Below are positions 1-64,000 of a stretch of 64,000 nt of DNA, one piece after another (the first letter of the stretch is position 1; each line of letters opens with the position of its first letter). Where the stretch lies: assembly GCF_001678475.1 (NCBI RefSeq), contig NZ_JTJR01000050.1:1-64000 (forward strand), read 5' to 3'. The notes under the pieces are model-generated. The model ran no database searches. It saw only the letters and a program-made list of their open reading frames with translations, and was not told where the DNA came from. Source of the stretch: Gallibacterium genomosp. 3. GTDB taxonomy: Bacteria > Pseudomonadota > Gammaproteobacteria > Enterobacterales > Pasteurellaceae. Position numbers and translations under genes: made by a program.

Positions 1-42
1 AACGTAAGATTATGTTTATACAAGATTTTTTAAATAAAAAGA

Positions 43-77
43 GTTGCTAATAATCTTAGAAAATAATTATTAGCAAC
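43..77 (-). terminator. Rho-independent terminator of glpX
   Basis: A perfect 12-bp inverted repeat (43-54 with 66-77, 11-nt loop) lies downstream of the glpX stop. On the minus strand it is followed by CTCTTTTTATTT, a good U tract. Confidence 0.8.
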
Positions 78-135
78 CACTTTGTCCACTTGGTGTAGTT
101 TTTTTAAAATCAGCATCCATTTTGTCTACTACACC
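77..135. repeat. Short direct and inverted repeats downstream of glpX
   Basis: CCACTTTGTCCACT (77-90) recurs with two changes as CCATTTTGTCTACT (117-130). GGTGTAGT (92-99) is the exact inverse of ACTACACC (128-135). The role is unknown; it may be a second structured 3' element of the glpX transcript. Confidence 0.4.
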
Positions 136-153
136 TTTATCTATTTAGTGCAA

Positions 154-1170
154 TTATTGATTGATTAAACGATAGATTTCAGGATCTTTTCTATCTAAAT
201 AGTGGAATGATTGAATACGACGAATTGTCCGAGAACGTCCACGAATCAGGAGGGTTTCTGTTGTTGCGATATCACCTTTACGGTGTACACCTTTGAGTAA
301 ATCGCCATGGGTAATTCCCGTAGCTGAGAAAACAAGATTATCATCGCGGACTAACTCATCAAGCAGTAATACTTTATTAATCTCTACACCCATTTCTTGG
401 CAGCGACGGCGTTCGCTTTCTGCAAACTGACGGTTTTCTTCACTATCGCCTTTAACAACCTCTCTGGTTAGTAAGCGAGCTTGCATTTCACCACCTAAAG
501 CACGAATTCCTGCAGCAGCTACTACTCCCTCTGGCGCACCACCAATACAATACATCATATCGACACCTGTATCAGGTAAACAACAAAGCAATGCAGCAGC
601 GACATCACCATCAGGAATTGCCAAAACTTTGACACCAAGTTGTTGCATTTTATAAATCACATTTTTATGACGTGGTTTATCTAAGGTGACCACAGTAAGT
701 TGAGATAACAATTTACCCATTTTTGAAGCAACACGACGTAAGTTTTGTTCTAAAGGAAGATTGAGATCAACCATACCTTTCACTTCTGGACCAACGACTA
801 ATTTTTCCATATACATATCAGGTGCACGTAGAAATGTATTCGGACCACCAGCAGCTAATACAGCAATCGCATTAGCTTGTCCCATGGCTACCATACGAGT
901 ACCTTCGATAGGGTCAACTGCAATGGCAATTGGTTCTTCTTGAGTTCCTTTACCTAGCTTTTCTCCAATATATAGCATTGGCGCTTCATCTATTTCACCC
1001 TCACCGATAACAATTTCTCCGTTCATTTCAATTTGATTTAACATCGTCCGCATCGCTTTCACAGCAGCTGCATCTGCTGCATTTTTATCTCCACGACCTA
1101 GCCATGAGAAACCCGCTAATGCTGCAGCCTCGGTGACACGAGAAAATTCAATTGCCAATGCTCTTTTCAT
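154..1170 (-). CDS. glpX: Fructose-1,6-bisphosphatase class II
   Basis: Hydrolyses fructose 1,6-bisphosphate to fructose 6-phosphate and phosphate in gluconeogenesis, in the cytoplasm. The 338-aa length is that of the GlpX family. Metal and phosphate motifs are present: D33, GEGEIDEAPML from G56 with E57, and DPIEGTR with D86 and E89. The start is supported by AAGGAAAAATT just before the ATG. It is transcribed alone, divergently from zapB, and closed by a strong terminator. glpF and glpK, its usual partners in enterobacteria, are not adjacent, although glpT and glpQ lie 12 kb away. Family assignment is certain. Confidence 0.97.
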   Translation of the reverse strand: MKRALAIEFSRVTEAAALAGFSWLGRGDKNAADAAAVKAMRTMLNQIEMNGEIVIGEGEIDEAPMLYIGEKLGKGTQEEPIAIAVDPIEGTRMVAMGQANAIAVLAAGGPNTFLRAPDMYMEKLVVGPEVKGMVDLNLPLEQNLRRVASKMGKLLSQLTVVTLDKPRHKNVIYKMQQLGVKVLAIPDGDVAAALLCCLPDTGVDMMYCIGGAPEGVVAAAGIRALGGEMQARLLTREVVKGDSEENRQFAESERRRCQEMGVEINKVLLLDELVRDDNLVFSATGITHGDLLKGVHRKGDIATTETLLIRGRSRTIRRIQSFHYLDRKDPEIYRLINQ

Positions 1171-1339
1171 AATTTTTCCTTACCCTATTGATTGTCAAAA
1201 CCGCCTAATTCTAGCACTTGGCAAACGATTGCTTAACTAATTTGTGAAAGATTTTTTTAATTTAGATGAAATGGAATCTTATCTAAGATAGAATGTTAGC
1301 CATCCTGATGTATTGGACAACTAATGAGGAAGAATAACA

Positions 1340-1579
1340 ATGTCTTTAGAAATCTTAGATCAACTTGAAGCAAAAATTAAACAAGCAGTAGAAACTATCC
1401 AACTTCTTCAACTTGAAATTGAAGAATTAAAAGAGCAAAAAGCAAACGCAGAACAAGCAAATCAAGCTCTTCAAGCAGAAAAATCTCAACTTAATGCAGA
1501 AAATGCACAATTAAAAGAAGAACAACAACGTTGGCAAGAACGTTTACGTTCATTAATTGGACAAATTGAGAACGTTTAA
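1340..1579 (+). CDS. zapB: Cell division protein ZapB
   Basis: A 79-aa protein that is almost entirely coiled coil, with heptads of Leu/Ile and runs of Glu, Lys and Gln. It matches E. coli ZapB from the N-terminal SLEILDQLEAKIKQAVETI region to the C-terminal WQERLRSLIGQIENV. ZapB is a cytoplasmic filament-forming protein that works through ZapA at the Z ring. The start has GAGGAAGAATAAC before the ATG. It is a single-gene unit ending in a 14-bp hairpin terminator. The zapB/glpX neighbourhood is also seen in enterobacteria. Confidence 0.95.
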   Translation: MSLEILDQLEAKIKQAVETIQLLQLEIEELKEQKANAEQANQALQAEKSQLNAENAQLKEEQQRWQERLRSLIGQIENV

Positions 1580-1599
1580 TTAAACGCTTTTTTGATAGC

Positions 1600-1632
1600 A
1601 ACCCACTTTATTATGGCTTAATAAAGTGGGTT
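1600..1632 (+). terminator. zapB terminator
   Basis: A perfect 14-bp stem (1600-1613 with 1619-1632) with loop TGGCT is followed by CATTTTTC. Confidence 0.85.
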
Positions 1633-1652
1633 CATTTTTCTGCAAAATAGAG

Positions 1653-1692
1653 AATAGAATCAGATCTGATCATAATTAGATTTGATTCTATT
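1653..1692 (+). other. Second hairpin between zapB and the DMT gene
   Basis: A 15-bp inverted repeat with one mismatch (1653-1667 with 1678-1692) is followed by TTCTTGTTT. It lies 60 bp before the next start codon, so it is either a backup terminator or a leader structure of the transporter gene. Confidence 0.5.
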
Positions 1693-1751
1693 TTCTTGTT
1701 TAACCACTATTGTAGAAATGATGTAAAAGAAATATTGATAGGATTGATAAG

Positions 1752-2666
1752 ATGAAACAGCAACCTATTATTGGGTTTATTTTAGTATTAATTGCAATTT
1801 TGATGTGGGGAACATTACCTATTATTTTGCAACCTGTATTACCTTATATCGATAATCAAACCGTTGTTTGGTGCCGGTTTTTCGTTGCTGCTGTGGGTGC
1901 TTATCTTATTCTCTTTATGGGGAAAAAACAGGCTTTGCGTCCATTATTAAAACGCCAGCATCTTATTTTTCTGTTATTAGGGATTATGGGGCTTTGTGCA
2001 AATTTTCTACTATATAATTTAACTCTCAAATATATTCCGGCGACAGTAAGTCAAGTATTAAGTCCGTTATCTTCCTTTTTTATGCTAATTTGTGGCATTT
2101 TTATTTTTAAAGAAAAACTATTACGTCATCAAAAAATCGGATTGTTTATTTTATTAATAGGATTAGGTTTATTTTTTAATGATCGTTTTGCTGATTTTTC
2201 TTATGTGAATAATTTTTCATTAGGTATTTTCTTCTGTGTGATGTCGAGTGTAGTGTGGGTAGTTTATGCAGTGGCACAGAAATTTTTACTCAGACATTTT
2301 AGTTCCCAACAAATTTTATTTGTGATGTATTTAGGGTGTACATTAGTGTTTTTACCAACGGCAGATCCATCTCAATTAGCTACGCTTTCGCCAATTACTT
2401 TACTGTTTTTATTTTATGGATGTGTCGGGACTATCTTAGCTTATGGTTGTTATGCTGAGGCGTTAAATCGGTGGGATGTATCTAAAATTAGTATGATTAT
2501 GCCATTGATCCCGATTGTGACTATGCTATTTTCGTATCTTTTTGCCCTTATCGCGCCAAGTTATTTTAGTTATCCAAGTTTAAATATAGTGAGTTATTTA
2601 GGTGCGGGTGTTGTAGTTTTTGGAGCTTTCTTTTCCTCAGCAGGGCATAAATTTATTGGCAAGTAA
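1752..2666 (+). CDS. DMT-superfamily (EamA) membrane transporter
   Basis: A 304-aa, very hydrophobic protein with about ten membrane segments arranged as two EamA halves. The N-terminal motif (ILMWGTLPIILQ, then WCRFFVAAVGAYLI) is typical of the drug/metabolite transporter superfamily. The second half starts near residue 150, with VVWVVYAVAQKFLLRHF. Substrate cannot be read from sequence; relatives export amino acids, purines or carboxylates. A weak AGGATTGATAAG precedes the ATG. It is monocistronic, convergent with ppiB. Confidence 0.85.
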   Translation: MKQQPIIGFILVLIAILMWGTLPIILQPVLPYIDNQTVVWCRFFVAAVGAYLILFMGKKQALRPLLKRQHLIFLLLGIMGLCANFLLYNLTLKYIPATVSQVLSPLSSFFMLICGIFIFKEKLLRHQKIGLFILLIGLGLFFNDRFADFSYVNNFSLGIFFCVMSSVVWVVYAVAQKFLLRHFSSQQILFVMYLGCTLVFLPTADPSQLATLSPITLLFLFYGCVGTILAYGCYAEALNRWDVSKISMIMPLIPIVTMLFSYLFALIAPSYFSYPSLNIVSYLGAGVVVFGAFFSSAGHKFIGK

Positions 2667-2679
2667 TATGGATTAAGGA

Positions 2680-2711
2680 ATTATCCTAGATACCGTTGTA
2701 CCTAGGATAAT
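2680..2711. terminator. Convergent hairpin between the DMT gene and ppiB
   Basis: A perfect 10-bp inverted repeat (2680-2689 with 2702-2711) lies between the two stop codons. Neither side has a clear U tract, so efficiency is uncertain. Confidence 0.5.
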
Positions 2712-2716
2712 AGAGA

Positions 2717-3229
2717 TTACTCTTCTACAGTAACAGATTGAATAATAACATCCTCTACTGGGACATCATCATGGTAGCCTTTGCGAGTAGTTTTTACGCC
2801 ACGGATTTTATCAACAACATCCATACCTTCGACTACTTCACCAAATACAGCATAACCCCACTCTTGGACAACTTCACGACCGAACATCTCTTTAGCACGG
2901 TAATCTAAGAAAGCATTATCAGCAACATTAATGAAGAATTGTGCTGAAGCTGAATGTGGATCAGAAGTACGTGCCATTGAGATGGTGCCACGTTTATTAC
3001 TTAAACGATTATTTGCTTCATTACGAATCGGAGCTTTAGTGGCTTTTTCTTTCATTCCCGGTTCCATACCACCGCCTTGAATCATAAAGCCATCAATAAC
3101 ACGATGGAAAATAGTATTGTTATAAAAGCCTTCTTTGCAGTAATTTAGAAAGTTTTCTGCGGTAATTGGTGCTTTTTCAAAATTTAATGCGATTTTAATA
3201 TCGCCAAAATTGGTATGTAGTATTATCAT
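2717..3229 (-). CDS. ppiB: Peptidyl-prolyl cis-trans isomerase B (cyclophilin)
   Basis: A 170-aa cyclophilin without a signal peptide, so cytoplasmic PpiB rather than periplasmic PpiA. It catalyses cis-trans isomerisation of X-Pro bonds. The cyclophilin signature [13 protein letters not shown] and the later [21 protein letters not shown] block carry the active-site Arg, Phe and Gln residues. AAGGAACAGCT precedes the ATG. It is divergent from cysS across 117 bp, the same pairing found in E. coli. Confidence 0.96.
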
Positions 3230-3346
3230 TAGCTGTTCCTTAAATAGCGTTGTAAAAAACGGCGTTATTATTCCACAAAATACAAAAGTGGTCTATTTTT
3301 GTGAAATCGAGCAGATGTAGTTCATTATTTATAAAAGGTCATTAAT

Positions 3347-4726
3347 ATGTTAAAGATTTTCAATACGTTAAAACGAGAAAAAGAAATTTTTACCCCTATT
3401 CATCCAAATCAAGTCGGAATGTATGTTTGTGGAGTAACTGTTTATGATCTTTGTCATATTGGACACGGAAGAACATTTGTTAGCTTTGATGTAATTGCAC
3501 GCTATTTACGTTATTTAGGGTATCAACTGACTTATGTACGTAATATTACGGATGTAGATGACAAAATTATTAAAAGAGCATTAGAAAATCATGAAACTTG
3601 CGAGCAATTAGTAGATCGTATGGTTGCAGAGATGTATCGAGATTTTGATGCATTAAATATTTTACGCCCCGATTTTGAACCAAGAGCAACTCATCATATT
3701 GCAGAAATTATCGCTTTAGTTGAGAAATTAATTGCTAATGGACACGCCTATATTGCAGATAATGGTGATGTGATGTTTGATGTCGATTCCTTTGCCGATT
3801 ATGGTAAATTATCACGCCAAGATCTCAGTCAATTACAAGCAGGGGCAAGAGTTGAAATTAATGGGATTAAGAAAAATCCAATGGATTTTGTCTTATGGAA
3901 AATGTCAAAAGAGAATGAACCTAGCTGGCAGTCACCTTGGGGAGCAGGACGTCCTGGGTGGCATATTGAATGTTCTGCGATGAACTGCAAGCAACTGGGC
4001 GAACATTTTGATATTCATGGTGGTGGTTCAGATTTGATGTTCCCTCATCATGAAAATGAAATTGCACAATCGTGCTGTGCACATGGTGGGGCCTATGTGA
4101 ATTACTGGTTACATTCTGGGATGATTATGGTCGATAAAGAAAAGATGTCTAAATCGTTAGGCAATTTCTTTACTATCCGTGATGTATTGCAACATTATGA
4201 TGCAGAAAGTGTACGTTATTTCTTATTAACCGCACATTATCGTAGCCAACTGAATTACAGTGAAGAAAATCTTAAATTAGCCCATTCAGCATTAGAGCGT
4301 TTATATACGGCTTTACGTGGTACAGATGCGACTATTGCGCCAGCAGGAGGAGAAGATTTTGTTGACGCATTTAAAGCTGCGATGGACGATGATTTTAATA
4401 CACCAGGTGCATTATCCGTATTATTCGATATGGCACGAGAATTAAATAAATTAAAAGCAGAACAGCAACCACAAGCAGATGCTTTTGCTGCTAGGATGCG
4501 TGAGTTAGCTGGTGTATTAGGTTTGTTATACCAAGATCCAGAAACCTTTTTACAAGCTGGCTTAGATGATGATGAAACCCAAGTGATTGAAGCATTAATC
4601 CAGCAACGTAATCAAGCTCGAGTCAATAAAGATTGGGCAGCAGCAGATGCAGCACGAGATAAATTAAAAGAAATGGGCGTGGTGATTGAAGATAGTGCAA
4701 GTGGCACGACTTGGCGTAAAGCGTAA
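3347..4726 (+). CDS. cysS: Cysteinyl-tRNA synthetase
   Basis: Class I aminoacyl-tRNA synthetase of 459 aa that charges tRNA-Cys in the cytoplasm. The HIGH motif is H37-I-G-H40 and the KMSKS loop is [10 protein letters not shown] near residue 267. Zinc/cysteine-binding C28 and the later GWHIECSAM and HHENEIAQS blocks are present. AAAGGTC precedes the ATG. It is monocistronic, and a convergent hairpin separates it from the glycosylase gene. Confidence 0.98.
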
Positions 4727-4747
4727 TTTACGTAGGTGATAGTAGAA

Positions 4748-4771
4748 AGCGTCCTTATGATCAAGGACGCT
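4748..4771. terminator. Convergent hairpin after cysS
   Basis: A perfect 9-bp stem (4748-4756 with 4763-4771) overlaps the stop codon of the minus-strand glycosylase gene. On the minus strand TTTCTACT follows, a weak U tract. Confidence 0.55.
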
Positions 4772-5357
4772 ATAACATACTAATATCAATAAAAAACTGC
4801 CGATAAATTTCGGCTTTTTTATTGAGGGCGAGTGGATAAGCTCGTGAAGAAGAGGGTAAACGGTATAACCGATATAGTTGGTTATTGATCTCGAATTGGC
4901 AACTCTCTCCAGTAGCAGGGGTATCAATCTTATTCGGTAATAAAGAAAGTAGTGTTTCAGTTGCTTTCTCGCCAGCGGTCATAATTGTATGACAGTGAGG
5001 AATTTTGCTTAAGAGTTTAGCAATATCCACAGGTTCAATAATTTGTAAAAATTTATCGGAAGCGTTACCTTGTTGGCGAAAAATTTTGTAGCCGCTATCA
5101 AAGACGGCAATGCCTTTTTCTTGTAAAAACTGTTCGATCCTAGGCTGATCAAAAGCAGTTTTATCTTCATTCAAAAAATAATCTTTATTATCAAAAAAGA
5201 CTAATCCATAGATACGCCACATATCGTTTTGAAAATTAGGGTAGTAAAAGTTCATTTTCCAACGATGTTTCGGTGGTGGGAAACTGCCTAACATCAGCAT
5301 TTTAGCGTTAGGTGGTAGAAAAGGGGATAATGGATGTATTTCAATATTTTCTGTCAT
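4770..5357 (-). CDS. Uracil-DNA-glycosylase-superfamily protein (hypoxanthine/uracil DNA glycosylase-like)
   Basis: A protein of about 195 aa counted from the ATG at 5357. A longer reading starting inside asd (5465) is open but would begin with a non-family hydrophobic tail. LMLGSFPPPKHRW and FYYPNFQNDMWRIYG near the N-terminus, and YRLPSSSRAY near the C-terminus, fit the UDG-superfamily motifs of the family-6 (deoxyinosine) glycosylases. Expected role: removal of deaminated bases in base-excision repair. Its start lies only 14 bp beyond the asd terminator, and I see no strong ribosome site, so expression may be low or depend on readthrough. Confidence 0.7.
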   Translation of the reverse strand: MTENIEIHPLSPFLPPNAKMLMLGSFPPPKHRWKMNFYYPNFQNDMWRIYGLVFFDNKDYFLNEDKTAFDQPRIEQFLQEKGIAVFDSGYKIFRQQGNASDKFLQIIEPVDIAKLLSKIPHCHTIMTAGEKATETLLSLLPNKIDTPATGESCQFEINNQLYRLYRLPSSSRAYPLALNKKAEIYRQFFIDISML

Positions 5358-5370
5358 AATTGAATAAAAT

Positions 5371-5397
5371 AAAAAGCTCGCCCTTAGTGAGCGAGCT
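5371..5397 (-). terminator. asd terminator
   Basis: A 7-bp GC-rich stem (5375-5381 with 5391-5397) is followed on the minus strand by TTTTTATTTTATT, directly after the asd stop and before the glycosylase start. Confidence 0.75.
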
Positions 5398-5413
5398 AGA
5401 AAAATAAAAATGA

Positions 5414-6526
5414 TTAAGCAACTAATTGTTTTAAGATACGGCGGATTGGTTCTGCTGCACCCCAAAGTAATTGGTCACCTACGGTGAAAGCCGCTAGATA
5501 TTTAGGTCCCATATTGAGTTTACGTAAACGACCCACTGGTACGCTTAAAGTGCCTGTTACTTTTGCTGGTGTTAATTCACGTAGTGTGGTTTCTTTATCA
5601 TTTGGAATAACTTTGACCCACTCATTGTGAGAAGCAAGAATTTGTTCAATTTCTGCTAAAGGTAAGTCTTTCTTCATTTTGATAGTAAATGCTTGGCTGT
5701 GGCAGCGTAATGCACCGATACGTACACATAGACCATCAATAGGAACTGGGTTTTCAGATAAACCAAGAATTTTGTTAGTTTCAGCATAGCCTTTCCATTC
5801 TTCTTTGGTTTGACCACTTTCTAGAAGTTTATCAATCCAAGGAATTAAGCTACCGCCTAATGCTGCGCCAAAGTTATCAGTTGGGAAGTCATCTGCACGC
5901 ATTTTTGCAGTAACAGCACGTTCAATATCTAAAATTGAAGAAGCAGGATCCTTGAGTTCTGCTTCAACAACGCCATGAAGTTGTCCCATTTGCACTAATA
6001 ATTCACGCATATTTTTAGCACCTGCGCCACTTGCTGCTTGATAAGTTGCGACTGAAACCCATTCAACAAGGTCACGTTCAAATAGACCACCTAAAGCCAT
6101 TAACATTAAACTTACTGTACAGTTACCACCTACATAAGTTTTAATTCCTTCTTTCAACCCTTTATCGATCACATGTTGATTGACAGGGTCAAGCACGATA
6201 ATGGCATCTTTTTCCATACGTAGTGCAGAAGCTGCATCTACCCAGTAGCCGTCCCAACCAGTAGCACGTAATTTAGGATATACTTCATTGGTATAATCCC
6301 CACCTTGACAAGTAACAATAATTTCTTGTTGTTTTAATGCATCAAGATCATAAGCATTAAGAAGAACGCCTGCATCTTTTCCCGCAAAGGTTGGCGCTGG
6401 TTGACCTGCTTGTGATGTAGTAAAGAATGTTGGTGCAATATTGGCAAAATCTTGTTCTTGTTGCATACGGTCCATTAATACTGAACCCACCATACCGCGC
6501 CAACCAATAAAACCGACTTTTTTCAT
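5414..6526 (-). CDS. asd: Aspartate-semialdehyde dehydrogenase
   Basis: Reduces aspartyl phosphate with NADPH to aspartate semialdehyde, the branch point to lysine/diaminopimelate, threonine and methionine. It has 370 aa. N-terminal [13 protein letters not shown] is the nucleotide-binding loop. The catalytic cysteine is C136 in [28 protein letters not shown] precedes the ATG. The 220-bp upstream region shows no recognisable lysine riboswitch. lysA lies 29 kb away in the same orientation. Confidence 0.97.
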
Positions 6527-6761
6527 TGTTATACCCTCATTAGTTAATTTTGAAATAAATGCTGTGTTTTTTTGATAAGGCTTAATTAATTACTCTATAA
6601 AATGAATTAAATCAATAGTTGATTCTCAAAAAAGATGAAAAAGTCTAAAATTTGTTGAAGTATTTAGCAAACAGTATGGGAATCGCTATAACAACGGTGG
6701 TTTTTATATTTATTTGCTATGATATATGGAGCAATAAAGCAAAATTCGCTTGGAGAAAATA

Positions 6762-7349
6762 ATGACAAAACGAATTATTGTTGGGATTTCTGGTGCGTCT
6801 GGTATCGTTTATGCAATCGATCTATTACAAACATTACGCCAGTTAAAGATTGATGTAGAAATTCACGGAGTTGTAAGCCAATGGGCGCGGGAAAATTTAC
6901 GTATTGAAACGACAATAGAATTATCTAACCTCTATGATCTAATGGATTATCATTATGCAAATCATGATATGGCAGCGACTATTGCATCAGGCTCTTATTT
7001 AATTGATGCAATGGTGATTGTGCCTGCAAGTATGAAGACAGTTGCTGGAATTGCGTGCGGTTTTCATGACAGTTTAATTGGTAGGGCGGCAGATGTAACC
7101 TTAAAAGAACAACGTAAATTAATTATTGTGCCGAGAGAAACTCCCTTAAGTGTGATCCATCTAGAAAATTTAACTAAATTAGCGAAGTTAGGGGCTCATA
7201 TTATTCCCCCTATTCCTGCGTTTTATCATCCGCCGCAATCGATAGATGAGTTAATCCGTCAACAAACAACGAAAATGTTAGATTCTTTAGGGATTGCATA
7301 TCCAGATGCAGAGCGTTGGCAAGGTTCTTTTCGGACTAGTAAACGCTAA
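6762..7349 (+). CDS. ubiX: Flavin prenyltransferase UbiX
   Basis: Attaches a dimethylallyl group to reduced FMN, making the prenylated-FMN cofactor of UbiD-type decarboxylases in ubiquinone synthesis. It has 195 aa from the ATG at 6762, which GGAGAAAATA precedes. The in-frame TTG at 6750 overlaps that ribosome site, so I reject it. The flavoprotein motif GISGASGIVYAIDLL opens the protein, and ASMKTVAGIACGFHDSLIGRAADV and the Pro-rich IPPIPAFYH region follow. It is divergent from asd. Confidence 0.93.
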   Translation: MTKRIIVGISGASGIVYAIDLLQTLRQLKIDVEIHGVVSQWARENLRIETTIELSNLYDLMDYHYANHDMAATIASGSYLIDAMVIVPASMKTVAGIACGFHDSLIGRAADVTLKEQRKLIIVPRETPLSVIHLENLTKLAKLGAHIIPPIPAFYHPPQSIDELIRQQTTKMLDSLGIAYPDAERWQGSFRTSKR

Positions 7350-7683
7350 AATTTTGAAAAAGTAGGTATTTTTATAGAAAAAAATCTTAATTTTGAGAGG
7401 TAACGCACTAAATTGTGCATCATATTGGGTTAAGATAACTCATATTGAGGAGTTTTTAGCAAGATGATAACGAGATTAAATTTGTTTCCGCTTAGTATAA
7501 AGTAAGAATTTTCTCTGAAAATGCCTATTCTACATTCAATAAAATAGAAAAATATGCAAGAATAAGCACCGTTTATTTTATCGGTAAAATACAAATTTCC
7601 CCTCTCTTTTCTTTTTTAAGATGTCGTGAAAATTTGTAGGATATATAAAAGAAAATTCTTCTTTTAAAACTAATAGGATTTTT
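7350..7683 (+). promoter_or_regulatory. Noncoding leader region of alaS
   Basis: 334 bp without a large gene. It holds a small hairpin GCAC-TAAATT-GTGC near 7405 and a 13-codon open frame at 7464-7505, behind TGAGGAGTTTTTAGCAAG. An AT-rich run follows up to the alaS ribosome site (AGGATTTTT). I see no clear intrinsic terminator for ubiX here. Confidence 0.4.
7464..7505 (+). CDS. Possible 13-residue leader peptide upstream of alaS
   Basis: ATG with a ribosome-site-like GAGGAG 14 bases upstream opens a frame reading MITRLNLFPLSIK and then stops. It contains no alanine codons, so a classical alanine attenuation peptide is unlikely. It may be chance. Confidence 0.2.
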   Translation: MITRLNLFPLSIK

Positions 7684-10308
7684 ATGAAAACAACGGCAGA
7701 AATTAGACAAGCTTATTTAGATTTCTTTCATAGCAAAGGACACCAAATTGTTGCGAGTAGTTCATTAGTGCCAGAAAACGACCCGACATTGTTATTTACT
7801 AATGCTGGGATGAATCAATTTAAAGATGTTTTCTTAGGTGTTGATAAACGCGCTTATCATCGTGCAACCACAGCACAACGTTGTGTGCGAGCTGGCGGTA
7901 AGCATAACGATCTTGAAAATGTTGGATATACCGCACGTCACCATACTTTCTTTGAAATGTTAGGTAACTTTAGTTTCGGTGATTATTTTAAGAAAGATGC
8001 AATTCATTATGCGTGGGAGTTTTTGACCTCAGCACAATGGTTAGGGTTACCAAAAGAAAAATTATGGGTAACTGTCTATGAAACGGATGATGAAGCTTAT
8101 GATATTTGGCATAAGGAAGTAGGCGTACCAGCAGAACGTATTATTCGTATTGGAGATAATAAAGGCGCACCTTATGCTTCTGATAACTTCTGGCAAATGG
8201 GTGATACAGGTCCATGTGGTCCGTGTACAGAAATTTTCTATGATCATGGTGATCATATTTTGGGAGGTCCTCCTGGCTCACCAGAAGAAGATGGCGATCG
8301 CTATATTGAGATCTGGAACGTGGTATTTATGCAATATAACCGCCTTGCAGATGGAACAATGGAAAAATTGCCAAAACCATCTGTAGATACAGGAATGGGA
8401 TTAGAACGAATTAGTGCTGTCTTGCAACACGTAAACTCAAACTATGATATTGATATTTTTAAAGTATTGATTGCTAAAGCGGCAGAAATTATAGGTGAGA
8501 AAGATTTAAATAATAAATCTCTTCGTGTGATTTCTGACCATATTCGTTCTTGTGCATATCTGATTGCTGATGGTGTATATCCATCTAATGAAGGCCGTGG
8601 TTATGTATTGCGTCGTATTATTCGCCGTGCAGTACGTCATGGTCACCTATTAGGCGCAAAAGAAACATTCTTCTATAAATTAGTCCCAACTTTGATCGAA
8701 GTGATGGCTCAGGCTGGTGAGATTGTTAAAGAAAAACAAGCACATATAGAAAAATTATTACGTTTAGAAGAAGAACAATTTGCGAGAACATTAGAGCGTG
8801 GTTTAGCGTTGTTAGATTCTGAGCTTGCTGGATTAAATGGAAGTGTGCTTTCTGGAGAAGTGGCATTTAAGCTTTATGATACCTATGGTTTCCCTCTTGA
8901 TTTAACGGCGGATGTTTGTCGTGAACGTAATATTACGATTGATGAAGAAGGCTTTAATCGTGAAATGGATGCACAGCGTGAGCGTGCACAAGCAGCAAGC
9001 CAATTTGGTATGGACTACAATAATTTGATTCGTGTTGAAGGAACAACCGCATTTGAAGGTTATCATGAAGTTGAAAGCCTCGCTAAAGTTTCTGCAATCT
9101 TTATTGATGGAAAACAGGTTGAAGAAGTTAATGCAGGACAAAGTGCCGTAATTATTCTAGAAAATACCCCATTCTATGCTGAATCAGGCGGTCAAATTGG
9201 AGATAGCGGTGTATTAGAAAGTGCAGATGTTTTATTCCAAGTAAAAGATACCCAAAAGTATGGTCAGGTTTTTGGACATATTGGTGAATTAGAAAAAGGT
9301 CAGATTAAAGTTGGTCAGACATTAAATGCGATTGTTGATGCAAAACGTCGTCAAGCAACATCTTTGAATCACTCTGCAACTCACTTGTTACATGCTGCAT
9401 TACGCCAAGTATTAGGTACACATGTTGTCCAAAAAGGTTCATTGGTTTCTGACAAAGTATTACGCTTTGACTTCTCACAACCAGAAGCAATTACTAAGGC
9501 TCAACTTGCAGAGATTGAGCGTTTAGTTAACGAACAAGTGCGCGCGAATCATCCAGTAACAGTAGAAGTTATGGATATTGAATCGGCAAAAGCAAAAGGT
9601 GCGATGGCACTATTTGGTGAGAAATATGGTGATGAAGTTCGTGTGATTACTATGGGGGATTTCTCAGTTGAACTTTGTGGTGGGATCCATGTAAAACGAA
9701 CAGGTGATATTGGTTTCTTCAAGATTGTTTCAGAAAGTGCGATTGCTGCGGGAACTCGCCGTATCGAAGCTGTAACTGGTGAAGAAGCATTTAATGCCGT
9801 ATTAGCTCAACAAGCATTATTAACACAAAGTGCAGATTTGTTGAAATCTGATGTCGCATCAGTTGTAGAAAAAATTCAACAATTACAAGATAGAGCGAAA
9901 AAATTAGAGAAAGAGCTGCAACAACTCAAAGAAAAATCTGCCGTTCAAGCAGTTTCTGATCTAGCGCAACAAGCGCAAGAATTGAATGGTGTTAAAGTAG
10001 TCATTGAAGCAGTAAATGGTGTTGAACCAAAATCATTACGACTAATGGTAGATGATTTGAAAAATCGACTTGGTTCCGCTGTTATTGTTTTTGGTGCAAC
10101 ACAAGATGAAAAAGTCAATCTTATTGTTGGTGTTACCCAAGATGTAACCAGTAAAGTAAAAGCAGGGGAATTAGTTAATTTACTTGCTCAATTTGTTGGG
10201 GGTAAAGGCGGTGGCAGACCAGATATGGCAATGGCTGGTGGTAATGAGCCTGAAAAATTAAACGAAGCATTAGCCTTTGCGCAAAGTTGGTTAGTGGATA
10301 AGCTATAA
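7684..10308 (+). CDS. alaS: Alanyl-tRNA synthetase
   Basis: Class II synthetase of 874 aa that charges tRNA-Ala. Order: N-terminal catalytic domain (starts [18 protein letters not shown]), tRNA recognition, editing domain with the zinc motif HSATHLLH near residue 565 and CGGIH near residue 666, then a C-terminal coiled coil and DHHA1-like tail with [24 protein letters not shown] precedes the ATG. csrA follows after 105 bp in the same orientation, an order conserved in gammaproteobacteria. Confidence 0.98.
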
Positions 10309-10314
10309 GTTAGT

Positions 10315-10335
10315 CCACCTCTATTAAGGAGGTGG
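10315..10335 (+). promoter_or_regulatory. Hairpin in the alaS-csrA interval
   Basis: CCACCTC (10315-10321) pairs with GAGGTGG (10329-10335). No U tract follows, so it does not look like a terminator. The AAGGAGG loop/stem junction and the AAAAGGAGTG ribosome site of csrA supply GGA motifs of the kind CsrA binds. Autoregulation is an inference. Confidence 0.4.
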
Positions 10336-10413
10336 CATCCTCGTGCGATGAACCTATCTGAAAGTAGAGATTGATAAATTTCGCTAATATTAATACAGGA
10401 AAAGGAGTGAATT

Positions 10414-10602
10414 ATGTTAATTCTAACTCGAAAAATGGATGAGAAATTATTAATCGGTGATGATATTACAATCAGTGTGTTAGAGATACGAGGCAATCAA
10501 GTCAAAATTGGCGTTGATGCACCAAAGGATGTTGCTATTTATCGTGAAGAGATTTATCACAAGGTAAAAGAAGCGAAACTAAAAGAGCAAGACAAAGAAT
10601 AA
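10414..10602 (+). CDS. csrA: Carbon storage regulator CsrA
   Basis: A 62-aa RNA-binding post-transcriptional regulator that binds GGA motifs in mRNA leaders. The N-terminal [18 protein letters not shown] and the [16 protein letters not shown] block match E. coli CsrA, including the RNA-binding Arg44 region. AAAAGGAGTGAATT precedes the ATG. It lies between alaS and cpsG, all on the plus strand, and probably has its own promoter in the interval. Confidence 0.97.
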
Positions 10603-10629
10603 TTTTGACAATATAAAATGAGGTACAAC

Positions 10630-11994
10630 ATGGAGAAAATAACCTGCTTTAAAGCCTATGATATTCGAGGAAAATTAGGCGAAGAGTTAAATGCAGATAT
10701 AGCTTATCGAATCGGACGTGCTTTTGGGCAATTTTTAAAACCGAAAAGTATTGTTGTTGGTGGAGATGTTCGCCTGACAAGTAAAGAGCTAAAGAGTGCT
10801 GTAACAAATGGATTATTAGACTCAGGAGTAGATGTTATTGATCTTGGGCAAACTGGGACAGAAGAGATCTATTTTGCAACCTCATTTTTAAAAACCGATG
10901 GCGGAATCGAGGTTACAGCAAGCCATAATCCAATGGATTATAATGGTTTGAAACTTGTACGTGAGGGTTCTCGTCCAATTAGTAGTGATACAGGTTTAAA
11001 AGATATTCAGCGTTTAGCTGAGGAAAATAATTTCCCTGAAGTTACCAAACGTGGTGAATATAAACAAATTTCAGTCGTGGATGACTATGTAGCGCATCTT
11101 CTTTCTTATATTGATTTAAGTAAGTTAAAACCATTAAAGTTAGTGATTAACTCAGGTAATGGTGCCGCTGGTCCAATTATTGATAAGATTGAAGCGGTAT
11201 TTAAACAAAAACAAGTACCAGTAGAATTTATTAAAGTTCATAATGATCCTGATGGTACTTTCCCTCATGGTATTCCTAACCCACTTTTACATGAAAATCG
11301 CCAAGACACTATTGATGCTGTTTTAAAACATAAAGCAGATATGGGCGTAGCATTTGATGGTGACTTTGACCGTTGTTTCCTTTTTGATGAAAAAGGAGAA
11401 TTCATCGAAGGTTACTATATCGTAGGCCTATTATCTCAAGCATTCTTACAAAAAATGCCTGGTGCCAAAATTATCTATGATCCACGTTTAATCTGGAATA
11501 CAGAAAAAATTGTAGCAGAGAATGGCGGTGAAGCAGTAATGTCTAAATCTGGCCACTCTTTCATTAAAGAAAAAATGCGTAGTGTAGATGCGGTTTATGG
11601 TGGAGAGATGAGTGCGCACCACTATTTCCGTGATTTCTTCTATTGTGATAGTGGTATGATTCCGTGGTTATTAGTGACAGAGTTACTCTGCACAACAGGA
11701 AAAACCTTAGGTGAGTTAGTGGGTAATAGTGTAGAAACTTTCCCATCACCAGGTGAAATCAATAGTAAATTGGCAGATGCGAAAGTTGCCATTGAACGAG
11801 TGAAAAATGCTTATGCACCAGGAGCAGTAAGTGTGAATGATTTAGATGGTATAAGCATTGAATACCCAGATTGGCGTTTCAATTTGCGTTCTTCTAATAC
11901 AGAACCTGTTGTACGTTTGAACTTAGAAACTCGTGGTAATAAAGCATTAATGGAAGAAAAAACAGCCGAAGTTTTAGCTTTGTTACGTCAGTAA
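10630..11994 (+). CDS. cpsG: Phosphomannomutase (CpsG/ManB type)
   Basis: Interconverts mannose 6-phosphate and mannose 1-phosphate, or the glucose equivalents, for nucleotide-sugar and surface polysaccharide synthesis. It has 454 aa from the ATG at 10630, which GAGGTACAAC precedes; an upstream in-frame ATG at 10618 has no ribosome site. The active-site phosphoserine loop is [11 protein letters not shown], the metal loop DGDFDRCF, the sugar loop [10 protein letters not shown], and the phosphate loop [11 protein letters not shown]. The sequence follows E. coli CpsG closely. galU comes next, after a terminator. Confidence 0.93.
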
Positions 11995-12021
11995 TCGATT
12001 TTCCCGAATGGGATAGGTAAG

Positions 12022-12045
12022 ATAACCGCACATTTGTGCGGTTAT
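12022..12045 (+). terminator. cpsG terminator
   Basis: A perfect 11-bp stem (12022-12032 with 12035-12045) is followed by TTGTATC. Confidence 0.75.
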
Positions 12046-12079
12046 TTGTATCTAGTAGTTGAAAATAAAAGGAAAAAGA

Positions 12080-12970
12080 ATGAAAGCAATTATCCCTGTT
12101 GCAGGTTTGGGAACAAGAATGTTGCCAGCGACCAAAGCAATTCCAAAAGAGATGCTAACTATTGCGGACAAACCATTAATCCAATATATCGTGAATGAGT
12201 GTGTGGCTGCAGGCATTAAAGAGATTGTTTTAGTAACACATTCTTCAAAAAATGCGATAGAGAACCATTTTGATACTTCGTTTGAATTAGAAACGATGTT
12301 AGAAAAACGGGTAAAACGTCAATTATTGGAAGAAGTTCGTTCAATTTGTCCTAAAGATGTGACTATTATGCATGTCCGTCAAGGATATGCGAAAGGATTA
12401 GGGCATGCGGTACTCTGTGGACGAGCATTAGTTGGTAACGAACCATTTGCGGTGGTTTTACCAGATGTGATTTTGGCTGAGTTTACTGCGGATCAGAAAA
12501 AAGATAATCTTGCGGCGATGATCAAGCGTTTTAATGAAACTAAAGCCAGCCAAATTATGGTAGCACCTGTGGCACAAGAAGATGTCTCTAGTTACGGTAT
12601 TGTGGATTGTGGTGATGTTGATTTAAATGCGAATGAAAATGCAGTAATTCATAATATTGTTGAAAAACCGAGTGTTGAAACTGCACCATCTAATTATGCT
12701 GTAGTTGGTCGTTATGTATTCTCAGCTGGAATTTGGGATCTGCTTGCAAGAACGCCTGTTGGGGTTGGTGATGAAATTCAGTTAACGGATGCTATCGATC
12801 TGTTAATTAAACAGGAAACAGTTGAAGCTTTTACGATGAAAGGTAGAACTTTTGACTGTGGTGATAAGATTGGTTATATGCAAGCATTCGTTGAGCATAG
12901 TTTACATCATCCAAAATTAGGTGATGAATTTAAACAATATCTTCTACAATTATCAAAAACGCTAAAATAA
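12080..12970 (+). CDS. galU: UTP-glucose-1-phosphate uridylyltransferase
   Basis: Makes UDP-glucose from UTP and glucose 1-phosphate for LOS/LPS and capsule synthesis. It has 296 aa from the ATG at 12080, behind AAAGGAAAAAGA; a TTG seven codons upstream is in frame but precedes that ribosome site. The nucleotidyltransferase signature is [18 protein letters not shown] (residues 9-26), and VVEKP-type [21 protein letters not shown] follows. With cpsG upstream it forms a sugar-nucleotide supply pair. Confidence 0.96.
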
Positions 12971-12982
12971 TCATCTCTTTTG

Positions 12983-13009
12983 AATAGGCTAAACTGAGTT
13001 TAGCCTATT
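12983..13009 (+). terminator. galU terminator
   Basis: An 11-bp stem (AATAGGCTAAA with TTTAGCCTATT) around loop CTGAG is followed by TTTTCTACC. Confidence 0.85.
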
Positions 13010-13072
13010 TTTCTACCTATTCCATAGTAAATTGTCATTAAAAAATTTCTACTAACGCTAATTTTATCTTTT

Positions 13073-13115
13073 TTATGTTCGTTTTTTGAGTTTTTAAACT
13101 CAAATTTGAACATAA
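13073..13115. promoter_or_regulatory. Candidate GlpR-type inverted half-sites upstream of glpT
   Basis: TATGTTCGTT (13074-13083) matches the E. coli GlpR half-site consensus WATKYTCGWW exactly. TTTGAACATA (13105-13114) is the facing half with one mismatch. Between them is a perfect 9-bp palindrome (13085-13093 with 13096-13104). The centre spacing of 31 bp is wider than the usual 20-bp operator, so this is a candidate only. Confidence 0.45.
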
Positions 13116-13138
13116 GAAAATAAAAAATCAAAATTCTT

Positions 13139-13154
13139 TGTGATAACGCTCACA
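13139..13154. promoter_or_regulatory. CRP-cAMP binding site upstream of glpT
   Basis: TGTGATAACGCTCACA is a perfect TGTGA-N6-TCACA site. A plausible -10 TATTTT at 13195-13200 would put the site near -61 relative to transcription start, a class I activation position. Confidence 0.75.
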
Positions 13155-13249
13155 AATAATAAATCATCTAGATAACAACCCTATGTTTTTGTGCTATTTT
13201 ACGCATGAAGTCTTTTGAGTCTTTATAATAAAAAATTGGAGGATTACTT

Positions 13250-14707
13250 ATGTTTGGTTTTTTGAAACCCGCTCCTGAGAAGCCAATGCTTCCAGAAGCA
13301 CAAATTGATCCAACGTATCGTCGGTTACGTTGGCAAGTATTTTTTGGTATTTTCTTTGGTTATGCAGCTTATTACTTTGTTCGTAGTAATTTTGATTTAG
13401 CTCAAAAAGGATTAATTGAAGCTGGAATGTATACTAAAACCGAACTTGGTATTATTGGGATTGCACCAGGTTTAGCATACGGTTTATCAAAATTCTTTAT
13501 GGCAGCTGTTTCTGACCGTTCTAATCCAAAAATGTTCTTACCATTTGGTTTGGCGCTTTCTGGGTTATGTATGACCCTAATGGGATTAATTCCATGGGCA
13601 ACATCTGGCATTTTAATTATGTTCGTGATTTTGTTTATCAATGGTTGGTTCCAAGGTATGGGATGGCCTCCTTGTGGCCGTACTATGGTGCATTGGTGGT
13701 CAAAGAAAGAACGTGGAACAATCGTTTCTATTTGGAATACTGCACATAACTTAGGTGGTATGATGCCAGCTGTATTAGTCGGTATTGCAAGTTCAATTTA
13801 TGCAGCAAATCACCCTGAAGTGGCGAAAGTGACTTTTGCCCATGTATGGCAAGAAGCATTGTATTATCCAGGTATTGCCGCAATGGTTGCAGCTGTCATT
13901 ATTTTCTTTGTTATGAAAGATACCCCTCAATCCTGTGGTTTACCACCAATTGAGAAATATAAAAATGACTATCCTGAAGATTATGATGAAAAAACTTATG
14001 AACATAATCTTAGTACTAAAGATATCTTCATTACTTATGTATTGAAAAACCGTTTACTTTGGTACATTGCGATTGCGAACGTATTTGTGTATCTCATTCG
14101 TTACGGTATTTTGAAATGGTCTCCAGTTTACCTCGGTGAAGTGAAACACTTTGATATCAAAGGTACAGCGTCAGCGTATGCAATTTATGAGTTTGCGGCG
14201 ATTCCAGGTACATTACTTTGTGGTTGGGTATCTGACAAAGTGTTTAAAGGTAAACGTGGTTTAACTGGTTTTGTGTTTATGGTGTTAGTGACGATTGCTG
14301 TTGTTGTTTTCTGGTTAAACCCAGCAACACCACAAGAAGAGTTAGCACAATATGCAAACTTACCATGGTATAAAAATCCATATCAATTAACAGATTTTAT
14401 TCTTATGACAACTATTGGGTTCCTTATCTATGGTCCTGTTATGTTAATCGGTTTACATGCACTTGAATTAGCACCGAAAAAAGCAGCAGGTACTTCTGCA
14501 GGCTTTACCGGCTTATTCGGATATCTTGGTGGTACAGTAGCTGCAAGTGCGGTTGTTGGTTGGGCATCTGATACTTATGGCTGGGATGGCGGTTTCTACG
14601 TTATGGTAGGTGGCTCAGTATTAGCCTGTGTATTAATGTTAATCACTATGATGGAAGAAGGTAAACATAAAGCGAAAATTGCTCGAGAAGATCGTTACGG
14701 TAATTAA
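13250..14707 (+). CDS. glpT: Glycerol-3-phosphate:phosphate antiporter
   Basis: Inner-membrane MFS transporter of 485 aa that takes up sn-glycerol 3-phosphate in exchange for phosphate. It has twelve membrane segments with the family motif [25 protein letters not shown] in the first half. [26 protein letters not shown] at the N-terminus is typical of GlpT/UhpT. A strong TTGGAGGATTACTT precedes the ATG. The upstream region carries a perfect CRP site and GlpR-like half-sites. glpQ follows after an internal terminator, so transport and diester hydrolysis are linked. Confidence 0.96.
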
Positions 14708-14717
14708 TTTCTAATAG

Positions 14718-14745
14718 AGGCGATAACTAGTTTATCGCCTTTTTT
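14718..14745 (+). terminator. Terminator between glpT and glpQ
   Basis: A 9-bp stem (14718-14726 with 14732-14740) is followed by TTTTTGTATC. glpQ starts only 30 bp later, so this probably reduces rather than blocks readthrough. Confidence 0.75.
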
Positions 14746-14771
14746 GTATCTAAAATATAAAGGAGAAAATG

Positions 14772-15869
14772 ATGAAATTAGCAAACCTTGTTATTGCTTT
14801 AATTGGGGCTGGCGTGCTGAGTGGTTGTGCAACTCAATCTGCAATGGAAAAAAACAATATGTGTGATGAAAAATTGGTGATTGCTCATCGTGGAGCAAGT
14901 GGTTATATCCCTGAGCATACTTTAGAATCTAAAGCGTTAGCTTTTGGGCAACAAGCAGATTACTTAGAACAAGATTTGGTGATGACTAAAGATAATCATT
15001 TAGTGGTGATTCATGATCATTTCTTAGATGGCTTAACTGATGTAGCACAAAAATTTCCAAAACGTCATCGTAAGGATGGCAAGTATTATGTAATGGATTT
15101 CACTTTAGCTGAAATTAAAAGTCTGAATATGACTGAAAATTTTAAAACAGAAAATGGTAAGCAAGTCCAAGTGTATCCAGATCGTTTCCCTATGTGGAAA
15201 TCTAATTTTAAAATCCATACCTTTGAAGAAGAAATTGAGTTTATTCAAGGGCTAGAGAAATCAACAGGTAAAAAAATTGGTATCTATCCAGAAATTAAAG
15301 CACCATGGTTACACCATCAAGAGGGTAAAGATATTGCTTTAGCAACATTAAAGGTATTGAAGAAATATGGTTATACCAGTAAAAATGATCGTGTTTACCT
15401 GCAAACCTTTGATTTTAATGAGTTAAAACGAATTAAGACAGAGCTAGAGCCAAAATTGGGTATGGATCTTAAATTAGTACAATTAATTGCTTATACCGAT
15501 TGGCATGAAACAGAAGAAAAAAATGCGCAAGGTAAATGGGTAAATTATAGTTATGACTGGATGTTTAAACTGGGTGCAATGGCGGAAGTTGCTAAATATG
15601 CGGATGGAGTTGGACCAGGTTGGTATATGTTAGTTGATGATGAGAAATCAACATTAGGTAATATTAAATATACCCCGATGGTACAAGATATTGCTAAACA
15701 GAAATTAGAGTTACATCCTTATACTGTACGTAAGGACGCATTGCCTAAATATATGAAAGATGTCAATGAAATGTATGATGCGTTATATAACAAAGCAGGG
15801 GCAACAGGATTATTTACCGATTTTCCTGATTTAGCAGTTAAATTCTTAGAAACTCAATGTAAAAAATAG
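14772..15869 (+). CDS. glpQ: Glycerophosphodiester phosphodiesterase, protein D-like lipoprotein
   Basis: Hydrolyses glycerophosphodiesters such as glycerophosphocholine to glycerol 3-phosphate plus alcohol. The second of two adjacent ATGs (14772) has better spacing from GGAG than 14769. Residues 1-20 form a lipoprotein signal with lipobox LSGC, so the protein is lipid-anchored rather than freely periplasmic. IAHRGASGYIPEHTLESKALAF gives the catalytic His and Glu; EQDLVMTKDNHLVVIHDHFLDGLTDV and IYPEIKAPW follow. Length (365 aa) and sequence track H. influenzae protein D (Hpd). It feeds GlpT with its product. Confidence 0.95.
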   Translation: MKLANLVIALIGAGVLSGCATQSAMEKNNMCDEKLVIAHRGASGYIPEHTLESKALAFGQQADYLEQDLVMTKDNHLVVIHDHFLDGLTDVAQKFPKRHRKDGKYYVMDFTLAEIKSLNMTENFKTENGKQVQVYPDRFPMWKSNFKIHTFEEEIEFIQGLEKSTGKKIGIYPEIKAPWLHHQEGKDIALATLKVLKKYGYTSKNDRVYLQTFDFNELKRIKTELEPKLGMDLKLVQLIAYTDWHETEEKNAQGKWVNYSYDWMFKLGAMAEVAKYADGVGPGWYMLVDDEKSTLGNIKYTPMVQDIAKQKLELHPYTVRKDALPKYMKDVNEMYDALYNKAGATGLFTDFPDLAVKFLETQCKK

Positions 15870-15882
15870 TTCTTTTTTATTA

Positions 15883-15911
15883 CTACCCAATATTGTTTGA
15901 ATATTGGGTAG
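15883..15911 (+). terminator. glpQ terminator
   Basis: A perfect 12-bp stem (15883-15894 with 15900-15911) around GTTTG. The following ATTTCG is a weak U tract. Confidence 0.65.
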
Positions 15912-16115
15912 ATTTCGATCACATTTTTAATAAAATTCCCATCAATTCTTATCTAATTATGCAAAGATCTGATATTGTTTTGCTATCAGCTAGATAATTG
16001 ATAAATCGTTTTATCTAGAATTAAATAAATTCCTTTGTAAGCTTGTTGGCGATTAAGGAATTAATCTCTGAACTTACTCCACTAAGCTCATAACGTTCCA
16101 ATAATTGGTGATTGT

Positions 16116-17249
16116 ATGAAAGAATTATTTCGAGCAAATCTTTATGTTGCAGACTGCGATAGTGTTAACTCTACTTATGATAATGCACATTACACGAGAC
16201 GTTTTAAATCAGGTATTTTGATGGCAAAAAGTATTGGAATGAATCCGAATATGATTTTTGACAGTCAAGGGTTTGAAATGGTTATTTCAGATCCTAAAGT
16301 GAAAAAATTTTTTGCAAAAAAAGTCAAAGAGAAAGAGAAGGAAGGTTTAGAGTATTGTATTAATGTTCATATTTATAATAATTTTATTGAAGATGGATAT
16401 TTTGACTTTAATGCCAAAGAGAATCCTTTTGAAAGATATTATCATGAGAAATTAAGAGAACATTATTTGTTTAGTTCATATCATTTAACTAAGCAAGAAA
16501 TAGAAAAAGATAGTTTAATGCAAGAAAAAATTGCTCAGAAACTTACTGCATTAAATGAGTTTGTTCAATATATTTATCAAGAAACAGGAAATAATATTTT
16601 TAAAATAAGGAATGATAATGCTGTTTTAGATTTAAGATCATTATTATTAAATAGATCGACATATATGCTGACTGATATTAGTAAATTTTCAGAAATGGAT
16701 GAAAATTTCAAAAAAATATATATTGATTCATTACAACAATTTAAAGAATTAATTGAAGGTAATATTGATATTAAGAGTCGATCACAGGTGTATCATTTGT
16801 TGGAAACTATGTTGGCACGAGAGTTTTCTGAACATTCAGTGATTTTGAAAGAAAAATTAAAAACAGATATTATAGATATTTCCTATAATAGTTCTTTTAT
16901 CAAAGAAGGCGAAATTTTTCGATATAAAAGTATCGATGCATTAGATATTGTATATGAAAAATTATTTGATTCTTATGCTGATAGTGGGATATTAATAACA
17001 GCTTATAATTTATATAAAACAATTAAAAAAATTAAATCAAAAATTGAGATCTTAGACTTAGTGTCGAATCCTGCAGGTATTGTAAATTATCTTGTTGATG
17101 AACTATTAAATGAAGCGAGTGATAGAGGTGTGAGTGCTGCACATAAAGCAATATCTTATCTTTTACCAAAGACAAGGTTACTTGGTGTAGCAGAGTCTAA
17201 GAATTTATTAATAGGAGTAAAGGCAAGTGTTAAAGACAATAAAAATTAA
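16116..17249 (+). CDS. Unrecognised 377-aa protein, first gene of a Nudix module
   Basis: I do not recognise this protein. It is soluble, Lys/Glu/Ile-rich and mostly helical in appearance, with no signal peptide or membrane segment. The N-terminus (RANLYVADCDSVNSTYDNAHYTRRF, then MIFDSQGFEMVISD) has an acidic, folded-enzyme look with DCDS and FDSQG. The middle (about 150-300) is charged helix, and the C-terminal 80 residues are Ala/Leu-rich. Only a weak GGTGATT precedes the ATG. Its codons are visibly more A/T-rich than those of glpQ or comEA, suggesting horizontal acquisition. The Nudix gene overlaps its last 23 bases. Confidence 0.75.
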   Translation: MKELFRANLYVADCDSVNSTYDNAHYTRRFKSGILMAKSIGMNPNMIFDSQGFEMVISDPKVKKFFAKKVKEKEKEGLEYCINVHIYNNFIEDGYFDFNAKENPFERYYHEKLREHYLFSSYHLTKQEIEKDSLMQEKIAQKLTALNEFVQYIYQETGNNIFKIRNDNAVLDLRSLLLNRSTYMLTDISKFSEMDENFKKIYIDSLQQFKELIEGNIDIKSRSQVYHLLETMLAREFSEHSVILKEKLKTDIIDISYNSSFIKEGEIFRYKSIDALDIVYEKLFDSYADSGILITAYNLYKTIKKIKSKIEILDLVSNPAGIVNYLVDELLNEASDRGVSAAHKAISYLLPKTRLLGVAESKNLLIGVKASVKDNKN

Positions 17250-17778
17250 TACGATATTTAAAAATAAATACTTAGAATTGCAAAATAATAATGTCATAGA
17301 GGAAACAACAAATAAATCTTTTGAACATCTTCGTTTAATCGAAAAAGAAACAATTTATCCTGGTGCAGTCGCTATTTGTAAATTTGAAGATAAATTATTA
17401 TTAATTAATAACTATCGTTATGGGATTGCTCGAATGAGTCTGGAGTTTCCTAGAGGTTATGTTGAACAAGGAGAAACTTTGGAAGCGTGTGCGATTAGAG
17501 AATTATTTGAAGAAACAGGCATTACATTTAATCCTGAAATTGATTCAATCAAAAGGTTAGGTGAAATTGCAGTAAGCTCTTCTATTATGGCAACAATGAC
17601 ACCATTTTATTTAATTGAACTTAAGCAGTCCTTGCCAGAAATTCATTTGCAATCCGAGGAAAATATAGAAGATTTTAGATGGGAAACTATTGATAATATT
17701 ATTAAATTGATTAAAGAAGGTGCGATTATTGATAGCTTTACTGTTTGTGGTATAGGTTTCTGCTTGTTATCTAATTAG
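17227..17778 (+). CDS. Nudix hydrolase (ADP-ribose pyrophosphatase-like)
   Basis: A 183-aa protein starting at GTG 17227 inside the end of the preceding gene, with AGGAG nine bases upstream, so translation is coupled. The Nudix box is complete: G77, E83, R91-E92, E95-E96, G98, matching G-x5-E-x7-R-E-U-x-E-E-x-G-U. The upstream block NYRYGIARMSLEFPRGYVEQGE resembles ADP-ribose/ADP-sugar pyrophosphatases, which split NDP-X to NMP and phospho-X. Substrate is not certain. It shares the AT-rich composition of its partner. Confidence 0.85.
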   Translation: MLKTIKINTIFKNKYLELQNNNVIEETTNKSFEHLRLIEKETIYPGAVAICKFEDKLLLINNYRYGIARMSLEFPRGYVEQGETLEACAIRELFEETGITFNPEIDSIKRLGEIAVSSSIMATMTPFYLIELKQSLPEIHLQSEENIEDFRWETIDNIIKLIKEGAIIDSFTVCGIGFCLLSN

Positions 17779-17799
17779 CATTTAGGTTTCGCAGGGCGA

Positions 17800-17960
17800 C
17801 TTCATTTTATTCGCAAGCAAGCTTGCTCACCCTAACGGGCCGTTGCAAGCAACGTTCAAAAAGCTATCGCTTTTTGTCATTGCTCGTACAAAGAAAATGA
17901 AGCAAAAGACAACGCAAAGCGTTGAATGTTGCTGAAAGCAACAGCCTGAAGGCTGAGTGA
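17800..17960. repeat. Chain of short hairpins downstream of the Nudix gene
   Basis: Noncoding stretch in which almost every base lies in a small palindrome: 17817-17826 (GCAAGCTTGC), 17841-17854 (CGTTGC/GCAACG), 17857-17876 (CAAAAAGC/GCTTTTTG), 17910-17924 (CAACGC/GCGTTG), 17927-17943 (TGTTGCT/AGCAACA) and 17943-17954 (AGCC/GGCT). An outer pair, CTTCATTTT (17800-17808) with AAAATGAAG (17894-17902), encloses the first three. It is more GC-rich than the genes before it. It could be an intergenic repeat element or a structured RNA. Confidence 0.6.
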
Positions 17961-17974
17961 AGCGAATAAACACG

Positions 17975-18111
17975 CCCTCACTCACTTGCTATTCCTCATT
18001 CCAATAAGATTTTCCGGGCGGCAAAAAACAGAGATTTTTCTCACTCCGTTCGAAAAAAGATCACTTTTTTTGCCTAAAAATCTTATTTGCATTCGGGCAA
18101 GTGTGAGAGGG
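17975..18111. repeat. Large nested stem-loop, possible noncoding element
   Basis: Three nested arm pairs: 17975-17989 with 18097-18111 (13 of 15 paired), 18003-18013 with about 18077-18087 (AATAAGATTTT with AAAATCTTATT), and 18020-18028 with about 18066-18074 (GGCAAAAAA with TTTTTTGCC). Together they fold about 137 bp into one long imperfect hairpin with a roughly 37-nt tip. I see no protein frame. It could be a MITE-like unit, a repeat, or a structured transcript. Confidence 0.6.
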
Positions 18112-18202
18112 AACCCATTAAACATTTATTAAGATTTGTGCATAAATTTAGGTTTGCCAGTAGCTTGAGTTCAATATGTAACACAATTTAATTAAATTTA
18201 TT

Positions 18203-18224
18203 TTTTGCGATCTCACTTCCATTT
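18203..18224 (+). promoter_or_regulatory. Candidate CRP-S (competence) site upstream of comEA
   Basis: TTTTGCGATCT matches the left half of the Pasteurellaceae CRP-S competence motif (TTTTGCGATC...). The right half is poor. Location about 100 bp before a competence gene supports Sxy/CRP control. Confidence 0.5.
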
Positions 18225-18320
18225 TCTATACCTCAACATAGATTCAGTTTTGACTCTTTTACACAATGACTCTCGTCATAATGCTATGACATTCTATGGT
18301 TATTTATTGATGAGGTATTT

Positions 18321-18641
18321 ATGAAATTAAAACATCTTCTATTTATGATTTGTGGTTCTTTGTCTGTGTTATTTACCCCTTTTTCGATGGCAACAACAGA
18401 GGCGACTGACCAAACACAAGTTGAAGCGACGGTAGTACAAAGCGATAAGGTGAATTTAAATACTGCGACGGCTGAACAGTTACAGAAAGGATTGGTTGGC
18501 ATTGGTGCTAAAAAAGCACAAGCTATTGTTGAGTATCGCGATCAGCATGGGCCGTTTGTAGCCTTAGAACAGCTTACAGAAGTAAAAGGAATTGGCAGTG
18601 CAATTTTTGAGAAAAATAAGGGGAGAATGACGATTGAGTAA
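18321..18641 (+). CDS. comEA: ComEA-family DNA-binding competence protein
   Basis: A 106-aa exported protein with a signal peptide (residues 1-24, ending FSMA) and one helix-hairpin-helix domain: VNLNTATAEQLQ, LVGIGAKKAQAIVEYRDQHGPF, LTEVKGIGSAIFEKNK. It corresponds to the ComE1/ComEA proteins of Pasteurellaceae, which bind incoming double-stranded DNA in the periplasm during transformation. GATGAGGTATTT precedes the ATG. It is a single gene with a strong bidirectional terminator shared with fis. Confidence 0.9.
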   Translation: MKLKHLLFMICGSLSVLFTPFSMATTEATDQTQVEATVVQSDKVNLNTATAEQLQKGLVGIGAKKAQAIVEYRDQHGPFVALEQLTEVKGIGSAIFEKNKGRMTIE

Positions 18642-18685
18642 GATAAATAGACAAACACAATAATTGATTAGCAGTGTAAAAAAAT

Positions 18686-18715
18686 AGCTCCCAAATTAAG
18701 GACAATTTGGGAGCT
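18686..18715. terminator. Bidirectional terminator of comEA and fis
   Basis: A perfect 12-bp stem (18686-18697 with 18704-18715) has TTTTTG on the plus side and ATTTTTTTAC on the minus side. Confidence 0.9.
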
Positions 18716-18747
18716 TTTTGATTCTATTGTAAAAGGTCAGTATTTAA

Positions 18748-19044
18748 TCAGCCCATACCGTATTTTTTTAATTTTTTACGTAATGTACCGCGGTTAATGC
18801 CTAACATAGTTGCAGCACGAGTTTGATTACCACGGGTATATTGCATAACCATATCCAACATTGGATGCTCAACTTCTGCTAATACTAATTCATAGAGATC
18901 ATTCACATCTTGTCCATTTAGTTGTGCTAAATAGTTTTTTAATGCTTGTTTTACAGAATCACGTAATGGTTTATTAGTTACTTGAGCTTGAGCATTTAAC
19001 GTTGATACAGTTAAAGCTTCGGCAGTGCTACGTTGTTCGAACAT
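18748..19044 (-). CDS. fis: Nucleoid protein / factor for inversion stimulation Fis
   Basis: A 98-aa nucleoid protein and growth-phase regulator. The C-terminal helix-turn-helix ([33 protein letters not shown]) is essentially that of E. coli Fis; the N-terminal half is more variable, as expected. AAAGGGAAAAA precedes the ATG. It follows dusB with a 27-nt gap, the conserved dusB-fis operon, whose likely promoter is at 20142-20170. Confidence 0.97.
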
Positions 19045-19071
19045 TTTTTCCCTTTATCTACTTTATTATGA

Positions 19072-20046
19072 TTACGACATTAGTCGGATTGAACACAAAA
19101 ATTCCTCTAATGCATCTAATTGATCATTTGGATCAGTTAAAGCATTAAAAGATCTCTTAAAATCAGAGCATGAACAGAAGCGATCCACATACCAAGCAAC
19201 GTGTTTACGTGCAATACGATAACCTTTCTCGGCACCATAAAATTGATGCAAGTTTGCAATATGCTGCAATATTACCGCTTTCTTTTCAGAAAATGGTAAG
19301 TCAGATGCTGGGCTATTCTTCTCTAATAATTCGGTAATTTCTCGAAAAATCCATGGATTTCCCAATGCTCCACGGCCAAGCATAACAGCATCAGCACCTG
19401 TATAATCTAAGACTTCCTTGGCTTTGTTTGCGGAATCAATATCGCCATTGGCAATGACGGGAATTGATACAGCTTGTTTTACAGCTTTAATACTGTCGTA
19501 TTCTGCTTGCCCATTAAATAGACAAGCACGAGTGCGACCATGAATAGTGAGTGCTTGAATTCCAGCATCTTCTGCTATTTTTGCAATTAAACTGCAATTG
19601 CGATGTTGTTGATCCCAACCAGTTCTTATTTTTAACGTAACGGGAACATCAACCGCATCTACCACGGCTTTTAAAATCTTAGCAACGAGATCAGGATATT
19701 GTAATAACGCTGAACCCGCCAATTTCTTATTCACTTTCTTGGCAGGACAACCCATATTAATATCAATGATTTCTGCGCCGTAACCGACATTAACCTGTGC
19801 TGCTTGAGCCATTTCATCCGGATCACTACCTGCAATTTGCACAGCATTGATCCCAATCTCAGGATGATGAGCCAAACGTAATTTAGATTTTTCGGTATGC
19901 CATACATCAGGATTTGTCGACATCATTTCAGAGAAAGTTAATGCCGCACCATATTGTGAACAAATACGCCGAAAAGGAAGATCAGTAATCCCTGCCATAG
20001 GTGCTAAGATGACGGGATTTTTCAAAATAAATTGACCAATCTGCAC
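19072..20046 (-). CDS. dusB: tRNA-dihydrouridine synthase B
   Basis: FMN-dependent reductase that makes dihydrouridine in tRNA. It has 324 aa, starting at GTG 20046 with AGGTAATAA before it. N-terminal [18 protein letters not shown] is the FMN-binding strand, the catalytic cysteine is in [11 protein letters not shown], and [11 protein letters not shown] and [18 protein letters not shown] complete the TIM barrel. It is first gene of the dusB-fis operon. In E. coli and Haemophilus prmA normally sits just upstream; here lacZ does. Confidence 0.96.
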
Positions 20047-20141
20047 ACTTATTACCTATTGCTACCTATCGTTTTTTCGTTCTTCTATGGATTAATTGAT
20101 GATGACAAAATCGCCAGTCTTTGGGACTGAAACGGTCGCTT

Positions 20142-20170
20142 ATAATACGCACTTTTATAGCAATAGTGAA
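20142..20170 (-). promoter_or_regulatory. Predicted promoter of dusB-fis
   Basis: On the minus strand TTCACT (20165-20170) and TATTAT (20142-20147) are separated by exactly 17 bases. Transcription would start about 85 bases before dusB. Confidence 0.55.
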
Positions 20171-23421
<3,251 letters not shown>

Positions 23422-23450
23422 TAAACATTTGTATTTTGTTATAAGTAAAA

Positions 23451-23490
23451 AATGCCCATGATTTGCAGTAATCTAGAAATTATGGGTATT
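23451..23490 (+). terminator. lacZ terminator
   Basis: A 14-bp stem with two G-U pairs (23451-23464 with 23477-23490) is followed by TTTATACC. Confidence 0.75.
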
Positions 23491-23639
23491 TTTATACCTA
23501 ATTTCAGGTAATTTAGTCACGAAATTGGTTTTTCTTATAACTTATAGCTATATATAAAGCAAAATAGCTATTTTCCTTTCTATCGACCTCTCATTAAAAT
23601 TTATTCATAAAGTCTAAAATTTAATTTAAGGAATTCACA

Positions 23640-24458
23640 ATGAAAACAACATTTAAAAAATATTTGAAAGGAACATTTGTTCTTTCTTTAGGTTTAGCAT
23701 TAGCACAATCTGCATTAGCATTAACTAATGAAGAAGCAGCGGCAGATTTAGCAAAACGTGTTAATGAACATGGGACAATCGTTGTAGGAACAGAGGGAAC
23801 TTATCCTCCGTTCACTTACCATGATGAGTCAGGCAAACTAACCGGGTATGATGTTGAATTAACTCGTTTAGTGGCAAAAGAGCTTGGCGTGAAAGTGGAT
23901 TTTAAAGAAACACAATGGGATGCAATGTTATCAGGCTTAAATAACCACCGTTTTGATATTGTTGCTAACCAAGTCGGTTTAACTTCACCAGAACGTCGTG
24001 CGAAATATGATAAAACAACAGAATATAGTTATTCTGGTGCAGTTGTGGTGGCTCGTAAAGGTGAAACCCGTGTTAAAGACTGGGCAGATCTAAAAGGTTT
24101 AAAATCAGCACAATCTTTCACCAGTAATTACGGTGAATTAGCCACTAAAAATGGTGCAGAGATTGTTGGTGTTGATGGCTTAGCGCAAGCAATCCAACTG
24201 GTGTTACAAAACCGTGCAGATGTCACCTTAAATGATCGCCTTGCAGTATTAGATTTCTTACATAAACACCCAAATGCAAATTTAGAAATTGTATTACGTG
24301 ATAAATCACAACCAGTCGGTTCTGGTTTTGTCTTCAATAAAGGTAACCAAGCGGTGATTGCGAAATTTAATGCAGCTATCGAAAAATTAAAGAAAGAAGG
24401 CAAATTAAAAGAACTTTCAACTCAATTCTTTGGTGAAGATGTTTCTGTTATTGAATAA
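23640..24458 (+). CDS. Amino-acid ABC transporter binding protein 1 (cystine type)
   Basis: A periplasmic solute-binding protein of family 3, 272 aa, with a signal peptide ending near SALA. The opening GTEGTYPPFTYHDESGKLTGYDVELTRLVAKELG and the FKETQWDAMLSGLNNHRFDIVANQVG block are typical of cystine/polar amino-acid binding proteins (FliY/TcyA-like). AAGGAATTCACA precedes the ATG. A close paralogue follows 30 bp later, then permease and ATPase genes, so the four form one transporter operon with two receptors. Confidence 0.9.
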   Translation: MKTTFKKYLKGTFVLSLGLALAQSALALTNEEAAADLAKRVNEHGTIVVGTEGTYPPFTYHDESGKLTGYDVELTRLVAKELGVKVDFKETQWDAMLSGLNNHRFDIVANQVGLTSPERRAKYDKTTEYSYSGAVVVARKGETRVKDWADLKGLKSAQSFTSNYGELATKNGAEIVGVDGLAQAIQLVLQNRADVTLNDRLAVLDFLHKHPNANLEIVLRDKSQPVGSGFVFNKGNQAVIAKFNAAIEKLKKEGKLKELSTQFFGEDVSVIE

Positions 24459-24488
24459 TTAAATCAGTATTTATAAGTGGAGGTGGGT

Positions 24489-25268
24489 ATGTTACTACGT
24501 AAGATTGTTAAAGGATTAGTAGTGTTAGGCTTCTTTAGTGCGACAGCGGCTTTCGCTAACCAAGCTGATTGGATGACAAAAGATACACTGACAGTCGGTA
24601 CTGAAGGAACTTACCCGCCTTTTACTTATCATGATGAAAATGGCAAATTAACCGGCTACGATGTTGAAGTTGCTAGAGCAGTAGCGGAAAAACTTGGTTT
24701 AAAAATTGAATTTAAAGAAACTGCCTGGAATGCATTATTAGCAGGATTAAATAATGGGCGTTTTGATACAGTGGTAAACCAAGTTACTATGAATGATGAA
24801 AGAAGAAAGAAATATCAAAGTTCATTACCTTATAGTTATTCTGGTGCAGCATTAGCCGTACGTAGTAGTTTAAGCCAAGTTCATGCAGTAAAAGATCTTA
24901 AGGGCTTAAAAGGTGGTTTAGCATTTACCAGTAACTTTGCTGATTTAGTTCGTCAGAATCAAGGAGAAGTTGTACCAGTCGAAGGTGGCTTAGGTCAAGA
25001 AATGGCACTGGTGGCACAAGGACGTGTCGATTTTACACTTAATGATCGTCTTGCGGTGTTGTATTACCAGAAAAAATTAAATGCTAATGATAAGATCCAA
25101 GTGATTGATTTACCTGAAGAAGGTAAAGTAAGTGCAGGATTTATCGTTAGAAAAGATGACAATGATAAGTTAAAAAAATTAAATCAAGCCTTAACAGAAC
25201 TGAAAAAGGAAGGTAAATTAGCCGCCATTTCTAAACAATTTTTTGGAGTAGATATTAGTGAGCAGTAG
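24489..25268 (+). CDS. Amino-acid ABC transporter binding protein 2 (cystine type)
   Basis: A second family-3 binding protein, 259 aa from the ATG at 24489, behind GGAGGTGGGT. An upstream in-frame GTG (24477) would precede the ribosome site. The signal peptide ends near AAFA. The same GTEGTYPPFTYHDENGKLTGYDVEVAR motif shows it arose by tandem duplication with the gene before it. The ligand pocket has diverged (VNQVTMNDERRKKY versus ANQVGLTSPERRAKY), so the pair may bind different substrates. Its end overlaps the permease gene by 11 bases. Confidence 0.9.
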   Translation: MLLRKIVKGLVVLGFFSATAAFANQADWMTKDTLTVGTEGTYPPFTYHDENGKLTGYDVEVARAVAEKLGLKIEFKETAWNALLAGLNNGRFDTVVNQVTMNDERRKKYQSSLPYSYSGAALAVRSSLSQVHAVKDLKGLKGGLAFTSNFADLVRQNQGEVVPVEGGLGQEMALVAQGRVDFTLNDRLAVLYYQKKLNANDKIQVIDLPEEGKVSAGFIVRKDDNDKLKKLNQALTELKKEGKLAAISKQFFGVDISEQ

Positions 25269-26007
25269 TATTACGGAGAGCATCTCGGCAATTTCCCACT
25301 CAATTCTGAGTGCACTTCCTTGGATGGATGATAATAAAGCATCAATTGCGATTGATGCTTTTTTTCCTATGTTAGAGGGAATGGTTTATTTCACGATTCC
25401 ACTAACTATTATTTCATTTTTACTCGGTATGTTAATTGCATTAGCGATTGCTTTAATTCGAGTAACGCCACAAAAACATTTTGTACACAAAGTGGCAAAT
25501 GGTGTAGCCAATTTTTATATTTCTGCGATTCGTGGTACCCCATTATTGGCACAGTTATTTATTATTTTCTATGCTTTGCCAAATGTTGGAATTACTTTAG
25601 ATCCATTGCCAACCGCAATTATTGCTTTTTCATTAAATACTGGGGCTTATGCTTCAGAAACCGTGCGGGCAGCCATCTTATCTGTGCCAAAAGGGCAATG
25701 GGAGGCAGGTTATACAATTGGTATGAGCTATTGGCAGAATTTTTTCCGAATTATTGGACCACAAGCGTTACGAGTTGCTGTACCGCCACTTTCCAATAGT
25801 TTTATTGGCTTAGTTAAAGAAACTTCTTTAGCGAGTGTGGTGTTAGTGCCAGAAATGATGCGTCAGGCAAATATTATCTCATCACGTACTTATGAGTTCT
25901 TACTGATTTATTGTGAAGCTGCATTAATGTACTGGGTTGTGTGTGCATTATTAAGTTATGTGCAACAACGTTTAGAAAAACATTTTGAACGGTATGTGGC
26001 GAGGTAA
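25258..26007 (+). CDS. Amino-acid ABC transporter permease
   Basis: A 249-aa inner-membrane subunit starting at GTG 25258, with GGAGTAGATATTA upstream. It has the HisM/GlnP-type arrangement of about five membrane segments. GTPLLAQLFIIFYALPN and the EAA loop (EAGYTIGMSYWQNFFRIIGPQALRVAVPPLSNSFIGLVKETSL) contact the ATPase. It is translationally coupled to the upstream binding-protein gene and followed within 3 bp by the ATPase gene. Confidence 0.93.
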   Translation: MSSSITESISAISHSILSALPWMDDNKASIAIDAFFPMLEGMVYFTIPLTIISFLLGMLIALAIALIRVTPQKHFVHKVANGVANFYISAIRGTPLLAQLFIIFYALPNVGITLDPLPTAIIAFSLNTGAYASETVRAAILSVPKGQWEAGYTIGMSYWQNFFRIIGPQALRVAVPPLSNSFIGLVKETSLASVVLVPEMMRQANIISSRTYEFLLIYCEAALMYWVVCALLSYVQQRLEKHFERYVAR

Positions 26008-26009
26008 GT

Positions 26010-26753
26010 ATGTTATCGATTAAGAATTTACATAAAGCATTTGGTGATCATCAGGTTCTGAAAGGGATTGATTTACGGATTAATAAAGGTGAAGTTATCG
26101 TATTATTAGGGGCTTCTGGTTCTGGTAAAACAACATTATTACGTTGTTTAAATTTATTAGAAACACCAGATGCTGGCACAATAGAATTCGATGATGGTTC
26201 ATTGGCGATTGATTTTGCGAAACCTTTAACTAAAGAGAAAGTACAGGCATTACGTAAAAAAAGCGGTATGGTTTTTCAAAACTATAATTTGTTTCCACAT
26301 AAAACCGCATTAGAGAATATTACGGAAGGCTTAATTGTTGTGCAAAAAGTTGCTAAAGCGGAAGCAGAGGCAAAAGCACACCATTTATTAGCTCGAGTAG
26401 AGCTAGCAGATAAAGCTAATTTTTATCCATTCCAACTTTCTGGTGGGCAACAACAACGAGTAGGAATTGCTCGTGCATTAGCGATTGAGCCAGAATTAAT
26501 GTTGTTTGACGAACCGACTTCAGCATTAGATCCTGAGTTAGTACAAGGTATGTTGGTATTAATGAAATCTTTGGCGAGTGAGGGATGGACAATGGTGATT
26601 GTGACTCATGAAATCCAATTTGCTCGTGAAGTTGCGGATCATGTGATTTTGATGGGGGATGGACAAATCATTGAACAGGGTACGCCAGAACAGCTATTTG
26701 AATATAGCACTAACCCAAGAACCAATGCGTTTTTGCGTTCCATTAGACGTTAA
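26010..26753 (+). CDS. Amino-acid ABC transporter ATP-binding protein
   Basis: A 247-aa ATPase of the polar amino-acid importer family. Walker A is GASGSGKT (34-41), the signature [15 protein letters not shown], Walker [13 protein letters not shown], and the switch His is in VIVTHE. GAGGTAAGT precedes the ATG. It is the last gene of the operon, with a strong terminator. Similarity to HisP/GlnQ/TcyC does not settle the substrate; the binding proteins suggest cystine. Confidence 0.95.
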
Positions 26754-26764
26754 GTCTTTAGATA

Positions 26765-26798
26765 AATGAATGTCGGAACACTGTATCCGACATTCATT
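26765..26798 (+). terminator. Terminator of the amino-acid ABC operon
   Basis: A perfect 13-bp stem (26765-26777 with 26786-26798) is followed by ATTTTTCG. It also separates the convergent prmA. Confidence 0.88.
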
Positions 26799-26816
26799 AT
26801 TTTTCGTCCTGTAAGC

Positions 26817-27698
26817 CTATTTTTTAATTCCTGTAATTCGACACCACTCTTCACGTTCAGCAACGTCATCTAAGGCAAATTGATCAGCATAGGCAGCAGC
26901 AACAGCGTTGCTTTGTGTAGCGAGAATCCCAGATAGACCTAAATGCCCTTGTGGAATAACTAAGTTAGAGATGATAGGCGCTAACTCTTTTAATGGACCA
27001 GCTAAAATATTAGCAACTACTACATCTGCGGTGAGATCTTGTGGGGTATCTGCGGATAAATAAAGTTGTAAGCGATCTTCAACACCATTGCGTTTTGCAT
27101 TTTCACGGCTAGCCTGAATCGCTTGTGGATCAATATCAATACCAATAGCTTGTTTAGCACCCAATTTTAGTGCAGCAATGGCTAAAATACCTGAACCACA
27201 ACCAAAATCAATGACAGTTTTATCTTGTAAATCAAGAGAATCAAGCCATTCTAAACAAAGTGCAGTAGTTGGGTGTGTCCCTGTGCCAAAAGCAAGCCCC
27301 GGATCCAACATCACATTGACCGCAGTTGGATCAGGGATCTCACGCCAACTTGGGCAGATCCATAAACGTTGGCCAAATTTGAGTGGATGGAAGTTATCCA
27401 TCCATTCTCTTTCCCAATCTTTATCTTCGATTTGTTCAATTTTATAAGCGGTTTCAGCGGTAATAGCTTGTTCTGCAAATAGTGCTTCAACAATCGCTTG
27501 CATTTCTGTTTCTGCATCAAATAATGCCATTACATCTGTATTCCCCCAAAGGCGAGTTTCACCCGGTAATGGTTCAAAAATAGGGGTATCTTTACTATCC
27601 ATAAATGTAACAGAAACAGCACCAAGCTCTTCTAAAATATCGCTAAGTTGTTCTGCTTGTTCATTTGTGCTATTTAATCTAATTTGTAACCACGCCAT
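26817..27698 (-). CDS. prmA: Ribosomal protein L11 methyltransferase
   Basis: SAM-dependent enzyme that trimethylates ribosomal protein L11. It has 293 aa from the ATG at 27698, behind AAGGATACTT; a longer frame into panF is open but unsupported. N-terminal [22 protein letters not shown] is the L11-binding domain. The SAM site is [21 protein letters not shown], with [14 protein letters not shown] just before. The start overlaps the end of panF by 20 bases, so the two are co-translated. Confidence 0.95.
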
Positions 27699-29130
27699 AA
27701 GTATCCTTAATTCGTTTTTCACCAAATTTATTTGCAATTAAGAACGCAATTAAGCCTAATACAAGAGATGGAACAATTGCGTGTAAATTGAAAGGTTTAA
27801 TTGCTGCTGTAGTAAAGCCAATATAAATGCCTAAACCTACAATCATTGAAGCAATTGCACCATATGCATTCGCTTTTTCCCAATAAAGGCCGAGAATAAT
27901 AACCCATAAAAAGGCTGCTTCCAAACCACCAAAAGCAAATAAATTTAACCAAATGATCATATCTGGTGGATTTAATGCAGCAATAACTAATAACGCACTG
28001 AGTAATAGCGTAATCAAGGAAGAAAAACGACTAATCTTCTTTTGATTTTTTGCGGCTTCAGGTTTTGCTGAAAGGTATAAGTCTTTGACAAAGATAGAAG
28101 AAGACTGAATGAGTTGGGCATCAATGGTGGACATAATTGCCGACATTGGTGCTGCAAGGAAAATTCCTGCAACAATTGGCGGTAACACTTTAACCATTAA
28201 AGCTGGAATAACTTGGTCAGGGATCGTTAGGTCAGGAATAATCACACGTCCTAATGCACCAGCAAGATGCATTCCTAGCATAATTACGCTAAGTACAATA
28301 GTACCGATAATCATACCGCGATGAAGTGCTTTACTATCTTTATAAGACATACAGCGAACCGCAGTATGAGGCAAACCAATTACACCAAAACAGACTAAAA
28401 CCCAGAATGATGCCATAAAGGAAAAACTTAACATTTCATTTGGCCCATATGGGGAAACTAGGGCGGGATCAATAGTGGCTAATTTATCGACTGCAGCTTC
28501 TACACCACCAGCAGCATAAATCACGCCACCTAATAAAATGACAGTCCCTAAAATCATCACAGTACCTTGGATAGCATCTGTTAGTACGACTGCCCGGAAC
28601 CCACCAATAAAAGTATATAAACCAACAGTAACCGCAAAAATAAGGAGCGCTTGCGTATAATTTAAGCCGATAGTGGTTTCTAATAATCTCGCTCCCCCGA
28701 TAAATTGCACTGTCATTGCGGCAAAAAAGGCTAATAATAGTGCGATACAAGCGATCCAAACGAGATATTTATTTTTATAACGATATAGCAGTAAGTCATT
28801 AATCGTGAGGGCATTGGTTTCTCGGGAAAGCATAGCGAATTTTTTACCTAGTGTACCCAAAGCGAGCCAAACCACAGGTACTTGGATCATTGCAAGTAGT
28901 ACCCACCCTAAACCAAACTTATAAGCAGCGCCTGGCCCACCGACGAAAGAACTTGCACTGGCATAGGTCGCGGCAGTTGTCATAGCTAAAACAAAACCCG
29001 TCATAGAGCGATTACCAACATAATATTCAGTTAGAAAATCACCTTGATGACGTTTACTGTATGCGTAGAGTGCGGCGCCGAAAATAAAGACTAAGTAAAT
29101 AACCAATGGAAAAATAACACCTAAATTCAT
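27679..29130 (-). CDS. panF: Sodium/pantothenate symporter
   Basis: A sodium:solute symporter (SSS family) of 483 aa with about thirteen membrane segments that imports pantothenate for coenzyme A synthesis. [41 protein letters not shown] and the [13 protein letters not shown] block are diagnostic. AAGGAGTAACC precedes the ATG. yhdT lies 2 bp upstream and prmA overlaps its end, as in E. coli. Confidence 0.95.
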
Positions 29131-29132
29131 GG

Positions 29133-29381
29133 TTACTCCTTATCATCATTTTCTAATGGTAGATCTTGGAAAAAGATTCGAATTGTCCAATACCCGATAA
29201 CAATAAAGAGAATAGGTAAATAAATACAGGCCAATTCAAACCAGAGTGGAAAACCTAATGGACCATGAGTGTTTGTAGGCAGGTAGGCACATAAACACCA
29301 ACCAATGACATAAAGAATTGCAACAAATAAAGTAATTTTTGCTTCTTTTGTTGCTTGGCGATAACGTTCAAATTTTTGCAC
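29133..29381 (-). CDS. yhdT: YhdT family small membrane protein (DUF997)
   Basis: An 82-aa protein with two membrane segments (about 18-37 and 50-70), starting at GTG with GGAGATAAAA before it. Its conserved position just before panF, also in E. coli, suggests a role with the symporter, in the way small subunits accompany other SSS transporters. The function is not established. Confidence 0.88.
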   Translation of the reverse strand: MQKFERYRQATKEAKITLFVAILYVIGWCLCAYLPTNTHGPLGFPLWFELACIYLPILFIVIGYWTIRIFFQDLPLENDDKE

Positions 29382-29438
29382 TTTTATCTCCTTTTAGAGA
29401 GCTGTTGTCATAGCATCTATTTTTAACTTCCTGTAATT

Positions 29439-29457
29439 TTCACAATATTGTTGTGAA
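29439..29457. promoter_or_regulatory. Short inverted repeat upstream of yhdT
   Basis: TTCACAA and TTGTGAA face each other around TATTG. It lies in the yhdT promoter region and could be an operator. The half-sites point the wrong way for CRP. Confidence 0.3.
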
Positions 29458-29460
29458 CAA

Positions 29461-29487
29461 AAAGGCTTGATTACTCATCAAGCCTTT
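29461..29487 (-). terminator. proS terminator
   Basis: A perfect 11-bp stem (29461-29471 with 29477-29487) is followed on the minus strand by TTGTTC after its own run of T. Confidence 0.8.
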
Positions 29488-29509
29488 ATCATCTTAGCGT
29501 AATTTAGTT

Positions 29510-31216
29510 TTATTTCAATTTATTCATAATGGATTCAACTAATTGCTGTTTGCTAATCATCTCTTTTTCACCAGTACGACGTGATTTATATTCAATTTCA
29601 CCTTTTTCGAGATTCTTTTCGCCAATCACAATCATATGTGGGATACCAATAAGCTCCATATCTGCAAACATTACACCCGGACGTTCTTTACGATCGTCGA
29701 AGAGAACTTCAACACCTTGTTGTGTTAAGGTTTGATAAAGTTCTTCGGCATATTGTTGTACTGTGGGAGATTTATGCATATTCATTGGCACGATTGCTAC
29801 TTGGAATGGTGCAAGTGCATCACTCCAGATAATACCACGATCATCATGACTTTGTTCGATAGCAGCAGCAACAACACGTGTTACACCAATACCATAACAA
29901 CCCATCATCATAGTTTGTGGCTTACCATCTTCGCCTTGTACCGTTGCATTCATTGCATCAGAGTATTTTTTACCAAGTTGGAAAATATGTCCAACTTCAA
30001 TACCACGTTTGATTTGTAATGTTCCTTTACCACAAGGACTTGGATCGCCTTCTACTACATTACGTAAATCAGCAATTTGTGGTGTTGGCAAATCACGTTC
30101 CCAGTTAATGCCAAAATAGTGTTTACCATCAATATTTGCACCTGCACCAAAATCGCTCATATTGGCAACTGTACGATCAATGATAATTTCTAATGGTAGC
30201 TTAATTGGACCAAGTGAACCCGGACCAGCACCTACTGCAGCACGAATTTCTTCTTCTGTGGCAAAGGTCAGTGGGCTTGCTACTTGAGGTAATTTTTCTG
30301 CTTTGACTTCATTTAGTTCATGATCGCCACGTATTAATAACGCAATTAATTGACCTTTTTCTACACCATGAACGATTAAAGTTTTTATTGTTTTTTCAAT
30401 TGGTAAATTAAATTGTTCGACTAAAGCGGCAATCGTTTTAGCATTAGGAGTATCAACGATACGTAACTCTTCAGTTGCTGCGGTACGTTCACCTAAGGCA
30501 ACTGCCTCAGCTAACTCAATGTTTGCGGCATAATCTGATTCGGTAGAGAAAACAATATCATCTTCACCACTTGCGGCTAATACTTGGAATTCATGTGAAG
30601 CACTACCACCAATAGAACCAGTATCAGCTTGGACTGGACGGAAATCTAAACCTAACCGGTTAAAGATATTGCAATAGGTTTGATGCATAACATCATAAGT
30701 TTCTTGCAAACTCTCTTTAGAGAGATGGAATGAATAAGCATCTTTCATAATAAATTCACGTGAACGCATTACACCAAAACGAGGACGGACTTCATCACGG
30801 AATTTAGTTTGAATTTGATAAAGATTTAATGGAAGTTGTTTATAAGAAGAAAGCTCACGACGAGCAAGATCTGTAATTACTTCTTCGTGAGTTGGCCCTA
30901 ATACAAAAGGACGATCACCACGATCCGTAAAACGTAATAATTCTGGACCGTATTGATCCCAACGTTGTGATTCTTGCCATAGATCAGCGGGTTGAACAAC
31001 GGGCATAATCACTTCGATTGCCCCACTTTTGTTCATCTCTTCTCGCACGATATTTTCCACTTTTTTCAATACACGCACACCAGTAGGCATCCATGTGTAT
31101 AAACCCGCAGCGAGTTTACGGATCATACCAGCTCGTAACATAAGCTGATGGCTAATAACCTCAGCATCAGCTGGAGTTTCTTTCAGAGTTGCAAGTAAAT
31201 ATTGACTAGTACGCAT
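29510..31216 (-). CDS. proS: Prolyl-tRNA synthetase (bacterial type with editing insert)
   Basis: Class II synthetase of 568 aa that charges tRNA-Pro. It begins [46 protein letters not shown]. Motif 2 and 3 regions are [26 protein letters not shown] and [15 protein letters not shown]. The roughly 180-residue insert from about 225 to 405 (containing [10 protein letters not shown] and [15 protein letters not shown]) is the bacterial cis-editing domain that clears Ala-tRNA-Pro. It is monocistronic. Confidence 0.97.
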
Positions 31217-31300
31217 AATAAAATTCCATCATAAAACAAAAAAATTGCCCGTATTCTAGCATTAGCCTGTACAAGGCGGAATAGCAGAATTCTCAGTTAG

Positions 31301-31591
31301 TTAAATAAAATGTCGAGCCAACGCAGTCACAATAATGCCAATGACCACTGTGGGTAATACAGAGAAACGTGTAGCAGCCAAAAATGTGGCAATTAAACCA
31401 ATCCAATCAGCGATATTGGTGCTAGTAAATTCTGGGGCAATCACCGAAATTAAAACACAAGGTGGTACTTGAGCTAATAAGTTTTTTGCCATAGGTGAAA
31501 GATGTTTTTTCTGTAATAAGAAAAAGCCCAATAGACGGGTAGAATAGGTAACAGAAGCCATTGCAAAAATAGTTAATACTTCCCAACTCAT
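31301..31591 (-). CDS. azlD: AzlD-family amino-acid export subunit
   Basis: A 96-aa protein with three to four membrane segments of the AzlD family (SVTYSTRLLGFFLL, VPPCVLISVIAPEF). With AzlC it forms a branched-chain amino-acid exporter. Its ATG overlaps the azlC stop by 4 bases, a tight translational coupling. Confidence 0.9.
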   Translation of the reverse strand: MSWEVLTIFAMASVTYSTRLLGFFLLQKKHLSPMAKNLLAQVPPCVLISVIAPEFTSTNIADWIGLIATFLAATRFSVLPTVVIGIIVTALARHFI

Positions 31592-32280
31592 TTATGTTTC
31601 TCCAAGAAATAGGCGATGATTAAACCACTTAATGTGCCAAATAGCACATACCAAGCGCCAGCAAAGAGTTGATAACTGATTGCCGCTACCACAAGACTGA
31701 CTAACCAGGCGATTGCAGGACGAAAACCTGTCCACATTCCTTTGAGTAATACCAAAAATACTGAGACAAAAGCGATATCAAAACCATATTGTTTGATGTC
31801 ACCTAAGAATGGGCCTATCCAAGCACCAATACCAGTTGAAATAATCCAAGCAAGATAAAGAGAAAGTGCCATTGAAAAATAATAACGCAAATCAAGCTGG
31901 CGTAATGCGTGTTGCTTAATATGATTTAACGCTAAGGCCCAAGCTTCATCACACATAAAAAAGAGTATCAGTAATGTTTTACGTAAGGGTAATCCTTTTA
32001 AATAAGGTGTAAGTGCTGTACTCATTAAAATATGACGGCAATTTACCAGAAAAGTGGTAAACATAATCAGCAGTAACGGTGGCGGTGAAGTCCATAAGCC
32101 AATAGCAGCAAATTCGGAACCGCCTGCAAAATTGACTCCGGTCATTAAAGGGACTTGCCATAAAGTCATATGGCTAGCGGTACCTTGCGCACCTAATACC
32201 AAACCAAAAGGAATAAAACCGAGTAATACGGGAAAGGCATCTCGGAAGCCTTGAGAGATTGAGTTATTTGTCTGTTGCAT
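31588..32280 (-). CDS. azlC: AzlC-family branched-chain amino-acid exporter
   Basis: A 230-aa inner-membrane protein of the AzlC/YgaZ family: GFRDAFPVLLGFIPFGLVLGAQ, NFAGGSEFAAIGLW and NCRHILMSTALTPYL are family blocks. Relatives export valine or other branched-chain amino acids. The ribosome site is weak (ATAAGAATAAAT). It is divergent from the PepSY gene across a 235-bp region with long inverted repeats. Confidence 0.9.
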   Translation of the reverse strand: MQQTNNSISQGFRDAFPVLLGFIPFGLVLGAQGTASHMTLWQVPLMTGVNFAGGSEFAAIGLWTSPPPLLLIMFTTFLVNCRHILMSTALTPYLKGLPLRKTLLILFFMCDEAWALALNHIKQHALRQLDLRYYFSMALSLYLAWIISTGIGAWIGPFLGDIKQYGFDIAFVSVFLVLLKGMWTGFRPAIAWLVSLVVAAISYQLFAGAWYVLFGTLSGLIIAYFLEKHK

Positions 32281-32330
32281 ATTTATTCTTATTGTCCTGA
32301 CAACGTATTGTAATAATGAAAAAAGGGAAT

Positions 32331-32441
32331 TAGTCTAGCTAAGATTTCAGGAATGATCAGTATTCTGTATCGATTTTTCTGGTAACCATCTTCATAAGAT
32401 TAAGGTTACTAATTTTTCTCTAATTTTGCTTAGCTAGACTA
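32331..32441. promoter_or_regulatory. 13-bp inverted repeat enclosing a structured region before the PepSY gene
   Basis: TAGTCTAGCTAAG (32331-32343) and its exact inverse CTTAGCTAGACTA (32429-32441) are 85 bp apart. Inside are GTAACC/GGTTAC and ATCTT/AAGAT pairs that form an inner hairpin. Just after the right arm, CTCC could pair with the GGAG of a ribosome site at 32463-32466. It may be a cis-acting RNA leader or a looped operator between azlC and the PepSY gene. Confidence 0.5.
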
Positions 32442-32515
32442 CGCTCCGCTGAAAGACGAAAAGGAGACAAATTTTGAATTTCAGTAGGTATAACATAATA
32501 ACAAAGGAGACGAAT

Positions 32516-32872
32516 ATGTCTAAACTCAGTAAAAATGTGGCAATTTTTTCAACAATTGCACTAATTACAGTTGGGACAGCGAAATTCGCAATGGCCGATG
32601 ATCCTGATTTTCAACGTTTAGAAACCGCATTAAATAATAGTAAAATTACGCTTGTTGAAGCAATTGATATTGTAAGTAAAAAAGTAGATGGCAAAGTACT
32701 TGAAGCGGAGTTCCACCCACGTAAACAAGGAAATCCAAGTTATGATGTAGAAATCCTTACTAAGGAAAAACAACTTAAAGAAGTTAGGATTGATGCAGTA
32801 ACCTCAGAAGTTATTAGGAATGAAGTAAAGGAGATGGATGCTCCACATAGACATAGAAAACATGATCACTAA
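32516..32872 (+). CDS. Exported PepSY-domain protein
   Basis: A 118-aa protein from the ATG at 32516, with AAAGGAGACGAAT before it. Residues 1-26 are a signal peptide ending KFAMA. The mature part is one PepSY domain (LVEAIDIVSKKVDGKVLEAEF, PSYDVEILTKEKQLKEVRIDAVTSEVI), and the C-terminus is His-rich (HRHRKHDH), suggesting metal contact. A second ribosome-site copy (AAAAGGAGACAAATT) with an in-frame TTG at 32474 lies upstream, but that start would bury the signal peptide. Periplasmic; function unknown. Confidence 0.85.
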   Translation: MSKLSKNVAIFSTIALITVGTAKFAMADDPDFQRLETALNNSKITLVEAIDIVSKKVDGKVLEAEFHPRKQGNPSYDVEILTKEKQLKEVRIDAVTSEVIRNEVKEMDAPHRHRKHDH

Positions 32873-32935
32873 AGATTGTCGTCACTAGTCACTTTCTTAA
32901 ATTATAATAATTAAATTTTAGTTACCCCGCAGTTT

Positions 32936-32958
32936 ACAGTAGTCGTTTCGGCTACTGT
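32936..32958 (+). terminator. Terminator of the PepSY gene
   Basis: A 10-bp stem with one T-G pair (32936-32945 with 32949-32958) is followed by TTTTTTATC. Confidence 0.88.
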
Positions 32959-33054
32959 TTTTTTATCTCTCTTTCAGATTGTCCCATTTCTTTGCTGATT
33001 TATTTCCGTTATTATCTAAAACCTTTGTTGTGATTAAATGAATAAGGAAGAGCA

Positions 33055-34356
33055 ATGAATTTACGTAATACGATTAGCAGTAGCCCGATGAGTGCCTATC
33101 AATGGGGAATCGTGGTAATTGCTGCCATTATGAATTTATTAGATGGATTTGATGTTTTAGCATTAGCCTTTACTGCGACAGCGATTCGTCAAGAGTTTGG
33201 TTTAAGCGGCATACAATTAGGTGCATTATTAAGTGCCGGATTATTTGGGATGGCAGCGGGTTCGCTGTTTCTTGCGCCAGTGGCAGATAAAATTGGTCGC
33301 CGTCCATTGTTGATGATTGCTGTGCTATTGTCTGCTTTAGGAATGTTTGGTTCTGCTTATTCTGGCAGTCAATTTTGGTTAGGTGTCTGGCGAGTGATTA
33401 CTGGCTTAGGTGTGGGTGGTATTTTAGTTGGAACCAATGTACTAACCAGTGAATATTCTTCACGTCGTTGGCGTAGTTTAGCAATCAGTATCTATGCAGC
33501 AGGATTTGGGGTTGGTGCAGTATTAGGAGGAATGTTTGCCGTCATGTTACAAACAGAGTATGGTTGGCGTTCTGTTTTTTTAGCTGGGGCGGTATTAACC
33601 ACAATTTGCTTGGTAGTAATTGTTGTTTGGTTGCCTGAATCAATAGATTTCTTGTTAGTTAAACAACCGAAAAATGCACAAGCGAAATTGAATCGTATTA
33701 CCGCTAAAATAGGGTTAGGTAATCAATGGACATTACCAGAAAAGCCAGTACCTACTGCTGTAACACGCTTACCTTTTTCTCGCTTATTAGATCAAACTTA
33801 TCGCCGTTCTAGTATTCTGTTATGGCTTGCGTTCTTCTCAATTATGTTTAGTTTTTATTTTATTAGTTCATGGACGCCAGCATTATTAAAAGAAGCAGGA
33901 ATGACAGTAGAGCAGAGTGTTAGTATCGGTATGATGATCTCATTAGGTGGGACAGTTGGCGCTTTATTATATGGTTTATTAGCCACTTATTGGCGAGCAA
34001 AATCAGTGTTACTCTTTTTTATCGTTGTCGCCGCTGGCGTAGTAGTACTATTTATTTTATCGAGTACGGTGTTATGGTTGGCGATGGTGTTAGGAATTTT
34101 AGTCGGCGCATTAATTAACGGATGTATTAGTGGACTTTACACCTTAAATCCTAGTGTATATGCGGCAGATATTCGTAGTACTGGCGTGGGTACAGCCATT
34201 GGGGTAGGGCGAATCGGGGCAATTCTTGCACCGACAATCGCAGGTCTATTATTAGATCAAGGCTGGGATAAACAGGATCTTTATATTGGTGTTGCAGTAG
34301 TATTGTTAATTTCGACAGTGGCTTTAACTTATTTGAAAAGTCATCAAGAAATTTAA
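33055..34356 (+). CDS. MFS transporter, aromatic acid:H+ symporter type
   Basis: A 433-aa inner-membrane transporter with twelve segments. NLLDGFDVLALAFTATAIRQEFGL in segment 1 carries the DGFD motif typical of the AAHS family (PcaK/BenK/MhpT). PVADKIGRRPLLMIAVLL is the MFS loop 2-3 signature, and LTSEYSSRRWRSLAISIYAAGFGVGAVLGG follows. AAGGAAGAGCA precedes the ATG. No aromatic catabolic genes are adjacent, so the substrate is open. Confidence 0.88.
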   Translation: MNLRNTISSSPMSAYQWGIVVIAAIMNLLDGFDVLALAFTATAIRQEFGLSGIQLGALLSAGLFGMAAGSLFLAPVADKIGRRPLLMIAVLLSALGMFGSAYSGSQFWLGVWRVITGLGVGGILVGTNVLTSEYSSRRWRSLAISIYAAGFGVGAVLGGMFAVMLQTEYGWRSVFLAGAVLTTICLVVIVVWLPESIDFLLVKQPKNAQAKLNRITAKIGLGNQWTLPEKPVPTAVTRLPFSRLLDQTYRRSSILLWLAFFSIMFSFYFISSWTPALLKEAGMTVEQSVSIGMMISLGGTVGALLYGLLATYWRAKSVLLFFIVVAAGVVVLFILSSTVLWLAMVLGILVGALINGCISGLYTLNPSVYAADIRSTGVGTAIGVGRIGAILAPTIAGLLLDQGWDKQDLYIGVAVVLLISTVALTYLKSHQEI

Positions 34357-34397
34357 TACATATATTAGATGTGTTGTATCCTATATGCAGGACTTTT

Positions 34398-34426
34398 GTA
34401 GCTTAGCAATAATATTGCTAAGCTAC
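34398..34426. terminator. Convergent hairpin between the MFS and TPR-like genes
   Basis: A perfect 13-bp stem (34398-34410 with 34414-34426) with a 3-nt loop is followed on the plus strand by TTTAGTTTAAAT. Confidence 0.75.
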
Positions 34427-34439
34427 TTTAGTTTAAATA

Positions 34440-35465
34440 TTATTGTAAAATATGTGGTAACACACCGATTTGTTTACCTAAAGAATCAATCTTATTTTGG
34501 TAAAATTGATTACCATTACGTTGATCTAAAGTTAATGCAAGCTCTTTTGCAGTATCATAATTTTGAGTATCGTGGTAGGAAAGTGCCATTAAAACCTTTA
34601 AGATATGGACGCTTTCTCCTATTTGGAAAATAGATTCATGGTATTTTTCAATAAGGTTAGCTGCAATTTCAGTTTCACCTAATTGATAAGCAATAATCAT
34701 TAAATCAGGTAATTCTCTTAGTGTTTTTTCTTGCTCAATTAATTTGACAGCTTTTGGTAATAGTTTCTTAGCTTTATCAAATTGATGTGTTTCTAATAAG
34801 CTATATAGGATTGCAGCATAAGTAATGTGAGGTACTTCAGCACAAGCTAATTTGCCAGATAGAATATCTTTGGATAAGTCTAATACTTTGGCATAGTCAC
34901 CAATAAAATAATAATAATTCACTTTATCTGCTGCGACACAAGCAGGACAGTCATTCATATCATCGGCAGGCTCATTTTGCCATAATTTAAAGTATTCTTG
35001 TGCTTTGTCCCGATCACCTCTAGCCATATATTGTAGCATTTTGGATGTGTAAACAGGAGCCATAGAAAATTCAAAATATTGATAATAATCTTTCATTAAT
35101 TCCAACATATAGTCTATTTCTTCCATAGTAGCATTAGCATCTTCTGGTATATGTGGAATAATCCATTTGAATTTCCATATCAGCTCCATCAAATTCTCAA
35201 AATATTTATCAGATTCACTTTCAGGAGCTGTTTCTGGCAGATTACTTAATTTTTCATGAGTGTATTGCAACAAAAAACGAAAGCAATGCGCCCGAAAACG
35301 AATATGGAATTCTGTTTGAACTTCATCTAATACATAATTAGCAATATCAGCAGCTAAATTTAGATTATCCTGTTCAATGGCAGCATTATATTGCTCAGTT
35401 AATACCTGTTCTTTTTCGATGTGTGCTAAAGGAGCAATCATCTCTTTTATGTGGGGCATGTTCAT
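34440..35465 (-). CDS. TPR-like helical repeat protein with a CPAC motif
   Basis: A 341-aa cytoplasmic protein, almost all helical, with repeat-like segments such as YAKVLDLSKDILSGKLACAEVPHITYAAILYSLLETHQFDKAKKLLPKA. DCPACVAADKVNYYYFIGDY around residues 175-195 resembles a conserved block of uncharacterised tetratricopeptide proteins. No enzyme motif is visible; a scaffold role is an inference. AAAGGTAAATTATA precedes the ATG. It is monocistronic, downstream of lysA on the same strand but 145 bp away. Confidence 0.75.
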   Translation of the reverse strand: MNMPHIKEMIAPLAHIEKEQVLTEQYNAAIEQDNLNLAADIANYVLDEVQTEFHIRFRAHCFRFLLQYTHEKLSNLPETAPESESDKYFENLMELIWKFKWIIPHIPEDANATMEEIDYMLELMKDYYQYFEFSMAPVYTSKMLQYMARGDRDKAQEYFKLWQNEPADDMNDCPACVAADKVNYYYFIGDYAKVLDLSKDILSGKLACAEVPHITYAAILYSLLETHQFDKAKKLLPKAVKLIEQEKTLRELPDLMIIAYQLGETEIAANLIEKYHESIFQIGESVHILKVLMALSYHDTQNYDTAKELALTLDQRNGNQFYQNKIDSLGKQIGVLPHILQ

Positions 35466-35610
35466 TATAATTTACCTTTTTGTTATTGGGAGATGTCAAT
35501 AATTGACACCATATTTTGAAATTTATCTAATCCTATTATCTAAACCTAGCTGCCTGAAAATGGCATCAGTTGTTGGATGTAAGGTATCTGATACAACAAG
35601 TATAGTAAAG

Positions 35611-36864
35611 TTATTTTTTAATTAACTGTTCATTTGCCCATAACTCAGCAAAGCTTTCACGGCGTTTAATGAGATGGGCTTTATTACCATCAACTAATAT
35701 TTCGGCTGCCTTTGGATGTGAGTTATAATTGGATGCCATACTTGCACCATAAGCACCAGCAGAACGCTGGGCAATAAAATCGCCTTCAGCAATCGCAAGC
35801 TGGCGTTCTTTTCCTAAGAAATCCGAAGTTTCACAAATTGGACCAACGACATCGTAGGTTTTGCTTTCGCGGGCTAGGGTACGATCAACTTCAATAATTT
35901 CCATATACGCTTGATAGAGCGCTGGGCGAATCATATCATTCATCCCAGCATCAACAATCGCGAAATTAAAATCTTCATTGGATTTTAAATATTCTACTTT
36001 AGTTACCAAAATACCGGCATTCGCACTAATCGCACGTCCTGGTTCAAGGATAATTTCGAGATTAGGATAATCAACAAATTTAGCAAGTAATGCACTTGCA
36101 TATTCTGTTGGATGTGGAGGTGTTTCATTACTATAACGTACGCCTAAACCGCCGCCTAAATCTAAATGATGTAATTCAATCCCATCTTCATGTAACTGTT
36201 CTAATAAAACTAATAAGCGATCAGCTGAATCCAAAAATGGCTGCAATTCAGTAAGTTGTGAACCAATATGACAATCCATACCAACAATTTGAATATGAGG
36301 TAATCCTTTCGCCAGACGATAAACTTCACGAGCACGTTTAACGCTCACCCCAAATTTATTTTTCTTTAAACCTGTAGAGATATAAGGATGGGTTTTCGCA
36401 TCAACATCTGGATTAACTCGCAAAGAAATTGGTGCTTGCTTCTTCATCTCTGCTGCAACTTGGTTGATACGCAGTAATTCTGCTTCTGATTCGACATTAA
36501 AGCAGCGAATTCCAACTTCTAAAGCACGTGCGATCTCAGTGTGTGATTTAGCGACACCTGAAAAAACGACTTTATTCGGATCGCCACCAGCAGCTAAGAT
36601 ACGTTCTAATTCGCCTTGTGAAACAATATCAAAACCAGAACCAAGTTTTGCTAACAGATTAAGTAAAGCAATATTGGGATTAGATTTTACAGCAAAGCAA
36701 ATTAAATGAGGATGACCAGTGAGTGCTGAATCAAAGGCGTGCCAATGACGTTCTAACGTCGCACGAGAGTAAATATATAACGGAGTACCAAATTGTTGTG
36801 CTAACTGACTTACTGGCAATTCTTCTGCCATCAGTTGATTATTTTTATAATTAAAATAGTCCAT
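35611..36864 (-). CDS. lysA: Diaminopimelate decarboxylase
   Basis: PLP enzyme of 417 aa that makes L-lysine from meso-diaminopimelate, the last step of the pathway. The PLP lysine is K60 in FAVKSNPNIALL. HIGSQLTEL, DLGGGLGVRY and the C-terminal GPICETSDFLGKERQL with its catalytic Cys are all present. It follows lptM by 22 bp on the same strand, and the ribosome site is weak (AAGACG), so coupling with lptM is likely. Confidence 0.97.
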   Translation of the reverse strand: MDYFNYKNNQLMAEELPVSQLAQQFGTPLYIYSRATLERHWHAFDSALTGHPHLICFAVKSNPNIALLNLLAKLGSGFDIVSQGELERILAAGGDPNKVVFSGVAKSHTEIARALEVGIRCFNVESEAELLRINQVAAEMKKQAPISLRVNPDVDAKTHPYISTGLKKNKFGVSVKRAREVYRLAKGLPHIQIVGMDCHIGSQLTELQPFLDSADRLLVLLEQLHEDGIELHHLDLGGGLGVRYSNETPPHPTEYASALLAKFVDYPNLEIILEPGRAISANAGILVTKVEYLKSNEDFNFAIVDAGMNDMIRPALYQAYMEIIEVDRTLARESKTYDVVGPICETSDFLGKERQLAIAEGDFIAQRSAGAYGASMASNYNSHPKAAEILVDGNKAHLIKRRESFAELWANEQLIKK

Positions 36865-36886
36865 AACTACGTCTTAAACCTCGATA

Positions 36887-37015
36887 TTATTGGGAATCTG
36901 TTTTTTGTTGGACAGGTTGTTCTTGAACGGGATGATACAAAGGGCCTTTTACGCCACAAGCGGTTAAACTTAAACAAAAGCCACTTAGAACCATGGCAAT
37001 TAATAATTTTTTCAT
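36887..37015 (-). CDS. lptM: LPS-assembly lipoprotein LptM
   Basis: A 42-aa lipoprotein. The signal MKKLLIAMVLSGFCLSLTAC has lipobox LTAC with Cys at position 20, then GVKGPLYHP, the conserved start of YifL/LptM proteins. In E. coli LptM helps LptD form its native disulfides in the outer membrane. GAGGAGTTAAGTT precedes the ATG. Its position between cyaY (divergent) and a lysine-pathway gene is conserved. It contains the only ACAAGCGGT 9-mer I found. Confidence 0.93.
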   Translation of the reverse strand: MKKLLIAMVLSGFCLSLTACGVKGPLYHPVQEQPVQQKTDSQ

Positions 37016-37093
37016 AACTTAACTCCTCATTTGATAGGTGTTCTTTTTACCATTAATTTGTGCTTTGTGCTATCTCTAAGAGGGGAAAATCTC

Positions 37094-37099
37094 TATAAT
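37094..37099 (+). promoter_or_regulatory. -10 element of cyaY
   Basis: A perfect TATAAT lies 30 bp before the cyaY ATG. The -35 region is weak. Confidence 0.5.
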
Positions 37100-37128
37100 G
37101 ACCCAGCTATTTTTTTGAGGAGTATGTT

Positions 37129-37437
37129 ATGAATAACGCAGAATATCATCAAGCTGTAGAACAGACTTGGCAACAAGTAGAAGAACAGTTAGAAGAACAA
37201 GATTGCGATGTTGATTGCGACACTCAAGGATCGGTATTTACGATTACTTTTGCTGATCGCAGCCAGATTGTGATTAACAAACAAGAACCGCTGCAAGAAC
37301 TCTGGTTGGCAAGTAAGTTAGGCGGTTATCATTTCACTTATCAGCAAGGACAATGGTTAAATGCAGAAGGAAAAAATTTCTGGGGCTATTTAACAGCAGC
37401 TTGTCTTGCTCATGGTGAACAAGTTGATTTTACTTAA
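37129..37437 (+). CDS. cyaY: Frataxin homologue CyaY
   Basis: A 102-aa iron-binding protein that modulates iron-sulfur cluster assembly by IscS. The acidic first helix (EEQLEEQDCDVDCD) is the iron-binding ridge. NKQEPLQELWLASKLGGYHF and a tryptophan strand (GKNFWGYLTAACLAHG) complete the frataxin fold. TGAGGAGTATGTT precedes the ATG. It is divergent from lptM-lysA, and pldA follows 15 bp later. Confidence 0.95.
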   Translation: MNNAEYHQAVEQTWQQVEEQLEEQDCDVDCDTQGSVFTITFADRSQIVINKQEPLQELWLASKLGGYHFTYQQGQWLNAEGKNFWGYLTAACLAHGEQVDFT

Positions 37438-37452
37438 TAAAAAGGAATAACG

Positions 37453-38295
37453 ATGCGCCTCACTCATTATTTTTTAGCATTTTCTACTTTAATTGCATTA
37501 CCAACTGCCATGGCGAGTGTGTTGCCATATGAAAGTCGTACCGCATTATTATTGCAAGCGGCGCCAGAAAATTTTGTTGGTTTAAAACCTTATGAACAAA
37601 ACTACTTAATGGAAACTTATTCTAATCGAAACTTTAATTACCCTGAAAATATGAAACATGATGAAGTGAAGTTTCAAATCAGTGTTGCGGTACCGCTTTG
37701 GAAAGGTATTTTCGGTAAGAACTCGGTACTTGCAGGGGCTTATACACAACGTTCATGGTTCCAATTAAGTAATCGTGAACAATCTTCACCATTCAGAGAA
37801 AGTAACTACCAACCACAATTATTTCTCGCTTGGGCAACCGATTATGATTTATGGTGGGGCTGGAAACTTGCTGATGTAGAAACAGGGATTGTTCACCTTT
37901 CTAATGGGCGTAGTGATGAACAAGCCAAATCACGCAGTTGGAATCGTCTATATTTACGAGCGAGCTTTACTAAAGATGATTGGTTAGTGGAATTAAAACC
38001 ATATTGGCGAATCCCAGAAAAAGCATCTAGTGATAATAATCCTGATATTGTGGATTATTATGGCTATGGTGATTTAAGCGTAGGTTATCGTTTTGGTGAT
38101 CATATCGTGAAAACTACTGCACGCTATAATACTGCTTCAAATAAAGGTGGAATGGAGCTTTCTTGGAGTTATCCAATCGCCAAATATGTACGTTTATATG
38201 CACAATATTATCATGGTTATGGTGAATCCTTGATTGATTATAATCGTTCCATTGATCGTATCGGACTAGGTATTAGTTTAAATAATGTCTTTTAA
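37453..38295 (+). CDS. pldA: Outer-membrane phospholipase A
   Basis: A 280-aa beta-barrel enzyme that hydrolyses phospholipids misplaced in the outer leaflet. The signal peptide ends near PTAMA. The catalytic triad is visible as H148, S150 (VHLSNGRSD) and N164 (SRSWNRLYL). The H-to-N distance is two residues longer than in E. coli. The C-terminal Phe is the barrel-insertion signature. AAAGGAATAACG precedes the ATG. recQ overlaps its end by 11 bases, the pldA-recQ order of E. coli. Confidence 0.95.
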   Translation: MRLTHYFLAFSTLIALPTAMASVLPYESRTALLLQAAPENFVGLKPYEQNYLMETYSNRNFNYPENMKHDEVKFQISVAVPLWKGIFGKNSVLAGAYTQRSWFQLSNREQSSPFRESNYQPQLFLAWATDYDLWWGWKLADVETGIVHLSNGRSDEQAKSRSWNRLYLRASFTKDDWLVELKPYWRIPEKASSDNNPDIVDYYGYGDLSVGYRFGDHIVKTTARYNTASNKGGMELSWSYPIAKYVRLYAQYYHGYGESLIDYNRSIDRIGLGISLNNVF

Positions 38296-40129
38296 TCCGC
38301 TAGAGCAGGTGGCATCATCAGCTACGGATTCACCTGCTTTTGCACAAGCTAAAACCATCTTACAAGAGGTGTTTGGCTATCAACAATTCCGCCAAGGACA
38401 ACAACAAATTATTGAAGCCACGCTACAAGGACAAAGTAGTTTTATTTTAATGGCAACAGGGGGTGGTAAATCGCTCTGTTACCAAATTCCTGCACTCTGT
38501 TTCCCTGGGCTGACTTTAGTCATTTCTCCCTTGATCGCTTTAATGCAAGATCAAGTGGATCAGTTAGTTGCCAATGGTGTTGCTGCCGCTTATCTAAATT
38601 CTAGTCAAACGTTAGAACAGCAACGAGCTACCGAACAACAAGCGCTCTCTGGACAACTAAAATTACTCTATATTTCACCAGAGAAAGTGATGACCAGTGC
38701 ATTTTTCTATTTTATTCAGCAGTGCCAAGTGAGTTTAATAGTGATTGATGAAGCTCACTGTATTTCGCAATGGGGGCATGATTTTCGTCCAGAATATGCA
38801 AGGTTAAGCAATCTTACCCGTGTTTTTCCTAATGTACCGATTATGGCTTTAACTGCAACAGCGGATCGTGTGACACGCCAAGATATTTTATCGCTTCTCA
38901 ATTTACAGCAACCATTTATCTATATTGGTAGTTTTGATCGTCCAAATATTCGTTATACGGTGGTGGAAAAGTTTAAACCGCAAGAACAATTACTCCAATT
39001 TGTCTTAGCTCAAAAAGGAAAAAGCGGGATTGTGTATGCTAATAGCCGTAATAAAGTCGAACGTTTAGCAGAACTATTACAACGGCGAGGTATTGCTGCA
39101 AAAGCCTATCATGCAGGCTTTAGTAATGAAGTACGTGAACGAGTTCAGCATGATTTTCAACGTGATAATATCCAAGTGATTGTTGCAACAATAGCGTTTG
39201 GTATGGGAATTAATAAACCCAATATTCGCTTTGTATTGCATTATGATTTACCTCGCAGCATAGAATCTTATTATCAAGAAACAGGACGTGCAGGGCGAGA
39301 TGACCTACCCGCAGAAGCGGTATTATTCTATGATCATCAGGATTATATTTGGTTAAATAAATTATTACAGGAGAAACCTGATTCTTCACAAAAAATGATT
39401 GAGCAACACAAATTACAAGCGATGGGAGAATTTGCAGAAGCTCAGACTTGCCGCCGTTTAGTGTTATTAAATTATTTTGCTGAACATCGTCATCAACCTT
39501 GTCAGAATTGTGATATTTGTTTAAATCCACCGCAGAAATATGATGGTTTAATTGATGCACAGAAAATTTTATCTACCGTATATCGTACTGGGCAACGCTT
39601 TGGTAGTTATTATGTGATCGCGGTATTACGTGGGGTAAATAACCAAAAGATCCAAGAATTACAACATGATAAGTTATCCGTTTATGGTATTGGTAAAGAT
39701 AAATCACAAGAATATTGGCACAGTGTGATTCGTCAGTTAGTTCATCTTGGTTTTTTAACACAAAATATTACTAACTTTTCAGCATTACAATTAACCGAAG
39801 CAGCAAGACCTCTTTTGCGTAGTGAAATTCCATTATCGTTGGCATTACCACGTCAAAATCTGTCAATGATTAATCATGCCCACCAACTACAAGCCCGCCA
39901 AGGTGATCGACAATTATTTAATCAATTACGTCAATTACGTAAGCAGCTCGCCGACCGGGATAATATTCCACCGTACGCAGTGTTTAATGATGCCACTCTA
40001 GAAGAAATGACCCGTGAAATGCCAACATCGTTATCAGAAATGTTACAGATTAATGGGGTAGGTTTTAAAAAACTAGAACGTTATGCTCAACCTTTTTTAC
40101 AGGTGATTGTAGGATATCAGAGGAAATAA
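38285..40129 (+). CDS. recQ: ATP-dependent DNA helicase RecQ
   Basis: A 614-aa 3'-5' helicase of DNA repair. Walker A is MATGGGKS (56-63), the DEAH box is VIDEAHCISQWGHDFRPEY, and motif VI is YYQETGRAGRDDLPAEAVL. Zinc-binding cysteines follow (CRRLVLLNYF, QPCQNCDIC), then a winged helix and a C-terminal HRDC domain (LRKQLADRDNIPPYAVF to GFKKLERYAQPFL). Translation is coupled to pldA by an 11-base overlap. Confidence 0.98.
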   Translation: MSFNPLEQVASSATDSPAFAQAKTILQEVFGYQQFRQGQQQIIEATLQGQSSFILMATGGGKSLCYQIPALCFPGLTLVISPLIALMQDQVDQLVANGVAAAYLNSSQTLEQQRATEQQALSGQLKLLYISPEKVMTSAFFYFIQQCQVSLIVIDEAHCISQWGHDFRPEYARLSNLTRVFPNVPIMALTATADRVTRQDILSLLNLQQPFIYIGSFDRPNIRYTVVEKFKPQEQLLQFVLAQKGKSGIVYANSRNKVERLAELLQRRGIAAKAYHAGFSNEVRERVQHDFQRDNIQVIVATIAFGMGINKPNIRFVLHYDLPRSIESYYQETGRAGRDDLPAEAVLFYDHQDYIWLNKLLQEKPDSSQKMIEQHKLQAMGEFAEAQTCRRLVLLNYFAEHRHQPCQNCDICLNPPQKYDGLIDAQKILSTVYRTGQRFGSYYVIAVLRGVNNQKIQELQHDKLSVYGIGKDKSQEYWHSVIRQLVHLGFLTQNITNFSALQLTEAARPLLRSEIPLSLALPRQNLSMINHAHQLQARQGDRQLFNQLRQLRKQLADRDNIPPYAVFNDATLEEMTREMPTSLSEMLQINGVGFKKLERYAQPFLQVIVGYQRK

Positions 40130-40158
40130 ATTAAGCACCTAATAATAGGTGCTTAATT
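40129..40158. terminator. recQ / TRAP convergent terminator
   Basis: A perfect 13-bp stem (40129-40141 with 40146-40158) with a 4-nt loop sits between the convergent stops and includes the last base of the recQ stop. Confidence 0.8.
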
Positions 40159-40164
40159 GCTAAC

Positions 40165-42147
40165 TTATGATGTAATTTTGTCTTTCTGTTTAAGATTGAT
40201 AAATAACATAATCAATAAAATCACAATACCGACAATATCAGAAATAAATTCAGGTGAAATTAATAAGACTGAACCAATTGCAAGAATAATGCGGAATACC
40301 ATATTGATATTATGTTTGAAATAGCCCTCTACTGCGGCAGATAGACCAATAACCCCTAAGATCGATGTCACACAAACAGAAATAATTTCGCTGATTGCCG
40401 GCAACGGGAATGAATTTGCTGTAATCGCTGAATTGTGAATATCAATCATCAACATACTTGGATTATAGACAAAGATAAATGGAATGATGAAGCCTGCTAA
40501 GGCTAAGCGTAATGATTGCCAACCTGTTTTCATCGGATTACCGCTGGCGATTCCAGCACCAGCGAAAGAGGCTAAAGCCACTGGTGGAGTAATGTTAGCG
40601 AAGATACCAAAATAGAAGACAAACATATGGCTTACTAAAAGTGGAATATTGAAATCCGCTAAAGCAGGCGCTGCCATAGTTGCTGTGATGATATATGCTG
40701 GAATGGATGGTAAGCCCATACCTAGCACAATGGAAGCAAGCATGGTTAAGATTAAGGTAAGAAGTAATGAACCCGCACCAAAAGTCACGATATAAGAAGT
40801 CATTACGGTACCAAAACTGGTGAGGTTAACGACACCGATAATAATACCTACTACCGCACAAGCCGCCATAACAGAAAGGGACTGTTTAGCGCCATCTTCA
40901 AGTGCCTCAATAATCTCTTTTACACCCATCTGAGTTTCCTTGCGGAACCAGCTCACAATAATCGTGATTAAAATAGTGTAAGCGGCTGCATAACCAACAG
41001 GAACAGATTCCATTAAGAATACAACGAGAGCCACAATCGGAATGAACATATGACCACGTTCTTTCATCACTAATTTAAGTTGTGGTAATTGATCTTTAGA
41101 GAGTCCTTTAAGGTTGTGTTTTCCTGCTCGGAAATGGACTTGCGCAATGACGCTAATGTAGTAGAGAAGAGCAGGTAACAGTGCTGCTAAGGCGATTGTA
41201 CTATATTTAACACCTGTTGTTTCAGCCATAATAAACGCACTGGCCCCCATAATTGGTGGTAATATTTGTCCACCAACAGAGGCGCTGGCTTCAACTGCAC
41301 CAGCAAAGTTTGGGTGATACCCAATTTTTTTCATTAATGGAATAGTAAATGCACCAGTACTTACTACATTGGCAACTGCCGCGCCATTAATACTTCCCAT
41401 AAAACCACTGGAGATAACAGCCACTTTTGCTGGCCCACCTTGGCGACTACCTGCGAGTGCAAGTGCGAGATCGTTAAATAATTTCCCCATTCCTGATTTG
41501 GCTAAGAATGCACCAAATAAGATAAATAAGAAAATAAAACTGACTGAAGCGCCAATGGCAGAAGAGTATAGTCCTTCAGTTTTTAAATAAAGTTGTCCAA
41601 AGATATCCCCAATATCGTAATAACGAGTTAATAAACGGTCGGGCATAAAATCCATGGAACTAACAAATGGATAGATTAAGAAGATTAATGCAAAAATAAT
41701 TAAGATATACCCAGTTATTCTGCGTGCAGCTTCAATCACAATTAACGTTGTAAGAATTGCGAAGATAATATCGGCTTGATTAGGAATCCCACCACGCGTT
41801 GTCATGAGTGCTTCATATTCGTAACAGAGATAGCCTGCGGTAACGAGTGCAACAATTCCTAGGATCCAGTCAAACCACATAATCCTACTTTTACTGTATT
41901 TCTTACTTACTGGATAAATTAAGAAAATAAGTAATGTACCGATACCAACGTGGAGCGCACGTTGTAATAATGTTGGCATCGGATAAAAAGTGATGTAGAG
42001 ATGAAAAAGGGAGTAGATAACCGCAACAAATGAGATGGCGTAATTTTGCCATTTAGATTGTACAGATTTAACTACCGATTCTTTGTCGTATTTTTCGAGA
42101 ATATCTTGATAATTCTTCTCTTGGTTAGTGTGTTCGAGGTTTGACAT
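40165..42147 (-). CDS. TRAP transporter fused 4TM/12TM permease (TAXI type)
   Basis: A 660-aa membrane protein combining the small (DctQ-like) and large (DctM-like) TRAP permease parts. The first about 150 residues hold four segments. The large part has the family blocks FAGAVEASASVGGQILPPIMGASAFIMAE, GMGLPSIPAYI and FYFGIFANITPPVALASFAGAGIASGNP. Such fusions work with TAXI binding proteins, one of which is the third gene of this operon. Its start overlaps the DUF1850 gene by 23 bases. The substrate may be a carboxylate or amino acid; unproven. Confidence 0.93.
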   Translation of the reverse strand: MSNLEHTNQEKNYQDILEKYDKESVVKSVQSKWQNYAISFVAVIYSLFHLYITFYPMPTLLQRALHVGIGTLLIFLIYPVSKKYSKSRIMWFDWILGIVALVTAGYLCYEYEALMTTRGGIPNQADIIFAILTTLIVIEAARRITGYILIIFALIFLIYPFVSSMDFMPDRLLTRYYDIGDIFGQLYLKTEGLYSSAIGASVSFIFLFILFGAFLAKSGMGKLFNDLALALAGSRQGGPAKVAVISSGFMGSINGAAVANVVSTGAFTIPLMKKIGYHPNFAGAVEASASVGGQILPPIMGASAFIMAETTGVKYSTIALAALLPALLYYISVIAQVHFRAGKHNLKGLSKDQLPQLKLVMKERGHMFIPIVALVVFLMESVPVGYAAAYTILITIIVSWFRKETQMGVKEIIEALEDGAKQSLSVMAACAVVGIIIGVVNLTSFGTVMTSYIVTFGAGSLLLTLILTMLASIVLGMGLPSIPAYIITATMAAPALADFNIPLLVSHMFVFYFGIFANITPPVALASFAGAGIASGNPMKTGWQSLRLALAGFIIPFIFVYNPSMLMIDIHNSAITANSFPLPAISEIISVCVTSILGVIGLSAAVEGYFKHNINMVFRIILAIGSVLLISPEFISDIVGIVILLIMLFINLKQKDKITS

Positions 42148-42610
42148 TGCATTTCACTCCTAATAAAAAAGATAGAATATTTTGTTTTATTGGAATAATT
42201 TTTATCTCGTTATAATCAGGGACGAGTTGATAAACAGGAAGAATAAAGTCGTCAGAAAATAGAACTCCTTGCATATTGGATGAAACAATCCAATTAATTC
42301 CTGGCAAAGTAATGTGTTTTTCAAAACCAACAAAACCCTCTGGTGCAGCAATGTTATTACCATCCGCTGGTGAACCAGCACCAAAGGTTTGCTGAAATAC
42401 TTTGTCTAAAATCAAGATATTACCTTGTAAAGTGTAATGTTCTTGCCATAACTGTTTTTCGACAGAGTGTTTCCACTGCAGTGTAAAGTTGTTAGTCGGT
42501 AAACGGCACGATTTATCATTAAATTTTAGATAAATCGTGTCGAGAGGGTAAGTTAAGATCGCTACTGCAACAATAATCAGAAATATAGCGATCTTAAAAC
42601 TTGTTTTCAT
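42125..42610 (-). CDS. DUF1850 accessory protein of the TRAP-TAXI transporter
   Basis: A 161-aa protein with one N-terminal membrane anchor (about 6-24) and an exported domain containing FTLQWKHSVEKQLWQEHY, the DUF1850 core. DUF1850 genes are commonly next to TAXI-type TRAP permeases. It sits between the binding-protein and permease genes with a 2-bp gap and a 23-base overlap, so it is surely part of the system, but its function is unknown. Confidence 0.85.
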   Translation of the reverse strand: MKTSFKIAIFLIIVAVAILTYPLDTIYLKFNDKSCRLPTNNFTLQWKHSVEKQLWQEHYTLQGNILILDKVFQQTFGAGSPADGNNIAAPEGFVGFEKHITLPGINWIVSSNMQGVLFSDDFILPVYQLVPDYNEIKIIPIKQNILSFLLGVKCNVKPRTH

Positions 42611-42612
42611 CG

Positions 42613-43641
42613 TTATTTTTTACTCATTTCGTCATAATAACGTTTTGCACCTGGATGCAATGGGGCAATTGAGCCTTTTTGTGCTTCTTCTAAAGTAATA
42701 TCTTTTGCTGCTTGGTGAGAAGCTTTCAATTTATCTAATCCTTCAAAGAATGTTTTTGTAAGCAGATAGACATCATCATCACTTAAATCGGAACGAACCA
42801 CGAGAGCGTTACGAATAGCGATAGTTTGAATATCTTCAGGATTGTTGTAAGTGCCAGCCGGAATAACCATTGAAGTGAAGTAAGGATATTGTTGCATAAT
42901 TTTTTCAGCACCTTCTTTAGGAATACTTACAAGTTGTAAATCAAAACCTTGTTGTAATTCCATTAATGAAGAGTTTGGTAAGCCACTGGTTAAGAATGCT
43001 GCATCAATACGTCCTGCTTTTAATGCGTCTACGGCTTCTGCATAACCTAAGTAATCAACAGTAATATCGTTATAAGTAATACCAAAACCGGCAAGTAATT
43101 TACGCGCGTTGACTTCTACGCCAGAGTTTTGTGCACCAGTTGCAACACGGTGTCCTTTTAAGTCGGCAATGGTTTTAATTCCTGTTTTTTTAGAAGTAAT
43201 AATTTGTACGAAGTTTGGATAAAGCCCTGCTAACTCACTGACAGTAGTGATTTTTTTATTTTCAAAGCTACCTAAACCGTTTACAGCATCACTCAATGCG
43301 TCACGCATTACAAATGCCATTTCAACCTTCTTACTATTAAGCAGGTTAATATTTTCTACTGAAGCTCCGGTGGTTTGGGTTTTAGAATTGGCTTTTAATT
43401 CAGTGGAGTAAACCTCTGCTAAAGTTGTACCAATGATGTTGTAAGGGCCTGATGCACCGCCAGTTGCAATAGTGACGAATTTGGAAGCAAGTTTTGGTGT
43501 ACTGTTAGCAGCTGGTGCAGCTTGTTCAGAATTATTAGCAGTAGTGTTTGCTGCAGGTTTTTCTTTTTCATCATTACAGCCAACAAGAACGACAGATGAA
43601 ACTAAAAGTGATGAAAGTAAGAGAGTTTTAAAGTTTGCCAT
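42613..43641 (-). CDS. TAXI-family TRAP solute-binding lipoprotein
   Basis: A 342-aa binding protein. The signal ends in lipobox LVGC, then a Ala/Asn-rich linker (residues 23-50) tethers the domain to the membrane. FVTIATGGASGPYNIIGTTLAEVY, NLLNSKKVEMAFVMRDALSDAV and ADLKGHRVATGAQNSGVEVNARKLL are typical TAXI blocks. First gene of a three-gene operon; a CRP-like site lies about 90 bp upstream, suggesting control by carbon status. Confidence 0.93.
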   Translation of the reverse strand: MANFKTLLLSSLLVSSVVLVGCNDEKEKPAANTTANNSEQAAPAANSTPKLASKFVTIATGGASGPYNIIGTTLAEVYSTELKANSKTQTTGASVENINLLNSKKVEMAFVMRDALSDAVNGLGSFENKKITTVSELAGLYPNFVQIITSKKTGIKTIADLKGHRVATGAQNSGVEVNARKLLAGFGITYNDITVDYLGYAEAVDALKAGRIDAAFLTSGLPNSSLMELQQGFDLQLVSIPKEGAEKIMQQYPYFTSMVIPAGTYNNPEDIQTIAIRNALVVRSDLSDDDVYLLTKTFFEGLDKLKASHQAAKDITLEEAQKGSIAPLHPGAKRYYDEMSKK

Positions 43642-43699
43642 ATGAGCTATCCCGATGTTGTGTTATTGGAAGTAAATAAAATTGTAAAATAGATGTTAA

Positions 43700-43713
43700 T
43701 GCATAAATATGCA
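43700..43713. promoter_or_regulatory. TGCATA-AA-TATGCA palindrome
   Basis: A 6+6 bp inverted repeat before the TRAP-TAXI operon. It loosely resembles an ArgR half-box pair. Regulator unknown. Confidence 0.35.
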
Positions 43714-43731
43714 AGTAGGTGTGATTTGAAT

Positions 43732-43747
43732 TGTGTGGTGGATCACA
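43732..43747. promoter_or_regulatory. CRP-like site before the TRAP-TAXI operon
   Basis: TGTGTGGTGGATCACA differs from TGTGA-N6-TCACA at one base and lies about 90 bp upstream of the lipoprotein gene. Confidence 0.6.
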
Positions 43748-43777
43748 ATTTAGATAAGAAGGAAATAATTTATTGGA

Positions 43778-44773
43778 TTAAAGTTTCTTAATTGATTGTC
43801 GCCAAATTAACTGTGGTTCAAGCATTAAAGTTTTGTATTCTTGTTGTGGCGATTTAATGCGTTGTAACAACGTTTCAACAGCGAGTTCCCCTAATTCTGC
43901 TTTAGGTTGATGGATAGTAGTGAGTGGTGGTGTTAAATATTGTGACAGCATAATATTGTCATAACCAATGACAGACAGATCCTCTGGAATACGTAATCCA
44001 TGTTGCCAAGCAACCTGGTAAACACCTACTGCAATTGTATCACTACACGCAAAAATGGCGGTTGGATGATCAGTACATTGTAATAATTTCTTCATACCTT
44101 CCACGCCACCTTCAAAGTCAAAATGACTTTCAATAATCCATTCAGGATGGATAGCTAAATTAGCATCTTGTAACGCTTTTTTATAACCTATGAGGCGGTT
44201 ATGAGCTAAGGATTTGTCTAATTTACCGGTAATAATTGCAATTTTTTGATGCCCCTGTTCAATTAAAGTTTTTGTAGCAAGGTACGCCCCTAACTCCGAA
44301 TTTTCATAGATTTGATCCGCATTTAAAGCTGTTGGCCACCAGTCCATAATCACCATAGGAAGTTGAACATTTAGCTGTTTAACAATGGAGTGGCGAGAGT
44401 CAGAATACATTAATAATAGACCGTCAACCTGTTTTTGAATTAAGATTTGAATATTTTGTAATAAACGAGCTTCATCGCCATCAGTACTGGAAATAATTAA
44501 ATTATATTGATGTTGATTGCAGTAATGTTCCACACCACTTACCACTTCTGCAAAGAAAGGGTTACTGGTGGCAGTAACTAACATTCCTAATGTTTTGGTT
44601 TCTTTAACTTTTAAACTACGGGCTACGGCAGAAGGGGTGTAATTTAGTTCATGGACAACTTTCATAATTTTTTCACGCATTTCATCACTAACATAACGAC
44701 TGTTATTAATCACATGAGAAACGGTAGATGTTGAAACTTTTGCAATCCTTGCAATATCTTTCATGGTTGCCAT
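43778..44773 (-). CDS. rbsR: LacI-family repressor, RbsR type
   Basis: A 331-aa repressor. The N-terminal helix-turn-helix ([36 protein letters not shown]) and the hinge [31 protein letters not shown] follow E. coli RbsR almost throughout, as do [31 protein letters not shown] and the ribose-pocket region. rbsK precedes it, as in the rbs operon, but no rbsDACB lies upstream. A matching operator sits before tctC (49716-49733), so it probably represses the whole tct-aldolase-rbsK-rbsR unit. Confidence 0.9.
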
Positions 44774-44808
44774 AAATTACCCCTTACTATACTGCTTATA
44801 GGTTAATT

Positions 44809-45732
44809 TTATTGAGCTGCTTGTAAAAAATCGAGTGTTTCTTCTCTTGTTGGAATGGAAGATTGTGCCCCGAAACGTGTAACACTAATCGCAGCAGCGG
44901 CTTGTGCAAATTGAATTGCTTCCTCAAGTGATTTTTGTTCGAGTAGTGCTGTCATCAATGCACCATTAAACGTATCGCCAGCGGCAGTAGTATCTTTAGC
45001 TTGGACGCAGAAACCGGGAATGATTTTTTGTAATTGGTTATGACTAATGAATACGCCCTTGGCGCCTAAGGTAATTAATACAATAGCTACGCCTTTTTGA
45101 TGGAAAACTGTTGCGGCTTGTGCTGCACTTTGTTCATCAACCACCTTAACCCCAGTTAATACTTCAGCTTCTGTTTCATTGGGAGTAATCATAGTGAGAT
45201 GAGAAAGTAATTCATCAGGCAATGGTTTTGCGGGTGCCGGATTTAAAATCGTATGTTTACCCGCCTGTTTGGCAATTTTAGTTGCGTGAATAATAGCCTC
45301 TAAAGGCGTTTCTAATTGCATTAATAGTGCATCAGAATTAATAATTTGCTGTTTAAATTTATCAACAATTTCAGGAGTAAGATGTGCATTAGCGCCCGCA
45401 GAAATCACGATACTGTTTTCGCCATTGCTCGCAACTTGAATCATTGCAATACCTGTGGTTTGTTGTGGAATAGTCGTGATTGTTTCTACATTGATACCTT
45501 GCTGTTGAAAGGAGTTTTTCATTTGCTGACCGATATCGTCACTACCAATGCAGGCAATAAAATTCACATTTGCACCTAAGCGAGCTACGGCTACTGCTTG
45601 ATTTGCACCTTTACCACCAAAAACAATATGGTAATTTTCTCCCGCAAGGGTTTCACCAGGTTGTGGAAAATGTGGAATATGAATAACATGGTCAGCATTA
45701 ATGCTACCTAAAATAGTAAGTTGCTTTGTCAT
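44809..45732 (-). CDS. rbsK: Ribokinase
   Basis: A PfkB-family kinase of 307 aa from the ATG at 45732, behind AAGGAACAATA; a longer upstream reading lacks such a site. It phosphorylates D-ribose to ribose 5-phosphate. ILGSINADHV, VFGGKGANQAVAVARLGANV and the catalytic base region TTAAGDTFNGALMTALLEQ match E. coli RbsK closely, including NPAPAKPLPDELL. It lies between an aldolase gene and rbsR instead of after ribose transporter genes. Confidence 0.92.
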   Translation of the reverse strand: MTKQLTILGSINADHVIHIPHFPQPGETLAGENYHIVFGGKGANQAVAVARLGANVNFIACIGSDDIGQQMKNSFQQQGINVETITTIPQQTTGIAMIQVASNGENSIVISAGANAHLTPEIVDKFKQQIINSDALLMQLETPLEAIIHATKIAKQAGKHTILNPAPAKPLPDELLSHLTMITPNETEAEVLTGVKVVDEQSAAQAATVFHQKGVAIVLITLGAKGVFISHNQLQKIIPGFCVQAKDTTAAGDTFNGALMTALLEQKSLEEAIQFAQAAAAISVTRFGAQSSIPTREETLDFLQAAQ

Positions 45733-45752
45733 TATTGTTCCTTCATTAGAGA

Positions 45753-45774
45753 AGGATGGGATATGCCCCATCCT
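45753..45774 (-). terminator. Hairpin between the aldolase gene and rbsK
   Basis: A perfect 8-bp GC-rich stem (45753-45760 with 45767-45774) lies just before the rbsK ribosome site. It has no strong U tract, so partial attenuation or RNA-processing is more likely than full stop. Confidence 0.5.
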
Positions 45775-45786
45775 AAATAATTGATA

Positions 45787-46716
45787 TTAAATAGTTGTAT
45801 TTTTAATTTTTTCACGGTAATCATCAGACGCTTGCATGATATGATGTAATAAATCTTCTACAGCCCAATATTTAATTAGGATATCGTCTGGAATAACACG
45901 AGAGTTATAGGATTGAAATATACCTAATTTTTTATGCATTAGTTTAGCAAAATTAGGATATCCAAAACTTTCAGCAGCTCCACAAATAGCTAAGAAATGT
46001 GCTAGTTCATGTACTAAAGGATGATTTATATGTTTATGTTTGTATAACCAGGCATAAAGATCCGGGTGAATATTGTTGAATACTCCAGAAAAACCTTCTG
46101 AACCAGCTTTCATTGCCTCAAATGCTATAGATGCATTTGCATTTACAATTTTAAGATTACTGTTTTTAGTTAAGTTCACTCTTCTTTTTACTGTTTCTAA
46201 ATCGCAAGAAACATCTTTTAATACCAACATATTATCGAATTGAGCGAAATAGCTAATTTCCTCATCTGTCAATAAGCGTCTGAATGGAGCAGGACATTCA
46301 TATAATCCTAATTTGATATTTTTGGGTAATGCTCGTATTAATTTTTCAAAATGTTGTTTTAATATAGAAGTTCCTTCATTTTTAATATCTAATCGATTAG
46401 TTATCAAAATTACAGCGTCAACCCCAGTTTGGTAAATAGCAGTTAATTCTTTCAATTGATCTTCAATATTATTACTAATATGTCCAGAAGCGACGACAGG
46501 AATTCTTCCATTTGTTTGTGATATAACAGTTTCTGTTATTTTTACTCTTTCCTCTAAAGAGAGATATTGTATTTCACTAGATTGGCAAGCAGCAAATAAA
46601 GTATTTGCTCCGTTATCAATATACCAATCGGTTAAACAACGTAAACTCTCATAATCAACTTCATTATTTTCTGTAAATGGTGTTAGCATTACAGGGATAA
46701 TACCTTGAATTTTCAT
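45787..46716 (-). CDS. DapA/NanA-superfamily aldolase or lyase
   Basis: A 309-aa class I aldolase-type TIM barrel. The opening GIIPVMLTPFTENNEVDYESLR is typical of the dihydrodipicolinate synthase / N-acetylneuraminate lyase superfamily. The Schiff-base lysine is in MLVLKDVSCD, and the Tyr in LGLYECPAPF. The usual GTTGE/GSTGE loop is replaced by ACQSSE, so the substrate differs from the standard enzymes; a 2-keto acid is expected. It is fourth gene after tctCBA and before rbsK. Confidence 0.85.
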   Translation of the reverse strand: MKIQGIIPVMLTPFTENNEVDYESLRCLTDWYIDNGANTLFAACQSSEIQYLSLEERVKITETVISQTNGRIPVVASGHISNNIEDQLKELTAIYQTGVDAVILITNRLDIKNEGTSILKQHFEKLIRALPKNIKLGLYECPAPFRRLLTDEEISYFAQFDNMLVLKDVSCDLETVKRRVNLTKNSNLKIVNANASIAFEAMKAGSEGFSGVFNNIHPDLYAWLYKHKHINHPLVHELAHFLAICGAAESFGYPNFAKLMHKKLGIFQSYNSRVIPDDILIKYWAVEDLLHHIMQASDDYREKIKNTTI

Positions 46717-46733
46717 CTTATTTCTCCATTGAA

Positions 46734-48236
46734 TTAATTTTTTTTATTAAAGTTTTTTATAATTCCATATATTTGCAGAATAACTACTAATGCAAATAAG
46801 AAAGAAAGGATTAATGAAACTGGCCTGTCAATGAAAGCTAGTAAATTTCCATCTGCTTTAGTTAATGAAGCAAGTAAATTTCGTTCTAGCATAGGTCCAA
46901 GAATCATACCTAGAATAATAGGGGAGATTGGATAAGCATTCTTTTGTAGAAAATAACCTATTATTCCCATAATAAGCATTACAATAATAGCTTCAATAGA
47001 ATTATTTATTGCAAAAGAGCCTATAATGCTAAAGATAATAATGATTGGATATAGAATATCTTTATTAATTTGAACAATTTTTTTAAGGAAATTCACAACA
47101 ATTAAAGCTAAAGGAATTAGAGCGATGTTAGCTATTAAAAATAGAATAAATACTGCATATAATTTATCTGGTTGAAATAAAAATAGTGATGGTCCAGGCT
47201 GCATATCTTTCATATATAGAACGCCAATAATAATAGCAGCGGCTGAATCTCCGGGTATACCAAATACAAGTGATGGAATCCAGCTACCAGCTAAACTTGC
47301 ATTATTACTACTTGAAGAGTCAATAATAGCGTCTTCTGAACCTTTACCATATAATTCAGATGTTTTAGATAATTTTTTTGAAACTGCATAAGAGATCCAT
47401 GCAGCTATATCTGCACCAGCACCAGGTAAAGCACCTATTAATGTTCCAATTACACTGCTTCTTAAAATGCTTCCTTTTCTTTTGTATAAGGTTTTACTTA
47501 AACCACTAAATATATTTAAGGATTTTGGTGCATTAAAATTCTCTTGATGAGAATCTTGAACTAATTTATATCTATTAGCATAGTATTCAATTGCTCCGGA
47601 TATGGCAAATAATCCTATCATTGCAGGAATAAAGCTAATACCTTCATAAAGAGATACAAATCCAAAAGTAAATCTTGCTTGTCCGGTAAACTCATCAAAG
47701 CCTATAGTTGAAATAATGATTCCAAAAAGTAAAGTAACTAAACTTTTTGTAATAAACTTTCCCGAAATAAGAGTCGCACAACTTAAGCCTAGTAAGGATA
47801 ACCACATATATTCAAAAGAGCTAAATTTCAGAGCAAATTTCGCTAAACTAGGAGCTGCCAAAGATAAAATTATTGTACCTATTATTCCGCCAATGACTGA
47901 GCTTAATAAACCAAGCCCTAATACTCTATTTATTTTTCCTGATTTAACAAGTAAATATGAGTCATCAACATATGCTGCTGATGCAGGTGTTCCTGGGATT
48001 CTTAATAAAGCTCCAGGTATATCACCAGCATAAATAGAAGATGCACCTACAGAAATCATTAATGCAAGTGCAGTGATTGGATCCATAAAAAAAGTAAATG
48101 GAACGAGTAATGCTACAGCCATTGTAGCTGTTAAACCTGGAATTGCCCCAACAAAGAGACCAAATAAACCAGCAGCTAATATCGCTAAGATTGCATTGAA
48201 GTTAATATATGAGATAGCTGATAAGATAATATCCAT
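46734..48236 (-). CDS. tctA: Tripartite tricarboxylate transporter, large permease TctA
   Basis: A 500-aa inner-membrane subunit with about twelve segments. The TctA signature GLFVGAIPGLTATMAVALLVPFTF is near residue 25, followed by YAGDIPGALLRIPGTPASAA; the repeated half is GALPGAGADIAAWISYAV and IPSLVFGIPGDSAAAIIIGVLY. AGGAGATTTT precedes the ATG. With TctB and TctC it forms a secondary importer for carboxylates. The ending overlaps no gene; the aldolase starts 17 bp later. Confidence 0.95.
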   Translation of the reverse strand: MDIILSAISYINFNAILAILAAGLFGLFVGAIPGLTATMAVALLVPFTFFMDPITALALMISVGASSIYAGDIPGALLRIPGTPASAAYVDDSYLLVKSGKINRVLGLGLLSSVIGGIIGTIILSLAAPSLAKFALKFSSFEYMWLSLLGLSCATLISGKFITKSLVTLLFGIIISTIGFDEFTGQARFTFGFVSLYEGISFIPAMIGLFAISGAIEYYANRYKLVQDSHQENFNAPKSLNIFSGLSKTLYKRKGSILRSSVIGTLIGALPGAGADIAAWISYAVSKKLSKTSELYGKGSEDAIIDSSSSNNASLAGSWIPSLVFGIPGDSAAAIIIGVLYMKDMQPGPSLFLFQPDKLYAVFILFLIANIALIPLALIVVNFLKKIVQINKDILYPIIIIFSIIGSFAINNSIEAIIVMLIMGIIGYFLQKNAYPISPIILGMILGPMLERNLLASLTKADGNLLAFIDRPVSLILSFLFALVVILQIYGIIKNFNKKN

Positions 48237-48244
48237 AAAATCTC

Positions 48245-48691
48245 CTACTCAAAGAATATTCCATTAGGTAAGGAAACAAGAAGTATTTTTGCAAATAAAA
48301 AATAAATGGAAAAAGATAAGAGAATTAGGAAAATAGTTGTAATAATTTTCCCATTTTTTATAAATGGGATAGTCAAACTAATTAATATAATACTGGTTGT
48401 TAATATAAACCCTAGAAAGTTAGATGCTAGTATATAGAAGATTATAGTTATAATTATTAAAGACCCACTAACAATATCTTTCTTTATATCAAATTTTTTG
48501 AATACATACTTTTTCTTTAGGTTGATTTCCATAAAGAAATCTATAAGAGAAAATATACACAAGATTCCTCCGATAATAGTAGGGTAAAATGCTGCTCCAT
48601 ATGAAGTGAAATCCCCGTAAGTGTAGTAGCTATATATAGAAATAATTAAACTAATTGTTAAAATCAATAAGGGAGTTAATATTCTGATCAT
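48245..48691 (-). CDS. tctB: Tripartite tricarboxylate transporter, small permease TctB
   Basis: A 148-aa protein with four membrane segments, including GAAFYPTIIGGILCIFSLIDFF and DIVSGSLIIITIIFYILASNFLGFIL, the usual TctB layout. The ribosome site is weak (AGAAAAGATTT) and sits right behind a strong hairpin, so less of it may be made than of TctC. The gap to tctA is 8 bp. Very AT-rich, as is normal for these small subunits. Confidence 0.88.
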   Translation of the reverse strand: MIRILTPLLILTISLIISIYSYYTYGDFTSYGAAFYPTIIGGILCIFSLIDFFMEINLKKKYVFKKFDIKKDIVSGSLIIITIIFYILASNFLGFILTTSIILISLTIPFIKNGKIITTIFLILLSFSIYFLFAKILLVSLPNGIFFE

Positions 48692-48698
48692 AAATCTT

Positions 48699-48727
48699 TT
48701 CTAGATCCCACTGAGTGAGATCTAGAA
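48699..48727 (-). terminator. Intercistronic hairpin between tctC and tctB
   Basis: A 9-bp perfect outer stem (48699-48707 with 48719-48727) continues into CAC/GTG. On the minus strand the tctB ATG follows after eight bases. It probably stabilises tctC mRNA and lowers expression of the membrane genes. Confidence 0.6.
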
Positions 48728-48739
48728 CCTCCTAAGTAT

Positions 48740-49684
48740 TTATTTAGATAATAATTCACCAAATTTTGAATCTTCATTCTGCATAAATTGTATTAATTCA
48801 TTTCCATATAATGGTCCAACATCAAAGCCTTGTTTATGAGAAAATTGCTGTAATTCACCGCTGGCATAAACTTTTTCCATGGCTTTTACTAGTTTTTCTT
48901 GTACATCTTTCGGCAATCCTTGAGGTCCTACTAACACATTCCAACCACCAAGAGACCAATTTGTTTTAGTTTCATTTTTAAATACAGGAATATCAGGATA
49001 TAGGGTATCTGTGTTATCAGATGTAATTGCTAGATGTCTAACAAGCCCAGCATCTGTCATACTTTTAGCTTCTCCTGGGGATGATGTTGTAAAATCAATC
49101 CCTCCAGAGATTAATTCTTGTAATGCCGTGCTAGCTCCTTGAGAAGGAATAAACTTCACAGCATTTTCTGGTTGATTTGTACTTTTTAAAATACCAAGTA
49201 AATTAAGGTGCCAAATAGAGTTTAATCCACTACCAGATGCTTTTAATTTGCCAGGATTATTTTTAATGTCATTGATGAGATCATTAATAGTGTTATAAGG
49301 TGAATCTTTTGCTACTTGTATTCCACCTGGAACTACGGCTAGGCGAACAATAGGGGTATAATCTTTATAACTTAAATCTGTCATTTTTTGATGTCTCATT
49401 AGAGCAATTTCAGCCGTTGCAACACCTAATGTATATCCATCTGGTTTAGCCCGTTTAATAGCATCATGTCCCACTACACCACTACCTCCTGTACGGTTAA
49501 TTACATTTACATTAACACCTAGTTCAGTTTGTAGTCCTTTAGCAACTAGACGTGCAATCGTATCAGTATTACCACCAGCTCCCCAAGGAACAATAATTGC
49601 AATTGGTTTTTCTGGATAAGCAGCTAAAGCTATTGAAGAAAATAAAGAACATAATAATAACGTTTGAGTAGTCAAATTTTTCAT
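48740..49684 (-). CDS. tctC: Tripartite tricarboxylate transporter binding protein TctC
   Basis: A 314-aa periplasmic binding protein with a signal peptide (1-21, ending IALA). AYPEKPIAIIVPWGAGGNTDTIARLVAKGLQ is the family opening, and GGSGVVGHDAIKRAKPDGYTLG and the DAGLVRHLAITSD region follow. TctC proteins (Bug family) bind carboxylates and sometimes amides or sugar acids. AGAGGTGATTT precedes the ATG. First gene of the tct-aldolase-rbsK-rbsR unit, with an RbsR-type operator 32 bp upstream. Confidence 0.95.
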   Translation of the reverse strand: MKNLTTQTLLLCSLFSSIALAAYPEKPIAIIVPWGAGGNTDTIARLVAKGLQTELGVNVNVINRTGGSGVVGHDAIKRAKPDGYTLGVATAEIALMRHQKMTDLSYKDYTPIVRLAVVPGGIQVAKDSPYNTINDLINDIKNNPGKLKASGSGLNSIWHLNLLGILKSTNQPENAVKFIPSQGASTALQELISGGIDFTTSSPGEAKSMTDAGLVRHLAITSDNTDTLYPDIPVFKNETKTNWSLGGWNVLVGPQGLPKDVQEKLVKAMEKVYASGELQQFSHKQGFDVGPLYGNELIQFMQNEDSKFGELLSK

Positions 49685-49715
49685 AAATCACCTCTAGCAA
49701 AAGTATAAAAGATAT

Positions 49716-49733
49716 TATCGAAACGTTTCGATA
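49716..49733. promoter_or_regulatory. RbsR-type operator
   Basis: TATCGAAACGTTTCGATA is an 18-bp perfect palindrome with the CGAAACGTTTCG core known for E. coli RbsR. It lies 32 bp before the tctC start, in the promoter or 5' untranslated region. Confidence 0.8.
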
Positions 49734-49782
49734 GGGATGATGGAGAAGTTTTGTATGACTGAAAATAAGCAATGTTTAAATT

Positions 49783-49798
49783 TGTGAAGCCGATCAAA
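49783..49798. promoter_or_regulatory. CRP-like site before tctC
   Basis: TGTGAAGCCGATCAAA matches TGTGA-N6-TCACA with one mismatch and lies upstream of the operator, as expected for activation. Confidence 0.55.
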
Positions 49799-49993
49799 AA
49801 ATAAAAATATCGTATAAAGTTTGAATTAGAAAACATAGCATTAAAGCTTAATGAATTAGTCAAGGAAGATGGGGTATTTAACAAATTTCTTGCTAAAACT
49901 TTTCAAATTTTTTTGCTTGTTGGTTTTTACTTTGTTGATATGATTTTTTCATCATTGAATAAGTGATTAGCTATCCATAATTCGCCATTGTGA

Positions 49994-50007
49994 AACAATA
50001 TATTGTT
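49994..50007. promoter_or_regulatory. Palindrome before the LysR gene
   Basis: AACAATATATTGTT is a perfect 14-bp palindrome 15 bases before the start codon. It may be an autoregulatory site. Confidence 0.4.
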
Positions 50008-50021
50008 AAAGGGGGTATATG

Positions 50022-50927
50022 ATGGGATTTTGTTCTGATTCAATCAAAGTATTACAAGTGATTAGTAAAACTGGTAGCTTTAGTGAAACAGCAAAAGTTT
50101 TACACCGTGTTCCATCTGCGATTGGCTATACAGCAAGAAAAATGGAAGAGGAATTGGGGGTAAAACTATTTGAGAGACGGAATGGGCATATTATATTAAC
50201 ACCAGTTGCAAATTATATTTTAGAGCAAGGTGATTGGATTTTACAAGGATTACAAGAATTACAAAGGAATGCTTTACGTTTACATGAAGGTGTAGAAAGC
50301 CAATTTAGGATTGCGTTAAATTATATTGTAAGCCACCAACCTATCCCTCAATTACTAGCTAATCTATTAGAGAAGTTCCCCGCAACAGAATTTTCTATTC
50401 GTACAGAAGTTTATAATGGCACATGGGATTCATTATATGAGGATCGTGCTGATTTTGTAATTGGTGCTCCCCAGAACCCGCCTTGGAATGATGGTAGTAT
50501 TTCTACTGAATATTTAGGAGATGTAGAATGGGTATTTTTAGTTTCACCTCATCATCCATTAGCAAAAGAAGAACAAGTTCTAAGATCTGCAAAATTACGT
50601 CAATTTCCATCCATTGTAGTACATGATTCATCAATTGCTTTACAGCAGAAAAAAACATGGGCATTAAAAGGACAAAAAATTATCTATGTGACAGACCTTA
50701 ATATGGTGCTATCAATGATTATTGATGGAATTGGTATAGGTTTTGTTCCTAGAGGATTTGCAGCATCAGCATTATCAGAAGGGAGCGTAATAGAAAAAAT
50801 AATTGCGGAGCATAAACAGCCGATAAGGGTTTATTATGCCTGGCAAAATCAAAGAAATAGTTTAATTACTAACTATTTATTAGATGTGTTGTGTACAGAT
50901 GAATATCGTACACAGTGGTTAATTTAA
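50022..50927 (+). CDS. LysR-family regulator, AllS-like
   Basis: A 301-aa LysR regulator. Two ATGs stand side by side (50019 and 50022); the second has better spacing from GGGGG. The N-terminal winged helix (SIKVLQVISKTGSFSETAKVLHRVPSAIGYTARKMEEELGVKLFERR) is followed by an effector domain whose blocks (NGTWDSLYEDRADFVIGAP, LGDVEWVFLVSPHHPLA, GIGIGFVPRGFA) resemble E. coli AllS, the activator of the allantoin allD operon. Its position at the head of the ylbF-fdrA-ylbE genes fits a local activator. Identity as AllS itself is not claimed. Confidence 0.85.
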   Translation: MGFCSDSIKVLQVISKTGSFSETAKVLHRVPSAIGYTARKMEEELGVKLFERRNGHIILTPVANYILEQGDWILQGLQELQRNALRLHEGVESQFRIALNYIVSHQPIPQLLANLLEKFPATEFSIRTEVYNGTWDSLYEDRADFVIGAPQNPPWNDGSISTEYLGDVEWVFLVSPHHPLAKEEQVLRSAKLRQFPSIVVHDSSIALQQKKTWALKGQKIIYVTDLNMVLSMIIDGIGIGFVPRGFAASALSEGSVIEKIIAEHKQPIRVYYAWQNQRNSLITNYLLDVLCTDEYRTQWLI

Positions 50928-50950
50928 TTCATTATCGAAAGGAGAAACAT

Positions 50951-51541
50951 ATGAATGAATTACTTTTTAAGGCAGCAGAAGAAGGGAATTGCTATCAGAT
51001 AAGGCAGTTATTATCTCAGGCTAATGTGGATGTTAATGTAAGAGATAAGGGAAAACGTACGCCTATTCTAGTTGCTGCACAAAATCGACAGTATGAGGCT
51101 ATTAGATTATTAGCTGAATATGGAGCTGATATTAATCTTCAAGATAATAAATGCTTTAATCCATTTATTTATGGTTGTATTCATAATGATTTATCACTTG
51201 TGAAGCTAATGGTGGAGTTAGGGTGTGACTTAACTTGCTTAACACGCTTTGGTGGAAATGGATTGACTCCTGCAGCAGAAAAAGGTCATGAGGATATTGT
51301 TCGATTTCTATTAGAAAATACGGATATTAATGTGAATTTAACTAATACTGTAGGTTGGACGGCATTAATTGAAGCTATTATTCTTAATGATGGTGGAGAG
51401 AAAATGCAAAGAATAGTTCGCTTGTTATTAGAACATGATGCAGATCCAACTATGACAGATGAATGGGGTGTATCTCCATTAGAATTAGCATGTCGCAAAG
51501 GTTATCATGAAATAGCCTCTATTATTAAAGAATATCTTTAA
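50951..51541 (+). CDS. Ankyrin-repeat protein in the carbamoyl-transfer cluster
   Basis: A 196-aa protein from the ATG at 50951, behind AAAGGAGAAACAT. It has about five ankyrin repeats, for example RDKGKRTPILVAAQNRQYEAIRLLAEYGADINLQD and TNTVGWTALIEAIILNDG. There is no signal peptide, so it is cytoplasmic. Ankyrin repeats bind proteins; here it could hold the transcarbamylase subunits or act with the regulator. ylbF follows 13 bp later, so it belongs to the operon. No enzyme motif is visible. Confidence 0.85.
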   Translation: MNELLFKAAEEGNCYQIRQLLSQANVDVNVRDKGKRTPILVAAQNRQYEAIRLLAEYGADINLQDNKCFNPFIYGCIHNDLSLVKLMVELGCDLTCLTRFGGNGLTPAAEKGHEDIVRFLLENTDINVNLTNTVGWTALIEAIILNDGGEKMQRIVRLLLEHDADPTMTDEWGVSPLELACRKGYHEIASIIKEYL

Positions 51542-51554
51542 GAGGAGGCGAAAT

Positions 51555-52364
51555 ATGCAACAAGTAACGGTAGTTAGTATTGATAGTAAACTTGAGCCAG
51601 ATTATACGTTACTGATTGCAAGACAATTTAATATTCTTTCTAGGCATCAGCACGTTTTAAATTTACAACTATTTAATAAAAAAGTGGTTGCATTAGTTGA
51701 ATCGTCAGTGCCTTATGGGCCACGCCAATTACGTTTATTGCATAATATTCCTAAAACTGATGAATTTCTATTTTCTACGACTCCGCTAGAAAAATTTTCT
51801 TGCGATATAGAATTTTCATTAAATCCACTGAATTTAGAATTATTGGAACTATCTTGGCAAGTTCTCATTCGTGAACAGAGAGTACCAGTAGATAGGCTGC
51901 AGATAATAACTCAACAGTATTTACGAATAGGAATAGCGAATTTGTTAGATGCATTGGCCACAAGAAGCTCGTTATATAAAGAAGTTAGTAATTTACTAGG
52001 ATTAGGTTTTGGTTTGACACCAAGTGGTGATGATTTCTTGTGTGGTTTATTAATTGCATTATGTTTGCCACAAAGTCCATTTCATTCTCAAAGAAAGAAC
52101 TTAGTTCAAGCTATCCTAGCAAATATACAACAAACAAACCCTATTTCTGTAGGATTTCTAAAAGATGCTTGCTTATCTCAAGTAAGCCAACCAGTTCAGC
52201 TATTTATCCATAATTTATTAAGTCCATTTTCTAGTCCTGCTGTTATACAAGGAGTCGTTAAGTTAGGACATAGAAGTGGCTATGATTTATTAAGTGGATT
52301 ATTAGCTGGTTTCCCTCACTTAACTACAAAGAGAGTATATTTATGCCCTTATATAGTCGATTAA
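51555..52364 (+). CDS. ylbF: DUF2877 protein (YlbF/AllH-like)
   Basis: A 269-aa protein of the DUF2877 family, identified by GLGFGLTPSGDDFLCGLL at about residues 149-166. In E. coli the family member lies with fdrA and ylbE in the allantoin region and, as I recall the literature, is a component of oxamate carbamoyltransferase (AllH). AAGAGGAGGCGAAAT precedes the ATG. The end overlaps fdrA by 22 bases. Cytoplasmic. Confidence 0.85.
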   Translation: MQQVTVVSIDSKLEPDYTLLIARQFNILSRHQHVLNLQLFNKKVVALVESSVPYGPRQLRLLHNIPKTDEFLFSTTPLEKFSCDIEFSLNPLNLELLELSWQVLIREQRVPVDRLQIITQQYLRIGIANLLDALATRSSLYKEVSNLLGLGFGLTPSGDDFLCGLLIALCLPQSPFHSQRKNLVQAILANIQQTNPISVGFLKDACLSQVSQPVQLFIHNLLSPFSSPAVIQGVVKLGHRSGYDLLSGLLAGFPHLTTKRVYLCPYIVD

Positions 52365-53890
52365 AAACAAATACTTATATTGACTCAGTAACATTAATGG
52401 CTATTTCCACTGCTGTGAATCAGCTCAATGGTGTTATTCAAGCCCAAGTTGCAATGGGTAGCCCTATGAATAAAGCTGTATTAACTGAAGCAGGTTTATT
52501 AACTAGTGAATTAAGTCATGCAACAATATCTGATTTAATGATTGCGGTAATCCTGGAAGATAGCATTGATGTAGATACAATATTTGCACAAATTGATGAA
52601 TTACTAATACGGAAACCTATTCGCGATCAAAAGGATTGTGAAGAAGTCTTTCATACAATTAGTGCTGCCGCAGAGAAACATCCAGATAGTAATTTAGTTA
52701 TTGTGTCTGTAAATGGTACTTATGCCACTAGAGAAGCAGAAAAAGCATTAAGGCTAAATAAACATGTTATGTTATTTTCTGATAATGTTTCTATTGAAGA
52801 AGAACTATCTTTAAAACAATTAGCTCATGATAAAGAACTTTTAATGATGGGACCAGATTGCGGAACAGCTATCATTAATGGAGTAGGTTTGGGCTTTGCG
52901 AATAAAGTACGTCAAGGCAATATTGGTATTGTTGCTGCGTCAGGGACAGGAGCTCAAGAAATATCAGTAAGAATTCATGAGTTTGGTGGGGGCGTTTCCC
53001 AATTAATCGGAACAGGTGGTCGAGATCTCTCCGAGGATATTGGCGGAATAATGATGCTAGATGGTTTAAAATTACTTGCTGAAGATCCCCATACATCAGT
53101 TATTGTAATTGTTTCTAAACCACCAGCACCATCAGTTGCAGAAAAAATTCTAACTACTTGCCAACAAATAAGCAAACCAATTTTTATTTGGTTTTTAGGT
53201 TATCAAAGTCAACAAACTATATATCCAAATATTGAAATATTTTCTCATAGTAAACCAACAGCTATGAAAGCAGTAATTGCATCGGGTATTTCAGAAGAAA
53301 GTATTGATAAACATGCTCTTAACTGGCCATTAATAGCAGAAGTAAGGAAAAAACTATCACCAGAACAAAAATATATTAGAGGGCTATTTTGTGGTGGTAC
53401 CTTGTGTGATGAAGCATTATTTTCTGCATTAGAAAAGCATGGTGAGGTTTATTCAAATATTCACCCAAATCCACTTTATAAGATATCTGCAAAAGATATA
53501 TCAAAAGGTCATACATTTATTGATTTTGGTGATGATGAGTTTACACAGGGTAAGGCTCATCCAATGATTGATCCTAGCTATCGTATAGAGCGTATCTTAC
53601 AAGAAGGTAGAGATCCTGAGGTTGGTGTTCTATTACTAGATTTTGTAGTTGGTTTCGGCGCCAATTCTGATCCAGTTAGTGAAACATTGAAAGCTTTAGT
53701 TCAAGTGAAGCAAGAAGCGCAATCTGTAGGGCGACATTTAGAGATTTTGGCGTATGTTCTAGGTACAGATTTAGATTGTCCTACTGTAAATAGTCAGGTA
53801 GAGCTTTTAGAACAGGCTGGTATAACTATTGCCTCTAGTTCAACTAATGCAGGGTTGTTAGCTAGAGAATTTGTCGTGAAAGGAGAATAG
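52343..53890 (+). CDS. fdrA: FdrA family acyl-CoA synthetase-like protein (AllF-like)
   Basis: A 515-aa protein matching E. coli FdrA: DSVTLMAISTAVNQLNGV, AQVAMGSPMNKAVL, FSDNVSIEEELSLKQLAHDKELLMMGPDCGTAIINGVGLGFAN and GIVAASGTGAQEISVRI. It has two Rossmann-like domains of succinyl-CoA-synthetase type, but the phosphohistidine motif of that enzyme is not obvious. With YlbE and YlbF it is thought to transfer a carbamoyl group from oxalurate to phosphate. It ends earlier than E. coli FdrA, whose tail segment is here the N-terminus of YlbE. GAGAG precedes the ATG. Confidence 0.9.
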   Translation: MPLYSRLKTNTYIDSVTLMAISTAVNQLNGVIQAQVAMGSPMNKAVLTEAGLLTSELSHATISDLMIAVILEDSIDVDTIFAQIDELLIRKPIRDQKDCEEVFHTISAAAEKHPDSNLVIVSVNGTYATREAEKALRLNKHVMLFSDNVSIEEELSLKQLAHDKELLMMGPDCGTAIINGVGLGFANKVRQGNIGIVAASGTGAQEISVRIHEFGGGVSQLIGTGGRDLSEDIGGIMMLDGLKLLAEDPHTSVIVIVSKPPAPSVAEKILTTCQQISKPIFIWFLGYQSQQTIYPNIEIFSHSKPTAMKAVIASGISEESIDKHALNWPLIAEVRKKLSPEQKYIRGLFCGGTLCDEALFSALEKHGEVYSNIHPNPLYKISAKDISKGHTFIDFGDDEFTQGKAHPMIDPSYRIERILQEGRDPEVGVLLLDFVVGFGANSDPVSETLKALVQVKQEAQSVGRHLEILAYVLGTDLDCPTVNSQVELLEQAGITIASSSTNAGLLAREFVVKGE

Positions 53891-53893
53891 AGT

Positions 53894-55315
53894 ATGACTC
53901 ATTTATTTGAACAACCTTTAAGTATTATTAATGTTGGGTTACGCCAATTTGCAGAAGATCTAGTTAGTCAGCAAGTTGAAGTGTGTCAATTAGATTGGAA
54001 ACCAGCTGGTAACGGGAATGCAGCATTAATTGAAGCATTAAGTTATTTAGAACAGGTCGAAATTACAGAAAAAATTGAGCAAGCAAACCAAGAAGCATTC
54101 CAACGAATTACCCAAGCACAACCTATATTAACGGGGTATGGACAAGCAAAAGATGTTATTCCAGGCATGAAAGAGAAAATGTTATTACATGCTGGACCAC
54201 CTATTGATTGGGATAGAATGAATGGACCAATGAAAGGAGCAATCACTGGTGCTATTGTATTTGAAGGGTGGGCTAGAAACCTACAAGAGGCTGAAGAATT
54301 AGCTGCAAGTGGTGAGATTATTTTTTCACCTTGTCATGAACACCAAGCAGTTGGCTCAATGACAGGAATAACCAGCCCTTCTATGTATGTTCATATTGTA
54401 GAAAATAAGACTCACGGCAATATCGCTTTTACTAATTTATCTGAACAATTAGCGAAAATATTAAGAATGGGGGCTAATGATAAAAGCGTGATTGATCGTT
54501 TAAATTGGATGAGAGATGTTTTTGGGCCTATGCTTGCTCAGGCGATGTCTTATTGTGAGGAAGGGATTGATTTACGTTTAATGCTTTCACAAGCACTTCA
54601 TATGGGGGATGAATGTCATAATCGTAATGTGGCAGGTACGGTATTACTGATTCAAAAGCTAACACCTTATATTTTAGAAACAGATTTTAGTAATAAAGAT
54701 AAGCAAGATGTATTTAAATTTGTTGCTTCATCGGATTATTTTTCTGGACCAACTTGGATGGTTTGTTGTAAGGCTGCTTTAGATGCAGCGCAAGGTATTC
54801 CGTATTCTACCGTTCTTACGACTATGGCAAGAAATGGTACAGATTTCGGTATTAGAGTTTCTGGGTTACCAAATCAGTGGTTTACTGGACCAGCACAACA
54901 AGTTATAGGACCTATGTTTGCTGGCTATAAACCAGAAGATTCTGGGCTAGATGTAGGAGATTCAGCAATTACAGAAACTTATGGAATTGGCGGTTTTGCT
55001 ATGGCTGCTGCACCTGCAATTGTTTCCTTAGTTGGTGGTACAGTAAGTGATGCCATAAATTACAGTAAAACAATGAATCAAATTACTGTAGGAAATAATC
55101 CTAATATTACTATTCCTGCATTAAATTTTATGGGCATACCGACAGGGATTGATATTCGTAAGGTTATTGAAAGTAATATCTTGCCAGTTATTAATACTGC
55201 TATTGCACATAAAGAGGCTGGTATTGGAATGATTGGCGCAGGGATTGTCAACCCACCAATAGAAGCCTTTAATAAAGCAATATTGGCTTTTACTGATAAA
55301 TATGCAAAAAGATAA
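53894..55315 (+). CDS. ylbE: DUF1116 protein (YlbE/AllG-like)
   Basis: A 473-aa protein of DUF1116. Characteristic blocks are VIPGMKEKMLLHAGPPIDWDRMNGPMKGAITGAIVFEGWA, LHMGDECHNRNVAGTVLL and VARNGTDFGIRVSGL-like MARNGTDFGIRVSG. It is partner of FdrA, 3 bp downstream with its own AAAGGAGAATAGAGT site. It begins with SIINVGLRQFAEDL, a segment that closes FdrA in E. coli, so the domain border between the two proteins has moved. Cytoplasmic transcarbamylase subunit (inferred). Confidence 0.9.
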   Translation: MTHLFEQPLSIINVGLRQFAEDLVSQQVEVCQLDWKPAGNGNAALIEALSYLEQVEITEKIEQANQEAFQRITQAQPILTGYGQAKDVIPGMKEKMLLHAGPPIDWDRMNGPMKGAITGAIVFEGWARNLQEAEELAASGEIIFSPCHEHQAVGSMTGITSPSMYVHIVENKTHGNIAFTNLSEQLAKILRMGANDKSVIDRLNWMRDVFGPMLAQAMSYCEEGIDLRLMLSQALHMGDECHNRNVAGTVLLIQKLTPYILETDFSNKDKQDVFKFVASSDYFSGPTWMVCCKAALDAAQGIPYSTVLTTMARNGTDFGIRVSGLPNQWFTGPAQQVIGPMFAGYKPEDSGLDVGDSAITETYGIGGFAMAAAPAIVSLVGGTVSDAINYSKTMNQITVGNNPNITIPALNFMGIPTGIDIRKVIESNILPVINTAIAHKEAGIGMIGAGIVNPPIEAFNKAILAFTDKYAKR

Positions 55316-55326
55316 AGGAGCAGAAA

Positions 55327-56850
55327 ATGAAAACACAATTTTGGAAAAAAGGTGACTGGGCTGCTTTCTTTGGTCTTTTTAGTAATAATTTAACTAATTT
55401 GCTAACAATGATTGCTTTATTAACAATTGTTGTAGGGATTCCTTCTGAAGTAGTATTTGGAAGAGTAGTCCCTGCATTCGGATTAGCTGTTCTTTGTGCG
55501 AGTATTTGCTATGTAATTTTTGCAAAAATATTAGCAAAACAATCTGGTAGGGATGATGTGGTTGCCTTACCATCAGGACCTAGTGCTCCTTCAATTTTTA
55601 CCGTAACTTTTTTAGTACTATTGCCAGTATATCAGCAAACACAAGATTATGAGCTAGCGTTAAGTATTGGTGTGGTTTGGGGCTTCGTAGAAGGTTTTAT
55701 TCTTTTTATTGGATCTTTTATGGGGGATCTATTAAGACGAGCCGTGCCTAGGACTGTATTATTATCTTGTTTAGCTGGATTAGGATTATTGCTATTAGCA
55801 ATGAACCCTATGCTGCAAGCCTTTCATACTCCAGTAGTTTCTTTTGTTGTCCTTGTATTAATTTTTATTAATTGGTTTGGACGATCGCCGATTTTCAAGC
55901 ATATACCAACAGGACTCCTCCTGCTTATTGTAGGAACAATTTTAGCTTGGGTATTTGGATTACAGGATGCAGGAAAAATTGGAGAGGCTTTACATAGCGC
56001 AGGATTTAACCCACCACAATTACATATTAGTAATTTTCTTGAAGGTCTTACAGTGGCGGCACCTTATCTTGCTTCCGCAGTACCATTAGCTTTAGCAAAC
56101 TATGTATTTGATCTTGAAAATATAGAAAGTGCTCATGCAGCGGGTGATCCTTACCCGACTCGCCGAGTAATGATTGCAAACGGATGTTCAACAATGTTTG
56201 GTGCTTTAATGGGAAATCCATTCCCAGTTACGGTTTATGTTGGACATACCGCTTATAAGGAAATGGGGGCAGGTATAGGTTATACACTTGGTACAGGTAT
56301 TGTAATGTTTTTAGTATGTTTACTTGGCTTAGGTGGTTTCTTACTCTCCTTAATTCCAATGGCTGCGATTGCACCAATCTTGATTTTTATCGGTATTGTT
56401 ACTGCAAATCAAGTTGTTAGAGAAACGCCTAAACTTGAAGTGCCAGTAATTTTTGTCTGCTTATTTCCATGGATTGGTGCTTGGGCTTTAACTACTGTAG
56501 GGAATACGCTGAAAAGCGCAGGAACAAATGCAGGAAAATTAGGTTGGGATATTTTAGAAAAAAATGGTGTAGATTTTACAGGATTATTTCATTTAGGTAG
56601 TGGTGCACCATTATCTTCATTGTTATGGGGATGTATAGCAATTTTCGCAATTACAAACCAACCTAAGAAAGGTGCTATTAGTGCTGCATTAGCTTCTGTT
56701 TTAGCATTCTTTGGCATTATTCATCAAGCAAAACCTGTTATTGGTGGCGATTCTCCAATAATGTTTGTCATTGCTTATTTAATGGTAATGGTTTTATTTT
56801 TATTAAAATATTGGTTAGATCGAAATAAATCAACAGAAGTCACTTCCTAA
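55327..56850 (+). CDS. NCS2-like permease
   Basis: A 507-aa inner-membrane protein with about thirteen segments. It resembles nucleobase/ascorbate-type (NCS2/AzgA) permeases: GDWAAFFGLFSNNLTNLLTMIALL, VALPSGPSAPSIFTVTFLVLLP and GNPFPVTVYVGHTAYKEMGAGIGYTLGTG. It is not the NCS1 allantoin permease of E. coli. AAAGGAGCAGAAA precedes the ATG. Its place between ylbE and carbamate kinase suggests uptake of the compound consumed by the pathway, possibly a ureide, pyrimidine or hydantoin-like ring. Confidence 0.8.
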   Translation: MKTQFWKKGDWAAFFGLFSNNLTNLLTMIALLTIVVGIPSEVVFGRVVPAFGLAVLCASICYVIFAKILAKQSGRDDVVALPSGPSAPSIFTVTFLVLLPVYQQTQDYELALSIGVVWGFVEGFILFIGSFMGDLLRRAVPRTVLLSCLAGLGLLLLAMNPMLQAFHTPVVSFVVLVLIFINWFGRSPIFKHIPTGLLLLIVGTILAWVFGLQDAGKIGEALHSAGFNPPQLHISNFLEGLTVAAPYLASAVPLALANYVFDLENIESAHAAGDPYPTRRVMIANGCSTMFGALMGNPFPVTVYVGHTAYKEMGAGIGYTLGTGIVMFLVCLLGLGGFLLSLIPMAAIAPILIFIGIVTANQVVRETPKLEVPVIFVCLFPWIGAWALTTVGNTLKSAGTNAGKLGWDILEKNGVDFTGLFHLGSGAPLSSLLWGCIAIFAITNQPKKGAISAALASVLAFFGIIHQAKPVIGGDSPIMFVIAYLMVMVLFLLKYWLDRNKSTEVTS

Positions 56851-56864
56851 GATAAAAATTATTA

Positions 56865-56923
56865 ATAGTCTGAGAATAATTTCTCAGACTATTTAACTTC
56901 AAAAAGGTTAAATAGTCTTTTTG
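56865..56923 (+). promoter_or_regulatory. Overlapping hairpins between the permease and carbamate kinase genes (possible attenuator)
   Basis: Segment A (56865-56876) pairs perfectly for 12 bp with B (56881-56892). B also overlaps 56887-56897, which pairs perfectly for 11 bp with C (56907-56917), followed by TTTTTG. The two folds exclude each other: B-C is an intrinsic terminator and A-B would prevent it. It could lower or condition expression of the kinase gene. Confidence 0.6.
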
Positions 56924-56962
56924 TCTATAAAGCATATTCATTTTATAAATAGAGGAAATAAC

Positions 56963-57868
56963 ATGAAGCCTACAATAGTTATTGCTTTAGGCGGGAACGC
57001 TTTATTAAAGCGAGGACAAGTAATGTCATATGATAATCAATTAGAAAATATTCGTCTTGTTGCTGATTCAATTAGTAAGTTAGTGGATAAGTATAGAATT
57101 GCGATTGTACATGGTAATGGACCACAAGTTGGGTTGTTAGCTCAGCAAAATGATGTTTATGTTGATGTTCCAGCTTATCCTTTAAGTTGTTTAGTGGCAG
57201 AAACTCAAGGTATGATTTCTACAATGTTAATACAAGAGTTACGTAAGCTAGTAAAACTCCCGATTACTTCAATTATTACGCATGTTGAAGTGAATTCTAG
57301 TGATGAAGCTTTTTTAGAGCCAAATAAATTTATTGGTAGTGTCTATGGCAAAGAAGAAGCAGAGAAGTTAGCTAAGAAATACCATTGGCAAATTAAACAA
57401 GATGGTAACTATTATCGCCGTGTTGTAGCTTCTCCAAAGCCGTTATCTATTCAGGAAAATAGTATTATTAGGTCAGCATTGAATCAGAATAATATTGTTA
57501 TTTGTTGTGGTGGTGGCGGTATTCCAGTATCTAAGCAAAATGGGCAGTTATTAAATATTGATTGTGTCATTGACAAAGATGCTTCAGCTTCGCTATTAGC
57601 TAAAGAGATTCAAGCAGAGTATTTTTTAATTTTAACTGATGGCGATGGTATTTATTTAAATTGGGGAAAAAATAATCAGCGTAAGTTAGATAAAGTTTCG
57701 GTAGATGAGTTATTAACATATAAATTTGATAAGGGGTCTATGCAACCGAAAGTAGATGCCATCGTTGATTATGTTCGTAATATGAATAACGGAATAGGAA
57801 TTATTGCTGATATTAACTTTGTATCGGAGGCATTAGAAAATAAAGCTGGGACAAGAGTAATTAAATAG
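56963..57868 (+). CDS. arcC: Carbamate kinase (ArcC/AllK type)
   Basis: Transfers phosphate from carbamoyl phosphate to ADP, giving ATP and carbamate. It has 301 aa from the ATG at 56963, behind TAGAGGAAATAAC. IVIALGGNALLKRG, VHGNGPQVGLLA, IVICCGGGGIPV and the C-terminal GSMQPKVDAIVDYV match the family. There is no arginine deiminase or ornithine carbamoyltransferase gene here; the carbamoyl phosphate most likely comes from the FdrA/YlbE/YlbF enzymes, as in the allantoin pathway. Confidence 0.95.
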   Translation: MKPTIVIALGGNALLKRGQVMSYDNQLENIRLVADSISKLVDKYRIAIVHGNGPQVGLLAQQNDVYVDVPAYPLSCLVAETQGMISTMLIQELRKLVKLPITSIITHVEVNSSDEAFLEPNKFIGSVYGKEEAEKLAKKYHWQIKQDGNYYRRVVASPKPLSIQENSIIRSALNQNNIVICCGGGGIPVSKQNGQLLNIDCVIDKDASASLLAKEIQAEYFLILTDGDGIYLNWGKNNQRKLDKVSVDELLTYKFDKGSMQPKVDAIVDYVRNMNNGIGIIADINFVSEALENKAGTRVIK

Positions 57869-57879
57869 TAGGGTATAAA

Positions 57880-57903
57880 AATGCCTCAATATTTTGAGGC
57901 ATT
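57880..57903. terminator. Convergent terminator of carbamate kinase and amidohydrolase genes
   Basis: A perfect 10-bp stem (57880-57889 with 57894-57903). The minus side reads into TTTATACCC and serves the amidohydrolase gene. Confidence 0.75.
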
Positions 57904-57923
57904 ATATGAAAGATAAAAATATT

Positions 57924-59261
57924 TTAGCTAATTATAGGTTTACCATTTAAAAAGCCTTGTCTTTTTTCAGGTAAACGAGCTACTGCTTCGGCACTACAAC
58001 TTGCAGCAACCAGAGTAAATGTCGCTTTATCTCCAACCTTAGGCCAAGCAAGATTTCCTTGATCATCAAGAGGCGTTACTCCTGCGGTGGCAATAGATAA
58101 AGCACGAGATAACCCAAATTCATCTGTTTGTCGATATAGTTGAGCCCATAGGCGTGCTTTTTCTAACATATCACCACTGCCTAAAGGAGACCACCAGTCA
58201 AGAATACTATCTGTTCCAGACATTAATTTGACCCCAGCAGATTGAAATGTAGGTAATGGCATCATGGAATTACCGAAAGGGAGCGTTGAAGCTAAACTTA
58301 TTTTGTATTCAGCCATTTTTTCAGCCAAATGTTTAACTTCATCATTACTCATACCCATAAATGCAAATGCGTGGCTTAGAGTGAGTTTCCCATGAAGCTC
58401 TTTTTCTTTAGCGACATAGTTAATCATATACTTGATAGCTTCACCACCACTTGGGTTTGCTTCATGTAAGTGAATATCTATCCCTTTACCACTATCTAGT
58501 GCAATAGCAAACATAGTATCTAAGGATTTTTTCATATCATTATCAACTTTAGTTGGATCAAGACCACCTACATAGTGAGCACCTAATCTCATAGCTTCCC
58601 TCATTAATTTCTCACTATTTGAGCGTAATAAGCCATGTTGAGGGAAAGCAACAATTTCACATTCCAGATTATATTTATTTTGATCTAATGCTTGTTCTAA
58701 ATGTTCAAGGCTTTTTAGTTGGCTTGTTGGTTCTATGTTACAGTGGCTACGAGCAATCACAGTGCCTTTACGATTAAGTAGAGATATCATTTCGCCTGTT
58801 CGCTCAATAGATGTTTCTAAAAGTTCAGGTAAGATTTTCTGTTCATAAGCTATTATGTCCTGAATATTCCATCCTTTTCTAGATATTGTACGCCAAGGTA
58901 GCCCATACCAACTCTTATCTAAATGAATATGTAAATCTTGTAATGGCGGAAGTATGAGTAAACTTTCTCCATCTATAATAGGGAGTGAGTTAGGGTTTTC
59001 TCCTTGTTGAAGAATATTTTTAATTATCCCATCTTTTATATGTAGGGCGATATGTTTTGTTTGAGTAGCAATAACCTGATCATTATGATAAATAAAATTG
59101 GTTTCTAATAAGATATTATCCAATATATATTCATTATGGATTTGTGAAGCAGTTTTTTTACTAGAAATTGATGGCTGCTGAGCTAAAGTTGGTATTGAAA
59201 TTGCAGCAGCTGTAAGGGCGGTAGTACTGATAAATTTACGGCGAGATATATTGTGATTCAT
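57924..59261 (-). CDS. Tat-exported amidohydrolase, cytosine-deaminase (CodA)-like
   Basis: A 445-aa enzyme. The N-terminus SRRKFIST with R7-R8 and an Ala-rich segment ending near LAQQ is a twin-arginine signal, so it acts in the periplasm after folding with metal. Metal and catalytic residues of CodA-like enzymes are present: H111-I-H113, H264-L-H-E267, H297 and D351 in SGTDSILDWWSPLGSGDML. It is therefore expected to deaminate or open a cyclic amidine/ureide; the exact substrate is unknown. AGGAGAACCAAT precedes the ATG. It lies convergent to the carbamate kinase gene. Confidence 0.82.
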   Translation of the reverse strand: MNHNISRRKFISTTALTAAAISIPTLAQQPSISSKKTASQIHNEYILDNILLETNFIYHNDQVIATQTKHIALHIKDGIIKNILQQGENPNSLPIIDGESLLILPPLQDLHIHLDKSWYGLPWRTISRKGWNIQDIIAYEQKILPELLETSIERTGEMISLLNRKGTVIARSHCNIEPTSQLKSLEHLEQALDQNKYNLECEIVAFPQHGLLRSNSEKLMREAMRLGAHYVGGLDPTKVDNDMKKSLDTMFAIALDSGKGIDIHLHEANPSGGEAIKYMINYVAKEKELHGKLTLSHAFAFMGMSNDEVKHLAEKMAEYKISLASTLPFGNSMMPLPTFQSAGVKLMSGTDSILDWWSPLGSGDMLEKARLWAQLYRQTDEFGLSRALSIATAGVTPLDDQGNLAWPKVGDKATFTLVAASCSAEAVARLPEKRQGFLNGKPIIS

Positions 59262-59417
59262 ATTGGTTCTCCTATTGAGTAAGAAAGGTAGATCTAAGAA
59301 AATCAGATATCTTAGATACTGTCTATAGTAAATGAATTTTGGGTTAGATTGGATTGAAAAGATTGCTATGATTTATTCTATATTTTTGAATTAATTCTAA
59401 ATTTGTATAATAAATTA

Positions 59418-59435
59418 TATAGTTATAGTTATAGT
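59418..59435. repeat. Three tandem TATAGT units
   Basis: Three exact 6-bp repeats in the 237-bp region between the divergent amidohydrolase and hydrolase genes. Copy-number change could alter promoter spacing, but three units is few. Confidence 0.6.
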
Positions 59436-59498
59436 TAAGAGAGCTTGAATATAGATCTGTAATAAAGATAGTGAGATTAAAAAAGGAGATGTGCAGTA

Positions 59499-60197
59499 AT
59501 GTCATATGTTTTTACCCCACCACCAGTTGCTGCAATTCCAGTGATTGAGAGTGAAGATTTATTTGCAGTACGCCGAATTTATTGTGTTGGACGTAATTAT
59601 GCAGCACATGCAAGAGAAATGGGACACGATCCAGATCGTGAACCGCCTTTTTTCTTCTGTAAACCGGCTGATGCGATTAGACCTGTCAAACCAGGCAAAA
59701 CCTATGCTTTTCCTTACCCAACAATTACTCAGAATTTGCACTATGAGGGAGAATTAGTGGCGGTAATTGGTAAAGCTGGCAGCAATATTCCAGTAGAAAC
59801 AGCATTAGAACATGTTTGGGGATATGCAGTTGGGTTAGATATGACACGTCGTGATTTACAAAATCAAATGAAAGAGATGGGGCGTCCTTGGGAAATTGGT
59901 AAAGCGTTTGATGGTTCTGCACCAATTGGACCAATCTACCCTGTAAGTAAAGTAGGACATATTACTTCTGGTGCAATTTGGCTCACGGTGAATAATGTGG
60001 AAAAACAACATAGTGATATTAGTGATTTGATTTGGTCGGTTGCAGAAACAATAGCCCATTTATCAACATTATTTGCATTAGAACCGGGGGATCTTATTTT
60101 TACAGGAACACCTGAAGGAGTAAGTAAAGTTGTGCCGGGTGATAAAATTCGATTAGGTATTGATAAGTTGGGTGAATTAGATATTAAAATTGTTTAG
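59499..60197 (+). CDS. Fumarylacetoacetate hydrolase-family protein (acylpyruvase-like)
   Basis: A 232-aa hydrolase/decarboxylase of the FAH family. RIYCVGRNYAAHAREMGHDPDREPPFFFCKPADA is the family start. The metal ligands are the two Glu of HYEGELVAVIG and the Asp of GLDMTRRD, and GDLIFTGTPEGVSKVVPGD ends the fold. Relatives split fumaryl- or acylpyruvate or decarboxylate oxaloacetate. AAAAAGGAGATG is about nine bases from the ATG. Next to the amidohydrolase, it may process a keto-acid product, but that is inference. Confidence 0.88.
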   Translation: MSYVFTPPPVAAIPVIESEDLFAVRRIYCVGRNYAAHAREMGHDPDREPPFFFCKPADAIRPVKPGKTYAFPYPTITQNLHYEGELVAVIGKAGSNIPVETALEHVWGYAVGLDMTRRDLQNQMKEMGRPWEIGKAFDGSAPIGPIYPVSKVGHITSGAIWLTVNNVEKQHSDISDLIWSVAETIAHLSTLFALEPGDLIFTGTPEGVSKVVPGDKIRLGIDKLGELDIKIV

Positions 60198-60202
60198 TCA
60201 TT

Positions 60203-60225
60203 AAAACCGAGCGTTGCTCGGTTTT
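60203..60225 (+). terminator. Terminator of the FAH-family gene
   Basis: A perfect 10-bp stem (60203-60212 with 60216-60225) with a 3-nt loop is followed by ATCTATAAATATTT. Confidence 0.78.
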
Positions 60226-60242
60226 ATCTATAAATATTTAAT

Positions 60243-61424
60243 CTAAAGGGTAATTTCCAATTTTTCATAAGCCCGATTGGCTTTTTCTCGAGCTTTTTCA
60301 GTATTTTCTGCGCTGGCTAATAAAACGCCTAAACGACGGTGGCCATTCACTTCACCTTTACCAAATAAGCGTAAGCCTGTATCTGGTTCAGCTAATACAT
60401 TTTCTAAATTGCCAAAACTGACTTGTGTTGATTTCCCTTCTACGACAATCGCTTTAGAAGCACTTGGTGCTAGCAATTTAATTTGCGGGATTGGTAAACC
60501 AAGAATAGCTCGCGCATGTAATGCAAATTCAGAAAGATCTTGAGAGATTAACGTTACCATACCTGTATCATGTGGGCGTGGAGAGACTTCATTAAAAATG
60601 ACATCATCACCACATACAAACATTTCTACACCAAAAATACCATAGCCCCCTAATGCGCCAGTAATTTTCTCTGCAATTTGTTGTGCTTTTTGTAAAGCAA
60701 CTTCACTCATTGCTTGTGGTTGCCATGATTCTCGATAATCACCATCAATTTGAACATGACCAATCGGAGCAAGGAAAGACGTTCCACCACGATGACGAAC
60801 AGTTAAGAGGGTGATTTCATAATCAAAGCGGACAAAGCCTTCAACGATAACGCGTCCGCCTCCAGCACGACCGCCCTCTTGAGCATATTTCCAAGCGTGT
60901 TCTAAATCATTTTCCGTTTTTAATACACTCTGACCATGTCCAGATGAACTCATAATTGGTTTCACTACACAAGGTAGCCCAATTTCACTAACAGCTTGTT
61001 TAAAATCGGCAAAATTATCTACAAAGTGAAATGGTGAAGTTGGTAGTGAAAGTTCTTCAGCAGCAAGGCGGCGAATACCCTCACGATTCATTGTGAGTTT
61101 CACCGCTTTTGCGGTCGGAATAACAGTAAAACCTTGTTGTTCTAAAGCGACTAAGGTATCTGTCGCAATGGCTTCAACTTCGGGTACGATATAATCGGGC
61201 TTTTCTTTTTCGATAAGAGATTTTAGTGCATCACCGTCCAACATAGAAATTGTGTAAGCACGATGAGCAACTTGTTGTGCAGGCGCATTGTCATAACGAT
61301 CGACTGCAATTACTTCAACGCCTAAACGTTGTAATTCAATAACGACTTCTTTTCCTAATTCACCTGAGCCTAACATCATTACTTTGGTTGCCGTTGGTGT
61401 AAGTGGTGTACCCAATGTTGTCAT
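60243..61424 (-). CDS. purT: Formate-dependent phosphoribosylglycinamide formyltransferase
   Basis: ATP-grasp enzyme of purine synthesis that formylates GAR using formate and ATP. It has 393 aa from the ATG at 61424, behind AGAGGAAAACTTATCT; a longer upstream reading is not supported. [61 protein letters not shown] and [27 protein letters not shown] match E. coli PurT. luxS lies upstream on the same strand behind its own terminator. Confidence 0.97.
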
Positions 61425-61456
61425 AGATAAGTTTTCCTCTGTTGTGTGCAAATAAA

Positions 61457-61480
61457 AAAGCCAAGTATAAACTTGGCTTT
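61457..61480 (-). terminator. luxS terminator
   Basis: A perfect 10-bp stem (61457-61466 with 61471-61480) is followed on the minus strand by TTTATTTGC. Confidence 0.82.
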
Positions 61481-61484
61481 CGAA

Positions 61485-61991
61485 TTATTGATTTAAGAAA
61501 CTTTCATCAAGAAGCAGCTCTTGGTTATTGTTGATGCCAATGCCTTGCTCTAAAACTTTTTTCGCGGCAAGTTGTGCATCTGCTAATGAATGTTCGGTAT
61601 AAGTACCGCATTGATATTCATTTAATTCTGGAATTTGTTTTTCACTTTCCACTTTTAACACATCTTGCATTGCTTTTTCCCAAGCAACAACAACTTGTTG
61701 TTCAGTTGGTGAACCAATAAGGCTCATATAAAAGCCAGTACGGCATCCCATTGGAGAAATATCGATAATTTCAACATTATCACTGTTTAGGTGATCACGC
61801 ATAAAACCCGCAAATAGATGTTCAAGAGTATGAATACCTTTTGGAGAGATGTTGTCTTTATTTGGTTTGCAGAAACGTAAATCGAAAACAGTAATTTGGT
61901 CGCCTTTTGGTGTTTGCATAGTTTTAGCAACACGCACAGCTGGCGCTTGCATTTTTATATGGTCAACTTTAAAACTGTCTAATAACGGCAT
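61485..61991 (-). CDS. luxS: S-ribosylhomocysteine lyase (AI-2 synthase)
   Basis: Splits S-ribosylhomocysteine into homocysteine and DPD, the precursor of autoinducer 2. It has 168 aa. The metal ligands are H54 and H58 of HTLEH and the Cys in QCGTYTEHS near residue 126. AAGGATTTTTGTT precedes the ATG, and a TTGAAA/TATAAA promoter pair lies upstream on the minus strand. The window lacks the rbsB that some Pasteurellaceae use for AI-2 uptake, although rbsK and rbsR are present. Confidence 0.97.
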
Positions 61992-62060
61992 AACAAAAAT
62001 CCTTATTTTTTATAAATTTTAATTGAACTTTTTCAAAATCGCTTGGTCTTATAAGCTGCA

Positions 62061-62122
62061 ACATAATGGTTGTTTAAATTAGTTCCTTAGGTTATTGCCG
62101 CTCAACAGAGCGGCTTTTTTTA
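62061..62122 (+). ncRNA. Candidate small RNA with orphan terminator next to luxS
   Basis: A strong intrinsic terminator (stem 62097-62103 with 62108-62114, then TTTTTTTATTTT) stands on the plus strand with no plus-strand gene before it. A TTATAA near 62049-62054 could be a -10 element. The 5' end is a guess; the terminator is clear. Confidence 0.4.
62097..62122 (+). terminator. Orphan plus-strand terminator
   Basis: GCCGCTC-AACA-GAGCGGC followed by seven T and then ATTTT. The minus side has no U tract, so it does not serve the minus-strand gene ending at 62203. Confidence 0.88.
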
Positions 62123-62202
62123 TTTTAAAGTCTGATAGTAATACTTGTATAGTGCTTTCTTGCTTAAAAGTTAAAGCAACGCTTTTATGGCAAGATAGAC
62201 TT

Positions 62203-63147
62203 TTATTTATCTGTCAGATCTAACACGATTTTCCCTTGGGTACGACCACTTTCAAGAGTACGATGTGCTTGTTGAATTTGTGAAATTGGGAACACTTGTG
62301 CAATTTGTAATTGCAAACGGTGATCTGCTAGATAGCCTAACATTGTTGCTAGATCATCACGATTTGGTATAGCTAACATTTTTTCAACTAATAAATGTTG
62401 TTCTGCGCCAGCTTGTTGTAGTAATGGCACATGAATCGTTGGAATACAAATTACACGCCCACCCGTTTTTACCATTTTAAGTGCGGCAACACCGCTATCA
62501 CCACCCACAAGATCAATGAACAGATCTGCCTGTAAATCAGGATAGTGTTCTGGATGATGATAATCAAAGCATTGCATTGCACCTAATTTTAATGCAGCTT
62601 GATTTTTAGCAGGAGAACAAATTACAGATATTTTTACCTGATGTTGAGCTAATAGTTGTAATAATAAATGACCAACACCACCTAATGGTGCAGAAACTAA
62701 AATATGTTGCCTTGCTTGTAAGTTAGCCTGTTTTACAATTTGATAAGCTGTAATTGCTGCGGTTGGCATTGCGCCTGCTTCAGTTAACGAAACGGATTCC
62801 GGTACTTTCGTTACTAAATCAGCATTCACAGCAACATAGCGAGCATAACAACCACCTTCAAAGGTTAAAGCTGCAACACGATCCCCAACTTGGAAACCAC
62901 TATTTTTACCAGCTTTGGCAACAATACCAGCAACATCGAAACCTAATACAGCTGGAAATTGAGATTTGAATTTTTCTGCTCCCCAACCTAAACCTTTACG
63001 TGTTTTAAAATCAACGGGGTTAATTCCAGCAAAATGATTTTCGATCAGAACTTGCTGTTCTGAAATGGCGGGCATAGGTAATTCTGGTTGGAATACCAGT
63101 ATATCGGCTTCACCAAATTCGCTAATAGTTGCACCATAATTGCGCAT
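62203..63147 (-). CDS. MDR-family NADPH:quinone oxidoreductase-like protein
   Basis: A 314-aa medium-chain dehydrogenase/reductase from the ATG at 63147, which stands five bases after GGAGG; the GTG two codons earlier overlaps that site. NHFAGINPVDFKTRKG, FPAVLGFDVAGIV and FQVGDRVAAL mark the GroES-like domain, and LVSAPLGGVGHLLLQLLAQ is the NADPH-binding loop. Zinc-ligand cysteines are absent, as in quinone oxidoreductases. It follows yajL by 13 bp, so the two form an operon of possible oxidative-stress genes. Confidence 0.88.
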   Translation of the reverse strand: MRNYGATISEFGEADILVFQPELPMPAISEQQVLIENHFAGINPVDFKTRKGLGWGAEKFKSQFPAVLGFDVAGIVAKAGKNSGFQVGDRVAALTFEGGCYARYVAVNADLVTKVPESVSLTEAGAMPTAAITAYQIVKQANLQARQHILVSAPLGGVGHLLLQLLAQHQVKISVICSPAKNQAALKLGAMQCFDYHHPEHYPDLQADLFIDLVGGDSGVAALKMVKTGGRVICIPTIHVPLLQQAGAEQHLLVEKMLAIPNRDDLATMLGYLADHRLQLQIAQVFPISQIQQAHRTLESGRTQGKIVLDLTDK

Positions 63148-63160
63148 AAGCACCTCCTGT

Positions 63161-63709
63161 TTAATAAAATAATTGTTGTTTTACTTGTTCAGCAGCTTCT
63201 ACACCGAGTAACTCACTCACAATAGTTAATGCAAAATCAAACGCAGCACCTGGACCTCGACCTGTGATAAATGGCGCATCAACTACTGCAGGGGTATGGT
63301 GATAATGAACTTGATTGTCGGTAAAAATCTGACGCATCGTTGGATAACAAACCGCATTTTTATCGGTTAATAAGCCTAATTTTGCTAATGAGGTTGGTGC
63401 GGCACAAATTGCGGCAATACGTTTATTCTCTGCGATAAATTGTTGATATATTGAGTTTAATTTGCTGTATTTACTGTCAAGACTTTCATGTCCACCTGGT
63501 AAAAAGAGCATATCGTAATGGTTCAAATCTGTTTGTTGTAATAAGCGATCTGTAACCACTTTAACGTTATGGGCTGAAGTCACAATTTCTGTATTATCTA
63601 GAGAGATTAAATCGACTTGTAACCCAACACGTCTAAATACATCAGTAGGTACTAATGCTTCTGCTTCTTCAAAACCTTGAGCTAAAAGTAATGCGATTTT
63701 TAGTGTCAT
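63161..63709 (-). CDS. yajL: DJ-1/PfpI-family protein YajL
   Basis: A 182-aa protein of the DJ-1 family. KIALLLAQGFEEAEALVPTDVFRRVGLQVDLIS begins the fold, with the conserved acidic Glu in the FEEAEA segment and the reactive cysteine in AAICAAPTSLAKLG. E. coli YajL is a chaperone and proposed deglycase protecting against oxidative and carbonyl stress. AAGGAGAAAGCTT precedes the ATG. It is first gene of a two-gene unit with the oxidoreductase. Confidence 0.92.
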   Translation of the reverse strand: MTLKIALLLAQGFEEAEALVPTDVFRRVGLQVDLISLDNTEIVTSAHNVKVVTDRLLQQTDLNHYDMLFLPGGHESLDSKYSKLNSIYQQFIAENKRIAAICAAPTSLAKLGLLTDKNAVCYPTMRQIFTDNQVHYHHTPAVVDAPFITGRGPGAAFDFALTIVSELLGVEAAEQVKQQLFY

Positions 63710-63741
63710 AAGCTTTCTCCTTTTTTAGTTAAATGGATCAC

Positions 63742-63747
63742 ATTATA
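63742..63747 (-). promoter_or_regulatory. -10 element of yajL
   Basis: On the minus strand GCGTATAATGTG contains a perfect TATAAT about 33 bases before the yajL start. The -35 is weak. Confidence 0.5.
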
Positions 63748-63854
63748 CGCTTTTTTATTGAAAATTTTTGTGATCGGCGTATGATGCAACACCTTGTTTT
63801 TAGGTTGGGTTCCCTCACCCCAAATGATGTTAATGTAATAAAAAGGACTACAAA

Positions 63855-64000
63855 ATGATTTCAGCACAAACGCTATTTAGCGATCGTGAAAAACGTCGCG
63901 CACTAATTTTATTAACTTTTTTCCATATTTTTATCATTGCAATTAGCAATTACCTGGTTCAAATTCCATTTACTATTGATTTATCATGGCTAGATTTTAG
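63855..64000 (+). CDS. yhhQ: Queuosine precursor transporter YhhQ (cut by the window end)
   Basis: Only the first 48 codons are in the window. ALILLTFFHIFIIAISNYLVQIPFTI matches the first membrane segment of E. coli YhhQ, which imports 7-cyano-7-deazaguanine for queuosine synthesis. AAAAGGACTACAAA precedes the ATG. A hairpin TTGGG/CCCCAA lies in the leader, but I cannot fit a preQ1 riboswitch to it. Divergent from yajL. Confidence 0.85.
   Translation, partial: MISAQTLFSDREKRRALILLTFFHIFIIAISNYLVQIPFTIDLSWLDF

Follow-up and report, generated by a model that had tools for sequence, protein, structure and literature searches.

In-place exchange of a ribose operon body for a tripartite transporter and aldolase block beneath a retained repressor in Gallibacterium

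The window, a stretch of 64,000 nucleotides from Gallibacterium genomosp. 3, carries six genes in a single minus-strand run in the order tctC-tctB-tctA-aldolase-rbsK-rbsR, with intergenic gaps of 8–54 bp. This unit was confirmed, with the gene families as named in the first-pass annotation. The tctC gene (48740..49684) encodes the periplasmic binding protein of a tripartite tricarboxylate transporter (TTT; PF03401, E = 1.7e-40), tctB (48245..48691) its small membrane subunit (PF07331, E = 6e-14), and tctA (46734..48236) its large membrane subunit (PF01970, E = 2.2e-130). The Pfam set is thus complete at the locus, and TctCBA is a putative carboxylate importer. The remaining genes, on the same strand, encode a class I (Schiff-base) aldolase of the pyruvate type from an uncharacterised DHDPS/NAL subfamily (45787..46716; DHDPS PF00701, E = 1.9e-28), a ribokinase (rbsK, 44809..45732; PfkB PF00294), and a LacI-family ribose repressor (rbsR, 43778..44773; LacI PF00356). 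A hairpin (GGATGGG-N6-CCCATCC; minus strand, 45754..45773; RNA fold, z −2.3) lies in the gap between the aldolase gene and rbsK.

The assignment of RbsK as a ribokinase was borne out by a score of 477.6 bits with PRK11142, above the NCBIfam cut-off of 341. Its start at 45732 agrees with those of known ribokinases, the mechanical open reading frame beginning 39 bp further upstream. For RbsR, which had likewise been read as a true ribose repressor, the top match was the RbsR model and the best PDB match was a ribose operon repressor, but its score (437.6 bits) fell below the NCBIfam equivalog cut-off (531 bits). It was assigned as an ortholog because it is 91% identical to, and syntenic with, the RbsR encoded by the rbsDACBKR operon in the genome designated G002.

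The perfect palindrome that had been noted in front of tctC (TATCGAAACGTTTCGATA, 49716..49733) lies 31 bp before the gene and is the predicted RbsR operator; its core, CGAAACGTTTCG, occurs only once in the whole 2.45-Mb genome. Upstream of the operator is a putative CRP-like site (TGTGAAGCCGATCAAA on the plus strand, 49783..49798), whose TTTGATC..CTTCACA block was conserved before 15 operons of the tct and rbs types. The comparison covered five tct-type and ten rbs-type operons, each preceded by the invariant 16-bp palindrome ATCGAAACGTTTCGAT. The operator was found at every close aldolase locus with rbsR and at none without it.

Canonical rbsDACBKR operons were present at the same chromosomal site in two other genomes of the genus. 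Both operon types share the flanks, the CRP-like site, and the operator, and the block from the operator to rbsK alone differs. The flanks of G002 are those of the window (a LysR, ankyrin, and oxamate carbamoyltransferase cluster at one end, TAXI-TRAP genes at the opposite end), and its rbsDACB genes occupy the position of tctCBA-aldolase. When the window was aligned with G002 (L165) using blastn, identity was approximately 80% through the flank to the operator, broke off at window position 49717, and resumed at 45708, at the beginning of rbsK. The exchanged block deduced from these breakpoints (45733..49716, minus strand) comprises tctCBA-aldolase here and rbsDACB in the congeneric genomes.

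The closest pair of operons came from two sister species, G001 (rbsDACBKR) and G003 (tctCBA-aldolase-rbsKR). Their DNA was 93% identical as far as the operator end and showed no similarity across the block; the 60 bases just before rbsK were identical (60/60), and identity was 95% from there through rbsKR. The RbsR proteins differed at three of 331 residues (99.1% identity), and the RbsK proteins were 96% identical. The breakpoints of this pair and of the pair G042/G083 matched those of the window and G002, which puts one junction at the operator and the other immediately ahead of rbsK. The junction in G001/G003 was marked by a hairpin unlike that of the window, and DNA-uptake sequences did not mark the window junctions. 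Judged from these alignments, the body of the ribose operon is exchanged in place, with the CRP-like site, operator, rbsK, and rbsR kept and rbsDACB replaced by tctCBA-aldolase. Direct genome comparison therefore upheld the earlier proposal that the ribose regulon was rebuilt to hold a different importer together with an aldolase.

Neither rbsD nor the RbsACB transporter was encoded at the locus. A profile search of the genome for a second rbsDACBKR set, which the first-pass annotation had named as a check, retrieved no RbsB above the family cut-off, the nearest match to a congeneric RbsB being 34% identical. The replacement of rbsDACB thus stands, with no copy elsewhere in the genome. RbsB was also absent from all five genomes with tctCBA-aldolase-rbsKR. 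Two genomes (G026 and G039) carry tctCBA-aldolase at another site without rbsR, and these retain a complete rbs operon.

The linkage of tctCBA-aldolase-rbsKR, which was to be compared across Pasteurellaceae, was kept together with the operator in five genomes, which represent at least three genera. Same-site exchange with intact flanks was observed for four pairs (G002/G000, G001/G003, G042/G083, and G038/G064). Two of these represent further genera with both flanks syntenic, namely G042 versus G083 (Pasteurella langaaensis) and G038 versus G064 (Lonepinella koalarum). In Actinobacillus sp. GY-402, a tct-type operon lies next to the left flank seen in the G042/G083 pair, so that the exchange was detected in three genera plus an Actinobacillus. 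An assembly artefact was rejected because the arrangement is shared by several genomes, one of them represented by the Actinobacillus sp. GY-402 chromosome record. In the tree of RbsK and RbsR, five changes between the tct and rbs types were required, four of them forced by well-supported branches, and a single origin of the tct-type operons was rejected (AU p 3e-44). The cassette tree alone did not reject a common clade of all five tct-rbsKR cassettes (p 0.10). The exchange has happened repeatedly, in different genera, and in genomes without rbsDACB elsewhere. Close aldolase orthologs were found in only six of about 91 genomes of the family, which makes the rbs type the probable ancestral state, with the direction of individual events no more than presumptive.

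The aldolase belongs to the DHDPS/NAL superfamily, and its predicted model (pLDDT 94.8) has DapA and NanA as the closest folds. It possesses the TIM barrel, the Schiff-base lysine, and the catalytic tyrosine of class I pyruvate aldolases. The last two correspond to K167 and Y139 (K165 and Y137 in NanA), which were present in 91 of 91 members. The motifs CQSSE, YECPxP, KDxxC, and NAN distinguish it from NanA, whose G189-Y190 is replaced by A-N inside the conserved NAN motif.

Relatives of the cassette indicate how the kinase may be connected with these genes. A fusion of a DeoR helix-turn-helix (HTH) domain with a ribokinase-like kinase accompanies tctCBA-aldolase in G026, G039, Vibrio, Phytobacter, and E. 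coli. Since these relatives without rbsR bring their own fusion, the RbsK and RbsR pair appears to substitute for a cognate kinase-regulator. Among 79 distant loci, a ribokinase-like kinase lay immediately beside the aldolase in 30, and the associated transporters were of three acid-capable types (TTT, TRAP, and MFS) plus an ABC type. These observations are the main argument for an inferred role of the kinase in the pathway, as the enzyme that phosphorylates what the aldolase releases.

A scheme of importer, aldolase, kinase, and repressor is accordingly probable in our judgement, an estimate that does not extend to 3-deoxy-D-manno-octulosonic acid (Kdo) as the substrate. Without substrate, RbsR would occupy 49716–49733 and the operon would be silent. 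TctC would bind a sugar acid from outside the cell, probably a 2-keto-3-deoxy (ulosonic) acid in cyclic form, for import by TctBA, and its cleavage by the Schiff-base aldolase would yield pyruvate and a pentose. This pentose would bind RbsR, causing derepression, and would be phosphorylated by RbsK for entry into the pentose phosphate pathway. The earlier outline of import, cleavage, and phosphorylation is thereby supported as an inference, but its carboxylated ribose-like substrate is not required; an acid of the 2-keto-3-deoxy-octonate type yielding a pentose fits the enzyme class better.

Other readings of the locus were weighed against this scheme. That the genes are chance neighbours, with a full rbs operon elsewhere, was the outcome that the first-pass annotation had set as refuting its reading; nothing was found in its favour, and it was rejected as having a negligible probability, because the genome has no RbsB ortholog and the linkage and operator are conserved as described above. 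The family fold would also suit an ordinary copy of DapA or NanA in a unit for lysine synthesis or sialic acid use. This is very improbable, as the protein scored far under the cut-offs for both identities, which were rejected (dapA, 88.7 vs 206 bits; nanA, 39.5 vs 382 bits), a further DHDPS-family gene on contig C19 is presumably the housekeeping dapA, and the unit has no ManNAc kinase or epimerase. It is also conceivable that tctCBA-aldolase merely came under RbsR control, its product being no substrate of RbsK, and that rbsKR was kept solely for the salvage of nucleoside ribose. The ribose pocket of RbsK is intact, and ribose could arise intracellularly or enter via a sugar ABC transporter on C40; however, identical boundaries recur in several genera, and cassettes without rbsKR carry their own ribokinase-like kinase, which argues that the pathway needs one. 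We regard such regulatory hitch-hiking as unlikely.

Within the preferred scheme, the nature of the acid was approached through the neighbours of related aldolases. Genes for L-fucose isomerase or fucose-isomerase-C-like proteins were found beside them at five loci (L050, L051, L052, L106, and L122), and FGGY kinases and BNR_2 sialidase-like genes were also found. Among the isomerase partners, the protein on a Klebsiella plasmid scored just under the Pfam cut-off. On a Salmonella plasmid, a related aldolase is accompanied by a YhcH/YiaL gene; the E. coli member YhcH opens the rings of Neu5Ac and KDN, two cyclic ulosonic acids, so that the aldolase can act on them (PMC8141875). Partners resembling sialidases and YhcH point to an ulosonic acid in cyclic form, and the pentose-type kinase or fucose isomerase suggests an arabinose-type five-carbon product. 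Kdo is the natural acid that fits both hints. It would be cleaved to pyruvate and D-arabinose, and the latter would be converted via D-arabinose 5-phosphate to ribulose 5-phosphate by KdsD, which is present. The reaction that would be expected for a Kdo substrate is that of KDO aldolase (EC 4.1.2.23); this activity has been described biochemically, and no gene for it was named in the open papers that we found. Kdo is tentatively our leading single candidate, with a ribose-yielding acid as the main alternative.

The properties of the kinase favour that alternative. With D-arabinose, E. coli ribokinase has a kcat two orders lower and a KM three orders higher than with ribose (PMC9604405). The tct-type RbsKs retain every ribose-contact residue examined, including N14 and A98. 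Replacement of A98 raises the D-arabinose activity of E. coli RbsK, and no such change was found, all aldolase-linked kinases keeping alanine. Poor use of D-arabinose together with an unchanged ribose pocket favours a ribose-like product and disfavours Kdo. The aldolase might thus release D-ribose, or some other sugar for which native RbsR and RbsK need no change, its substrate being a C8 keto acid of ribose configuration or another ribose conjugate so far not known from nature. The near-identity of both proteins across the swap agrees with this, and no residue distinguishes tct-type from rbs-type RbsR or RbsK. The L-fucose isomerase partners in relatives are not known to suit ribose, and we know of no abundant natural acid giving pyruvate and D-ribose, which counts against this reading. 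We consider it somewhat doubtful. Neighbourhoods in the wider aldolase family (45–56% identity) were mixed (2-hydroxyacid dehydrogenases, shikimate dehydrogenase, and a hydratase), and the family as a whole therefore need not share a single substrate. Returning to Kdo, the aldolase may be a Kdo aldolase in a Proteobacteria-wide cassette for Kdo salvage (TctCBA, aldolase, and pentose kinase), present in about one-tenth of complete E. coli genomes, which in Pasteurellaceae has repeatedly recruited RbsR and RbsK to act as its sensor and kinase. This broader proposal is possible, and we hold it with reserve.

Compared with known systems, the locus shares its operator, CRP-like site, rbsK, rbsR, end gene order, and chromosomal site with rbsDACBKR of Pasteurellaceae and E. 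coli, whereas it has a TTT importer and aldolase instead of rbsDACB. It follows the logic of sialic acid catabolism (acid importer, class I aldolase of the same superfamily, and sugar kinase), but with a ribokinase in place of a ManNAc kinase, NanA residues that are not conserved, and no epimerase or deaminase. As in mosaic operons formed by in situ gene displacement, genes are replaced inside an operon at a fixed site; here, however, the displaced unit is a block of four genes, a different pathway takes its place, and this happens recurrently with the repressor unchanged. The locus exemplifies how, in nature and recurrently, the body of an operon is exchanged while its switch stays the same; two sister species would use a nearly identical repressor and kinase, one for ribose uptake and the other for an acid-aldolase pathway. 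Because the specificities of the repressor and kinase are known, the substrate should be one that releases a ribose-like pentose, a constraint that renders the aldolase family open to testing.

In open papers, we found no account of the tct-aldolase-ribokinase set. The homologous and uncharacterised E. coli cassette, araC-[DeoR-HTH-ribokinase]-aldolase-tctCBA-yabI, resembles the window in its aldolase (54% identity), TctC (61%), TctA (70%), and ribokinase-type kinase, and differs in the fusion of the kinase to a DeoR HTH, the lack of RbsR, and the kinase-aldolase-tct order. It was matched in 582 of 5,426 complete E. coli genomes, in 572 of them over most of its length (approximately 10%). In the laboratory strain K-12 MG1655, araC adjoins yabI with nothing between them, and a clean host for a cassette found in hundreds of E. 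coli genomes therefore exists.

Immediately downstream of rbsR, the window encodes a TAXI-type TRAP transporter (40165-43641; solute receptor, DUF1850 protein, and fused permease), which was kept at the same position in two related genomes, G002 (a congeneric genome with canonical rbsDACBKR at this chromosomal site) and G003 (tctCBA-aldolase-rbsKR type). On the other side of the operon, an oxamate carbamoyltransferase cluster (AllG, AllH, and FdrA-like; 50019-55315) was accompanied by an ankyrin-repeat protein and a LysR regulator nearest to PunR/AllS. Elsewhere in the window, positions 17801-17885 matched the Aggregatibacter sRNA AaHKsRNA22 (Rfam, 43.7 bits).

In Lonepinella koalarum, rbsK and rbsR were separated by an inserted MazE/PemK-type toxin-antitoxin pair (L049:11655-12272).

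An uncharacterised cassette of DeoR-HTH-ribokinase, aldolase, and tctCBA genes was found in the araC/yabI interval of E. coli NZ_CP019455.1 (L181:6743-11915), and approximately 10% of complete E. coli genomes, O25:H4 strains among them, carry it. An aldolase unit bordered by IS elements was located on a Klebsiella conjugative plasmid (L180:2707-10608), comprising genes for an FGGY kinase, a fucose-isomerase-C-like protein, the aldolase, a BNR_2 sialidase-like protein, MFS, and LacI. Two DHDPS-family genes adjoin an alpha-L-rhamnosidase in Blautia (L131:3177-11871), where an ABC importer is also present; this locus may possibly relate to the rhamnosyl-Kdo of pectin.
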